This document shows positions 1 through 64,000 of a stretch of DNA of 64,000 nt, in pieces (positions within the stretch are counted from its first letter, which is position 1; the number at the start of each line of letters is the position of its first letter). The position numbers and the translations under genes are program-made. Below the pieces are notes generated by a model. It saw only the letters and a list, made by a program, of their open reading frames with translations, made no database searches and was not told the origin of the DNA. Source of the DNA: Gossypium raimondii (taxonomy: Eukaryota; Streptophyta; Magnoliopsida; Malvales; Malvaceae); assembly GCF_025698545.1 (NCBI RefSeq), contig NC_068569.1, positions 16,058,001-16,122,000 of the forward strand, written 5' to 3'.

Positions 1-780
1 CTCTGTGCTTAGGGCTTTAAATTTTCTTGATGCTTTGATTGGATGGATTGCAGCTTGTGTTACTTTTCCTAATTACTCAATTTCTATAAATGGTGGTCTG
101 GTTTGATTGTTCAAAGGTGCAAAGGGACTGAGACAAGGGGATCCTCTCTCCCCCTATTTGTTTGTCATTGTAATGAATGTTCTCTCTCGGTTGCTAGAGA
201 TTGCAGCAAATCATGATGTCTTCAATTTTCACCTTAAATACCACAAAATCCAGCTCACTCATTTATCATTTGCGGATGACCTCCTTATCATTTGTGGTTG
301 GTATATGGTGTTTATTGTAGGAGTTCTACTTGTTTTCAGGCTTGCTACTAAATACTTCAAAGAGTGAATTATTTGCTGCTGGAGTCTTAGAAGATGAGTT
401 GGATTCTGTGATTTCAGATCACTGGGTTCAAGGTAGCAGGTTACTGGTTCGATATCTTGGACTTCCTCCTGTTTCTAGGACGCTTTCTATTCCTGATTGC
501 AAGGCTTTGATTGAGAAGATTGTTGCCAAAATCAATCATTGGTCTTGCAATTATGTAATAATATCAGTCGAGCGATTGGTACGTGGCAGCAAGAGTTGAA
601 TTGGGTTGTTACTTTTCTCAAAGGCAAGTCCCTATTGTTTGCATTTAGAAGCTGACATGGAATGCTGATATCCGTGCTATTTGGTGTGAAAGGAATGGAA
701 GGGTTTTTGGGAAGGCTCATACCACTGCTCTGTTTATTTGTTCTGATGTACGAGTTTTGCTGCTTCTTGGGCAATAAAAT
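1..780 (+). pseudogene. decayed LINE reverse-transcriptase fragment
   Basis: This is the 3' part of a non-LTR retrotransposon ORF2. Residues KGAKGLRQGDPLSPYLF (about 113-165) and the active-site stretch LSFADDLLI (about 265-290) are the RT palm motifs of plant L1-type LINEs. The reading then moves to another frame at about 335 (SGLLLNTSKSELFAAG). A short piece resembling the late ORF2 region (IWCERNGR) follows at about 680-705, so sequence between these blocks is deleted. An in-frame stop lies just before KGAKGL at about 105. The 5' part lies outside the window. It has the same general class as the LINE at 18173-23861, but its RT is divergent (MNVLSRLL versus CSEGLSSL after the FLF box), so it is a different lineage. 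It has no coding capacity. Confidence 0.85.
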
Positions 781-1935
781 TACAATTATAAAAAAAATAA
801 AAAATAAAACTGGAGATGTATGATGCAATTAATTATGTTTATTATTACTAATGCACATATTTAACTATTATATGTTCCTAACTAGAACATGTTATAATAT
901 TTACAAATAAGTTCATCTAATTTAACACAAACACACGAATTCGTTACTCGATTGCAATGGGGCTGCTTGACTTTTCTGGGTGTTTAGTGCTTAAACAAGA
1001 CATTATTTTGAAGTAGACATATATCCTCTCAACACTCGAAAAGGGGAATTACAACTATTAAATGTATGCAGAATATCTATCCTTCACAACTGTCAAAATG
1101 AATATAATGTTGATAATTAGCCCAAAACTCAAAAAAAAAAAAAAGCTGCTTAGAAGATGGAATTGTAATTGCAAAACAGTTCATGTGCCCAGAATGCGTG
1201 GTGAAGCGAAATTGCCATTTCATGCAAAATCAGGGTATGGAAAATTTTTTTTAGATAAACAGCCTTTTCTTGCAATGAAAGATGCGGCTCAAAAGTGCTT
1301 GAGACTCTATCATAAGGACATGCCTCAGAAAATAAAAGGTCGTTTTGAGATCATCATCGCCGCTATTTCACTGCAATTCCATCCACTCTAAATAAAAAAG
1401 GTTCCTTTCGCAACCTTCATCTTTCATTTCATTTCACAAAAATTTCCTTGGAAATCAATCAAAATATGCAATTAGAAACAGAAGTTATAGAAAATAAGTG
1501 GCAAAAGGAAGTAGCTGGTTTCTCATCATCACAAGTAACAATAAAATGATAAAAAAAGAAGAAGAAGGCATTGATTTCTCTAGTTAATCACAACGCTGCA
1601 AATAAGACGCAGCCGAAGCAAACAGCTAATTGAAGAACTTCAAGGTTGCATTTTTTAAAAAAAAATTTCAGTGATCCTCATCAGGTAGCTTTATATATAT
1701 AGTCGGTGAGGATTTGGAGGTAGGGCTTACATGGTATCACCTGAAAAGACAAAATAGCCCAGAAATTAGCAGATGAAATGTCTGACTTGACCTTAACATC
1801 CTCCAACTAAATTGCTGAGTTGCATTCGCGCATCAATTTTGGAACTTCGGTTTCTTCGCCCGCAGTGAGGGATTAGTAAATTCAGTAAAATTCCAATGTT
1901 TTACGATCATGCTTGATTACAGAGATTTGTAAGAT
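781..1935. other. intergenic, upstream of the octanoyltransferase gene
   Basis: AT-rich sequence without a convincing gene. A 109-codon open frame at 1062-1391 shows no recognisable domain and runs through an A-homopolymer, so it is not annotated. The last 250 bases probably contain the promoter and 5' UTR of the downstream gene. Confidence 0.5.
1690..1702 (+). promoter_or_regulatory. possible TATA box of the LIP2p-like gene
   Basis: TTTATATATATAG sits about 235 bases before the chosen start codon at 1936, in the right orientation for a plant TATA element followed by a 5' UTR of about 200 bases. Only the sequence match supports it. Confidence 0.3.
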
Positions 1936-2884
1936 ATGATTCTCGCAACGAATCTGTGTTTCAGAACTATCCCAACAACATGCACAACCGTAAAGCAACA
2001 AAAGGATCCTCCTCACCAACTCAACCCAGTAATTCCAACAAAAACAAAGTCGTAAGTCCCTCCGCCTTTCTCAAGCATTTTCACAAACAAACTCCATTCA
2101 TTCCCTTTCCCCAAAACTCAAAGCTTTTTAACTTAAATTCCATAGGTGCGAGTGTTTTGATTTGCACAAGGAGCTTATTCCATATGAAAAGGCATGGTCT
2201 TGGCAGAAACAGATTGTTAAACAGAAGAAATCATTGCTACAAGAACATGAGGATTGCCCAGATACATTAATTGTTCTTCAGCATAACCCTGTTTATACAA
2301 TGGGCACTGGCAGCTCGGAAAACTATTTGAATTTTGACGTAAAGGAAGCTCCTTTTGATGTTTATCGAACTGAACGCGGCGGGGAAGTTACATACCATGG
2401 GCCTGGACAGGTATAGTTCCAAAACCTAGATGGATAAGAAATAGAATGTGAAATTAATTTGATTTCAGTGGTGATTTTCTCTTTGGACTAACTTATCTTC
2501 TTCTTCTTCTTCTTTTTTTATATACTACCTGTATTTAAATGTAGCTGGTTATGTATCCTATTATTAATCTCCGGAATCACAAGATGGATCTTCATTGGTA
2601 TCTTAGGACACTTGAGGAGGTGGTGATTCGTGTTCTTTCATCGACATTTTCTATCAAAGCTTCTAGGATTGAAGGGTTAACGGGTGTTTGGATTGGTAAG
2701 ATTTCTTATCTTGTTTCTTTTGATGCTTGATCTGTTTCCAATTATTGAATGGCTAAGCAAACCTGTTTTTCTAAGTTTGTCAGCAATGTTTTAACAATTT
2801 GTTCCCTTTGAAATTGAATATTTACAGTAGGGGATTGCAGGCAGAGGAAATAGGCATCCCCTGCTAGTCTACATGGCTCCTTAA

Positions 2885-2916
<32 letters not shown>

Positions 2917-3608
2917 GGTTATTTTGTTATATTGAATTAGATATCTTTTGCTGGTAACTATAACTGAAGGGGACAAAGAGGTTTTATAGATTCACCCCAT
3001 TCATATTAGGCCTTCAAATAAAGATAGAGCAATCGTTGTGGTTTGATTATTTTCATAACCGATTGAGGAGGGTCATGGCATCATGGGGACCAAGTCTCGG
3101 ACAGTGCAGTTTTTGTGTTGTCTAGCAGCTTGGACCTGCACACGGTGATGATTTCGCTATTGTCTACGGCAATAGCACTTATATCGATAGTACAATATCT
3201 TTTTCTAATCTAATTACATTAGAAGAAAATAAGGTTGGCCTCTTTGATTGACTTTGATCTTTTCAAAATTTTGCTACAGGAAATCAGAAATTGGCTGCAA
3301 TTGGTGTAAGGGTATCCAAGTGGATAACCTACCATGGGTTGGCACTTAATGTCACCACAGACCTAACTCCCTTCAGCTGGATAGTTCCCTGTGGGTTACG
3401 TCATCGTCAAGTCGGAAGCATAAAGGGGTTGCTTCAAGAATTTCAGTCATCTACACAATATGCTGAGGCAGTTAAACCGTTTCCTGATGATTACCAGTTG
3501 ATTGATATCTCCTACAAGTCCTTGATTAAGGAGTTTTCTGAAGTTTTCAATCTTGAAATCCATCAAAAGGCCATCACTGTGCCTGAATTTTGGAGAGAGG
3601 ACCATTAA
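1936..3608 (+). CDS. LIP2P: plastid-type octanoyltransferase (LipB family), 4 exons
   Basis: Exons are 1936-2051, 2146-2410, 2545-2695 and 3280-3608, all with GT..AG introns and a continuous frame, giving 286 residues, close to plant LIP2p proteins. The enzyme moves octanoyl from acyl-carrier protein to lipoyl domains of 2-oxoacid dehydrogenases and the glycine-cleavage H protein, the first step of de novo lipoylation. Visible signatures are [12 protein letters not shown] (residues 116-127, the LipB box), the conserved lysine in GNQKLAAIG (K181) and the catalytic cysteine in IVPCGL (C215). Residues 1-38 are rich in Thr, Gln and Lys and poor in acidic residues, as in a transit peptide. The ATG at 1936 is chosen because exon 1 then joins exon 2 in frame through a GTAAGT donor to read [15 protein letters not shown]. 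Assignment to plastid rather than mitochondrion is inferred from resemblance to LIP2p. No lesion is seen. Confidence 0.9.
2885..2912. repeat. (CT)n microsatellite in intron 3
   Basis: About fourteen uninterrupted CT dinucleotides inside the third intron of the octanoyltransferase gene, likely length-polymorphic between accessions. Confidence 0.95.
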
Positions 3609-4110
3609 CCAGATTGGAGAGCCTGAAAGAAGAGTAAATTGCCTTATGACAACAAGATATTTATTAATGCTTCTTTACCCTGCAAGTCATGAACAAGTTT
3701 CCTCTTCTCAGTTCTTAGAGCAGAAACGTGTAAGATTTGCTTATCCTATAACATTATATGTCCAAATTTGCAGATTATAGAATTGAATAATTCTAGAAAT
3801 TTCTATTTTTGTTTTATATGATTGAAATTCCATAAAGAAAAAGAAAAGAATGAATTGTTTGTGACGAGGATTCAATAGCTTTTTGCCTTTTTCAGTCATA
3901 AATAATGATTGCTTCTTTATTGAACTATGACAAAGGATAAAATAAATAAACAAAAATAAATGCTACCCTCAATTTCCCCTTTTATGTACTTCAGACGAAC
4001 ATGCCTTGGGCCCTGAAATTTCATGGATATCCAAGGAGTACACTTGGAAGATTCAAATGTCAAAATCCACAAAAACCATAGATAGCAATAATATACCACC
4101 CTTGCAATCA
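3609..4110. other. intergenic between convergent gene and pseudogene
   Basis: 3' flank of the octanoyltransferase gene and the downstream end of the minus-strand pseudogene. AT-rich, with no coding signal beyond short chance frames. Confidence 0.5.
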
Positions 4111-5240
4111 TCAATATTTCTCTGCAACCGGTCTAGAAGGAAAAAGCCGTTGGAGAAATGCCATCAACGACCAAAGGCAAACCACAGCTAGGACCTGGAA
4201 AGTGATTACCATCCCGGCAGTTGCACCGCCTCGCTTGAACATTTCCGGGGTTCTCTGAGAGTCTTTCATCGAGAACTGTGAAGTTCTGAATGAATTGAAT
4301 AGCTCTGGTCAACTGATACAATCTATACACCTGTAAAATCAACTGCAAAGTTGTCAATAATCTTATTTGGTCTTTAGGATGAATATGAATCCTGTAAAAA
4401 GACCAAATACCTAAAAAATGATAGGAATCAGGGGCCAACAAGATGATTGATGCTTATCAAGAATCGTCTTGAATGCATGTTGAGCAGCAGAGCCTATCAG
4501 GAAAGGAGCCACTGCAACCAAGGCTTGGAAGCCAAGCGCAGGCCAAGTTAAAAAGACGGCAAGTAAAGGAGCAACAACTTTGAAACCCATTGTGAAGAAA
4601 GATGATGATAGGTAAACCTGAGTCCTGTAATGAGACCCCACCTCTTGGCACTGAATTGCAAATAAGGCCTTTGAACATGATCAGTCACAAGAAGGAACAC
4701 CCCAAGACCAAGGAAAAAGAGGACACAATTTCTGCATATTATAACCATGCAAAACAATTACATGTTTATGTTTCCACACACACCGCAGTACCACTAATAG
4801 AATTTTGACTCAATAGTTGTGAAAAGAATGTATAAAAGGAAAAGATAAAGTTGAAATAGAATACCAACGAGTGTGTCGTCCTTGAAGAAAGCCTCAATTG
4901 CAGAGCTAAAGAAAAACTGTGGAAGGATCAATGAAGAAATCAATGCAATAGGTGCCAAAACCCAGAGGAATGATCCTTTGTCTTCTTGGAAAGCAGCTGA
5001 CATCAATTTGCTCTCTTCCACTAGCTGGTGAGTTAGCCCGTGAAAGGAAATTGAACCCGATTTACCATGACACGATTCCACCCCACCAAATGTATTAAAA
5101 GCCAGACCAGAGTTCTCCCTCAAAGTCCCAGTATGGTTCAAACTTGAGAGTTTTGATCAGACCCAAAAGCATACACTATTCCCCAAGTGCTCAATCTCCA
5201 CAATCTATACTCCTCATTTAACCCTTCTACTTCAGACATA
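4111..5240 (-). pseudogene. unprocessed pseudogene of a multi-pass membrane protein
   Basis: On the minus strand, pieces of one hydrophobic protein are recognisable in order but in different frames. They are EVEGLNEEYRLWRLSTWG (about 5215-5160), LVEESKLMSAAFQEDKGSF then LWVLAPIALISSLILPQ (about 5030-4925), LLVTDHVQRPYLQFSAKRWG (about 4700-4640), FFTMGFKVVAPLLAVFLTWP (about 4598-4540), VYRLYQLTRAIQFIQ (about 4340-4295) and a C-terminus RLFPSRPVAEKY ending in TGA at 4113-4111. Splice signals survive: donor after GTTG at about 4866, acceptor TATGCAG at about 4732, acceptor TTTTACAG at about 4342. Joining the pieces needs at least three single-base frame changes, and TAG replaces a codon at about 4412. 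Introns are retained, so it is a decayed gene, not a cDNA copy. I do not recognise the family with certainty. Several membrane spans and the basic-aromatic loops suggest an organelle membrane protein. Assembly error is the alternative explanation. Confidence 0.6.
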
Positions 5241-6944
5241 AAATACCCTGCATTATTTAAAAAAAAAAAAGAAAGGAAAACGTTCTATTTGTTGAAATAA
5301 AGCAGGAAGAATAAATGTTAATACATGCAAAAGTCCAAGAAAGAGCTGAAAGGTGTACTCTTTGATAAATCTATACCTAATCATTGGTTGGGTAATTTTA
5401 CTTGATCGGAAGTACTATTTGAAAAGTGGAAGAATTTAAATAAAAATATAGACTCGAAAAATAAATTTAAACAAAAAAAATTGGTTCATTTTCTAAACGG
5501 GACTAGTCTAAGTAAAATTTTTTGCTCAAGCTTAGCCCAAATTTGTAAAAAAAATTATTATTGTTTCTACTGTTTTATTGCAATTTCACTATTAGATTTA
5601 ATTGATATTATTTGAATATTGTATAACTTTTGTTTATTTATTAATTTTGCTACTACTTTAAAGATATTTGTTTGTTAAGTTGCACATATCTTAGTGTTAT
5701 TTATTTATTAGTGTATTTGATATATTATATTTTTTAAAATTTATTTTTATATAAAAAATTAATACGGACGAACCAAATTGGCCTTAAGTTTTAGTATTTT
5801 TATTCAAGTCAGATTTAGATAAAATTTTAGTCTTATTTTTTAGACCGAATCCGGATGCAAAAGAAGAACCTAAAATTATATTGAGTCTGGACCATGAGTT
5901 GCATCTCCAAGCCCAACACTTCCATTTCTTAGAACGATATCGCTTGCAGGAGCTTTTAGAGTTTGAGAAATGGAGATGAGAGTGAGATTCCGACTTCAAT
6001 GAAAAAACATTTTAGCATCAAGAAAGTAACAAATTTGAGCGAAATTTAGGAGAAATATACTTACGGAATGAATAAAGAGTCTATGACAGTTGAAAATTTG
6101 AACTTTGGGACAGGAAATCCAAGGCACTCGGGTTGAAGTTCCATTTTTTTTTAATGGTTATAGCAAGATGATTGAAGTTGCTGGTCGTCCGTCACCGCTT
6201 GAACCCCAAGTTCTCCGTAGGTACAACTACGAGGTGGTTTTCAGTTATTAGGCAATTAGAAAGCAACCCGATGCAAAGTTGGTCAGCTGTTGGACCCTTT
6301 CCATTGGCAAAAAGCCCCATCAATTAGTTTATTAGCTTTCTATGGATTTAATTTTAACAATATAGGCCTAACAAATTATCAGGCCTTCCTCCAATATTAA
6401 CTTAAACAAGGTAAAGGCTTTGAGGAATGGAATCATGGATACATGTCAAGCTAATTATAGAAGAAATAAACTTATTTTTGACGAGAAAATAAGGTGTTGT
6501 TTATCTTACATATGACAATCCGATTCGACCTTGTACCCTGTCGTGGTATATAATTCAAAATTGTTTCCACTAAGAGGTGCACAAATGACGCTATTACTAT
6601 TGGATGATAAAGTCATTGATGATAATTAGTGTATAGCATCTGCCTGTTTCTTTTAGCTATATTCTTTTCATCTGTCACTCAGGTCTTATATCCACACCCC
6701 CAAACAACATTTTTATGATACATTAAAGTGAGAAAAAGACAATGATGGAAGCATTTTTGGCTGTGTCTACAGACATATATACAATGAGTAGGAAATCTTA
6801 GAAATTATACGCATAGGGACAAAACTTTGACCGAATTGATAGAACTAAGTATTAACAGGCTGAGATGAAGTTGAAATCCAAAGAAAGACCGACTTATGGT
6901 TAATGGGTTGCATTATTCAGCAAACTGCTCGATGAAGGTGAGCT
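5241..6944. other. intergenic, AT-rich
   Basis: No supported gene. Contains poly-A/T runs and a stretch around 5400-5900 that looks like eroded repeat DNA. The right end is the 3' flank of the receptor-kinase gene. Confidence 0.5.
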
Positions 6945-9900
6945 TTATTTTCCAGTTTTTCCGGTTAACACTGGAGAATTATCCTCCGATTTTCCGGTCA
7001 AGTTCACGCAACCAACGTTAGTCATCTGAAACATGAATAGGCCTTTATTTTCCAGTCCATTTTTATTATTGACTGACATGCTCAGCGGTTGCTCGCTTAT
7101 ATTGGATGAGGAGGAGCAAGGTGATACTTCTGATGAAGCTGCACAAGTGATTTCTTCTGCAGGAACCCATCTACTTAGCCTGATTTGTTCCAATTCCACT
7201 GCTACTTCCATCATTGTGGGTCTCATCTCCCTCTGAAATGATAAGCATCTAAAAGCCAGCTCTGCCACCTTGTGGATTGTAGATAACGTCCAAGAATCAC
7301 TGTATGGCTCTAGGAATGGGTCTATGATCTCATCTAAACGCCCTTTGCTGATTCTGTCAGTAGCAACAGAAACCAAATTAACTTCATTATGAGGCCTAGA
7401 AAAGTCCACTACCTTTTGTGCTGTTATGATCTCAATGAGAACGACCCCAAAACTATAAACATCGCTTTTGTCCGAAAGATGGAAATTTTGATGGTACTGA
7501 GGATCAAGGTATCCCGGAGTTCCTTGAGGAGCTGTTGAGATGTGTGATATTTCAGTAATTCCAAGTCTAGAAAGACCAAAATCTGCTACTTTGGACCTGA
7601 AATTGTAATCTAGAAGAATGTTGCTTGACTTGACGTCCCTGTGGTATATTGGGGGGTCTATAGCAGAATGCAGATGAGCAATGGCTTGTGAAGTTTCAGC
7701 AGCAATGGTAAGGCGAACTGGCCAGGCAAGTCCATCACCCCTCTCTCTTTGTAAATGCTGGCATAACGTACCATTGGGCATAAACTCATACACAAGTATT
7801 TGTTCACCATTTTCTATGGAGCAACCCAAGAGGCGAACTAAGTTTTGGTGGCTGACAGATGAAATTAGCTTGATCTCATTCACGACTTGTTCAATGCAAT
7901 CAGTGTCTCCATGCTTGATCCTCTTAATAGCAACCCATGAATTGTTGTGGAGTTTCCCTGCATAGACTGTTCCAAAGGCCCCAGTTCCAAGCCGTTGTTT
8001 CTCTGAGAAACCATTTGTAGCTTTCTCTATTTCTTTGTATGTATAAATTGGGATGCTGATATGTGAAGCTTCTGATAAGAGGCGTTTCGTGCTGTGTCTG
8101 TCTTTTGAATTGGATTGCCTCTTCATACAACAGCATATCAGAACTGCACAGATCATCAAAAGAGCTCCTGTTGCAATGCCTGAGAGATATGAATACCAAT
8201 ATGAGTGCTGCATAGGATACCCCAACCATATGGCAATAAAATATGAATGTTTGATGTTAAATTATGATTACCTCCAACCATAAGAGCGACTCTAGTCGTT
8301 CCTCTACATTTTCCAGAAATGAATCTTGGAAGGTTACACTTTGGAGATGCTGTTTAGTTTCACATGTCAACAAACACATAAGAACTACAATAAGACAAAA
8401 AAAGGTTTGCAGTTTCTACATAAAATACACAATTTAAACAGATAGCGACATTCTAATTAACAAAATCATGCGCAATTATACTAAGAATTTACGTTGTTTG
8501 CTATCCATAAATTTTAAATGATCATTTTCTGCTATAAATTTACAAATTTCGCCCAGTCAGTCAATGCATGAAATGGACCGTTATACTTGATCACTTCCTT
8601 TTTCACCATAAAGAGATAAGCTCTCGTCTTTGCACCATCAGAAGCCAAGAGCTACCTAATACCATTGGATTCTAATGCCGTTGCTTTCTCTATCGTTTTT
8701 TCCTTGCTTGTAAATGAATTATATATAGGAAAATTAGCTTTTTACTAATATAATTTTCATTGTAATCTTGTTTCTAGCTTCGGTGATAAACTGCCCATAT
8801 GTCAAATTACTAAAAAGTTTACCACTGGGTCCCTCAACGGCGTTAGGTGTAACCACCAATTTCAGGTTACTCTCTTACTACCGCATCTTGCGGTTTTTCA
8901 TCGTATAAAAAAAAAAGAGTCTATATCTCTCTATGTTATCAGCGTGATATATGATGATAGAAAACTTGGTTCCTTTTGAGCCAAACAGTAAGGTTTTGGA
9001 CTAGCCTTTCCTCCAACAAAATGACGACTGGCAACATAACTATATACCGAGCAAAACGGCCATTGTTCCTAATATCTTGTTCTTTTAGCCAACTCTTCGT
9101 GTTTAATTAGAGCTTCGTTTTGCAACAATGTCAGACCATTTTAAAGTATTTCTAAAAGAGTTGAAAAAAACACTGCTGAAAGATATCATTTGATTATTCC
9201 TATTCTCCGAAGACTTCTATTTTGGCATTGGCAAAGGTGTGGGTTTTTACTGCAATGTTTGAATGCAGCATCAAAACAAAGAAAAATAAATAAATAAAAT
9301 CAAGGTGAATAATAATTTAAAAGTAGAACTTCCAAAGAAATTCGGCATAAAAGAACTGACCTTTCCGGCAACCAGCGGCAGCACGATATCCATCACCAAT
9401 GAACCCATGTTTGCAGCTGCAACGGACTCCTGGCTGTCCGTTGAACGGCGGAACGATTTCATCACAAGTAGCATTTTCAGAACAAATATCTGAGCACCGT
9501 CCTTGGAGCCACCACCCTAGCTCAACCACCTGGACCTCCAGTACGCCTGATTCATTGAAAGATTCAGCCGATATGGACGATAAAAAGGACTTGCAATTGG
9601 TGCGAGTTACGTTGCCGTAATCAACGAAGCCATTAATTATGTTCTCCGAATAACAACTTATATTGTTGGTATTAGGAGGACAAGCAATCTCCTCAAAATG
9701 AGTGTAAACCATGGTCGTTGGAATCATGCATGGCTTCGGCAAGCTGCAGTTTTGCAATAGAATTGCGTTCTGGGATGTTGGGGCGTAGTTGGGGCCGTAT
9801 AGACGGTGAAAGACTTGGAGTGGACGGTTGCAAGTGGCTTCAATACTGATCTTTATACGATCAGCGTTTATCGTTAGGACCCGAAAATCAGCAATAAGCT

Positions 9901-10069
9901 GTTGGTTATTGGAGCTGCAGTTTAGAGGGATTTGGCAGCCGGCAGAGAATCCAAATGGGAAAGGAACAAACTTGTCACCGCATGATCGATTACACTTGGA
10001 TGATTGAGCTGTGATTGATGAAAGTAGAAAGATTGCTATGAAGAAAAAGACGGGATCTTTGAGAATCAT
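6945..10069 (-). CDS. WAKL14: wall-associated receptor kinase-like protein (WAKL14-like), 3 exons
   Basis: Exons on the minus strand are 10069-9361, 8349-8272 and 8179-6945, in frame with GT..AG introns, giving 673 residues (Arabidopsis WAKL14 is slightly longer). Order: signal peptide (about 1-22, FFFIAIFLLSSITA); Cys-rich GUB_WAK pectin-binding type region (CNRSCGDKFVPFPFGFSAGC, about 25-45 onward); EGF-like cysteines near residues 205-236 (CSENATCDE, CSCKHGFIGDG); one membrane span at about 263-282; Ser/Thr kinase. The kinase has the P-loop GTGAFG (327-332), VAIK lysine K348, HRDVKSSN catalytic loop (442-449, RD type), DFGLSR (462-467) and GTPGYLDPQYH. Such receptors sense cell-wall state at the plasma membrane and signal through phosphorylation. 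The start at 10069 precedes the signal peptide directly; an upstream in-frame start would bury it. Exon 3 uses the acceptor at 8180, because the acceptor-like CAG at 8196 would shift the frame. No lesion is seen. Confidence 0.9.
8350..9360 (-). other. intron 1 of the WAKL14-like gene
   Basis: A 1011-base intron between the extracellular exon and the juxtamembrane exon (donor AAAG|GTCAGT, acceptor AAACAG|CATC). It holds no recognisable gene. Confidence 0.8.
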
Positions 10070-11443
10070 GTTTTTTTGCAGATAAGAAACTTGTAAACCA
10101 AAAGAAAGAGCGTATTGATCAAACAGAGTTTTATTGAAAAACAAAAGGAAATTCTGTTTTCTTTTCTCAGAGGTCATGCACTTACCCTAGAAAGAAAGAC
10201 TTTGGTTGAATAATACAAGGAATTTAATGCAGTTGCTTGTGAGACTGAAACTTTGGTGTGATCTTTTTTTTTCATCAATGATCAACAGTTTGACTGCAAA
10301 AGGAACACATGGAACAGTGATCAACTAATCCTGTCTTATTATCCTAGTTCTATAGATAAACCCAACTTTAAATATATATATTTATTTGATTGACCAGAAT
10401 CCATTGAAAGTTAACTTGGCTAGGAAGCTGGGGAATGAGACCCAGAGATGCTTGGTTAGAAATTTTGCCTCGTTGAACATCAAGTTCGGTACTGTTCACC
10501 TTTTTCAAAAGTTATTTTAGGTATGAAATGGAGTTGTACTTACTGTAATTTATTTATACTAATTGTGTGTGATTTGTTAAAAAAAATGTCTTGTTAGGGT
10601 TTATTTACCAATTTGGCTTCTATTTTATGATCATTTATTAGAACTAAAATATTTATTACAAATATCCGAACATAATTTTTGAAATTGTGAAAAATTATTA
10701 AATATACGTAGTGAGAGGGGTGGGAACTGGGAAGTGCAATATTAGCGTTGTATTACGGCTTGTTACCGGCATGCAAATCATGTTCTAAAATCATCAAGTA
10801 AAAAGGTGTTTTTCTCTCTTTCCCCTTGCATATAAAATGTATTTGGTCGTATAAACCTCGAAATTAGAAGAGACGGTGAAACTATTACCAAAACTTTTTG
10901 ACACTGCGATTAATTATGATGTAAAGTCAAATTGGGGTACTATAATTTTAGTTTTGTTTGATTTTTTTCTTTAATTTTCAAATACACGCAAATGAAAAGA
11001 ATTGGGTTATCTTGCAAATTTATAAAGCGTAAAGGGTACAGAAAAGTCAAAATACAGAATTATGTTGGTTCCCCATTGTCAACTAGCTATAGTCATCAGG
11101 TTGGATTGGCTTTTTTGTGGGACCATTCCCTTTGAACGACATAACCAATTATCCAATCCAATTTGGGTCCACGGCTGCTTCTTGGTTTTATTATTATGTT
11201 GAGGCCAACTCTGGATGATGCATAATCCCTATTTCGACTGTTTGCTGCTTCATAATTACTTCAATCTTCTAAAGTTTAAATGTGCAGAAGAATCAGTTTG
11301 TTTTTTTCAAGGTATGTTTCAATGAAAATTTTTAAAATTTTAGATTTCTTTTATTTATTAATTCAAAGTGCTAGTTATTATAATTGTATTGTTTGGATAA
11401 ATAATTATTTATGAAAAATTTAGGTTAATCAAATTTTATGAAT
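10070..11443. other. intergenic, promoter side of the WAKL14-like gene
   Basis: AT-rich sequence with no gene. The 5' flank of the receptor-kinase gene occupies its left end. Confidence 0.5.
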
Positions 11444-11815
11444 TTAGAACATAATTATAAAATAAATAATAACCTTCTTCAAATCTATCCCATAATAAAA
11501 CCCACCTTTTTTCTTGGTTTCCTCTGTTCTAATAGAATCTAATTTTGTTTCCATAAAAAAGATAACATGGAGATTATAGTTCTTCAACATGTGCTGAAGT
11601 CTTTCGATTGCTAGTGGACTCCCCAAGCCACAAACATTTCAACATAAAATCTTCATTGCTCCCAGTTGGCCTGTCCATTGGCGACTACTGATATAATTGG
11701 TTGATTCATATAATGTCGTTCGTCATTATACTTGGAAGAATCTGGTTCCACAGAAACAATTGGACCAAATTTGGAAACTCTGGGGTTTTTTTTCCCTCCA
11801 AATCTTAATGGTAAT
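11444..11815 (-). pseudogene. LINE ORF2 endonuclease fragment (right part cut by LTR)
   Basis: On the minus strand from about 11669, ATGAAGATTTTATG opens an endonuclease N-terminus: MKILC-stop-NVCGLGSPLAIERL, then FFMETKLDS. This matches in spacing and content the ORF2 start of the LINE at 22593 (MKIVSWNVRGLGSP ... LMETKVD). A stop replaces the Trp of the WN motif. The fragment ends at about 11444 in AT-rich sequence. Its 5' neighbour, the ORF1 zinc knuckle, is found beyond the LTR at 13986-14075, so the LTR landed inside this LINE. Confidence 0.75.
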
Positions 11816-12262
11816 TGTAACACTCCCAACCCGTATCCCTCGCCGGAATCGGATTATGGAGCATTACCGAAGTTTACAAATCAAACAGACAAAAATTTCA
11901 AATATGCTATTGAAATATAAACACATAATAATATTTAATTATTACAACAACCATATCATATTTCATTTGTTTCACAAATATCTCAATTCTCATACTTGCT
12001 ATATAAATAGCTTTTCACAATTTATTTCACATTTCATTATACAATTGCAATATCTATTCCATACTCATTTCATGAGTATATAACTCATATATTCCATATA
12101 TTTACAACATATTTCACATTCTATTTTCAATTCACTATTTCACTTCCATTTCTCATACCATATCATTTCAATATAAATTATAAAACTTTATTATTCATTT
12201 ACCCCTATTAACACGACTCGGACTCGAACGGATACACGGATCCAACCAAAATACACCAGTTT

Positions 12263-12410
12263 GGCACCTAGTGCCTCATCAGATAATTCGAAGTAATAAA
12301 TTGACACCCAGTATCTCATCGGTTAAACCGAAGTAAATTGGCACCTAGTGCCTCATCGAATTAATCCGAAGTAGTAAATTGACACATAGTGTCTCATCAA
12401 CTCGAAGTCG
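12263..12410. repeat. tandem array of short hairpins in LTR
   Basis: Four units of roughly 35-45 bases, each reading (G/A)CAC..AGT(G)..CTCATC. Stems are GGCAC/GTGCC in units 1 and 3, GACAC/GTGTC in unit 4, and a damaged GACAC/GTATC in unit 2. Unit spacers carry TTCGAAG/CCGAAG variants. Confidence 0.75.
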
Positions 12411-13381
12411 AAGAAATCCCTGAACTCTTCTAATCTTATGGCATGCCATCTATATCTGACTCAGCCCGATACAATTAATAGGGTTTAAATTTCACATATC
12501 AAAAACAACCAATAACCAATATCAATTTTTCATATAATCACATAAATTCAATTCAAATCAAATAATCAATACAATCATAATATATATATATATATACAAA
12601 TTCAATCAATTTCCATCAACTTTAATTCAATTCAATATCAAAATACCAAATACTCACCTCAACCACTTACCATAAGCATTAAATCAAAATACAATAATTA
12701 ATAACTAGATTTAGATTATAGAAATACAAACCAGGAATTCCGAGCTATTCCACGTCGACTTTATTTTTCCCCTTTTTAATCGAGGATTCTAGTACGACAT
12801 TAGCTACAGAATTAAAACAATTAAAATTCATCAATACAACACAATTCAATTTCATATTGCATATTTTAAATTTTTCTCAATATTTACCTAATTTTCAATT
12901 TAGTCCCTAAACCGAGACTAACTTGATTCCTTTACATTTAATCCTATATTTTCATTCAATTTTCACTTTAAACTAGATTTAACTCTCTAATTTTACTTAA
13001 ATCTCTAAATTTCAAAATTTTCACAATTTAGTCCCTATTACTTAAAATTTACAATTTATTCTATAATTCAATCCTCTTTCACTTCTAACTTAAAATCTAT
13101 CAATTTGATCCATAATACTAAAATTATTCAACATTAACAATATTTAAAAACTCAATAATTTCTAAAATTTTGACAAGGGTTGAGTAGTATTTAATATCGA
13201 AATTCCAAAAATATAAAATTATAAAAAAGGGATTAAATTGACTAACCAATTGAATTTAGAACTTTTGAAAGCCCAAGACCCTTCGTCTGTTTCTTTCTCC
13301 TTTTCTTTTTTCGTTTTGCTTCTCTTTCGTTTCTACCTTTCTATTTCCTTTTATTTCTTTATTTATTTTGTTTGTTTTATT

Positions 13382-13388
<7 letters not shown>

Positions 13389-13419
<31 letters not shown>

Positions 13420-13420
13420 T
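13389..13420. repeat. (TA)n microsatellite
   Basis: About sixteen TA dinucleotides inside the solo LTR, preceded by a pyrimidine-rich stretch. Confidence 0.9.
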
Positions 13421-13985
13421 TATATGTTAAGTAAACTTATTTTAATATAATATATATATTGAATTCACATATATTTAACTTATGCCGCCTAAAGAACAAT
13501 GACAGAACTGCTTATTTAGTCCCTTTTAATTTTTCTTTAATCTATAATTTAATTTTTACCCTATATGCAATTTAGTCTTTATACTTAATTACTCTTAATT
13601 TATGCAAATTCACCTAACCAAAACCTAATTAACTACACAAATAGCTTTGTAAATATTTTTAATAAATATTTATGAGTCCGATTTACGGGAAAGGAGTCCC
13701 AGGAATGCATGTTTTTAATTTGGTCCTTTTCTCTTAATTAACTACTGAAACGTTAAAATTTCTTAACGAAACTTTAATACCACCTTAATGACACTCAGTA
13801 AATATTTATAAAATATTTACGCTTAGTTTATAAAAACAAGGTCTCGATACCTCATTTTCTAAAACCACTTGAACTTAATAAATCACTTATATAACATAAA
13901 TTATCAAATTAAAAATATTTTTAAAAATCACATTTGACTCGTTGGATTTGGTGGCCTTCAAACCACAGAAAAACGAGTTGTTACA

Positions 13986-14075
13986 AATTATTTTCAGTAT
14001 CTTCCTCGATGGACAAAAACTATCTCCATGTCCAAGTCGATCACAAGCAAAACAGAATAAGACAATATCTCATAT
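13986..14075 (-). pseudogene. LINE ORF1 zinc-knuckle fragment (left part cut by LTR)
   Basis: On the minus strand at about 14056-14000 the frame reads CFACDRLGHGDSFC, a CX2CX4HX4C zinc knuckle as in plant LINE ORF1 proteins (compare CFGCGRMGHGLSSC in the LINE at about 23140). It is the other half of the element at 11444-11815. The upstream reading is out of frame by one base. Confidence 0.65.
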
Positions 14076-14100
14076 TGAAATCTAGCATAAACTTGTGATA

Positions 14101-16458
14101 TAAAGTTTTTTATTATTATAATATGATTACATTTGCAAAAATTATAAATATTTTAATAATATAAAGTTTGTAATATATATTATAATTAAATAAAATGATA
14201 TTTTCAGATTTAAGGTTTTTTTTAGTTTTATATTGTAACCATGTGTAGCAAATGAAATAAAATTATGAGAAAATTTAAAAACAAATAATTTGACTTTCTT
14301 ACAAGTTTTAAAATTCTTCAAGACTTTAACCAAAAAATATAAATTAGCTTTTAGAATTTAACAAATTTTGATTAAATGGAATATTCTGTTTAAATCCCTT
14401 ATCCAAGCACACTTTACATATAAATAAATAATAATATATAATATTATAAAAATCTTTATCGAGTTTAGTGTATTTTTGACTCAATGATATCAATTTAATT
14501 GAGAATTGATAAAAAAATTTAAAATTACTGATAAGAAAGCCTTCTCACTTAAAAATAAATTAATTAATATTTATTCAAAAGCAGTTTAATTGATACCGTT
14601 AAACTTTAGAATTTGATTATTTATAGCAAAATGAAAAAAGGGAATGAGTTTAAGGGTTTAATAAAGTAGTAGTTAAAAGCAAAAATTGCCATTTTGTTAC
14701 AAAATAATGAAAAATAATGAAGATGGAGTTTTAAGAAACTAAAAACTAACAAATGTAGAATGTAGAGTCAGAATATTGGGTATGTTAGGCAGGTAATAAT
14801 TGAATATTATTTGCATTACTTTCTTTATCTGGTATCGGAAATGAGATAGGGACAATTTCAGGCTGCATTTTAAGCCCACTTCCGCTCTGCTCTGCCCTGC
14901 CCTTTTTGCCTTGGATCTTTCAAAGCAAATAATGTTGAAGAAAAACGTTGTTTCCTTTTTGCCATCTCTCCTCCCCAAGTTGTCATAATGAATGAGATTA
15001 TATATGTAATTTAAAGAAGCATTTTAAGAATTAATTTAGATTATTGTCAAATATAAGGCAAGTGTAATTAAATTTCTTTAACTAAATAAAAGGCTAATAT
15101 TTAAATTAAGGAAAATGGTAAATTTATTTGTGGCATTTGAATTGTCAAAACTATTTTATTAATTATAGGCAAATCATTATGGAAATGGTCAATATTTAAT
15201 GAAAAATTCATACAATTGTGTCACATATGACTACATTTATTATAAAAATATAAATAAATAAAATAAATTGATATATACTAAAGTAGGAAAGTAAGCTTCA
15301 TTATATTGTTCAAATACATTTATCGAGTCTAATACTTTTATCAAGTTTCTTTTAAATTTCAGATCAATAATTTTAAGTTTGGATGAATAATCTAAATAGA
15401 TTTAGATACAATACAATGACTAACTCAATACAAGGAAGACATGTTAGTTTCAGTAATTAAATTTCAATTTTCCCCTATCTAAAATACTTAACCAATCACT
15501 TTAGATTAGGCTAAGGTTTCGGATCTTGAAGACTTGGGCGCGAGTCCCATCATTTGCAATGTTTGGATATTTTTCCCATCATGTGCATATATCTTGCATA
15601 GATATTTTTCGATTCTTCGTTTATTGTGCATTATATTGATTGATTCTACATACTATTATAGTTGATCAGACATATATTTATACTTATACTTCTAATTGTA
15701 TTTTATTAGTAAAACTTTCAAACAAAAATTTATCATATACTTTCATTAAATAACATGCAAAATTTTGAAAAAGACTTTACCAAAAGAATAATAAAATGAA
15801 GAAGATGTCTAAAAGAATTGTAGTTTGCAACAAAATAGGTCTTACTCGTTTTCTTGTTTGGTAACTGGTCTGGTGAGACAATAATGACAATATAAGATTT
15901 TTAAGGATTATTATTTGAATTTTATAAATTATTATTTTAAATATTAATTAAAAACTAAATAATGATTCTTAGTCACACTTATAAAATTAAAAACTTCAAT
16001 AATTATCCTTCATAGTTTCTCCTTTTAGCTTTTGTATGTCATTTCAGGCAAAAGCTGTTTCATAGCCAACAAGTTAAATCCTAATTTTATAAACAAATTC
16101 TTTTAAAATTAAAAAAAGAATTATCCAAAACAGCAATAAATAGCAAGTTAAATCCTAAAACAACGAAGCAGGAGGCTATTAGGAAACCCAGGCCGGATTC
16201 CTTGGAGCATGGTTCCTGTTTCTATATACTCGGTCCAACACTTGTCAAAAATCTGACAGCTCCAAATCCGCTCTACCGTTCCTCTCCCACATTTGTAAGT
16301 GCAATATATGTATGCCCACAATGCAAATGCAACCATTTCCATTTCCTCTCTTCGTATTTGAATTAATTAATTAATAATCCTCTCAATCTCTTCTACGCAT
16401 TTTTCTTTATTTTCTTTAGTCTTTTTTTTTTTTTTTGTATTTCTAGAATTTGGGCACA
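14101..16458. other. intergenic, AT-rich
   Basis: No supported gene. The short frames at 14142-14333 and 14739-14978 lack domains. The last few hundred bases are the promoter and 5' UTR side of the WD40 gene, ending in a poly-T run just before the start codon region. Confidence 0.5.
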
Positions 16459-17841
16459 ATGTTCGCAGAGGCTGATAGCTTTCCGAGATCCAAGTTTGGA
16501 AACATTATGCATTCCGATCCTAACATGTCCATACCTGGTTCTGGGAGTGAAGATGATTTGTACGTGCGGTATAGCAGCGCATCCACTTCCGGTCCTGCCT
16601 ACGAAGCCCATAGGACGAGTCTAGAAGGCTCGCCCATAACCATGTCACCGTGGAACCAAACCACTTCTTTCATGAAACCTTCAACTGCCATTTCCGATAA
16701 TGATGTTCCAGCTAACAGCCTCATCGGCTCGCTTACACGTGAAGAGGGTCATATTTATTCCTTGGCAGCCACAAAGGATCTCCTTTACACCGGCTCCGAT
16801 AGTAAGAACATTCGCGTGTGGAAGAATCTAAAAGAATTTACGGGATTCAAATCTAACAGTGGATTGGTTAAGGCCATTGTGATATCTGGCGAAAAGATTT
16901 TTACCGGCCATCAAGATGGGAAGATTCGCGTTTGGAAAATCTCTCCTAAGGACCCTAGCATTTATAAACGAGCTGGAACTTTGCCCACTCTCAAAGACGT
17001 CCTTAAAAGCTCCATTAAACCCAGCAATTATGTGGAAGTGAAGCATAAGCGGGCTCTATGGATCAAACACGCAGATGCGGTGTCGTGTTTGAGCCTGAAC
17101 GTGGAACAAGGTCTTCTTTACTCTGCTTCATGGGATAGGACATTCAAAGTCTGGAGAATTTCAGATTCCAAATGCCTTGAATCGATTCGTGCACACGATG
17201 ACGCTGTTAACTCTGTGGTTTCGACCATGAGTGGAATGGTTTTCACTGGCTCCGCTGATGGTACCGTTAAAGTGTGGAAAAGGGAACAACAGCGGAAAGG
17301 AGCGAAGCATGTGTTGTCCCAAACTCTTTTACAACAAGATTCTGCAGTTACGGCATTAGCAATCAACACCCAGGGTTCAGTTCTGTACTGTGGCTCCAGT
17401 GACGGTTTGGTCAATTTCTGGGAAGTTGAAAAGCAATTATCCCACGGCGGGGTCCTAAAAGGGCACAAGCAGGCGGTTCTTTGCCTTGAGGCTACTGAGA
17501 ATTTGATGTTTAGCGGATCGGCTGATAAGAATATATGCGTTTGGAGGAAGGACGGCAACATCCACACATGCCTCTCGGTGCTGACGGGGCACATGGGGCC
17601 TGTCAAGTGCTTGGCTGTGGAAAAGAACCAAGAATCCAGGAGCGAGCAGCGGTGGATCGTGTACAGTGGAAGCCTTGATAATTCGGTCAAGGTATGGAGC
17701 GTTGAGGAGTTTGCCCAGATAGGAGCGACCAACAAGAACCAGCAACATGCCTGTTTCGAATTCGATTCTGAGTCTGCCCCATTCGCATCTGATGAGACCG
17801 CCTCTTCCACCAGCTCAAGCAGCCAGAGTAGGTGGCACTGA
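16459..17841 (+). CDS. WD40-repeat protein, JINGUBANG-like
   Basis: A single exon of 460 residues from the ATG at 16459 to TGA. A low-complexity N-terminus (about 1-90, with [15 protein letters not shown]) is followed by a seven-bladed WD40 propeller. Repeat ends are visible as NIRVWK, KIRVWK, TFKVWR, TVKVWK, LVNFWE, NICVWR and SVKVWS, with GH or SGS turns between them. The phrase [19 protein letters not shown] between blades 2 and 3 is typical of the plant JINGUBANG (JGB) subgroup. JGB itself restrains pollen hydration and germination by sequestering a transcription factor in Arabidopsis; whether this paralogue does the same is unknown. The C-terminal tail is Ser-rich and ends RWH. The family is often intronless, and no defect is seen. 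Neighbours are unrelated. Confidence 0.88.
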
Positions 17842-18162
17842 CCCACAATGTTTTGATGCCACGTGTAATTCTCAGCAAAAAAACTTATTAAGATTCACCA
17901 CGTGGAACATTAAGGAGATACAGGATTCTCTGTATGATGCCACGTGTAGAAGAGAGATGGGAGAGATCGTTCATTTTGTGTTTTTTGTATGGGTAATAGT
18001 CTATGATCATGGATCGTTAACATAAAAAATTGAAATTGAAATTTTTGTTTTGGGTTTTCAATAAAAAATCATTTTTTATTATTAAGTATTTTCAAACATT
18101 TTTAATGCAAACACAAAATTTAACTCATTAATCAACTTATATATTTACAATGCATCAGATAA
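17842..18162. other. 3' flank of the WD40 gene
   Basis: Probable 3' UTR, AT-rich, ending at the LINE target site. Three short GCCACGTG-like (CACGTG G-box core) sites lie at about 17860, 17900 and 17940; a role is uncertain in this position. Confidence 0.4.
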
Positions 18163-18172
18163 AAACCAACAA
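18163..18172. repeat. left target-site duplication of LINE
   Basis: AAACCAACAA, repeated exactly at 23862-23871 on the other side of the element and directly next to its A-tail (T-run on this strand). Confidence 0.7.
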
Positions 18173-18529
18173 TTTTTTTTTTTGAAATAATCTCAGATTG
18201 AGCTAAAATAAAACTTAAAAGTTTACATAAGAACTCAAAAAGAATGAAAAATCAACCCGTTGCTCAGCCTAGGCCCATCGGGAAGAAAAAACAAAAATAT
18301 TAAATGAAAAAGGAAACCTAATCACCTAGGAAATGAAAATAAAGGAAACCACTCTGCAACTCATTAATTTTGCCGTTTCCTCTGCCCAATCAGACTTAAT
18401 AATCATAGCTCGTCTTGTCCCTTCAATCTCAAATCACCTTCAAGACGTTTGAAAACCAAAAGCTTAGCATAGTTACTTTGAAAACTGCTTTCTTCCGGAA
18501 CCATCTCTTCATTTCTTCCTTACCCGGCT

Positions 18530-19586
18530 TCAATCTGGTTCTCTCACCCTGTCGGTGTCTGTTTGAATTTCTGCAACTCCAGGGGCTCTTCCGACCAGGT
18601 AAACTCCTCTACTACTCTCCATCGCTTCAGATGCTAGATTATGCGCAAGGCCATTTGTAGATCTTGGGGTATGCTCAAACTTACATTCCTTAAAGTATAC
18701 CGAAAGCTGATGGATATCATGAATAAACGCACTGACCAGTGATTTATCTGGGTTTTTTGTTTTACACTTCTTTATTATTGATAACGAATCTCCTTCAATA
18801 ATAACTCTGTTCCATTGCATGTGTACACCGATTTGGAGGGCTTTCCTACATGCGATTGCTTCCGCTCCAAAAGCTGATGGAACCCATTGATAAACCTCTG
18901 AACAAGATAAGAGAACTAAACCCTCTTCATTTCTGGCCACAACTCCGATAGCCGCTTTATTTTGTCCTCTGACAAAAGCTGCTTCAAAATTGATTTTGAT
19001 AAAACTGTCCGTTGGTTTTACCCATTTTTTTACAGCTTTGGAAGATTGTCGGCAAGTTTTAGCAACTGAATCTAACTCTACAATGTAGCTGCTAACAAAT
19101 CTCCCTATTTCTTTTGTAGATTTACTTCATTTGTTATGTAACCTGTTGTTCCTATCACCCCAAATGGCCCATACAGCAACACAGAAAATCCGACGGTGGG
19201 ATGTTGAACACTGTGAAAAGACCCAGGTTAGCCACTGTTTAAACCCCATCTGGTTATCCTGTACATAGCTAAGAAAGGATAACTCTCTCCACACTGATAT
19301 TGTAACAGGGCAATCTCAAAAAAGGTGTTCCATGGATTCCGATCCATACCCACACCGAGGACACATTGTAGTACTCGTTAGCCTTCTTACTAGTAGATTA
19401 GCGCGAGTAGCAAGGAAATTCCACGAGATCTTCCAAACTGTAATTTTGATTTTTGATGGTAAATCGAGAAGCCATAGTTTTCTGTAGAAATCCTTATAGT
19501 CAACATGTAAAGCGTAATCTCTAGGATCATATGCAATATTTTGTAATAGTTTATAGGAACTAAGTACTGTGAACTCCCCCGACGCT
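18530..19586 (-). pseudogene. LINE 3' region: zf-RVT and RNase H-like domain
   Basis: Downstream of the ORF2 stop the minus strand continues, with frame changes, through a zinc-binding zf-RVT block (CPRCGYGSESMEHLF, about 19370-19320) and WAIWGDRNNR, into an RVT_3/RNase H-like domain. That domain includes FGAEAIACRKAL, IIEGDSLSII and HTPRSTNGLAHNLA (about 18870-18600), with the acidic and His residues expected for RNase H. In an intact element this would be the C-terminus of ORF2. Confidence 0.75.
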
Positions 19587-22500
19587 TCAGCACTCCAAAC
19601 TTGGAAGTCTTCGTGTGTCTTTCACCAGCGGGATGCTAAGAATCATCTCTACATCCATTGGGAAGGTATTCTCTATCATCTCCTTTTTCCATGTTCTACT
19701 GCTTGAATCAATTAATTCTGCAACCTTACTATCATTCAAACTCGAATTCAAAACTGATAATCTAACATGCGGTAAAACTGGAATCCAATTATCACGACCA
19801 ATCGAAATATTTGTGCCTGTACCCATCCGCCAGCATAAACCCTCAGCTAAGACGCCCTTAGTAGCCCAAATACTTTTCCATGTATATGAAACGTTATTTC
19901 CCAAACTGGAATTTAAAAAATCAACTTTTGGAAAATACTTCGCTTTTAATACTTTTGCTACTAAAGAATTAGGATTGTTCAAGATACGCCACCCCTGTTT
20001 AGCTAGAAGGGAAATGTTAAACTGAGCCATATTTCTGAAACCCAATCCACCCTCATCTTTAGGACGACATAAATACTTCCATTGACACCAATGAATACCT
20101 CTTCTTTTATGCGCTTTTTGCCACCAGAACTTAGCAAAAATGTTTTCAAAATCACCACAAAGAGTCTTAGGTAATAAGAAACACTGCATAGCATAGGTAG
20201 GGATGGCCTGTAAAACAGACTTAATAAAGATTTCTTTACCACCTTGGGATAACCATCTAGTGCTCCACCCCTCAATCCTAGACAAAATCTTCTCTTTTAA
20301 CTCTTGAAATGATTCCTTCTTCCTTCGACCAACCATATTCAGAAGCCCCAAGTAACGTTCTAAATTTGTTGAAATCCGCACCCCCAGCTTTGTCGATGCT
20401 TCTTCCTTCTTCTCCTCGGATGTATTCATACTAAAGAAAATGGAAGACTTATTAAAATTAACACATTGTCCAGAGCACTCACCGTATTCCTTCAAAATAT
20501 CCTTTAAAATACTAGCACCCTTATCTGAAGCTTCCCCAAACAAAATACAATCATCTGCAAAAAGCAAATGTGTAATTTCTGGTCCACTTCTGCTCGCTTT
20601 TGCACCTTTTAGCATTCCCGCCTTTGAAGCCAATCCCATCAAGGATGATAATCCTTCACTACATATCAAAAATAGAAAGGGGCTCAAAGGATCCCCTTGG
20701 CGTAATCCTCTGGTTGGTGAAAAGATTCTGCTATTGCTGCCATTGATGTTAACTGTATAAGTTGTCGTGGAAACACACTTCATAATCAGCCCAACCCACT
20801 GTGTTGCGAAACCCATTCGTAACATAACATCCTTAAAAAATCCCCACTCAACCCTATCATAAGCTTTGCTCATATCGATCTTTACTGCCATATATCCTTT
20901 TCTTCCTGAACGTTTTTTCCGAAAGGTGTGCAAGATTTCATAAGCTAGAAGCACATTGTCGGTTATTAGCCTCCCCGGAACAAATGCACTTTGGGCTTCA
21001 TCAATACATCTTCCAATGACTCCTTGAAGTCGATTAGCAATTGTTTTTGCAACCATTTTATAGATTACCGAACATAAACTAATGGGTCTGAAATTAACAA
21101 TGCTAGTGGGATTTAAGGTTTTTGGGATCAGCACAATATCTGTATGATTAAAAGAACCAAAGCTGGCACCATTATTTAAGATATCCAAACAGAAATTTGT
21201 TGTTTCCTTACCCACAATATGCCAAAATTTTTGAAAGAAGATAGCTGGAAAACCATCATGTCCTGGAGCTTTTGTAGGTCCCATTCCATTTAATGCCGCA
21301 TATAATTCGTCTGCTGTAAACACTGCCGAAAGCTCTCTATTATTTTCAATGGAAATACTTTCCGTTATACCTGATAACAGATGTGAGCAATCCCCCACTC
21401 CTTTTGTCGTAAAAAGCTCTTGAAAAAATGAGGACGCTTCTTCATTAATCTCACTCTCCTCAAGAGCTTCTCCTCCTTCAGCTTTCTCCAACCTGGAAAT
21501 TGTATTTATACGTCTACGGTATGTAGCAAATCTATGAAAAAAGGCTGAGTTCTTATCCCCTGCTTGAAGCCAGTTCGCCCTTGCCCTTTGTTCCCAATAA
21601 ATTTCATCTTTATCAATTTCCAGATTCAGATGAATCTTGGTGTCAATGATTTCTGCCAACGTATTATCATTCATTTCCTCCCCCAGTAACCGATCAAGCT
21701 GCTCTAGTAATTTCTTCTTTAGTCCTTCTCTTCCTTTCTTGATTACCTTTGCCCAAATTAATAAATCAGCCTGCAATTTTTCAATTTTCTGGGCAAAAGT
21801 ACCTATACCTGAATCCCAAGAATCTTTGATAGCTTTTTCGCATGTTTCTTCCATCAGCCACCACGCCTCAAACTTAAACTGTGAATTACCCTTATGATTT
21901 CTATCACCATCCGTGCTAATTAGGAGTGGACAATGATCAGACATTGTGTAAGAGAGATGATTAACCCTACCTGCCGGAAAAAGGAGTCTCCACTTATCGT
22001 TTATCACTCCTCTATCAAGTCTTTCTCTAATATTTGTCTCAGGTAAATTTCCCATTTCCCATATATACCATACTCCTGAATACCCCAGATCTTCTAATTG
22101 ACAATGTTCGAGGGCTTCTCGGAATGCATGCATTCTGCTATCATCTCTTGGGATACCTCCACATTTCTCATAAGAGTACAAGATCTCATTAAAATCACCA
22201 CTAACCAGCCATGGATAATTCTTAGCAAGCCCCAAAATCTTCAATAGATCCCATGAAGCATTCTTATTCTGAACATATGGAGAACCATAAAACCCTGTAA
22301 ACCTCCACTCTTCTTTTTCCTGCAACGTCAATGTGGTTTTTAGAAAAACTCCGTAAACTAATTATCAAATCTCCTTTCCATGCTAAGCATAAACCTCCTT
22401 TTGAGCCTTCAGCCTCGACATCTATTCCATGCATAAACCCACAACTCCGTCTAACCTTCTCCATCTTCTGTTTATCAACTTTAGTCTCCATCAAGAAGAC

Positions 22501-22593
22501 CAATTGGGGATTATGCTGCTTTATGAAAAATCGCAGCCTTCTACCGGCTCGTGGACTCCCCAATCCACGAACATTCCAACTTACAATTTTCAT
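19587..22593 (-). pseudogene. LINE ORF2: endonuclease + reverse transcriptase
   Basis: Starts at 22593 with MKIVSWNVRGLGSPRAGRR, the APE-type endonuclease (WN, ETK box LMETKVD; later SGDFNEI and the SDHCPL box). One frame change near 22330 separates the first 90 or so codons from a 900-codon open stretch. The reverse transcriptase follows: APGHDGFPAIFFQ, NFRPISLCSVIYK, DEAQSAFVPGR, KIDMSKAYDRVEW, GLRQGDPLSPFLF and the catalytic LLFADD. The open frame ends at 19587 within the region leading to zf-RVT. It encodes the copy-and-insert machinery of the element. Because lesions are few, it is a relatively young copy. Confidence 0.85.
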
Positions 22594-23738
22594 TGCGTCC
22601 GGTCGGCTTGCCTCATGGCAGCCGCCGATCTCATTAAATCTTGTACTTCGCTTTGCTCCCCATTATTTGTCATCATCACTGAAGGACCAGTTTCATTATC
22701 CCCTTGAGTATTTCGCTTCAATCTCTTCACTCCGTCTCTGATCGCATTTTCTTTAAGATAGTTTGTCAAATCTGCATCTAAGGACTTCCTCTTCCTCATA
22801 TTACTTTCAGCTTTTGTTGTTAATTCACCAGTTTGTACTCTTCTCATCGTCTCCCCCCTTTCCTTTAGACTTAATCTATCCTTTGAACCCCACAGCTGCA
22901 TATATCCATCATCAGTATGTTTTGTACTAATGGCCAGCTTCTTTTCTCCTCCAATGTAAGAGCTTTTCACCCCCGTTTGTTTCAACAAGCTATTGAATTT
23001 CAGACTTTCTTTTCCTAGTAATCTTGTTTCTGCTTTTAATGCTACCGAGTAGGGAGGATTTCCACTAACTTTACTTTTCTCTTCAGGTGATATCTGAATG
23101 CAGCTGCTCAGCCCATGGCCCATTCTTCCACAACCAAAGCAGAACAATGGCAGATTTTCATACTTGAAAGGGATCCAAACTTTACTAACATAATCAGAAG
23201 AGACAAAAATACCTCTTCTAAGTGGTTTCTGAGCGTCTAAACTAATTCTGAGTCGACAAACGTCTTCACCAACTTCAGATCTGAGGACCCCACCAAACGT
23301 TCCACCAATAGCATGCAGTAAATCTTTCTTATCAAATTCTGGGGAACATGATTCAATTTTTAACCAAAAGGGATGAAGTAAGTGGATCGATCCTCTCCAT
23401 CGCTTGGCTTAGTCTATCAAATGCAATTAGATTTTTCCAAAAAGCCAAGGCCTTCCCTCTAAAATCGATTCCAGATCTTCTTCCAACTCAAAAATTATTA
23501 GAAATAAATTTTGTCCCGCCACCTGAATCTCAAACTTCTTCCTAGTCTTCCATATACTCTTCATCTGAGCCCTAAAGCCATCTGGGTTATAAATTTTTTC
23601 TGTCCAAACCGTACATATCAGTGTAGGTTTGGAATTTGGTACCACCATCGAGCCTTTGACTGATAACTAAACTAGTTCTTCAGCAAGAAGAGAGATCTCA
23701 TCCCTCCTCTCTCGGTCATCGCCACCACTTGCTTCCAT
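22590..23738 (-). pseudogene. LINE ORF1 (DUF4283-like, CCHC zinc knuckle)
   Basis: ATG at 23738 opens MEASGGDDRERRDEISLLAEELV, then TAG, then continues in the same frame through VWTEKIYNPDGFRAQMKSIW, the plant LINE/DUF4283 RNA-binding region. Further frame changes occur near 23430-23340. The zinc knuckle CFGCGRMGHGLSSC is at about 23145-23100, followed by a Lys/Arg-rich tail. ORF1 terminates in CAATGA, whose ATG is the ORF2 start, so the two ORFs overlap in an ATGA. Confidence 0.75.
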
Positions 23739-23861
23739 CCCAAGCCGCAGCAGTTACTGCTATCTCTAGGACTTCTAAGCCAAGCACTCTTGGGAGAAGA
23801 GAGAGTTTAGGGTTTTTTTTTTCAGTTTCTTACTTATAATTATTAATTGTAATTTTCTTTG

Positions 23862-23871
23862 AAACCAACAA
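23862..23871. repeat. right target-site duplication of LINE
   Basis: AAACCAACAA, the exact partner of 18163-18172. Confidence 0.7.
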
Positions 23872-24938
23872 AATTTTTCCTTCTTTATATATTTACAAAA
23901 ATATTTATTTTTATTTTTTATAAAATAAAATCATAATTCGAGGTCCACGTCCCGACATTTGACTTTCTTGAAAACCAACGTGGTCTTCATTTCAATTTTA
24001 ATCCTGTCAATTCAGGATACCCAACGTAAAAGTGAAACCCTCCTGCATTTTTGAATGGGATTTTTATTTAACTGCAAAAGAGAAGAAAAAGTTGGGAAGA
24101 AGATTTGTTTATAATCTTTTTAGAAATTTTGTTTATAATTTTTATGATAATTTTTAAAATTTTAAAAAGACTTAATTGATCATTTTTACTTTGTTATTAA
24201 AGTTTCTTTTACCCTTTAATCTTGTTAGTTTTCTATTTTACTTTAAAAAAAATGAGCTGAATTGAATAAATGTATAAAAATTGAGGACTAAATTTATTAT
24301 TACACTTTATATATAAAACACTAAAATAAACATTTAAAAATGCCTATGTTTTCAGTAAGTTATAATCTAGAAGGTTTTGCGATAATATTTCCTTTTACAC
24401 TTGTACTAAAATTTGCAGAGGAAGTTGCTGACTGTAATGTGATGAAAGATGGGTTTGTTATTTTGGTTGAAAGTTCTGTATTTCTTCACCTTCAAAGGCT
24501 TGCCTACCTTGCTTTTTGCACCTTTTCCAATGTTTTGGTTATTTGGGTATTCTCATTAATATTGGGTAGCAATTTTATCCCCAGAAAAAAATTATGGAAT
24601 TGAAGTAAAAAATTTAATTTCTTGATTCACTCATTTAATGCACCTGAATCTTTTGATTCATATCAAAGAAATTAATGAATCTTCTACTCTAACTTCCATT
24701 TTTGTTTTTTACTTTAAATTTTCTGCAGTAAAGCGTGTTAAGATATTATAAGTGGGGGGAGTCAAGATTTTTATTCCACAAAAATCCATACACTAAAAAT
24801 ATCACAAAAATTATTTTCAAGCAGGTGGAACCACCACCAAAGCCACATACATGGCTCTAACATGGAAATATTATTATAAGACTCTTCCTATTAATAATCA
24901 AAGCTCGTTTCTTTTTAAATATTAATAATCCAACATGA
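23872..24938. other. intergenic, AT-rich
   Basis: No recognisable gene. The 87-codon frame at 24340-24603 has no domain. Contains the 3' flank of the P450 pseudogene. Confidence 0.5.
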
Positions 24939-26570
24939 TTAGCTGCTAGTGTCGTAAACAGAAGCAGGAAGGCGTGGAGTGTTGAGGACTTCAAGTGGAG
25001 TAGCTTTGAAAATTGTCAAAGCTGGTCCTTGGCGCATATCAACCGCTTCATCTAACGGGGTTGCAAAGTCGAACTGGTGCAGCAAATTAGCAACCGTAAG
25101 GTGCAGCACTTGGAGTGCAAATGAAACCCCGGGACACATTCTTCTTCCACTGCTAAACGGTATCAACTCGAAATTTTGCCCTTTCACATCAACATGTTTG
25201 TGGGTTGTCATGAACCTTTCGGGCCTAAACTCCTCTGGGTCTGACCATATTCCTGGGTCTCCATGAAGCTTATAAAGATTGGTAATCAGCCATGTGCCTG
25301 CCGCCACTTGGTAACCACTAACCCTACAATCCTCAGTGGCTGCATGAATCAACGAGAGTGGTGCAGCAGGGTACAAACGCATTGTTTCCTTGATGACTGC
25401 TTGAAGGTATACTAAATTTTTCATGTCGGATTCCTCCACTGGCCTATTGTTGCCGACATGGATGTCGAGTTCATTTACTACCTAGTTTAATGCATCACGG
25501 TTGTTGAGCAACAAAGATAAGACCCATGTCAATGTAACCGCTGTGGTATCCACAGCCGCCAAAACCAGAGCCTGAAAAATCAGGCAAGGCTCTTTAACGT
25601 TTGCCATAAACAATCAAAATCTAACATCAGTTATACTATAAATGATGTAAAATCTACCAGACAGGTGGCTTTGTTGATGGTATCTGCATGGTGATCCCCT
25701 TCATCTTTGAGGTTAGAAAGCATCACATCCATGAAATCTTCCCCGCCCTTGAACTGACCTGACGATTTCCTTCGCTTGTGCTCTTCTAGCCATCCCTCGG
25801 CGAATCGGTCTAGGTCTTCGCCTACCTTCTTCATGGCCCTCTTATCGCCTCCTATGTCTACCCATCTCAGAAACGGCAAAGCATCAGACACCACAAACTT
25901 CCCACACCCAACACAGTAAAGTTCTTCAAGGCCGTCTTCAGCACCCGACTCTCTTCATCGTTGCCGAAACTCGGAATTCGCTTCCCTATAGTCATCCTTA
26001 GAATCACGTTAAGAGTTAAATCCCAAAACCATCTCTTCATTTCTACCAACACCTTATCAGAGCCAATAGTTTTGCTTTTGTTCCGATGCTGATACAACTC
26101 TTGCACGGACAACTTTATCTCGGATTCTCGAACGTGCTTGAGCTTATCAAGGCGGCTGTTGGAGAGGAGCTCGAGACTAACGAACTTGCGTGTTGTTGTA
26201 GCACATTAGAACCGAGGAAGTAAGATTCGGACGACTGACGAGTGGCAAAGGCTTTATCGTTGGTGGTAAGACACTCTTTAATTGTTCCAGTATTGCTCAC
26301 CACCAAAACTCTCCGCACACCGAGCTTAATAGTGAAGATTGGTCCATTTTTGTCCGCCATGTTGGCCAGGGTAATGTGGATTGGTTGGGAACCTCCTAGA
26401 AGGTGGAGATGACCGATAACCGGCCATGCGCCGCTAGCTTACGGTGGTTTAGGCTTTCGATTTGTGTTTCTGGAGACGACTTTGGAAATACATACAAGAG
26501 AGAGAAGAAAGAGTGGAAAGCTAAATGCTATAACAGTTGAAGTTGCTGATAATAAATGAAAAATATCCAT
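24939..26570 (-). pseudogene. CYP82-type cytochrome P450 pseudogene
   Basis: On the minus strand, ATG at 26570 gives a membrane anchor (VIAFSFPLFLLSLVCISKVV) and then the hinge RKPKPP, where TAA (about 26439) replaces a codon before ASGAWPVIGHLHLLGG. The text continues through LGVRRVLVVSN. At about 26215-26175 roughly 30 codons including the C-helix W-R motif are missing and the frame changes (LELLSNSRLDKLKHVRESEI follows). A second frame change occurs at about 25900. After the intron (about 25660-25571), exon 2 has the I-helix AAVDTTA, an in-frame stop (ALN-stop-VVNEL, about 25480), KETMR, PERF, the heme loop FSSGRRMCPG and a normal stop. Two-exon structure and sequence tie it to the intact P450s at 31559 and 38202. 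It is older and diverged rather than a copy of that pair. Confidence 0.88.
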
Positions 26571-28079
26571 TGTTAAGCTATAAACACTAAGATATACAAT
26601 TGGATTTTGCCCATGATATATTGAACTCCATCTTAAGAAGATGGAGGAAAGAGTCAAACAAAGAAAACTTACATGCCTTTCTGAAAATGAAAGGAGAACG
26701 AACAATTGTGCGAATCAGAAAAGTGTGCTGTGGCTAGTTTACCATTGTTTTTGAAATTTTAAAAACTGTTTTTGAAAATTGAATATAACCTAATTTTAAA
26801 ACTAAAATTGGATCTAAGTAATATAAAAACCATATTTTTAATCAAATCTAAACATAAATTAAGTTCTTTATATTCAAAACAATTTTTTTCGTTTTCAAAC
26901 TTCTACAAAATCGTGTAACAAAATCGTGTAGATTATTCATTTTCTTTTCTTTTTTTGACGAATAAAATTAAGCGAATGATAAAATTGATCTAAACTTTCT
27001 TTGATATTCCCAAGCAAGCTTGATTGGAAGTCGAGCATGGACGAATCGAAGAGAGAAAGGGAGTATGGAACCAAACTGGTTTGGGTAAAGTTGAGGGTAA
27101 GTTTCGTATGGTGGTTGTCTTAGTCATTAAGACTGTAGAGCTCGTTTGAAGAATCTGTAAAACAACATAATTTTGAGAGGGTGAAAATATTGTAGGTAAG
27201 ATAGATAAGGTGGTCGTGGGGATTGGTTAGGAGGTTAAGGGAACGAGTTCAAGAACCTTTGTTGAAAGTGGACTACCATAATTAAGTCACAACTAGCGAG
27301 GTCTTTGATTGAGGTAAGCTTGTAGACTAGGTCATTGAGGAGATCCAAATTGGTTCGTTAAAGCGATGATGGATGGTGATGTTTTGTAATTGTGGGTGAG
27401 AATATGCGAAGCAAGTTTTATTTTGGTTTCAACTCTCACATTTTCTTTTTTCATAAACATAATAAAGTTTTAAAAATGAAAAACATAAAAAAAAAAAACT
27501 ATGTTAAAAGAGATGGAGGAGGAGGAAAACAAAGTGAAAAGCATAGGAGAATGGAAAATAAAGAAAAAAAAGTTAAAAGAACATAAAAGAAAAAAATAAA
27601 TTGTTCAAAACGTAAAAATATAGTGCCCAATTGTATAATTTAACCAAAAATTTTTGTTTGAAATGATGATTTATCGTGCCACGTCAACTTACCGTTACAC
27701 CGTTAACGATAATTAACGACTCAATGACTAAAATATTATAACACATTAATGTAACTGGTTAAAATTCTATAAATATTTTGAGATCTGTTAGAATTTTTTA
27801 AATATGTTTTTTTTTTATTTTTTATATTCTTTTCATGAAGCATGAGTGGATTGTACGTGAATTGTCATGTTAGTGTCTTAACTCGATTGACATTGGTATT
27901 GTTGCCAATGCAGGAGAACTGTGGGTTTGAGTGTGCCAAAACGCGTTTATCCTCTTAATTAAAGGTGGGAAGGGATTATAAATAGTTGTAGTCATTGTAA
28001 AAATAAAAAAAACTTGAGGACCAAATTGATAAAAAAAAAAGGTAAGCACTAGAACTAAATTTATTATTATGCCTTTCAT
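26571..28079. other. intergenic, AT-rich
   Basis: Flank of the P450 pseudogene plus AT-rich DNA. Phrases at about 27690-27760 resemble decayed long-TIR elements like those just to the right, but no second arm was found. Confidence 0.4.
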
Positions 28080-28088
28080 TTTACTTTA

Positions 28089-29631
28089 GGGTAAACTATA
28101 AAAATAGTCACCCAACTATGTCTTTGGTTCTCTTTTGGCCACCAACTATTAATTATTTCAATTTAGTCATCAATTTTCAAAATTAGATATTTAAGTCACT
28201 CACCCATTAGTTGTGGTTAGATGAGTGACAAAAAGCTATTGTGGACTTCTTCATTGGTCTAATAACCAATTTAGCCATCTAATATTTAGGCATTCTATCG
28301 ATTTGGTCCAAAATATAAAAAATTCAACAAATTTAGCCCTCAATGTTTACAAAATTTATCATTTTAGTTCAAATTCTAAAAAAAATCAAATAAATTTAGC
28401 CTTCAACATTAATTTTTTTTAAAAATTAAATACAAATGACCCTAAAAAAGGTAAAAATACCATGGAGGCCTTTGTACTAGGATCCAGATTATATTTTTTC
28501 CCCCTCTACACAAAAAATAGGCAAAGTAGTCCTTGTGCGCTTAATCAAATTGTGAATTGGTCCTTTTGTTCAATATTTTATCCGTTTCTAATGTTGAAAA
28601 GTGTTCCATATACATCAGCATGAGGTACATGTGTCATATGTACCTGTTTGATTATTCCATCAACCACGATAATTTTTAACAATACAAATTGATCAATTTG
28701 TTCTTTGATTTAACGTACAAAGACTAATTTACCTATTTTTTTATTACCTCCTAAAAATAAAGAATTCTAAAAGATTATTTTGCAACCAATGAAGCTGAGG
28801 TATGTGAAAGGAGGTTTTAACCCAAGTCTCAATTATGATCTTTTTGCTATGGTTGCTTCAATTGTTCAATTATTGCTCCGTGGCTGATTTTTTGTTGGTT
28901 TAAGAAGAAATATAAATGTAGAAAAATGGTGGGAAATCTTATTAAAAATATATATTAGTTAATTAGTGATTTACTGGTTAATTTAAGTGGGAGAAAGTTA
29001 TAATTATTGTTAATAGTACAATATCGTAATTATTTTGGACATACTTTTTAAGAAGACAACTATATGTCTTAGTCATAATTTTTATTTGTCTTAAATGTTC
29101 ATATTTACACATTTGTCCTCCTTTCATAAGCCTCAGATTCACTGGCAGCATCATTTGGAACATCCAACTTGATAATGGTGTTGTAGTCTTCAAACTTTGA
29201 TTTTTCAACTCTTTAAGTAAAGTTGTAATCTGTCTCATTATTGCCAAAAAAAAGTATTTAAAAAAATATATTTTTTTTCATATTCTAAAAGAAATACTAA
29301 ATTTAGCCTTTTTAAGTGTCATTTTGTTTGAATTCTAAAATTCAATTAAATTTATCAATTTTTTTAAAAAATTTGAACTAAAATGATAAATTTTGTAAAT
29401 ATTAAGAGCTAAAGTTGTTTAAAATTTATATTTATGATCAAATTAATAGAATATGTAAATATTAGACCAAAAAAAACTCAAGTCAACTTCAAGTGACTCA
29501 TCTAACAACAACTACCGGAGAATGAAAAATATTTAATTTTAAAAATTTAGTGATTAAATCATAAAATTAATAGTTAATTGACTAAAATAAAACTTAAAAC
29601 ATAGTTACATGACTATATTTATAACTTACCA
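28089..29631. mobile_element. Mutator-like non-autonomous element, 1543 bp
   Basis: Left end GGGTAAACTATAAAAATAG and right end (inverted) TGGTAAGTTATAAATATAG open long imperfect inverted arms of over 300 bases (AGTCACCCAACTATG versus AGTCATGTAACTATG, and so on). A 9-bp direct duplication TTTACTTTA flanks it exactly (28080-28088 and 29632-29640), the size made by Mutator transposases. The centre holds a second unrelated repeat-like segment (about 28440-28750), probably a later insertion. No transposase frame. Confidence 0.7.
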
Positions 29632-29722
29632 TTTACTTTATAATTGCTCACAGATATTATCTTTTGTTACAGAATTTTTTCTTTTCGCTTATGATTTCAT
29701 AGGTGTTTTTTTGGATAAATAA

Positions 29723-30200
29723 AAAATTTACTTATCTAAATTATTAATATATATATATAATTTGACCTTGAACTTATTCAATTTGTATTTAATTGCTCCT
29801 TAATTTCTTTTTTGGATCTGGTTGGTCCTTAGACTTGTATTTCATCAATCAAATTGATACCTCCGCACTAACATCATTAATTGTATTGTCGTGGCACTAC
29901 TAGTCAATCTGATAATACCACGTGGCAATCTCTTAGTGTGCCATGTGGCAAACATAAATTAAAAAACAAAGTATATAAATATATAAATTCTGTTTGCCAC
30001 GTGATATCTCGAGAGGTTGCCATGTGATACCACTAAATTGAGTAAAAATGTCACGTTAGCACAAAAAATTATGTTAATGTGAAGGTACCAACATAATTGA
30101 TAAAATACAAGTTTATTGACTAACTAAATACGAATAAACAAATTCAAGATCGTAATTATATATTATCTCTTATCTAAATAATAAAAGTTGTAATTTTCCA
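29723..30200. mobile_element. foldback/MITE-like element
   Basis: Imperfect inverted arms of over 120 bases: the left arm text TGACCTTGAACTTATTCAATTTG is mirrored on the right as CGATCTTGAATTTGTTTATTCG (each read inward). The shared edge is TTATCTAAAT on the left and TTATTTAGATAAG on the right. The middle carries CCACGTGGCA-type inverted motifs (about 29917-30025). No coding capacity. Boundaries are approximate and no target duplication was settled. Confidence 0.5.
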
Positions 30201-30269
30201 TTGGATCAAAATGAACTTAAGCAAAAACTTGAAATTGTTAAAAGAATAACGTTAAAGCATGGCCCAAAG

Positions 30270-30760
30270 AGAAATTACCAAAATTTTCAAATTTTGATTT
30301 ATTTGGCTCTTTAATTTTATATAAAAATTATTTTAGCTATTCATTTAATTTTTCATCTTTTTAGTTTTTAAATTTGGGTGTTTTGTCAAATCATCCCAAA
30401 ATGAATTAAAAAATTAATATTTTTAACTTTGTTGACGTTATGTACGTAAATGACATGTTAACATTTTATTACTTTTTAAAATTTGAAAATAAAAATAAAT
30501 ATAAAATATTTATAAAATTAAAAATATTTAAAATTACAAAATTACAAAATTTAAAAAATTAAAATTTAAAAGTTAGTTAAATGTTGATGTGTCATCTATA
30601 CGGCAGTCCACATATATGTTACGTTAGCAAAGTTGACAAATATTAACTTTTTCATTAATTGTGGGATAATTTGACAAAACTAAAAAAAGTGAAAAATTGA
30701 ATGGAGGGTTAAAATGACTTTTTTTGTAAAGATAGAGGGCCAAAAAAATCATTCTGTCAA
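30270..30760. mobile_element. foldback/MITE-like element
   Basis: The left arm reads TTTGGCTCTTTAATTTTATA ... TTTTTCATCTTTTTAGTTTT. The right arm, inverted, reads TTTGGCCCTCTATCTTTACA ... TTTTTCACTTTTTTTAGTTTT, giving an imperfect inverted repeat of over 100 bases around a 250-base core. Boundaries are approximate and there is no coding capacity. Confidence 0.5.
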
Positions 30761-30775
30761 TTAAATATTAATGGT

Positions 30776-31558
30776 GCTTAACTAGTGGGATAAGAGATGT
30801 TCATGATCCAAATTCGAGGAACGGGTGATAAAAGATGTTTTTTTTTTTCCTTTTGTCGATCAACGAGCTGATGGGAGATAAATGCCCATATAATGGAGTC
30901 TAATCGATGCAAATATGATTGAAATATAATTGATCGAACTTAATTTTGTTACTTTGAATCCATCGAAGTTGATGTCGCATCTCACACCTCACCAGATCGT
31001 CGGATTAGAATATGAGACACCACATTCGTTACCGAAACAACTTGAACTAGTTTCTCTTAAATAATCAACAAAAGTATCAATCAAATATTCATATGGTTTA
31101 TAAATAGTTACAAGTCATTTAAAATACTGAAATTATTTTTAATTGAGCTCTAAGTGTTGACGATGATGAACATACTTCAACGGTAGAGGTTCTTGTTGTT
31201 TCCCCAATGATACGTTTGTCTCTACCATGTGACTTCACAAAATTAACAGTTTTGAAATGGAGAAGCAAGCACAGGTGCTTAAAGAAATAAAAGAAGCTTC
31301 AAATAAAAAGAAATGGAATATATTTTGCCCAGCAAATATCATTTTTACAGGACGATATAGGTAACCCATAAAACCGCTAGGAAATTAACTTGACATTACA
31401 AAAATCCTTTATTCTATTCACGTATGAGTAATTTTATCATTATTAGTTTTGAAAAGAAGGGGATGTAACAGAGGCGAGATTGCCCCAATAAATAACACAA
31501 CACCGTAAGAACCAAAATGCTTAACCTTTTCTGTTCTTCACACTCTATTTTTGCAATC
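30776..31558. other. intergenic, 3' flank of the first P450 gene
   Basis: AT-rich, no gene. A typical LTR-like phrase (GATGTCGCATCTCACACC... at about 30970) may be an old LTR scrap. Confidence 0.4.
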
Positions 31559-33216
31559 TTAGTTATAGAGCTCAGGAGCAAGGCGAGGTGAGACTAATGC
31601 TTCAAGCGGGGTAGATTTAATGTTGGTCAAGCCAACTGTGCCAGTCAAGTCAATCAAACCATTGGATGGCGTTGAGAAATCGAAGGCGTGCAAGAAATTA
31701 GACATGGTCAAGTATAGCATATGGAGTGCAAACGATGTTCCAGGACAACTCCTCCTACCACTGCCAAAAGGCATCAGTTCAAAATGCTGGCCCCTAACAT
31801 CCACATCTTTGTGGGTTGTGAGAAACCTCTCGGGATTAAACTCTGATGGTTCTGGCCATTTTTTAGGATCCCTTTGGATCTTATGAAGGTTTATGATCAG
31901 TCGGGTGCCTTTGGGGATGTCATAGCCTCCAATAGAACAACTTTCACTGAGCTCACGAGGTGCTGACAAAGGTGCAGGTGGATACATTCTTAATGTCTCT
32001 TTAACTATGGCTTGGATGTACACTAATTTGCCGATGTCTGTCTCATTCACAAACCTGTCCCTGCCTATATAGGTGTCTAATTCTTCTTGAGCCTTTTTGA
32101 GTATATGAGGTTTGTTCAACATTAGGGAAAGACCCCATATTAAGGTAACCGTTGTGGTGTCACTGCCTGCTAAAATCATATTCTGCAATACGTAATTTTG
32201 ATAATTTTAGAACTTAAGAATTGAATAGTGGAGAGATTAGATTTGAATAAAGAAAAAGTGAAAGGTTATACCAAGGAAGTGGCTTTGTTGATGGTGTCAG
32301 CATCATATCCGGCAAGACTTGCACCTTTAAGAACAGAGTTCATCACGTCCATGAAATCCTTCTCCTTTTTATTTTCATCCCAACGTCCACCCTTCCTATG
32401 GTCATCTAGCCATCCTCCGGAAATTTCATCCAACTCTTTAGCAGTTTTCTTCATCCACTTCTCATAACCACCAATATCCAACCATCGGAGGAAAGGGACT
32501 GCATCGCCCAACACAAACATCCCTGTCAAGTGAAAGAAATCTCGTAAAGCCTTACGATATCTCAACACCTCTTTCTGGTCTTCCTCTGCAACAACACTGT
32601 ACCTCTTCCCAGCAACCGTCCTCATAATAACGTTCAAAGTCAAGTCCGAAAAGTGTTTCTTCATCTCAACCAACACCTTACCCGAGCCATCCTTTTTCTT
32701 GGCCCAAGTTTTATATAATAGTTTCATTGAGCCTTCTATTTCTGAGACAAACACTTTCTTGAGCTGATCGATCCTGTGATTGGATAGCACCTCCAACATT
32801 GTTATTTTGCGCATTTCACGCCAGTATTGTCCGTAAGGAGAAAACCCAAACATGGCATAGTTGTAACCCAAGTGTTCAGCGGCAGCAAATTCGGATCGGG
32901 AAGAAACATACATATCATTGACGGTGAAGATTTCCTTGGCTACCTCACTCGAATTCACCACCAGGGCTGGGTGAACACCAATCCGGATCATGTAGGCAGG
33001 TCCATATTTCTCACCCAAGTCTCCCAACGTTTCATGAGGGGTCTTGGGTCCGCCTAACAGCGGGAGGTGACCGATTATTGGCCATGCACCGGCTGCTACG
33101 GGTGCAGCTTTGCCGCCACTTCCTGAGCTAGACTTCTTGAGTTTGGTGTACAAAAATAGTAGCGTGATGCCTAACACTACTGCATAACCAAAAGTGGAGA
33201 AATCAAGAAGATCCAT
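31559..33216 (-). CDS. cytochrome P450, CYP82D-like (copy A), 2 exons
   Basis: Exons on the minus strand are 33216-32272 and 32182-31559, with an 89-bp GT..AG intron in phase 0, giving 522 residues, the normal microsomal P450 length. N-terminal membrane anchor (about 8-26) and the CYP82-type hinge [19 protein letters not shown]. Then the C-helix (YWREMRK), I-helix oxygen-binding AGSDTT (320-325), KETLR (ExxR, 376-380), PERF (432-435) and the heme loop [10 protein letters not shown] with ligand Cys461. CYP82D enzymes hydroxylate specialised metabolites such as flavones and terpenoids at the ER. In cotton, CYP82D members act in sesquiterpenoid aldehyde (gossypol) formation, so that substrate class is plausible but inferred. 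The ATG at 33216 is chosen because the frame extends upstream only with non-ATG codons through the TATA region. It is about 96% identical to copy B. Confidence 0.93.
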
Positions 33217-33285
33217 CACTGCTGTGATAAGAAAGTGTAGAGATCTTCTGAAGTAATTGATGATGGGAATGTCTTGCCTTTTGCA

Positions 33286-33298
33286 CTTATAAATATAG
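33286..33298 (-). promoter_or_regulatory. TATA box of P450 copy A
   Basis: CTATATTTATAAG on the minus strand, about 70-80 bases before the ATG. The same motif stands at the same distance in copy B. Confidence 0.6.
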
Positions 33299-35223
33299 CT
33301 GGGGTGCCAAGACGCCAACGGTCAAGCTTGTCCTTGTGGAAATTGATTTTTTTTAATTCTATTTTATTATGTCATCAATGTTTGAATGATATTCTGGTGC
33401 CATAATAAGCTAACGGAACCATGCAAGCAATTAAGACTAAAGCCGATTCCACCCCAACCATAAAGTGAGTCTATATGGATGTTATTGTTCCATCTTTTAT
33501 GACCATTTGAACTAAAAGGTAAATCGGTATCAACACATTTAGCTTGATAGTTAAGTTAATCATGTGATGCGAGAGGGCTCTTCAATAATGACAACTAGAT
33601 TAAGATAGTAAGGTCCTCCGTTTTCAACACATTGTATTTTTTAATACATTTGTCACTGACGGAGGTGAGAGGGTTCTTGTTTGGCGGCCTTTAATAATAT
33701 TTTGAGGTTTTTTCTGTTCTTTTTTGGCTGTCCCCTCCTTTCTAAAATAATATATATAGGGGATGTAATAAAAAAAATTTGGGAGGCTAAAATTAAGTTT
33801 TATATTTAATGTAATTTTATTATTTTGATAATTTATATCTTTTGTAATTTTAAAAGATTTAATTATTTTTTTATCATTTTAGGGGTCAAGTGCAATTTTA
33901 TCATAACTAATTTAAAATTTTATAAATTATTAAAAGGTTAAAAGAAAGATTTTTCATTTTAGGAGGGTCGAGGGCACCACTGGGTACAAAGGACCCTTAA
34001 AAATTTTAATTGAACTCTTATACTAAATTCGCATTCAATTCAACTTCTGCAGTTAATAAAAAAAATTTAATTAAACCCTTCCGTTAATAATTTCCATCTT
34101 TAATCGTGTTACTATTAAAATCAATTGATAAATCAATCAAATGGCGAGACGTGAAAGCTTCGATTTAATCATATAATTTTCTCATTAAAAATCATAAAAA
34201 TTTATATAAACCTATAAAACCTATAAAATTATAAAAACTTATAATAAATTATACAAATAGTAAAAATAAAACATATTATAAATATTTATCAATTATAAAT
34301 ATTATAAAAATCTAAAAATCTAATAATTATCAATAATTATAAAACTTATTAAAATTCGAAACAAGTTCTAAGAAATCATGAAAATTGTAATTTTAAAAAA
34401 TTATATGTTACAAATATATAAAAGTTTATTTATTTGTTCCTCGTTTTATAAATTAAACCCTGAAATTAAAATCAACACGCGACATTAAATCAACTTTTGG
34501 ATAATGAGAATAGTCATTAGAATATTTTATGTTGACATATATTAATATTTACAACCGTTGGATAATAATTTTGGTTTTATAATATCTAACTATACCAAAA
34601 AACTTTATATCATCGATAAACATTTTTCAAACTTTTGGAGTTCCAAACTATTGTATTGTACTTTAAAAACTAAAGATAAAAATTAAAATTAAAAACAATA
34701 AGTTATCAATAAAAGGAAAGAGCCTCATAATTATCATTATTTTATTTGTGGAAGATCGATAATATTTCATTCAACACGAAAATGATTTTAACGATCGACT
34801 ATTATTCTTATTATTCGATAGTTGATCGATACGATGTGTTTGTTATGATTTTAGGGTTTAACTACCTCTTTATAATTTCTAATGTTTTCTAATTTTAATA
34901 ATTTTATAAGTTTTATAAAATTTAATAGAAATTTTTATAAGTTTATTATTTTTATAAATTTTTTAAGATTAAATAAAAAACTGTCAGGTATTGTTCAAAA
35001 AATATTAAGAGAAGTACTTGATTAAAATTTTTTATTAATTGGGTTTAATTTCGTCGAAAGTAGGTAGACTTGTTGGCTGCTTGTCGTCACTCGTCGCCCA
35101 GGGTGGCTTGAATATCATTTTGTCGCCATTGAAGATTCAGCGTCCACTGTTCTCAAGTAACGTAGACTTTGTTTTTTCTTCTTCTTTTTTTGAAGTATAT
35201 AATATGATATTAATATATAAGGA

Positions 35224-35640
35224 CACCAAATTTGAAGAAAGTTTACTTCAAGTTAATAAAATGTATCCTGGGAAATATTTTAACCCATCAAATTACTCAT
35301 ATTCTTCATTGACATGTTTAATATAATACAGAACACCAAAATTGAAGAAAGTTTAATTTAATCCAACTTCAAGTTTATTAAAATGTATCTTACCATTTTC
35401 TTTAACCCATCAATGTTATGTTAATATAAATAATATTTGTTACATTTTCAATAGAGGTTTTAGATACGGTAAGTAAGTAGGGTCAGTATTTTATAAAAAT
35501 ATAATAAAATGTTTTTATAAAATAAAAAATACATGATCCACCAAAATTGAAGAAAGTATAATTTTGTAAGATCCACTTCAAGTTTATTAAAATTCATCTT
35601 GGAAATTTTTTTAACCGATAAATTATTTTATCAAATGATT
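35224..35640. repeat. three direct repeats of about 75-90 bp
   Basis: CCAAA(T/A)TTGAAGAAAGT at 35226, 35336 and 35541, each followed by ...ACTTCAAGTT(T/A)ATTAAAAT..ATC.. and ...TTTAACC.ATCAA or TTTAACCGATAAATTA. Copies are diverged and differently spaced (110 and 205 bases). No gene. Confidence 0.6.
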
Positions 35641-35689
35641 CTGATTAAATGAAGTTATTTGGAGAGGGATGATTGTTTAGTATATATAT

Positions 35690-35900
35690 AAAGCTTGGAA
35701 AGGCCTGCTTCACCACTGCCGTCTGAAAATATTGAAAGAGCCACCAAGAGGGTGAATGACAAAGACAATAATGAGCTGGATCCTAGGGATCAGGTGATGG
35801 AGGACTCTCATGGTTGGAGGAGACTGTTTTACTTGATCACGATGAGTTTGAGCTGTTGGATGATGATAATAATGCAGCCTTCGCCAATACCCTAAAATAT
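35690..35900 (+). pseudogene. possible LINE ORF1 5' scrap
   Basis: A short frame ERPASPLPSENIERATKRV followed, after a frame change, by DHDEFELLDDDNNAAF. The acidic Ser/Pro-rich style resembles the N-termini of plant LINE ORF1 proteins, but there is no domain to prove it. Confidence 0.25.
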
Positions 35901-37109
35901 ATATTTTTTCCAACGGTTTATAATAGTTGAATTTTTAGTGGTATAAAAAATATGATTTTAGAATTGTATTTCTATAAATCAGATTAATAAATAATAAATA
36001 TTAAAATTTAAGAGAATATATAAAATATATTTAAGATTAGCCTAACAATTTTGTTAATTATATAGTTAATTAAGGTTTAGAGACTAAATTGTAAAATTTC
36101 AATCGTTATAAATTTTAATTGATTGAAGATTTAAATGACAATTAATCAATGACCAAATTGATAAATAAATCATTTTGTAATATAAGATAGTAGATGATGA
36201 TGTTGTTTTCCAACTGTAATTAAAGTAAACCAATTAAGGATTAGGTTAACTAATGTTTAATTAAGGTATAAAAGTTAAATTTAGTGGAGGAGAATTTGTC
36301 ATCTTCCTCATTTGCTCTTCTTGTCGTCCATGGAAGAAAAACCTAATGAAAAATACTAAAGACATTCTGCCATTGATTTTAAGGTAAATTCCAGTCATTT
36401 TATTAAAATTTTTATGAATTTAGAGTTATAGGAGCTTGATTTGGCTAGTCTATGTACCAATTTATAAAAGCTGTTAAAGTTTTAGAAAGTTGCATTTGTT
36501 GATTTCTTGACGAATTAGGCTTGAAATTGATAGATTTTAAGCTTAAAAATAAAAAGAACTAGATTGTAAAGTTAATTTAGCTTATTTGTTAATTTTGTTA
36601 TATTAGGAACCAAATTAAATAGATATAAAATTTATCATGAAATTATGTTAGAAATAGAAAGTAAAAGGTTCAAAATAAAAATATATGAAATTGGATTTTA
36701 ATTCGAAGCTAAGAATTGGAAGTTATGGCTATCCCGAGTATAGGTTCATGCATATCATAGAATAGTATGGAGATACTTGGTATTGATTAATGATATAAAT
36801 GATTGTTTAAATCAAGAATCGGATTGAAGAGAAGTTGATCAGGGAAAAACTAAAATTGCGAATTAGCCCCTAAAGTATCCACTTTGCATATTTTGAACAA
36901 ATAAGTTCAAACGAAACTTATCACTGTATTTTATTTTATGTATATATTAATTATGTTTGAATTTATCCATATGCTAGAATTTAGTTAATTTGGCACATAT
37001 GACTTAAAATGGACTAAATTGAAAAGTCATGTGAATATTAATTATTATGAAATAGTACAGGTGCAAATATGAATGTTGATTTATTACAGGACTCATAAAT
37101 GAAATATGT
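35901..37109. other. intergenic, AT-rich
   Basis: No gene or clear repeat recognised. Phrases such as 'gactaaattgaaaag' are common in LTR debris. Confidence 0.4.
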
Positions 37110-37111
37110 TA

Positions 37112-37640
37112 TCATGTATATATTGGATTCGGTGACTTAAGTGTAGTATATTCGTTTATACAATTGTAATTTTTCAAATAAATTGGTTAATAAATTATTC
37201 GTGAATTACAATAATACCATTTGTATATTGTCCTCACGTGATTTTGCACATTAAACAAATATTAGCTCAATGGTTATCTAATGTTTAAATAATACTAAAC
37301 GGTAATACGATAGACAACTAATATTAGTAGACAACTTATAAAATAACGAGTTATTTTCGATTAGACTAAAGACAATGTTAGATTAGCCTACTAATATAAA
37401 TTGTCTTTCGTATTATGATCCCACCACATAATACCACTTAGTATTAGTTTAAACATTAGATAACCAAGAAACCAATAATTGTTTCTATTTTGCTTTGCAT
37501 GCAAAAACCACATAATTAGAACATTGTACAAAGTATATTAATGTAATCCATAAATTATTTTATTAACCAATCTATTTGAAAAAATACAAATTTACAAACC
37601 AATATACTACACTTAAAATATCAGATCTAACAAAGATAAA
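37112..37640. mobile_element. foldback element, about 0.5 kb
   Basis: Long imperfect inverted repeat. The left arm has TTAAGTGTAGTATATT, CAAATAAATTGGTTAATAAA, GGTTATCTAATGTTTAAA and AATACTAA. The right arm, inverted, has TTAAGTGTAGTATATT, CAAATAGATTGGTTAATAAA, GGTTATCTAATGTTTAAA and AATACTAA in the same order. Each arm is about 200 bases, with the axis near 37365. No coding capacity. Confidence 0.7.
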
Positions 37641-38201
37641 TAATTATTATAGATATATGATGGTTGAATTAATTAATATTTATGTGTTTAATTAAAAGCA
37701 TGATAAAATTTGTGTTATGTAAAATAGCATTATTTGAATAGCGAATATTTATGCTATGCCTTTGAACTTATTTACTTTTCCTTGATAAATTTTTTGTAAT
37801 ATTGAAACCTTGAACCAAAATTTCATAAATTCACATATCTCAAAATGCTGACTCCCAACTCTTTAACATAGTCGTGCAGGGTGATGCTAGCATATTAGAC
37901 ACGACCAGTAGAAACGCATAGCAGAAAAAAAAAATATTGAACTTAAATTTGAGAGCAAAGAATTTTCATGTTTACCATATAAACAATATTAAATCTAGAT
38001 GTTTTATCTAACAAATATTTGTTTATTTATTAATTTTACCATTATTGATTCCAAAAAGAGAAAAAAGAAGAGGGAGGAGTGAGGAGTGAGGAGTGTAATA
38101 GATACAGACATACTCAAATTAAATAATAATACAACAATAAAATCAAAATGCTTAAGCATTATTGTTCTTCACACCTGATTATTGCTATCTTCATCTAAAT
38201 T
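37641..38201. other. intergenic, 3' flank of P450 copy B
   Basis: AT-rich; includes a GAGGAGTGAGGAGTGAGGAG triplet repeat at about 38073-38094. The last 60 bases resemble the 3' flank of copy A (AAAATGCTTAA..., TGTTCTTCACAC), showing the duplication included the 3' UTR. Confidence 0.5.
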
Positions 38202-39859
38202 TTAATTATAAAGCTCAGGAGCAAGGCGAGGTGAGACCAAGGCTTCAAGCGGTGTAGATTTAATGTTAGTCAATCCAGCAGTGCCGGTCAAGTCAATCAA
38301 ACCATTGGATGGTGTTGAGAAATCGAAGGCGTGCAAAAAATTAGACATGGTCAAGAACAACATATGGAGTGCAAACGAGGTTCCAGGACAACTCCTCCTA
38401 CCGCTGCCAAAGGGCATTAGTTCAAAATGTTGACCCCTAACATCCACATCTTTGTGGGTAGTGAGAAACCTCTCGGGCTTAAACTCCGATGGTTCTGGCC
38501 ATTTTTTAGGATCCCTTTGAATCTTGTGAAGGTTTATGATCAACCGAGTGCCTTTGGGGATGTCGTAGCCTCCAATGGAGCAAGTTTCACTGAGCTCACG
38601 AGGTGCTGACAGAGGTGCAGGTGGATACAATCTTAATGTCTCTTTAACTATGGCTTGAATGTACACCAATTTGCCGATGTCTGTTTCATTCACAAACCTA
38701 TCCTTGCCTATATGGGTGTCTAGTTCTTCTTGAGCCTTTTTGAGTATATGAGGTTTGTTCAACATTAGGGAAAGACCCCATATTAAGGTAACCGTTGTGG
38801 TGTCACTGCCTGCTAAAATCATATTCTGCAATACGTAATTTTGATAATTTTAGAACTTAAGAATTGAATAGTGGAGAGATTAGATTTGAAAAAAGAAAAA
38901 GTGAAAGGTTATACCAAGGAAGTGGCTTTGTTGATGGTGTCAGCATCATATCCGGCAAGACTTGCACCTTTAAGAACGGAGTTCATCACATCCATGAAAT
39001 CCTTCTCCTTTTTATTTTCATCCCAGCGTCCACCCTTCCTATGGTCATCTAGCCATCCCCCGGAAATTTCATCCAACTCTTTAGCAGTTATCTTCATCCG
39101 CTTCTCATAACCACCAATATCCAACCATCGAAGGAAAGGGACTGCATCTCCCAACACAAACATCCCTGTCAAGTGAAAGAAATCCCGTAAAGCCTTTCGA
39201 TACCTCAACACCTCTTTCTGGTCTTCCTCTGCAACAACACTGTACCTCTTACCAGCCACCGTCCTCATAATAACGTTCAAAGTCAAGTCCGAAAAGTGTT
39301 TTTTCATCTCAACCAACACCTTACCCGAGCCATCCTTTTTCTGGGCCCAAGTTTTATATAATAGTTTCATTGAGCCTTCTATTTCCGAGACAAAAACCTT
39401 CTTGAGCTGATCGATCCTGTGATTAGATAGCACCTCCAACATTGTTATTTTGCGCATTTCACGCCAGTATTGTCCGTAAGGAGAGAACCCAAACATGGCA
39501 TAGTTGTAACCCAAGTGTTCAGCGGCCGCAAATTCGGAACGGGAGGAAACATGCATATCATTGACGGTGAAGATTTCCTTGGCTACCTCACTCGAATTCA
39601 CCACCAAGGCTGGATGAACACCGATCCGGATCATGTAGGCAGGTCCATATTTCTCTTCCAAGTCTCCCAACGCTTCATGAGGGGCCTTGGGTCCGCCTAA
39701 CAGCGGAAGGTGACCGATTATTGGCCATGCACCGGCAGCTACAGGTGGAGCTTTGCCGCCACTTCCTGAGCTAGGCTTTTTGAGCTTGGTGTACAGAAAG
39801 AGTAGCGTGATGCATAAGACTACTGCATAACCAAAAGTGGAGAGATAAAGAGGATCCAT
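38202..39859 (-). CDS. cytochrome P450, CYP82D-like (copy B), 2 exons
   Basis: Exons are 39859-38915 and 38825-38202, with the same 89-bp phase-0 intron and 522 residues as copy A. All P450 motifs match: membrane anchor, [15 protein letters not shown] hinge, AGSDTT, KETLR, PERF, and [10 protein letters not shown] with heme Cys461. By my count about 20 residues differ from copy A. They include a cluster at the extreme N-terminus (MDPLYL against MDLLDF), R380-adjacent L/M at 381, and substitutions near residue 285 (KRMKITAKE against KWMKKTAKE). Introns and proximal promoter are nearly the same, so this is a recent tandem duplication. Both copies are open and may be expressed. Function is inferred as for copy A. 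Confidence 0.93.
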
Positions 39860-39932
39860 CTCTGCTTATTTTGATGGGAAAGTGCAGAGATCTTCTGAAG
39901 AAGTTGTTGATGGGAATGAATTGCTTTTCACA

Positions 39933-39945
39933 CATATAAATATAG
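39933..39945 (-). promoter_or_regulatory. TATA box of P450 copy B
   Basis: CTATATTTATATG on the minus strand, about 75-85 bases before the ATG, matching copy A. Confidence 0.6.
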
Positions 39946-40062
39946 CTGGGAGGTGTGTAGTCGGGGGGAAATTGAAGATTCTGTTATTATATTTTATTAA
40001 TTAAATAATGCTTCCGTCTTCCACTGTAATAAAAAAATACAACAAATTTATTTGTGGAAACT

Positions 40063-40071
40063 GTAAGGATA
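40063..40071. repeat. left target-site duplication of the 3.9-kb Mutator-like element
   Basis: GTAAGGATA, repeated exactly at 43940-43948. Confidence 0.85.
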
Positions 40072-40180
40072 GGGATTTTTACTAAAATTTTATAAAAAAA
40101 TAAAAAAATACCTAAATATTATAAACTTTTTTTATTTACCAAAATAATACAAAAAAAAAACAGAACAGTAGAAAATCAGA

Positions 40181-40260
40181 TGCCACAGGCTGCACCAAAG
40201 GTGCCTGTGGCAGAGGCGGCACCAAATGTGCCTTTCCCAGAGGCGGCACCACTCGTGTTA
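40181..40260. repeat. GC-rich subterminal repeats of the MULE, left end
   Basis: A hairpin (TGCCACAG..GCACC, AAA loop, GGTGCCTGTGGCA; 40181-40212), then AGGCGGCACC at about 40214 and 40251. The same words occur inverted at the right end (43750-43830). Confidence 0.8.
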
Positions 40261-40280
40261 TAAACCCAAGATCCGTCCAG

Positions 40281-40376
40281 CTGAAGGAGAAAAATAAGAA
40301 GAAGAAGAAGAGAAAGAGGAGGTGCTGCCAGAAAAAGAGAGAAAAAGAGAGAAAGAGAAGAGAAAAAAAAGTATTT
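40281..40376. repeat. polypurine tract, left MULE arm
   Basis: About 95 bases of almost pure A/G (AAGAAGAAGAAGAG, AAAAGAGAGAAAAAGAGAG), mirrored by the pyrimidine tract at 43565-43730. Confidence 0.8.
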
Positions 40377-40585
40377 TTTTAAAAATAATTGATTATCTTG
40401 TTGTTATGTTTTTTTGTATAATTTTTATTATTTTTTGTTGTTACTTTAGTTATTATTGTTAGTTATTAAGATTAATAAAAACTCAAATTGATAGTTTTAG
40501 TTAGTATTATTATGTTTTTAGGGTTTAGATGTTACTTAAATTTTTTTGAGATTTTGTTTATTTTTTGACAAATTGAATATTGAAG

Positions 40586-42320
40586 ATGGATGATAAGTTT
40601 TTTGTATGCGTTTATTTCGATGGAGTCATCTTGACAACAAGTGTTGGATGTATATTTGAATGTCGGCAATAAATAGCAATGAGATTTAATAGAAATATCT
40701 CGTTGGATGAAATGAAGGCAATGATTAATGCAAAAATTCTTAGACGTTGTGGTAGAAGGATATCAAAAATTTTCTACAAGTTTCCAGTTTCGATAAATCC
40801 GGTCAAATTCAGTGAAATGGAACTTGTAGAAGACGAAGACGTGAAGACAATGACCGCTCTTTACTGTAGGAATGGGAGTGACAAGAATCACCAATTCACT
40901 TATTTGCTGAATTAGTCGGTATAGAGCAAAATGAAGATGTCAATGCATCTGGTGAAGAACACGGAGCTCAAGAACCGTGGATGGTGGCTCCAATATCATA
41001 CGTTGATAGTGAATCGACTATGGGTAGGATCGGTATCGATCTGAATATTACACCCGATATTGATGTGGTTGGTGGTGAAGAAGAAGGTGGTAGCGATAAT
41101 TGGGATGAAGAGGTCGATAGTGACGGTGATCCCGATGTGGATGACGTACCTGATGATATTGACGATGAAGATGTCAACAACGATGGAAACATTAACGCTT
41201 CTTCGGTTGAGGACCAGATGCGATGTATTTTGATGCACAATAATCCTGGGCCACACATGTCGCTCATAGACCCCGTCGCAGCGTATGTAGCTGAGTTCCC
41301 GGAGCACCCTGAAATAGTTCATCCTCACCGACTGGCCGTAAATTCTGATCATGAGGAGTTATTCATAGGCCAGAGATTCGAAAGTAAAGAAGAGTGCGTA
41401 TTTGCTATTAAATGATATAACATGAACATATCAGTGGATTATAAAGTCGCAGTGTCTACTCAAACAATATATATTGGGGAGTGTTGGGAGGCAGCGGAAG
41501 GCTGCAATTGGCGGGTACGAGCTACATTCATTAAAAGTTCGCAAATGTGGGAGATACGAAAATTTGTTGGTCCTCATACATGCACATCAACATGTAAGAC
41601 AAAAGATCATGGAAAACTTGATTCGAAAACTATCTGTACGCGTATCATGTCAATGGTGAAGGACATGCCGACCATTAAAGTTTCGGTACTGATTTCCGAA
41701 ATGCAAGAACGATTCCAGTATCGAGTATCATATCGAAAGGCATGGATAGCTAAACAGATGGCAGTGGAGCAATTGTATGGGGATTACGATTCATCGTATA
41801 ACGAGCTACAAGGATGGATAGCTGCTATGCGGGAGTACATACCAGGGACTGTGATTGAGTTACAGACAAGGCCTTATTACGGCCTGGACGACCAGTTACA
41901 GCCTGCAAAAAGGATTTTCCATCGGATGTTCTGGACGTTTGATCCATTGTGTGCGGGCATTTCCCTATTGCAAGCCATTTGTGCAGGTGGACGGGACCTG
42001 GCTATATGAAAAATATACACATATCCTACTTCTTGCGGTTGCTCAAGACGGCAATAGAAACGTGCTCCCGATAGCATTTGTCATCGTAGATAAAAAGAAC
42101 TTAGAGTCTTGGGAATTCTTCCTCACTAACCTGCGGAGGTATGTTATTAGCAACGATAACATTTGCATCATCTCCGATAGAGGGAAAGGTTTAATTGTAG
42201 CAATTAGGCGTTCCGGTGTGCCATGGAGATCCGTTTACTGCATCCGTCACATTGCGGCTAACTTCCATAAAGATTATAAGAATGCAGACTGGAAGAGACA
42301 AGTCGTGGCAATGGGTAAAT
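40586..42320 (+). pseudogene. mudrA-type MULE transposase, broken and C-terminally truncated
   Basis: The N-terminal PB1-like region starts MDDKFFVCVYFDG (40586) and has a stop after FECRQ. A frame change at about 40895 leads into an acidic linker (DDVPDDIDDEDVNND, about 41145-41195). The zinc/DNA-binding region follows (GQRFESKEECVFAIK, then TGA where Trp is expected, 41413-41415; CWEAAEGCNWRVRATF; GPHTCTSTC). Next is the Mutator core with another frame change at about 41965: FVQVDGTWLYEKY carries the first catalytic Asp and CIISDRGKGL the second. The text stops at RQVVAMGK (42320), so the catalytic Glu and SWIM zinc finger are absent. It would cut and paste the element; here it is non-functional. 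Confidence 0.85.
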
Positions 42321-42589
42321 GATAACCTTATATTTTCAATCATGAATCCGGAGCTTTCTTTAAACCATTCACTTGGCCACTTATTACTCGGTACGAGTCC
42401 TGATAGTGTTAAATTACTGAAAAAAAAAGTATTAGGATAACATGATTTATTTCTATATATTACGTATATCCTTTTTAAATAGAACTCATGATTAACAAAT
42501 AATAAATCATACCGCATTATTAGCCGCATCAGATATGTGTGTATCGGGATTAATCAATGAAGCCATTTCGATGCCTGCAATTTCAAAAA

Positions 42590-43360
42590 AAAATTAGTAA
42601 AAAACCCTTATTTCGGCCATTTATTCGTACTATTTTCCCGAATTTTATTACTTTCAATAAAAATATCATATTTTCTAATTTTATTATTTTACATTATTTC
42701 AGTACATTATGCTTGAAATTTATTAATTTAGTGTGTTTTAAATAAATTTGAAAAAAAACCCTTATTCACGCCCTTTGCTCGTATTATTTTCCGAATTTTA
42801 TTACTTTCAATAAAAATATATTATTTTGTATTTTATTATTTTATATTATTTCAGTAAATTTTGTTTGAAATATTTGTATTAATTATTTCTGAATTTTTAA
42901 AAATTTAGTAAAAACTCTTACTTGACCCTTTGTTCGTATTTTTTCTCCACATTTTATTACTTTAAAAATATTATATTTTCTAATTTTATTATTTTACATT
43001 ATTTCAGTATATTATGTTTGAACTTTATTAATTTAGTGTGTTTTAAATAAATTTTAAAAAATCTTATTCACCTTTTTGCTCGTATTATTTTTCCGAATTT
43101 TATTACTTTCAATAAAATATATTATTTTCGTATTTTATTATTTTATATTATTTCAGTACATTTTGTTTGAAATATTTGTATTAATTATTTTTAATTTTTA
43201 AAAAATTAGTAAAAACTCTTACTTGACCCTTTGTTCGTATTTTTTCTCCACATTTTATTACTTTAAAAATATTATATTTTCTAATTTTATTATTTTACAT
43301 TATTTTAGTGCATTATGTTTGAAATTTATTAATTTAGTGTGTTTTTAAATATACCATTTT
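42590..43360. repeat. five 155-bp tandem repeats in dimeric register
   Basis: Unit anchors CTTATT or CTTACT at about 42607, 42761, 42919, 43064 and 43219 are spaced 145-158 bases. Units read ...TTTGCTCGTATTATTTTCCGAATTTTATTACTTTC.... Units 3 and 5 (CTTACTTGACCCTTTGTTCG) match each other more closely than unit 4, which is closer to unit 2, suggesting a 300-310-bp dimer as the amplified unit. Confidence 0.75.
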
Positions 43361-43564
43361 TTCAGATTTTATTACTTTCGGTGAATATAAAATTTCCGTT
43401 TTTTTCTTTTCGTATTTTATGTTTTCTTAAACTTATTTTTTATCATTTTATTTTTAATGCTATTTTCCTAAAAAACTAATTACAAGACACATACAATGTA
43501 CATAACATAATTTTTACACAAATATTATAAAAAATTAAATTAATACAAAAAAAAATCACATTTT

Positions 43565-43830
43565 TTTCTTTATTTTTCCTTTCTTCCCTCTTCTTCTTCT
43601 TTTGTTTTTTTTCTTCTCCTTTCGTTTTCTTTCCTTCTTTTTCTTTCTTTCTTTCCTCTCCTTTCCTTTTCTTTCTTTTTCTTTCTTTCTTTCTTCTCCT
43701 TTCCCTCTCATTCTCTTCCCCCCACCCACCAACCGAATGGTCCCCATTATAGGGGCAGTGCCGCCTGTGGCAGGGGGACCATCGGTGCCGCCTCTGCCAC
43801 TGGCACAACTAGTGCCGCCTATGGCAGCCC
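43565..43830. repeat. polypyrimidine tract and GC-rich subterminal repeats, right MULE arm
   Basis: The pyrimidine tract (43565-43730) is followed by GTGCCGCCTGTGGCAG and GGTGCCGCCTCTGCCAC words (43757-43800), the inverse of those at the left end. Open frames read here are low-complexity translation artefacts. Confidence 0.8.
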
Positions 43831-43939
43831 CTCCACCAATGTGCTGTCACGTTGTCGTAGCTTTTTTTGTATTATTTTGGTAAATAAAAAAATTTTATAA
43901 TATTTTGGTATTTTTTTATAATATTTTGATAAAAATCCC

Positions 43940-43948
43940 GTAAGGATA
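43940..43948. repeat. right target-site duplication of MULE
   Basis: GTAAGGATA, the exact partner of 40063-40071. Confidence 0.85.
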
Positions 43949-44571
43949 AGAAAAAAAAGTCACTCCCTCAATTAATTGTAAGAAGTTTTCAGAACCTTTT
44001 CATTGTGGGTGGGTCTGTGTTGGCCGCAGTACGATTTCCCTCTTTAATATAGTTGGATAGTTTTTATTTTTTAATTTGCTCTTTTTTAATTTATTTAAGT
44101 ATTTATATTTCATTATTTTTTGATATATTTAATTTTTAAATCTAACCTTATTTTTATATTTGTGCTTAATATTATTTTAAATCCTTTATGAATGTTGTTT
44201 AAATTTATCACATATTATTATTTTAAATTTATCATATAATTATTTTAAGTTTTCATGTATCATTCTTCAATTTTATTATATGTTATTCTATATATTTTTA
44301 TGTAAATTTAATATTATTTATATACCATTTATGATATATTATTTATCCCAAATTATTCTATTTTTACTTCTTCTCATATATATAATTTATTTCTTTTAAA
44401 AACCTACTTTATTATATTTCACCCATTTCAACTTTTTACATGTATTATCATATATGCATTATTTATTTAGATTAACATATATATGGATATTATTATTTTA
44501 TATATTACTTATTTGGATTTTCCTCATTTGTAATATTTACTTTAATATTCATTTAGATATTTCTGTTTCAC

Positions 44572-44607
<36 letters not shown>

Positions 44608-45413
44608 CAACTCCATTTTATCTATTTTAAATTTTCTTGCATATTATTTATTTTAAAATTTTATACCTACACTTTATTGGTTTACAATTTCCTTTCTTTC
44701 ATGTTTTGGTTATTTCAAAACTTGTACATTGGGTTGGTGTTTGTGTTAATTTGCTTGTTTCTTAGTTTATTATTATTATTATTAGGTTTTAAATACTAAT
44801 GTTGATATTTATGTGTATGGTATTTGTTTATTGGTATTTATGGATTATTTGTGTTCATTAACATATAGGTTTACGAATTATCGCCTCGCGTTGTACGTTA
44901 TTATTCCATTGTTTTTATTTGTTTAAAAAATTACGTTTAATATCACTCAAGTATCAAGAGCATTTTTATTCAAAAAGTTTTTCAAAGATAACACAAAGTT
45001 CGGTATTTGGGATCCTTGAAAGAATCGATCCCTAACGTATTGGGTTCCAATTTTTCTCGTCGATTCTAAATAACCGAGATTATTCTTTAATCAAAGCATA
45101 CGAATAAAAAACTCATTCTCGGGAATAAAATACGTTGTGTCCTAACGCATTGGGTATGACATGTTGTTTTCTCGAGATGAGGATTTTTTCTAAAAAATAA
45201 AAATAAAGACAATATTCGATATTTAGGAATTTTGTGAAATCGAACCCTAACTTACTGGGATTTGATTTTCTCATTTGACCCAAATAATCAGATATCCTTC
45301 TCAAAATGCATAGGTTTTAAAAGTCAAAAGATAAACTTAATTCTGAAGATTTGAAATGTTGCACTCTAACTTACTGAGTGTGACAATTTATTTCTTTGAA
45401 ATCAGCGAGCCTT
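43949..45413 (+). mobile_element. degraded LTR segment with 110-bp phrase repeat
   Basis: AT-rich DNA (44040-44900, with (TA)n at about 44574-44603) leads into repeated phrases built on CCTAACGTATTGGGT at about 45030, 45140, 45247 and 45365. The same order (AT-rich, then phrases) recurs at 49716-50640, where it belongs to the 3' half of an LTR. This is therefore the 3' part of an older LTR copy whose start is not visible. Confidence 0.55.
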
Positions 45414-45890
45414 GTAATACCCAATTTTTGACCTGGGCCCAACTAAGCCTAAAGCCCAAAACCATTTACACAGCCCAAATCAAATACTAAAAATAAAACA
45501 ATAACCCAATACATTTGGCCCAATTGGCCTAAAATTAACCCTAGCCCACAACATGTTTTCAGCAGCAATGGAAGCAGAAACCCTAGGGTGCACTCTAACT
45601 TAATTAACCCTAGGTTTTAAAAGTCAAAAGATAAACTTAATTCTGAGGATTTGAAATGTTGCACTCTAACTTACTGAGTGTGACAATTTATTTCTTTGAA
45701 ATCAGCGAGCCTTGTAATACCCAAATTTTTACCTGGGCCCAACTAAGCCTAAAGCCCAAAACCATTTACACAACCCAAATCAAATACTAAAAATAAAACA
45801 ATAACCCAATACATTTGGCCCAATTGGCCTAAATTAACCCTAGCCCACAACATGTTTTCAGCAACAATGGAAGCAGAAACCCTAGGGTGC
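45311..45890. repeat. 300-bp tandem duplication across an LTR start
   Basis: TAGGTTTTAAAAGTCAAAAG begins at 45311 and again at 45611. The two copies stay nearly identical through TTGCACTCTAACTTACTG, the LTR start TGTAATACCCAA, GACCTGGGCCCAACTAAG and up to AAACCCTAGGGTGC (45592 and 45889). The duplicated unit thus spans the last phrase of the outer LTR and the first 175 bases of an inner LTR. Confidence 0.85.
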
Positions 45891-46817
45891 GTCGCACGTT
45901 CTCCATTTGCAGCAACGACCCTATCGCCCCACGTCGCAATCACCCACGTTCAGCGATCCCTCGCGTCCACCATGCACGTTCGTCCTACAAATGAACTAAG
46001 AACAGGCAATGACCGAATATACAGCAACAACTTGTAAAAGATTATTTTTTTGACTTGTAAAAATTTGGCTATAAAGAGGGCCGATTGTTTTTGGTGAAGG
46101 GGGAATTTTTTGGATTTTTATTATTTATTTTATTATTGTTTTGGGATATAAAGAGTTGATTGTAAAATCGATTGGAAAAAAAACAATATTGTATTAACAG
46201 ATTGAAGAAACACAACAGGATTAAAAAAACAGTTTTGAAGGTGACGATTTTGGTTCTTCTTTTTCCCAGCTTCTTTATTTGTTTTTCTTTTTATTTTTCC
46301 TTGTTTCTAAAAGCAAATAAAGAAGGGAAGAGAAGAGGTTCTTACCAGTGTTGGCGCGCCGTCGATGCCCTTGCTATGCTTTGTCGGAATCAAAGTTGAA
46401 GGAGGGATTTAGGCGTGAAAAGCAGAGGAGAAGATGAAAATGGCTGTTGAAGTTGCAGATGGAATAGGGATTTTAATTAGGATTTGAAATAGGTTTTAAG
46501 CATTGATGGGTTATTTACGTTTTTAATCCTTTCATGTTTTTCATCATTTCAAAACCATTGTTTTATCGTTTTCAAATTTTTCCATGACATATTAAATCGG
46601 TTCTATTTTAATCCCATCTTGCATAACGTTTTGGAAGGTGGGATTCATTTCCTTTTGGCCTCCATGTTGCACGCATTTTGCAAATTCATCCTCTGCTTTA
46701 ATTTGATTTTGTGTTTTTAATTGCTTTTGATTCAAATTTAGTCCATTGTATTTGCTTTTACAAATTAGATTATATATTAGTTTGTTAATATTGTTATTGT
46801 TATTAAGTCTTTGTTAT
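45414..46817 (+). mobile_element. LTR, 5' part (TGTAATACCC type)
   Basis: Begins TGTAATACCCAATTTTTG after a phrase-repeat flank. Contains a TATA-like CTATAAAG at 46069 with CAAC/TTGTAAAAG upstream, as expected for U3/R. It is interrupted at 46818 by a second LTR in the other orientation and resumes at 49671. The 64- and 75-codon open frames here have no domain. Confidence 0.55.
46069..46076 (+). promoter_or_regulatory. possible LTR promoter TATA
   Basis: CTATAAAG in GC-poor sequence within the LTR, followed by a second ATATAAAG at about 46146. Confidence 0.35.
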
Positions 46818-49670
46818 TGTAATAGCCCGATTTTCAAAAATGTCAAAAACAGTGGTACGAGATCATCAAATTCAAAAAATAAGCTCGTAAATTTCATTAT
46901 TAATAATTACGAGCCAAATATGATTTTTAAGAGATTTTTGAATTAGTAAATTGTGTTTTATAAAAATTTATTAAGTCAAGAAATTAAGGAAAAGAGGTAT
47001 CGAGACCTCGATGTTATAAACCGAGCCGTAAATATTTTTATAAATATTTACAAAGTTTCAATATGGTAGTGTTAAAGTTTCAATCGAAAAATTTTAATGT
47101 TTAATGATTAATTAATTAAAAAGGACTAAATTGAAAAGATGCAAAACTTGCTAAAGTGAGTAAATAGTATAAAAATTAAATAAGGAAGGGCTAAAAGAGA
47201 AAATGGACCAATTTAAGTGGCTGAGATGGTATACCGTTAAAAAAATCTAGGATTTTTATGTATTTAAGGACAAAATTGGAATTACAAAAAGTTTATGTGG
47301 CCAAATTTTATTTTAAGGATTTCAAGACCATTTCATCTTGAAATTTCGGTGGGAAACAGCCATGGAAGAGTGTTTGGAGCTGGTATTCCATATTTTGGCT
47401 TCAAGTAAGTTTAATTCTTACTTTTTCCTTGAAATTTTTATATTTTTAGACTTTTACAATTAGGTCCAACTTGGTATTCTACTAGTTTCTCATTTTTTTT
47501 GAAAGTTTTGGAAGATACCAATGATAAGTTCATATGATTTTTGTTATTTTATGATGAAATTGAGATGTTAATGGATGTTTAAAGGTGTTTTATTAAAGAA
47601 TTTTGGATGAAAACATGTTTTAGGATTAAATTGAAAAGTATTGAAATTGTGGATAACTTCTAAAATTTCATGGAATCCATGGGATGTTATTGATATGTAT
47701 GAGAATTATTAGTCTTGAATCAAGGATTATATTGTAAGAATTTCATTTTTCGAGCCTAGGGACGAAGTTGTCATGTATTAAAAGTTTAGGGTCAAATTGG
47801 TAATAAATATTTTACACTAAAACAGTTGTCATGAGATATAATTAATTTTGTGAGACAAGGTTAGAATGATTTCGAGTTCCTCTGTTTTGAATTTGGAAAA
47901 TTGTTAAAAATTGTACAATAATAATTATAAGTTATAATTTATATTCTTAGAATCCTTAATGAGTCTATTTTCAAAGGAAACAAACGGAAACATCATCCGA
48001 ATTTTGTACAATGAGATAATTAATTTTTAGTGAAGAGAGGTCAGAACTGTCGAGCAATGAAACAGGGGAAATTTTAAAGAATAAACTGTACTAGTTGGCT
48101 AAACCAAAAATTCTGAAATTTTTATGGTAAGAAGATATATGAATCTAGTTTCGGGAAAAATTTACGGATCTTAATTTGGAGTTCTGTAGCTCCGGGGAAA
48201 AATAATTTAGTGACTCTGACTCGGATAAACAGCTTTGAATATACATGTGAGTGAATAGTGAAATTATAGTTAATGTTGTTTAAGTGTGTATACAGATTAA
48301 GGATGTGGAATGGAGAGGAGGAGGAGGAAAATTGGGAAATATATGAATGATTTGTGTATAATTGGTCATATGTTTGATTATAATTGATAGATGATGAAAT
48401 AGAAATGATGCTTATATTTGTGCATTATTGGATATGGTTTAAGCCCATGTGTGAAAATAAAGTTTCATAGTATGTGTGTATGGTATATTCGATATATGAT
48501 TTGGCATGAAACAATGTCATGAATGGTTTATGAATTAACACATGTTGGTAAGCCTGATACATGAATAAATGTTTTGCTCATCCATGCTTATAATGCTTAT
48601 GCTATATGTGTATTTGGCTAATATATTTGGTATGCATGCTTAGGCTTTGGCCAAGTAGTGGCTAGACTGTGCCACGTTAAATTTATAAGTTATGCATTGA
48701 TATGGTTTATTATGTGGTTAGCCCTAAAAAGAGTTATGTTTAAATACACTAGCTTGCGACTATGGTTGAATGATGTGTTTATATCTTGAGTGATGTGCAT
48801 AGAAAACGAGTGTGGAAAGATAATGAAAAGTAAGTTCATATGACTGAAATTTTATGATTAATGGTTAATGTGGGAATGATATAATGTATCAATTCGTATA
48901 TTGTTGTTGAATTATGATTATGGTAAAAATAAGAATAAAATGAGATTGTTAGTTCAAATTAAGGGATACGCAGGATTGAGTACATACGTTCAGTAACCAG
49001 TGATGATGAATTGACGAATAAGTCCATGGTGGATCCATGGCAAAGTGTGAAACGTAGGTATGGTATTTCAGTGAAGAAAACATACTGAGTTGTGAAAAGT
49101 AGGTATGATGTTTCGGTAAAGAAAACCACACTGAGTTGTTAAAAGTAGGTATGGTGTTTCGGTAAAGAAAACCATACTGAGTTGTGAAAAGTAGGTATGA
49201 TGTTTCAGTAAAGAAAACCATACTGAGTTGTGAAAAGTAGGTATGGTATTTCGGTAAAGAAAACCATACTGAGTTGTGAAAAGTAGGCATGGTATTCCGT
49301 GAAGAAAACCATACTGAGTTATAGCAATGTGAAATATTCAAGCAAATCGTGGCACCAAGCAAACGATGTACTCAAATCCTTAAGATGGTCCTTAATTTGA
49401 CAAGTATTTGTAGTACAATTGAAGCTAAATGTTAGAATATAAGTTGACATCTGATATTGAGCTAGATTGGATAAATTCATTATTTGAGATTGTGGTTGGC
49501 AGGAAATGTTACATTATATATATTATGAAGAATTATAAAAGCATGTTAATAATTTTGAAAGTTTTAATTTAGATGAAATTTTGTAACTCGGTTAAATACG
49601 TCTACAAGTGTATGTGTTTTGGTAATGTCTCGTACCCTATTCCGGTGTTGGATACGGGTAAGGGGTGTTA
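46818..49670 (-). mobile_element. solo LTR, about 2.85 kb, minus orientation
   Basis: Reads inverted as TAACACCCCTTACCCGTATCC ... CGGGCTATTACA, the same LTR superfamily as 11816-13985 and 56125-58880 but in the opposite orientation. It has no internal coding region. The right end has lost the last CA, and the flanks are ATT/GTTAT simple repeats, so the target duplication is only suggestive (GTTAT). It holds six 46-bp tandem units at 49050-49322. Confidence 0.65.
49050..49322. repeat. six 46-bp tandem repeats, each a hairpin
   Basis: Unit AAAAGTAGGTATGGTGTTTC.. followed by GGTAAAGAAAACCATACTGAG. Each unit contains the 7-bp inverted repeat GTATGGT/ACCATAC around a 15-base loop. The open frame read through it on the minus strand is just the repeat translated. 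Confidence 0.9.
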
Positions 49671-49718
<48 letters not shown>

Positions 49719-49720
49719 CA
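49671..49720. repeat. (ATT)n microsatellite
   Basis: About fourteen ATT trinucleotides at the junction between the inserted LTR and the older LTR. Confidence 0.9.
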
Positions 49721-49827
49721 CGCATATGTTTGTATTTTATAATAAATATATATATTTTAAATGTTTTTAAAATACATGTACATATTTTATATATTTTATT
49801 ATTATATTATCTTCTTAGTTTTTATAT

Positions 49828-49870
<43 letters not shown>

Positions 49871-50908
49871 TTACATTTTATAATACATATACATTTTTCC
49901 ATTTTAAAATTCATACATATTTTCACATACATATATATATTTTGTAGTTTATTTATATATTATATATATTTTGTTTTTCTTTGTAAATATATACACATAT
50001 ATATACTTTTATATTTTATCTTATTTTCATATATATACATACATATTTTCTTAGAAATTATAATAAGTTTTGTTTTGTTTTATATATTTCATTCATTTTT
50101 TTATTTTTGTATACTTATATGTACTTGTTTTAATATATGCATATACATGTTTCCAAAATTTATTTATGTATCATACTTATATTTTGAAAATACATATATA
50201 CATATAATTTAAAATTAAAGTATTGGTTTTATGTATACATTAGCATTTTACTATACTTTTTAAAGAAAATATATTTTGATTTTGTCAAAACATTAAAATC
50301 ATTTTTATGATCCAAAGGCTTTTAAAATAAAAACGATATTCAAAGTTAGGGATTTTCGAGGAAATTGAGTCCTAACGTATTGGGTTTCGATTTTCTTTGT
50401 TAACTCCCAAATAACCGAGAATATTCGTTGTTCAAAATGTATAAGTAAAAATCATTTTTGGGGAGTTTAATTTGTTATGTCCTAACGTATTGGTCATGAT
50501 ATAATTGCTTCCTCGAAATGAAGATTTACTTATAAAGCAAAAGTGATATTCAAAGTTCGGGGATTTTGAGAAATTGTACCCTAACGTATTGGGTCTCAAT
50601 TTCTTCGTCTGACTTGAATAATTGATTATCCATTTCAGATTTCAACATTTGAGTTTAACAAAATCTTTTTAATTTTCAACACCAAGACATTAAATAATAA
50701 AATTCGGTACCGATTTTGGGCGTTACGAGGGTGCTAACCCTTCCTCGTGCGTAACTGACTCCCGAACCCGTTTTCTCAAATTTCGTAGACCAAATTTGTT
50801 TTTAAGGTGGGCCGATCACACCTAAATCACGGATCGGTGGCGACTCCAGTTTTATTTTTTTAAAAGTCGGCAACTAAATTTTTGTTTTCAAAAAAATGGT
50901 TTCGACAA
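49716..50908 (+). mobile_element. LTR, 3' part with phrase repeats
   Basis: AT-rich tract with TATATA runs ((TA)n at about 49836-49866), then phrase repeats with CCTAACGTATTGG at about 50370, 50480 and 50580. Next comes TTTTGGGCGTTACGAGGGTGC, GATCGGTGGCGACTCC and a probable end GGTTTCGACA near 50908. It is the continuation of the LTR begun at 45414, but the following internal region expected of a full retrotransposon is absent. Confidence 0.55.
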
Positions 50909-51200
50909 GCCTTATCATCCAATTCATTTATTCAAAATAAAAGGATCGTATTTTAAATTCTTTTCAAAATTTCGACATTAAACAATCAATTCGGTACCAA
51001 TTTTGGGCGTCACGGGGGTGCTAATCCTTCATCGTGCGTAACCGACTCCCGAACCTGTTTTCTCAAAATTCGCAGACCTAAAATTGTTTTCAAGGTGATC
51101 CGATCACACTTCTTTAAAAGATCGGTGGCGACTCCCATTTTATTTTCAAAGTCGATCCCCGTTTTTTTAAATATTAAAAATGGTTTAAACAAAAATTACT
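50909..51200 (+). mobile_element. second partial copy of the LTR 3' end
   Basis: Repeats 50680-50890 with about 85-90% identity by eye: GACATTAAA, TTCGGTACCAATTTTGGGCG, GTAACCGACTCCCGAACC, GATCGGTGGCGACTCC. It ends in AT-rich DNA, so it is a truncated older copy. Confidence 0.6.
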
Positions 51201-53790
51201 CACGAAATTGAAATCCTCTAGTATACCCAAGCAAGTAAATTTATTTTTAGAATTTTGAAAACTATGATATCCCTCTACAAATCCCTCACCCAAACATGCT
51301 CTTAGAAATTTTGGTAAAACCTTAAATATTATGATAAATCTTTAGAAATTTTAGTAACTCCTTAGAATTTTGGTGAATCCTTAAAATTTTAGTATTACCA
51401 AAATATCAAATACGAGACACTAAAGAAATATTGATATATATATATATATATATATTGTAAATCATTAGAAGTATTTGTATACCTTGGAAATATTGGTACA
51501 TCAACAAAATGATCAGTTTTATCAAGTATGGATTTTAAAAATATTGTTAAAGCTTTAGAAATTGTAGTAAAGCCCTTTGAAATTTTTATAACTATTGTAA
51601 ATTCTTAAAATTTTTGTATGTACCAAAATTTGAATATATACCAAAATAAAGTTCCAATCTTAAAATAATATTTAATTATAAATTAAATAAATTATAATTT
51701 GTTTATTATATATTAATTTCCTTGTCATCTTATTGTTATGGTATCAAGAAAATGAATCTAAACCAAATTCTATTATAAAAAGAAAGAAAGAAAGAAAGCT
51801 TAAATACCAATTTTAAAAATGGAACAAAATTCAAACACTTAAAAGATATAATTTTCCTTTATTTTTTCTTTTTCCATTAGCCTTAAACAGAAGTTGAAGC
51901 TGACCTTAGGAGTGCTCCCTGGAATTTCCCGTTTTGCCACAATGGCAATGAAGTTCATGGTTTACGTCAATTGATGGAGTAGAGATATGAAAAGTCATGT
52001 AATTATCATCTTTTCAGTAGTCCCATGGTGATGGCAACATTTTAGACAGGACATGCAGAAAAATAAAATTAAAAATTCACAACTTTAATCAGAAAAGTAA
52101 AAAGTTAAATTATGTACATTTTTGTTAGCTTCTGTGGACGCACTTGCATCAACCGGATGATATTACCTATCAATATTTTGCACGTTCCATGACTAAACTT
52201 GCAAGCATTTTTCGAACCAAGACTCGTGATGTGAAAGACGACAAAAGAAGAGCACAAATTTGTCAAATTTCAAACCCATAATATTCAACTTAATGCTCCA
52301 AATTTTAAAATTTCCAGAATTATGCATTTCTGAGCACCCGGCCCTCAACGGCACTCCTTATGTGGATCAAAAGAATACTGGGTCAGTTCCAAACTTGCCG
52401 CCGCCTAACACTGACAAAACTAAGTAAACGAAAAGAAGATGTGGTGCATTGGACTTCTACCATTTTAACCTGTTTTGTTTTCGCCTTTTACTATATTTTA
52501 ATAAATTAATATTTATTTTACAGGATGATTTTAATTTTTTAAATTAATATTTTATAAAATAAAAACAATTTAAATTTTTTTATTATATAATATTTTATTT
52601 TTATCTCACCGTACATCCCGCCGTTGTTATTAATCTTACTGTTACAATATCCAATCTTACCGTCATCACTGCTTTTAACCTAAGTCTAGGAGGAAGTTTT
52701 GGGCAGTGTCAAGTTCTCGTCCGCAACGTAACTCTGACAACTAGTTTTAGTGATATCCCATATGAATTTGATAATTTTATATTCATCATCCGATTGATAT
52801 TGTGGGAGTTTAGCTTGAATCGATTTACTCACACATTTATTTTAAAAGATAGATTCTCATTTACAGATATATTTATTAGTCTTTTTCTAACACTGATCAT
52901 AAATGACGACTTATGTTATAAAATAAAGATGAATGATGGATTTCAAATTGTTGAATTAAAAAATAGCAGCGGTTGTTTAGAGTAGCTTGCATATCAAATA
53001 CTACGCTTACCCATTTGAATAAACTATAGACAAACACCATACCGGTACTCATATAATTATTTATTAATTAAGTTTATAAAATTCCTAGACATGACGATTT
53101 CCAAAGGTTGTCATTATTGAGAACATAGAGCTAAGAACTGCCCTTTCTATCTTTACCTAGTTTTATTATTTTTATATTTAATACATAAAATACGATAAAA
53201 TTTACAAAATAATTAACCTTCAATATAAATTAAAATATTGTATTTAGATGAAAATAAAAGCTTAACAAAAACTAATCATACATATAGTGAATAATTATAC
53301 CATTCCAATATCTTAAATTACAAATAACTAACATAATTATTTTCAATATATATATTTTTATTTTAACTCAAGTATATAAAAAATCTCAAATGTGAATAAA
53401 TTTTATATAAAATCTCTACAAAAAATTAAACATTTCATACTTGAAAATATAATAAAAATAATTCAATATAAACAAAAGCAAGCATAATGTAATTAAAATG
53501 TTTATTTTAACATAAAGTTTTCAGCCTTAAAATAAACATAAAGTTTTAGATTTGAAAACGTTTTAGGTGAGAATTGAGATATTAAAAATCTTTCTTATCT
53601 TAACAAGTCGTTGAGCGTTCAATCCTCACATTAGATATAGAGCAACTTTAAAATTCGAGGTTAGCGTCTATCTCCTTAATGGGCTTACAGAACACGATGG
53701 CCTAATCACTAGGCTTGTTCCAATGGATATCTTGGGAAATAAAAAAAATACATCAAATAAAAGGCATAAAAAATTATATATTAATTTCAA
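51201..53790. other. intergenic, AT-rich
   Basis: No gene recognised. Contains short TA repeats (51437-51455) and GAAA repeats (51780-51799). A less AT-rich island at 51880-52450 has no open frame of note and could be an old non-coding flank. Confidence 0.45.
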
Positions 53791-53795
53791 ATTAT

Positions 53796-54203
53796 AACAC
53801 CCCTTACTTAACTCGATTGCCGGGTCAAGATACTGGAATGTTACATTCGTTGCCAAGGCAACTATGATCTCACACAAATCAATTGAACATTTTATTCAAG
53901 TTATCAAACTCATAACACATTTAAAATAATATTTACGCACTACTCCGAGCCACACAAGCTTACGAAAGCTTTCTAAGTGGCCAAAGGTCGATTCGGGACC
54001 AAAGGGTGAAGTTCCAAACCATCAGGAGCTCATCGAGACTTCATGATCTCCCACATCACGACATAACATAACTCATATCGTGACTTCAACAACCTAGCAT
54101 TCCGACCTTAACCCTACAGCCTTAAAACCTGTACATTTTGCTCCCTAACACCTAAAATCACTTCCATATGCCATACATCTTTCAAACAACTAATAACACA
54201 TTT
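53796..54203 (+). mobile_element. LTR fragment (TAACACCCCTTACTTAACTCG type)
   Basis: Starts with TAACACCCCTTAC and the familiar GTTACATTCGTTGCCAAGG of cotton-like Gypsy LTRs. Cut off at about 54203 by a different LTR. No coding sequence. Confidence 0.5.
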
Positions 54204-54784
54204 TGTTGGGGATCGACCCGTATAAACAACGAGATAGTAAAAGTGGAGAAGAACGAATAAAAATATTTTACGTAGAAAACCTTCAAAGAGGGAAAAACCA
54301 CGAGCAAATGAGGTTTTGACTTTTCACTAAATGAGTAAACAAATGAGAATACAATATGGAGAAAACAAACATAAAACTACTAAACATACAATCTCAAACC
54401 CCAAAAATAAAATCCTAACTCGGGAACAAAATTCTCTCCATAGTTACCATGAAACTCTCATCGAAACTCATATGTGACTACATCTTGTCGCCCTTAAGAA
54501 AAGCCATTGTTGATTGGCATCACAAAACAATGATACAGTGGATCCTTTAAATAGGTAAGATTAGAGTTCTAATCATACTAAAATATCCTTGGATTAATTA
54601 GAGTCTAATTGGGAGAATAAGTCCTGCTTGAAGTCTAAAACACGACTGTGAAACTTGGTGAAATCGTTGTAGCGTCCCGTGCATGCTTGTCACGATGTCG
54701 TCGCCACGTTCGTTTGGATTTTCGTCATGACGTCTCTTGTCTTCACGTCACAACGTCGCTTATGTTTCACCTCTTTTTTGGTAA
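54204..54784 (+). mobile_element. Copia-like LTR fragment
   Basis: Begins TGTTGGGGATCGACCCG with ACGTAGAAAACC and GGGAAAAACCACG, the style of plant Ty1/Copia LTRs (TGTTG start). It is followed by CGTCACGACGTC-like words at 54670-54760. The end is missing because the next LTR starts at 54785. Confidence 0.45.
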
Positions 54785-55017
54785 TATAACACTCCTAACT
54801 CGTAACCGTCACCGGAATAGGTTAAGAGGCATTACCGGACCCGTAACTCAAATCAGAACAAACATTTATCAATTAACAACTCAATTCAGTATTTGTCATT
54901 CATTTAATATCATAACATGCTTAAATTGAACATATAAAGCTTAGAACATACATTCAGGACTAAATCAGTAACATATAAAAGTTTTAGGAAAACTTAAGAA
55001 AATTTTCGTACTAGGGT

Positions 55018-55205
55018 CACACGCCCGTGTGCCTCAGACGGCCACCAGACACGCCCGTGTCACAGGTCATGTGGAAATAGGGCATACATACTAACTTAGG
55101 TCACACGGCCGACCACATGCTCATGTGCCAGCTCGTATGCCACTGACATAATTAGTTAAGTTACAACGGACACACGGTCGAGTCACACGCCCGTGTGCTC
55201 GACCG
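55018..55205. repeat. array of CACACG..CGTGTG inverted words
   Basis: GC-rich words CACACGCCCGTGTG (55019 and about 55182), ACACGCCCGTGT, CACACGGCC and CACACGGTC recur over 190 bases, each a short perfect or near-perfect hairpin. Confidence 0.7.
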
Positions 55206-55254
55206 TGCGGGGCGAAATTTAGGCTTGTTTTAAGCCATTTTCCTCACCCAAAAC

Positions 55255-55656
55255 TATAGGTGATCATGGGTTGGGCTGCCCGGCCCGGCTCGACAGCCTG
55301 CCCAAAAAATGAGAGGGTTCAGGTAAAAATATAGGCCCGAAATATGGGTTTGGGCAAAAAAATTAGGCCCGTTTAGAAAACGGGTCAGGCCTCGGGTAAA
55401 ACTTTTTTAACCCGAATCCAGCCTGAATTATATATTAAATATATATTTTTTATTTTTAATCAAGTATATATTTTATATATTTAATATGGGTCGGGCCGGG
55501 CCAAGCTCGGGCTTAGTAATTTTCTTTCGAGCTGGGATTGGACAAATTTTTAGGCCTATATTTTGGGCTGAGCCGGGCCCGGGTTTAGAAAATGGGCCTA
55601 AAATTTTGTCTAGGCCCGGCCTGAACCAGACCCGGCCCGTCCCATGATCACCTCTA
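55255..55656. mobile_element. hAT-like MITE, 402 bp, GC-rich
   Basis: Inverted ends TATAGGTGATCATGGG and (inverted) TAGAGGTGATCATGGG, with an exact 8-bp duplication CCCAAAAC on both sides (55247-55254, 55657-55664). The 8-bp size and the TA..GGTG terminus are those of the hAT superfamily. The interior is full of GGCCCG/CGGGCC words and folds on itself. A related copy starts at 63744. No coding capacity. Confidence 0.85.
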
Positions 55657-56124
55657 CCCAAAACACATGCATATATAATCAACCAATGGTACCAAAACCA
55701 CATTCAAATAAGCAACCAATTAATCATTTTTCAATACACATATTACACCATTTCATATACATCCATTTCACCTCTCAAATCCATGCCATTCTTACATTAA
55801 AACTCATCTCAAATCAATACCATTTGTGTCATCAAATGCATACCAAACCAACAAGACTTATAAGCCAAAATATGCATATAATCTATTCAATAATTCAACC
55901 TCATAAACATCCACATACCAATTATCATTTAATCAATTTCGATTCACATATCCATCACATATTCAAACCATTTGCATAATCAATTCCATCAATCAAAATG
56001 CCAAGCATACCATATTTAGCACACATATACATAACCAAATATTTACCCAAGTTAAGCCAAATCACATGGCTTAAACACATCAACACATATAAGCTTCAAT
56101 AGCTAAAATAACTTATACATCTCA

Positions 56125-58880
56125 TGTAACACCCCCTAACCCCAAACCGTCGCCGGAACAGGGTTACGAGGCATTACCAGACATATCAAACAGTTTACGA
56201 ATAATTCATAATAAAATAACAATTGTAATATAATTGTATAACTAAATCCATATAATAAACTTTTGAAGTTCAAAACATGAATGAAAAAGTGAAATGAAAC
56301 TCGTTCAAATACTCCGAGATTTTTTTTTATAAAATTTCTGCAGCATTTCGGCTTATTTTTGCATAATACCTCCTGCAATTAAAACCATAGTATTTCCAAT
56401 CTCAACCAATTCAACCAATTCATTTCACATTCTCAATTCCTATTCTAAATACATTCTAATCAACTTAATCAACATAATATCAATTTAAATTTAACAATGT
56501 AATAAATTAAATAAAGATCAATAAACTTCTTTCATTATAATTCATAAACTTATACTACTAACATTTTTAATCATTCATACTAAAACATAATAACCTTTAT
56601 ACACATCCTATGTACATGCCACATTACCAAAATAAAATAAACATCACCAAAAGTATGCTGAAGTCGGGTCTGGTTTTGGATCTTTGGATCGATGATTGAC
56701 CTCTACAACTGCAAGACTAAGCAACCGTCTGCTGAAATACGCATATACTCAATGGTATCACTATAATTCAATTTATAATTAAATGCATTAAATCACACAC
56801 ATACTTTTCATCACAATTATCACTACTAATAAACAATTCAATCTTTAATATTAGCAATTAATTATATATAAATATCATTCTTTTTTTCTTTCTTTATTTC
56901 AAATTTCACTCTTCACATATAATATATCATTCGAGATTAGTTTTATCAAGAATTTATTTCATTTATCCCTATTAACTTGGCTCGGACTCATGGATACACG
57001 GATTCCAACCAAACACACCAAGAAATGTGAATCGATGTGAATAAGATGTGAAAAGTAACAACGTATTCAACACACAAAGTGTTGAATCATAATGATATGA
57101 TAACGATTTCGACACACAAAGTGCCGAATTGGTAACAAGATAACGATGTCGGCACATAAGTGCCTAATCGATGTTTCGCAAATACACCGTACTCTTCCAT
57201 ATCCGATGGCATGCCAACTATATCCGACTAGCCCGACTAGTTAATAGGGTATTTAATTCACTTTTAGTACAATTTTTCATCTTAGTTCAGTATCAATTAT
57301 AAATTCCTTATTTCAATCAGTTTCAAAGTATTGCAGTAATCACTACTACAGTAATTTCACAATTCAATACATTATACGTAACAAATTTTCAGTATTTTCA
57401 CAATTCACGCAGTACTCAAACAATATCCAGTATTCCATAATTTAATTCAATATCGGTTTCAATTCCATTATCACATTGTAAATTTATCATTTATTAAACA
57501 CTTACCTTAAAATACTTACCACACATAATTAGCAAATTAAACATTTAATAATAATAAAATTTGAATTATAATGATACAAACCGTAATTCCCGTGTCTATT
57601 CCTCGTCCACTTTTTCTTTTCCTTTCCTCGTGGATGCCTCGGGTGCGATATTAGCTACGAAAAGAAATTAAGATAATTTTCATAATCATTAGCACAACAC
57701 AATTTACTTGCTGAAATTTTTATCTAACTTTTACTTTAATTTCAATTTAATCCTAACTAAATCTATATATTTTCTTTCTCAATTCATACCTTCTTGCTAC
57801 TCAATTTCTTGCCAAACTTATATGTAACTATCTAATTTTATCATATTTTCATAATTTCGAATTTATTTCAATTTAATCCCTAAAATTAAAACTTATAGTT
57901 TAGTTTACAATTCAATCCTTTATTCAATTCCAATCAAAATTTTTATCAAATAAACCCTCAATTCCATCATTATTCAACATAAACCCTACTAAAAATAATC
58001 TATTAACTTCCAAAACCTCAACTTATTTTCAACAAAACTAACTTCTAAAACATCTAAATTAAAAGAAAAGGACTTGATTGACTTACCAAGTTAAATTCCA
58101 AGCTTTAAAAACTCTATTTTCCTTTTTCTTTCTTTTCTTCTTTCTCCCTGTTTCTCCTCTGTTTCATCTCTTTCTCTGTTTCTTTATTCTTTCTATTCTG
58201 TTTCTTTTCTTTTGCTTTGTTTTTATTTCCTTTTATTTTATTTACTTTATACTATAATAATATATTTATTCTAAATATCTATTAAATATTCAATCATATA
58301 TTCACATTTGTACACCATGAACACCATACAATTGTCACTATTTAATTTGTTTACCAAATAAAATCTCATAATATAATTAATTAATTAATTAATATCTTTT
58401 ACTTAAATTTTAAGTAATTAATAATTATAATACAAGTGTATATTTATACATTATTACACTTGTACCATCTTATCACCACACATTTGTCTTAATTTTAATT
58501 TATTCCATAATAAAATAATACAATTAATATAAATTGCAATTTAAATAAATAATAATAATTATTATTATTATTATATACATATAATATTTATATATAACTT
58601 AAATAAGTCTTGAATTTAACGCATATATGCCGCCTCTTTCCATGTAAGTGGCTTAATTGCCACTTTAGCCCTTTTTACTTTCTTTTAATTTATAATTAGA
58701 CTTTCACTCTTTATTCGATTTGATCCTTTTCTCCTAATTATTCTTAATTAGACTAAATTCACCTAATTAAGCACTCAACTAAACTCATAATTACTTCTAA
58801 TAATTATTTATGACTCAGTTTACTAAGACGGAAGCCCGATAATATACTTTTCCGGTGCCCACGGATTTTGGGTCGTTACA
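56125..58880 (+). mobile_element. solo LTR, 2756 bp, with intact target duplication
   Basis: Starts TGTAACACCCCCTAACCCC and ends GGGTCGTTACA. The 5-bp duplication TCTCA flanks it exactly (56120-56124 and 58881-58885). One LTR only, no internal sequence. It carries a hairpin array (57060-57180), the palindrome TGGCATGCCA (about 57207-57216), a pyrimidine-rich block (58110-58230) and the late word AAGACGGAAGCCCGATAA. It lies inside the outer LTR. Confidence 0.9.
57060..57180. repeat. tandem hairpin array in LTR
   Basis: TTCAACAC-acaaa-GTGTTGAA (57066-57086, perfect 8-bp stem), TTCGACAC-acaaa-GTGCCGAA (about 57107-57127) and TCGGCAC-ataa-GTGCCTAA (about 57148-57166), spaced about 41 bases, with linkers AATGATATGATAACGAT and GGTAACAAGATAACGAT. 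Confidence 0.85.
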
Positions 58881-59869
58881 TCTCATATAATCAACTAGCC
58901 TATACATGCCATATTACCAATTTCAAAGAGATAAAAAATACCAAATCAACTCCTGGATAGTGTGATGAAATCTTCAATGACTTCCAACCCGAGCGAGCTT
59001 TCAAATCACTGAAAAAAATACGAAAAATAAATAGAGTAAGCTAATAAGCTTAGTAAGCCGTATGATTATCAGTATTATAAATAATTTAACAATTTATTGA
59101 CAACTTAAAGCAACATAAATACATATAATTCAGCTCCTTCCAATTTAATTCTTATTGCATTAACAACTAGGTACTTCAAATATGAATTCATCAACTTTCA
59201 CTTACGTATCATATGAATTTATCAAATATCACTTACTTGTCAAGCATATCAAGTATACTTGTACTGACTCATATCATCATTTCTATTCTCGTACCATCAT
59301 CTATTCCATTGAACCATTGGAATTAACGTCGAATACTCAGTATTTAGCACACAAAGTGTCATATACGTAGTAAAACCATCTATATCTCATATTACATATA
59401 TATCACTAATTCATACATCAATATAACATGTAATATCATTTCCATACAATCCAACCAAATTTTCAAATTGCCTAAGCATATAAAACCATCAATAAGTTAG
59501 TACCATAATGTCCACATTTCATCGAATCATCACAAGTGAAAACAATAAGTATTCAAACTCAAGCACTTATAACTTTCATTTCATACTTTAGTTCACCATA
59601 AATCATCAATACTATGTAAATCACAAAACATTTATATCAATTCATTTCTATTCGTATAACTCGTAATTCATCAAGAATAATGTAAATTTATCCGTATCAA
59701 CAGTAACTTATACATATCAATAGTAATTCATCCATATAATTACATAGCTTATTCATATGATCAGTAACAATAATTATGCCTATTGAACCTATTAGAACAT
59801 TGAGGGATACACGGGTGATACACTATAAGTGTATTTATCAGAAATCCGTCAATTCATTATCATTTCTGC

Positions 59870-59990
59870 TCTTTCGAGCCATGATCAGTAAGCTCATTCC
59901 GAGCTGATGAACAGTAAGCTCTATCAAGCTGAAATGGTAAGCTCATAAGAGCTGATATATTGGTAAGCTCATACGAGCTGTGTTGAGTCT
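59870..59990. repeat. tandem AGCTC..GAGCT hairpin array
   Basis: Units GTAAGCTCATTCCGAGCTGAT, AAGCTCTATCAAGCTGA, AAGCTCATAAGAGCTGAT and AAGCTCATACGAGCTG, spaced about 25-30 bases, give AGCTC/GAGCT stems of 5 bp with 4-base loops. Confidence 0.8.
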
Positions 59991-60039
59991 GCAACAAATG
60001 CAGGAGCTCGACCAATACAGTAACCCTAGTGACATGTAT

Positions 60040-61097
60040 GACCAGAGAGGGTATGGTCATCTGCTTGTGGTTTTGGTTTGTCCATCATTTATGTATTTTT
60101 ATTTCTTTGGTACTTGCTTGTTGATAGTTGTTCTTGTTATGGTTCCAAGCCAGTATATTTTCTATTTAGCAGTTTTTTGCCTTTTAACTCTTATTGATAG
60201 TTTTCTATGCCTCTGTGTGTGGGTGTGGGTGTGGGTGTGTGTTTAGTGTTGAGAGCCAATTACTTCGAGCCTTGTTATCTACCCGACACTATTTGTTAGA
60301 AAGGAAGGAAAATGAAGGAAAGGAAAGGGCACTAAAATTGGTTTTATTATCATTCATTTTGGTACAGCAGATGGAAAATGGGAGGATGGAAAAAGATTGA
60401 GTAAACATGTAAATGATGTGATTGCACCTGTGGAAGGGTTGAATTTTAAGGGAATGAGAGAAATGTCCACCTATTTTCCTTGCCTTCTCCTAATACACTC
60501 TTTCCAGTAATCTCTGTGTCCTAGCATTATAATATCATTTTTTTAGTCAGTTAGGATAATTGGATTGCAAGGTTCGTGGTAGAGAGAAAGCTAGGTAAAG
60601 GTGGATTTGGTCAGGTGTTTGTTGGACGACGTGTTACTAGTGGAAATGAACGTGGAACCGGTTCTGCTGCCATGGAGGTAAACCATCTTTTACTGTCTCA
60701 AGCCTATAGGAAGTTTCATATGATCATAATTATTTATATTAATATCACTTCTGTTACTATTTTTGCCATCTTTTAGGTTGCTCTGAAATTTGAGCATAGA
60801 AACAGCAAAGGATGTAATGATGGTCCTCCGTATGAATGGCAAGTTTACAAGTAGGTGGCTCTATCTCGTTTCTAGTTGTTCTTTGGAACTTTTCTAAGTC
60901 TTGACTATATCTAACACTGTTGATCTTGTTGCGAATAGTGCTCTTGGTGGCAGTCATAAAGTTCCCAAAGTACACTACAAAGGGAAGCAAGGAGACTATG
61001 ATGTAATGGTATGATCCGCAGCTTGTTTTCTATTTGTGCATTTATCTTAAACTCTAAACACTAAACCCTAAAACCCTAAACCCTAAACCCTAAACCA
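60040..61097 (+). pseudogene. captured fragment of a MUT9/PPK-type CK1-like kinase gene
   Basis: Three consecutive exons (60572-60677, 60777-60850, 60939-61008) have intact GT..AG introns and an unbroken frame. The residues are [41 protein letters not shown] and [17 protein letters not shown]. They are the glycine loop, the Lys of VALK and the start of the N-lobe of plant MUT9-like/photoregulatory (PPK/AEL) kinases, nuclear CK1-type kinases that phosphorylate histones and light-signalling proteins. The rest of the kinase is absent. The sequence after exon 3 runs 40 bases and then becomes telomere-like repeat. About 530 bases of upstream intron come with it. The fragment lies inside an LTR and is bordered by TAACCCTAGTGAC duplications. 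A donor gene must exist elsewhere in the genome. No promoter was recognised. Confidence 0.85.
61049..61097. repeat. interstitial telomere-like repeat
   Basis: CTAAACACTAAACCCTAAAA followed by CCCTAAACCCTAAACCCTAA gives about six plant telomere heptamers (CCCTAAA), some imperfect, at the right end of the captured kinase fragment. Confidence 0.9.
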
Positions 61098-61245
61098 TAA
61101 CCCTAGTGACTTGTATCCTACGATTTTCTCTAAGTTCAAAAGGGGCTCGGTATTACTCAATAATTTCCTCAATCAAGCATTCGAATTTTGTATCATACAT
61201 TTTAAACAATTATAATTCTATTTCAAATCAAATGCAAGTAAATTC

Positions 61246-61317
61246 ACATAACTAAAGTTTGATTCTATTGATACGAACTTAACATAACTAAAGTTCGATT
61301 CTATTGATACGAACTTA
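61246..61317. repeat. perfect 36-bp tandem duplication
   Basis: ACATAACTAAAGTT(T/C)GATTC...GATACGAACTTA occurs twice head to tail (61246-61281, 61282-61317) with one difference. Confidence 0.9.
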
Positions 61318-61545
61318 CCTGGCTAAATAGCAGAAATTCCAAGGTTTAGGGGCATTTTGGTAATTTCCATTTTCCTCGATTTCCTCCCGCTCTTGATGTA
61401 AATAATCAAATTTAGCTATTTCAATCCATATTCTAGCCAATTCAATCCAATTTCACATTTTAGTAAAATTACTATTTTACCTCTAACACTTCGACATTTT
61501 TACAATTTAATCCCTAGCTCATAAAATACAAAATTCAGGAAATTA

Positions 61546-63743
61546 TGTAACAACCCTATACCCGGTCTAATCTTACAGACCCGATATAAGACTATTACAT
61601 TTGGTGCCAAAACGGTTATGGCTAGATATTGTTTAATTAAAACATTTATACATAGTATTTTAACCTACCAACCATATTTGCAAACATACTTATAGTTTCA
61701 CTAATTCATTTCATACATATATACCAAAATATTTCAAGCACCTCAAAATAGATAGAAGTTCAAGAGTCTACATTTAAGTCCCTAATACATGTGAATATAA
61801 CTGACTGCCTATGTACATGCCATTTTAATTCAAAATATGGTACCTACTTTTGAAGCTCTTGAGGATGTGATGAGATTAGAGATCTTCTAATCCAACTCTA
61901 CCTCTTCGAGTCAAACAGTACCTACGCGTTAAAATTAAACGCGTTAAGCCGGTGAAGGCTTAGTAAGCACTACGAGAAAAAATAGATAAATAAATCCTAA
62001 TAAAATATTTCAAACTCATTCCGTTAATACATATTTACAAACATATAAATTTCTTTAGCTATGCCATATATTAATAAAATTTAATATATCTTTTGTAATT
62101 ATAAAACTTACCTTAATACATTAATGATTCGCTTTTGTTCACAACTTATAATCTTAGCCCAAAGTAGAGTTTATAGAACACACCGGATATACGGAACAAA
62201 TACAGAGGTGCATTATTATGCACTAATGAACAGAGAGCATAGAAGTGCTAAACAAAGAGCACTGAAGTGCTAATAATCAGAGAGCACAGATGTGCTAACC
62301 AGAGAGCACTGACGTGCTAAATATCAGAGAGCGCGCTAGAGTTCCTTAATGGCATGCCACTAATATCATGGTGGTTCTAAATTCCATCTACTTGGGCATT
62401 AAAACTGAATCTCGTTCATTTAAATACTTTACATAATTATTTCAAAAAAGATTTCTCATTTCTCCATCATTACAATTTAGTGCTTATTTCACAATTCACA
62501 AATATCACACCTTTTTACATATATATATTTTTGTCACAACATTTACTTAATGTTCAAATAATATACCATCTATAATTTTCTTTACAAATTTCATAGTTCC
62601 ATAATCTTTTATTTTTACTTTATTTTATTTTATTTCTAAATAATTCTATACTATAATATAGGCATTTAAAATAAATAATTTCTAAAAAAAAATTCTTGTA
62701 GTACTTACAACAAAAGGTTGAGATGATGTCTTCCTTCACTCCTTAGTCTTCTCTTTTCCTTTTCTTCAATAAGGTCCTCTCCTTTCTTTTCTTTTCTTCA
62801 ATTTCATATAAAACATATAACATTTATATATTAGAGAAAACAATCAAATAACTTTCCTATATCATTTAATAAAAATAAACATGTATGATATAATAAATTC
62901 ACCATTTCTTACCTTAGCTCACATTTCAATTTAATTCATAACTAAAATTATTTCTATTTCTATCACAATCTATACCTTATTTTTAATTAAATTCTACTTA
63001 TAACTTAACTTAACTCTCAAATTTTCACTAATAAACCCTAATTTCGAATTTCTTACAATCTAGTCCTCATTGCATTAAACTTATAACTTATTTCACAATT
63101 TAATCCTTTTCCCAATTCTAGTTTGAATTTCCATCAATTCAATCTCTAATTCATCCATTAATTCAATATAAACTACATTAAAGAGTTCTACTAATTTTCA
63201 AAATTTCAACATATACTTAATAGTATTTTGTTCTAGGATCATAAAACTCAAAATTACAAGAAAAGGAATTAAATTGACTTACCAATTTAAGTTTAAACCC
63301 TTGAAATCCTAAACTTTTTTTTTTCCTTCTCTTCTGTTTTCGATGGCTTTGTTCTTTTATTTCATTTTCTGTTGTTTTATATAATAATAATATAATATAA
63401 TATAATATTATAATAATATAATATAATAACATACTTATTAATTAAGTAAATATAATATAATATATATTTTAAATTTAAAATATCTTAGATTTTTCAACGT
63501 TAAACCGCCTCAATTTATAATAATGGCATATTTACCTATTTAGTCCTTTTTACTTTCTTTAATCTATAATTAAACTTTCACATTTATTTCAATCTAATCC
63601 TTTTTTTTTCCTAATTACTTCTAATTAAGTCAAATTCACCTAATCAAAACCTAATTAGACACACAACTAAAAATATTTACGAATCCGATTTACCGGAACG
63701 GAGTCCCGGAAATGTTTTTTAATCTATTTAAATCAATTTTAAC
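61546..63743 (+). mobile_element. LTR, truncated at right by MITE
   Basis: Starts TGTAACAACCCTATACCCGG; contains GACCCGATATAAGACTATTAC, a hairpin array (62209-62340), TGGCATGCCA (62350-62359) and late words TTTACCGGAACGGAGTCCCGG. These late words match 13680-13706 of the solo LTR at 11816. It would continue past the MITE at 63744. No coding sequence. The 71-codon open frame on the minus strand is repeat DNA. Confidence 0.65.
62209..62345. repeat. tandem hairpin array in LTR
   Basis: GTGCATTATTATGCAC, AGCATAGAAGTGCT, AGCACTGAAGTGCT, AGCACAGATGTGCT and AGCACTGACGTGCT follow each other every 22-25 bases, separated by AACAAAG, AATAATCAGAG or AACCAGAG linkers. Stems are 5 bp (AGCAC/GTGCT) with four-base loops. 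Confidence 0.85.
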
Positions 63744-64000
63744 TAGAGGTGCTCATGGGCCGGGCGGCCCGGCCCGGCTCGACGGCCCGCCCGAAATATG
63801 GGAGGGTTTGGGTAAAAATATAGGCCCGAAATATGGGCTTGGGCAAAAAAACGAGACCAATTTAGAAAAAGAGCCGGGCCTCGGGCACCACTTTTTGGCT
63901 CAGGCAGCTACTACCGCCTAGAGGTGCTCATGGGCTGGGCCGGGCCCAGAAAAAGTTTCGGCTCGGGTCCTAGGCCCGGCCCGAAATATGGGCCTAGAAT
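63744..64000. mobile_element. hAT-like MITE copies (two, cut by window end)
   Basis: TAGAGGTGCTCATGGGCCGG at 63744 begins a relative of the MITE at 55255. A second TAGAGGTGCTCATGGGCTGG at about 63920 begins before the first is finished, so one copy is inserted in or abuts the other. The right end lies outside the window. Confidence 0.7.

Follow-up and report, generated by a model that had tools for sequence, protein, structure and literature searches.

Kinase-derived and telomere-like sequence inserted in a dispersed repeat of Gossypium raimondii, probably as a templated patch at a DNA break

The interrupted repeat and its empty site

The window, by which is meant the whole stretch of 64,000 nucleotides of G. 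raimondii DNA analysed here (contig 5:16058001-16122000), contains a copy of a dispersed repeat that is interrupted. The left part of the repeat (58877-60037) ends in TAACCCTAGTGACATGT and the right part (61109-61546) restarts at ACTTGTATCC. Between them lie four bases of filler, ATGA (60038-60041), then a fragment of a broken copy of a kinase gene on the plus strand (60042-61051) and a degenerate telomere-like array (61048-61105). A preliminary description of this DNA had reported the 13-nt string TAACCCTAGTGAC as present exactly on both sides, at 60021-60033 and 61098-61110, and this is the case. It had also called the repeat an LTR, and the repeat is treated here as a putative one. Rfam searches at gathering thresholds gave no match in the window.

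The genome of the plant itself (750.8 Mb, 281 contigs) was the search space. The insertion in the dispersed repeat is real: the empty site, ...TAACCCTAGTGACATGTCACTTGTATCC..., is found elsewhere in the same genome. All eight close copies (L036-L043) are uninterrupted across the insertion point, with the left and right parts continuous, and the unbroken form of the site is GTGACATGTCACTTG. Six of the eight are identical over AACCCTAGTGACATGTCACTTGTATC, while L041 has ATGTTACTTATATC and L042 has CCTAACGACATGTCAC, giving the consensus TAACCCTA(GT/AC)GACATGT(C/T)ACTT(G/A)TATC. The pattern AACCCTAGTGACATGTNACTTGTATC had 14 exact matches in the genome, six of them at loci already in the set of eight, and N was C in 14/14. 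With the left flank as query there were 40 matches, 40 of the 1057 candidates having been scored, and the alignments of all 39 other scored copies end at query position 478, which is window position 60037. Searching with the right flank (61098-61546) gave 42 matches (40 of 2480 candidates scored), including a diverged copy, L049, that is also contiguous across the junction region. Five relatives, L036-L040, match 58877-60037 and then go on from 61094/61098. In the window the repeat sequence ends at 60037 and restarts at 61109, so that 1,071 nt (60038-61108) stand in place of one C. The empty site can be written ACATGT-C-ACTTG, the replaced base being the C of ACATGTCAC, and GTGACATGTCAC at the break site is a perfect 12-bp palindrome.

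The right part of the repeat also contains a 36-bp tandem duplication (61246-61317) with two copies 97% alike. The unit is single in all five aligned relatives (L036-L040), and the duplication, 137 bp from the junction, may be a second small repair scar. Towards the end of the window, near-identical CTAGAGGTGCTCATGGGC repeats (96%) at 63743-63765 and 63918-63940 mark the start of a G+C-rich stretch.

The kinase-derived sequence and its lineage

The fragment at 60042-61051 matches three loci on contig 8, L031, L032 and L033, and is thus copied from sequence that the genome still has at other places. It comprises the end of an exon, a defective intron, a 5'-truncated exon (60579-60677), an intron, an exon (60777-60850), an intron, an exon (60939-61008) and the start of the next intron, all on the plus strand. 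As had been proposed, it is a kinase-like block with introns. Positions 60138-61051 align across exons and introns to the contig-8 copy L031 (contig 8:2212569-2213499), at 93% identity, and a second contig-8 copy reaches 60042. L032 (contig 8:2221463-2221986) is 92% identical to 60087-60629, and the parent-like gene L033 (contig 8:1267261-1268390) matches in two pieces at 88% and 81%. A more distant gene at contig 8:1274502-1274982 also matches the block. When a 1,141-base query was used (131 matches; 40 of the 225 candidates scored), its full length was matched at one place only. The introns of the block align to donor introns and were therefore copied with it, which excludes a retrocopy, in agreement with the preliminary description.

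The claim of three intact exons holds for two of them. Both edges are present on the exons at 60777-60850 and 60939-61008, but the first exon lacks about 29 nt at its 5' end together with its splice acceptor, and is 99 nt long in the window against 128 in the parent-like gene. The joined reading of 81 amino acids is open and has five differences from the parent-like copy. No Pfam family was assigned to this reading at E 0.01; its nearest match in a structure bank was casein kinase I-like (E 1.3e-4), followed by casein kinase-1 (E 9.6e-4). The more specific name MUT9/PPK comes from the preliminary description and is provisional.

The loss of the splice acceptor and of about 29 nt of exon (60555-60580, plus strand) is common to the window, L031 and L032 copies. 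Allowing no more than three mismatches, this breakage signature occurs at three places in the genome: contig 5:16118555-16118580, which is the window, contig 8:2213041-2213066 and contig 8:2221512-2221537. An intact kinase gene, which had been expected as the donor, is rejected as the direct donor by this shared breakage, and the fragment belongs instead to a broken lineage present at three places, the window and two on contig 8.

Within the lineage the three copies form a star. Over window positions 60138-60612, 10 sites are unique to the window, 11 to L031 and 10 to L032; 28 sites part these three from L033, one groups the window with L031, and there is one other. These counts come from a trimmed alignment without L034; the untrimmed one, which has poorly aligned ends and includes L034, was not used for distances. 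Because the three copies are equally distant, neither living contig-8 copy is a demonstrated direct template. The template was a dead gene copy, with L031 and L032 as sisters and not proven parents. Over 914 sites the K2P distance between the window and L031 comes to 0.054, which only assumed rates would turn into an age of a few million years. The kinase copies of L031, L032 and the window radiated at about one time. Of the two contig-8 copies, one is cut at the left beside LTR-end-like sequence and the other ends in an A-rich run.

The telomere-like array and the junctions

The right end of the block is a CCCTAAA-type repeat, as had been noted, and was found by TRF with period 7 (61048-61105). 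It contains CTC, CAC, CCCTAAAA and CCATAA variants, some of which are also found in existing arrays, and its final 8 nt may instead be copied flank of the repeat. The array is absent at the matching point of L031, L033 and L034, and L032 stops before it. Past the aligned end, where the window enters CTCTAAACACTAAACCC..., these three homologues have ordinary intron, and the array was rejected as part of the donor intron on these grounds. A 31-mer from the beginning of the array has its sole exact match at the window, with 3 places at one mismatch and 18 at two. No source for the array emerged from a search with a 33-mer across its start, which had three other matches with 2 or 3 mismatches. The near-matching arrays L065-L067 are degenerate and gave no whole-array match by eye. 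Similar and degenerate arrays also occur inside chromosomes, so that a telomere is only one candidate source, and the form CCCTAAAACCCTAA is present both in internal arrays and close to where contigs 3, 4 and 5 begin. Since existing arrays are possible templates, telomerase is unnecessary.

Two further arrangements were seen on contig 1. At 2722145-2722172 and 2736206-2736233 the string AACCCTAAACCAAAAAACCCTAGTGACT, which is telomere-like, adjoins CCCTAGTGACT. At L065 (contig 1:3260560-3260820) a telomere-like array is bracketed by GCGTTTTG and ACGTCAGC motifs, which occur repeatedly on either side, and this locus could be a dispersed repeat carrying telomere-like arrays.

The left junction reads ...GTGACATGT (to 60037), ATGA, and then donor sequence CCAGAGAGG from 60042. 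The ATGA is absent at this point in the relatives of the repeat and in L032 and L033. The right junction reads ...CCATAACCCTAGTG and then ACTTGTATCC from 61109. A duplication of up to 19 bases had been claimed, but its real length is 13 nt and the empty site goes on as ATGTCACTTGTAT. The (A/T)TGTAT that follows each copy is not a pair of mutual copies, as ATGT at 60034-60037 is native repeat followed by the ATGA filler and TTGTAT at 61111 belongs to the native flank on the right. Likewise, the empty site predicted from such a duplication, CCTAGTGACTTGTATC, has a single match in the genome, the window itself.

The two 13-nt copies differ in standing. The left one (60021-60033) is native repeat, which in empty copies is single and followed by ATGTCAC; these 7 nt are kept in all eight close empty sites, in one of them as ATGTTAC. 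The right copy (61098-61110) lacks ATGTCAC, so the duplication is not continuous with native sequence on both sides and is not a simple target-site duplication. For the same reason fill-in alone is insufficient to explain it, and either a 7-nt deletion or the copying of left flank as filler is needed too. A target-site duplication made by a transposase or integrase was rejected on this evidence. Of the 13 duplicated nt, eight (61098-61105) are telomere-like (TAACCCTA) and the final AC (61109-61110) is also native right flank, so that the strictly unexplained part is GTG (61106-61108). The 13-nt duplication is thus weaker evidence than it appears, and we do not regard it as a proven target-site duplication.

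Where the right copy came from was considered by comparing four arrays, in which AACCCTA follows T in 2 of 51 occurrences and precedes G in 0 of 51 (33 of the 51 are from one array). A genome pattern search for AAACCCTAAACCATAACCCTAG gave an exact match at the window only. The rarity of TAACCCTA in arrays and the uniqueness of AAACCCTAAACCATAACCCTAG favour the flank as the source, and we give roughly even odds that the right copy was taken from the left flank of the repeat. The junction can also be parsed without any flank copy, as an array end TAACCCTA, a G and donor TGAC (TTGACTTGTA). Array-like strings with the end CCCTAACCCTAG exist at two other places, contig 9:31914100 and contig 11:43386587, where they carry AAACCCTAAACCCTAACCCTAG.

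Two strings follow the aligned end of L031: TGACTTGTA after 8 nt and, after 24 nt, AGTGACATGTC. Over 11 nt the second string is identical to the break site; it is also found in L033, farther away, and the 11-mer has one copy in each locus. Of 8376 windows of 60 nt taken from the rest of the 64 kb (both strands, step 15), none has 10 nt or more in common with the 25-nt break core, the maximum being 9, in 3 windows. At the four contig-8 loci, 13 of 5038 windows reach 11 nt and 33 reach at least 9. These tests of microhomology were chosen after the sequence had been inspected. The 11-nt match speaks for the broken repeat having been in contact with this donor region. The match is not within the copied segment, and a single simple strand invasion would give the elements in a different order.

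Repair of a break by copying, and other routes to the insertion

Taken together, the junctions show an ATGA filler on the left, a join at AC with telomere-like AACCCTA on the right, and an 11-nt match to the donor homologue near the break. The empty site, the junctions, the donor lineage and the absence of the array from three donor homologues are observations, and with them we favour repair of a break using copied templates, at a probability of about 0.78. This figure is for the core only and overlaps with those for the first two alternatives below, which share the core. In this reading we infer the break itself, a single event, the order and direction of copying, and an enzyme activity of polymerase theta type or synthesis-dependent strand annealing. 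A double-strand break would have occurred inside the palindrome GTGACATGTCAC of an old copy of the repeat. Microhomology-primed synthesis with template switching would then have filled it, beginning with the 4 nt of filler, continuing with about 1,010 nt from a broken kinase-gene copy of the contig-8 lineage and then with about 50-58 nt of telomere-like repeat. After this, TAACCCTAGTG would probably have been copied off the repeat's own left flank, the telomere-like strand having annealed to AACCCTA, which the target contains. The final join, between the patch and the right end, would have been made at AC, for a net exchange of 1,071 nt for one C. The preliminary description had proposed repair of a staggered break. 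Its insertion by break repair, its genic piece with introns, its telomere-like DNA beside the target heptamer and its lack of transposon ends are upheld, but a duplication of as many as 19 bp from a simple staggered break is not.

The array could have been a second event, or have been present once in a donor now extinct. In such a two-step history, which we consider unlikely, the kinase patch would have come first, joined on the right via ACTTGTA/TGACTTGTA, and the array would have taken the place of 8 nt between CTTAAA and TGAC, either afterwards or beforehand in the donor. Most of the 13-nt duplication would then be coincidence. L031 does read CTTAAA-TCCATGCT-TGACTTGTA, and TGACTTGTA equals the right junction of the window over 9 nt, a 9-mer with three occurrences on the two strands of the 64 kb, the junction itself included. 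Strings ending in CCCTAACCCTAG do exist at the two other places given above, and one study of mammals describes short telomeric arrays inserted with small deletions (PMC7215372). However, the 9-mer is missing from one donor homologue, L033, which has TGACTTATA, and the array must have ended by chance in TAACCCTAG beside a target with the identical string, although in the four arrays T precedes only 2 of 51 AACCCTA and G follows none. Slightly less probable again is a staggered break with long 3' overhangs that were filled in, giving a true duplication of 17-20 nt from which the right ATGTCAC was later lost through the AC direct repeat or else through the palindrome, the insert being joined in. 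The exact 13-nt repeat at both ends would be accounted for, small tandem duplications from complementary 3' overhangs appear in a report on mammalian cells (PMC8355091), and the 36-bp tandem duplication 137 bp away is absent from all five aligned relatives. However, an extra deletion of 7 nt is needed exactly at the junction, and it becomes unexplained chance that the duplicated string matches telomere-like sequence.

A quite improbable route is through telomerase or a telomere-primed polymerase acting at an interstitial break in the germ line. A 3' strand exposed at the right end and ending in CACTAGGGTTA would have been extended with TTTAGGG-type repeats and then captured by a strand copying the kinase fragment from another chromosome. 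Chromosome healing would then be recorded together with templated patching in a single scar, whose palindrome shares 11 bp with the donor region; if true, this would extend to plants the mammalian route by which telomeric arrays are inserted. Least probable by far is capture by a DNA transposon, a Pack-MULE or Helitron, that has since decayed. Gene fragments with introns are typical captured cargo of such transposons, but here there are no terminal inverted repeats and no Helitron 5' TC, and the whole block is at one place among the candidates scored (40 of 225). That no inverted repeats flank the block, as first described, is borne out: the longest end-to-end inverted match within 40 nt is 6 nt, a length that 361 of 1000 random window pairs also attain, and a Pack-MULE or other TIR transposon was rejected since this is the level of chance pairs. 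With the ends widened to 120 nt, the longest inverted match was 9 nt, which 140 of 1000 such random pairs attained. Helitrons have a 5' TC, a 3' hairpin plus CTRR and insertion between A and T. Such ends are absent here, as the insert starts ATGACC, the insertion is not between A and T, and there is no stable hairpin in 61056-61110, that near the right-hand CTAG having 0.0 kcal/mol with DNA parameters and -1.3 with RNA parameters. A Helitron was rejected on its 5' end, hairpin and insertion point.

The preferred reading, copying of templates during break repair, has relatives among known systems. Filler DNA and templated patch insertions at plant double-strand breaks were reportedly described by Wicker in 2010 and by Vaughn and Bennetzen in 2014. 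Like these, the present case has an ectopic genic piece with introns at a non-homologous site, a short flank duplication and no transposon ends; unlike them, its template lineage was already broken, a telomere-like array is included and the flank copy misses part of the native site. Templated insertions from distant regions are said to have been found in human cells by Onozawa in 2014, and the likeness is the copying of distant sequence at break sites.

Work on Arabidopsis describes polymerase theta-mediated end joining with microhomology and flank-templated fillers (PMC10923293), and work on rice transposon excisions describes fillers of 1 to 123 bp (PMC4423477). Both resemble the present case in microhomology at the joins and in copies from break flanks or elsewhere, whereas by comparison with those rice fillers the insert here is about 1 kb and comes from another chromosome. 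In mammals, telomeric arrays are described as entering breaks beside in-register bases, sometimes with flank duplication (PMC7215372). The short array beside telomere-like target bases, and in some the duplicated flank, are alike in those short interstitial telomeric sequences, but here about 1 kb of kinase sequence accompanies the array and the array has variant units. For plants, break repair is named as a possible source of short arrays in a review (PMC8621592).

The patch looks like a clear example of known, messy DNA repair and not a new kind of element; its sole unusual point is the well-resolved anatomy of its several templates. It provides a base-resolved case of the scattering of gene fragments in plant genomes, with the empty site, the donor lineage and the junctions in one assembly, and illustrates that an apparent long target-site duplication can vanish once the empty site is read.
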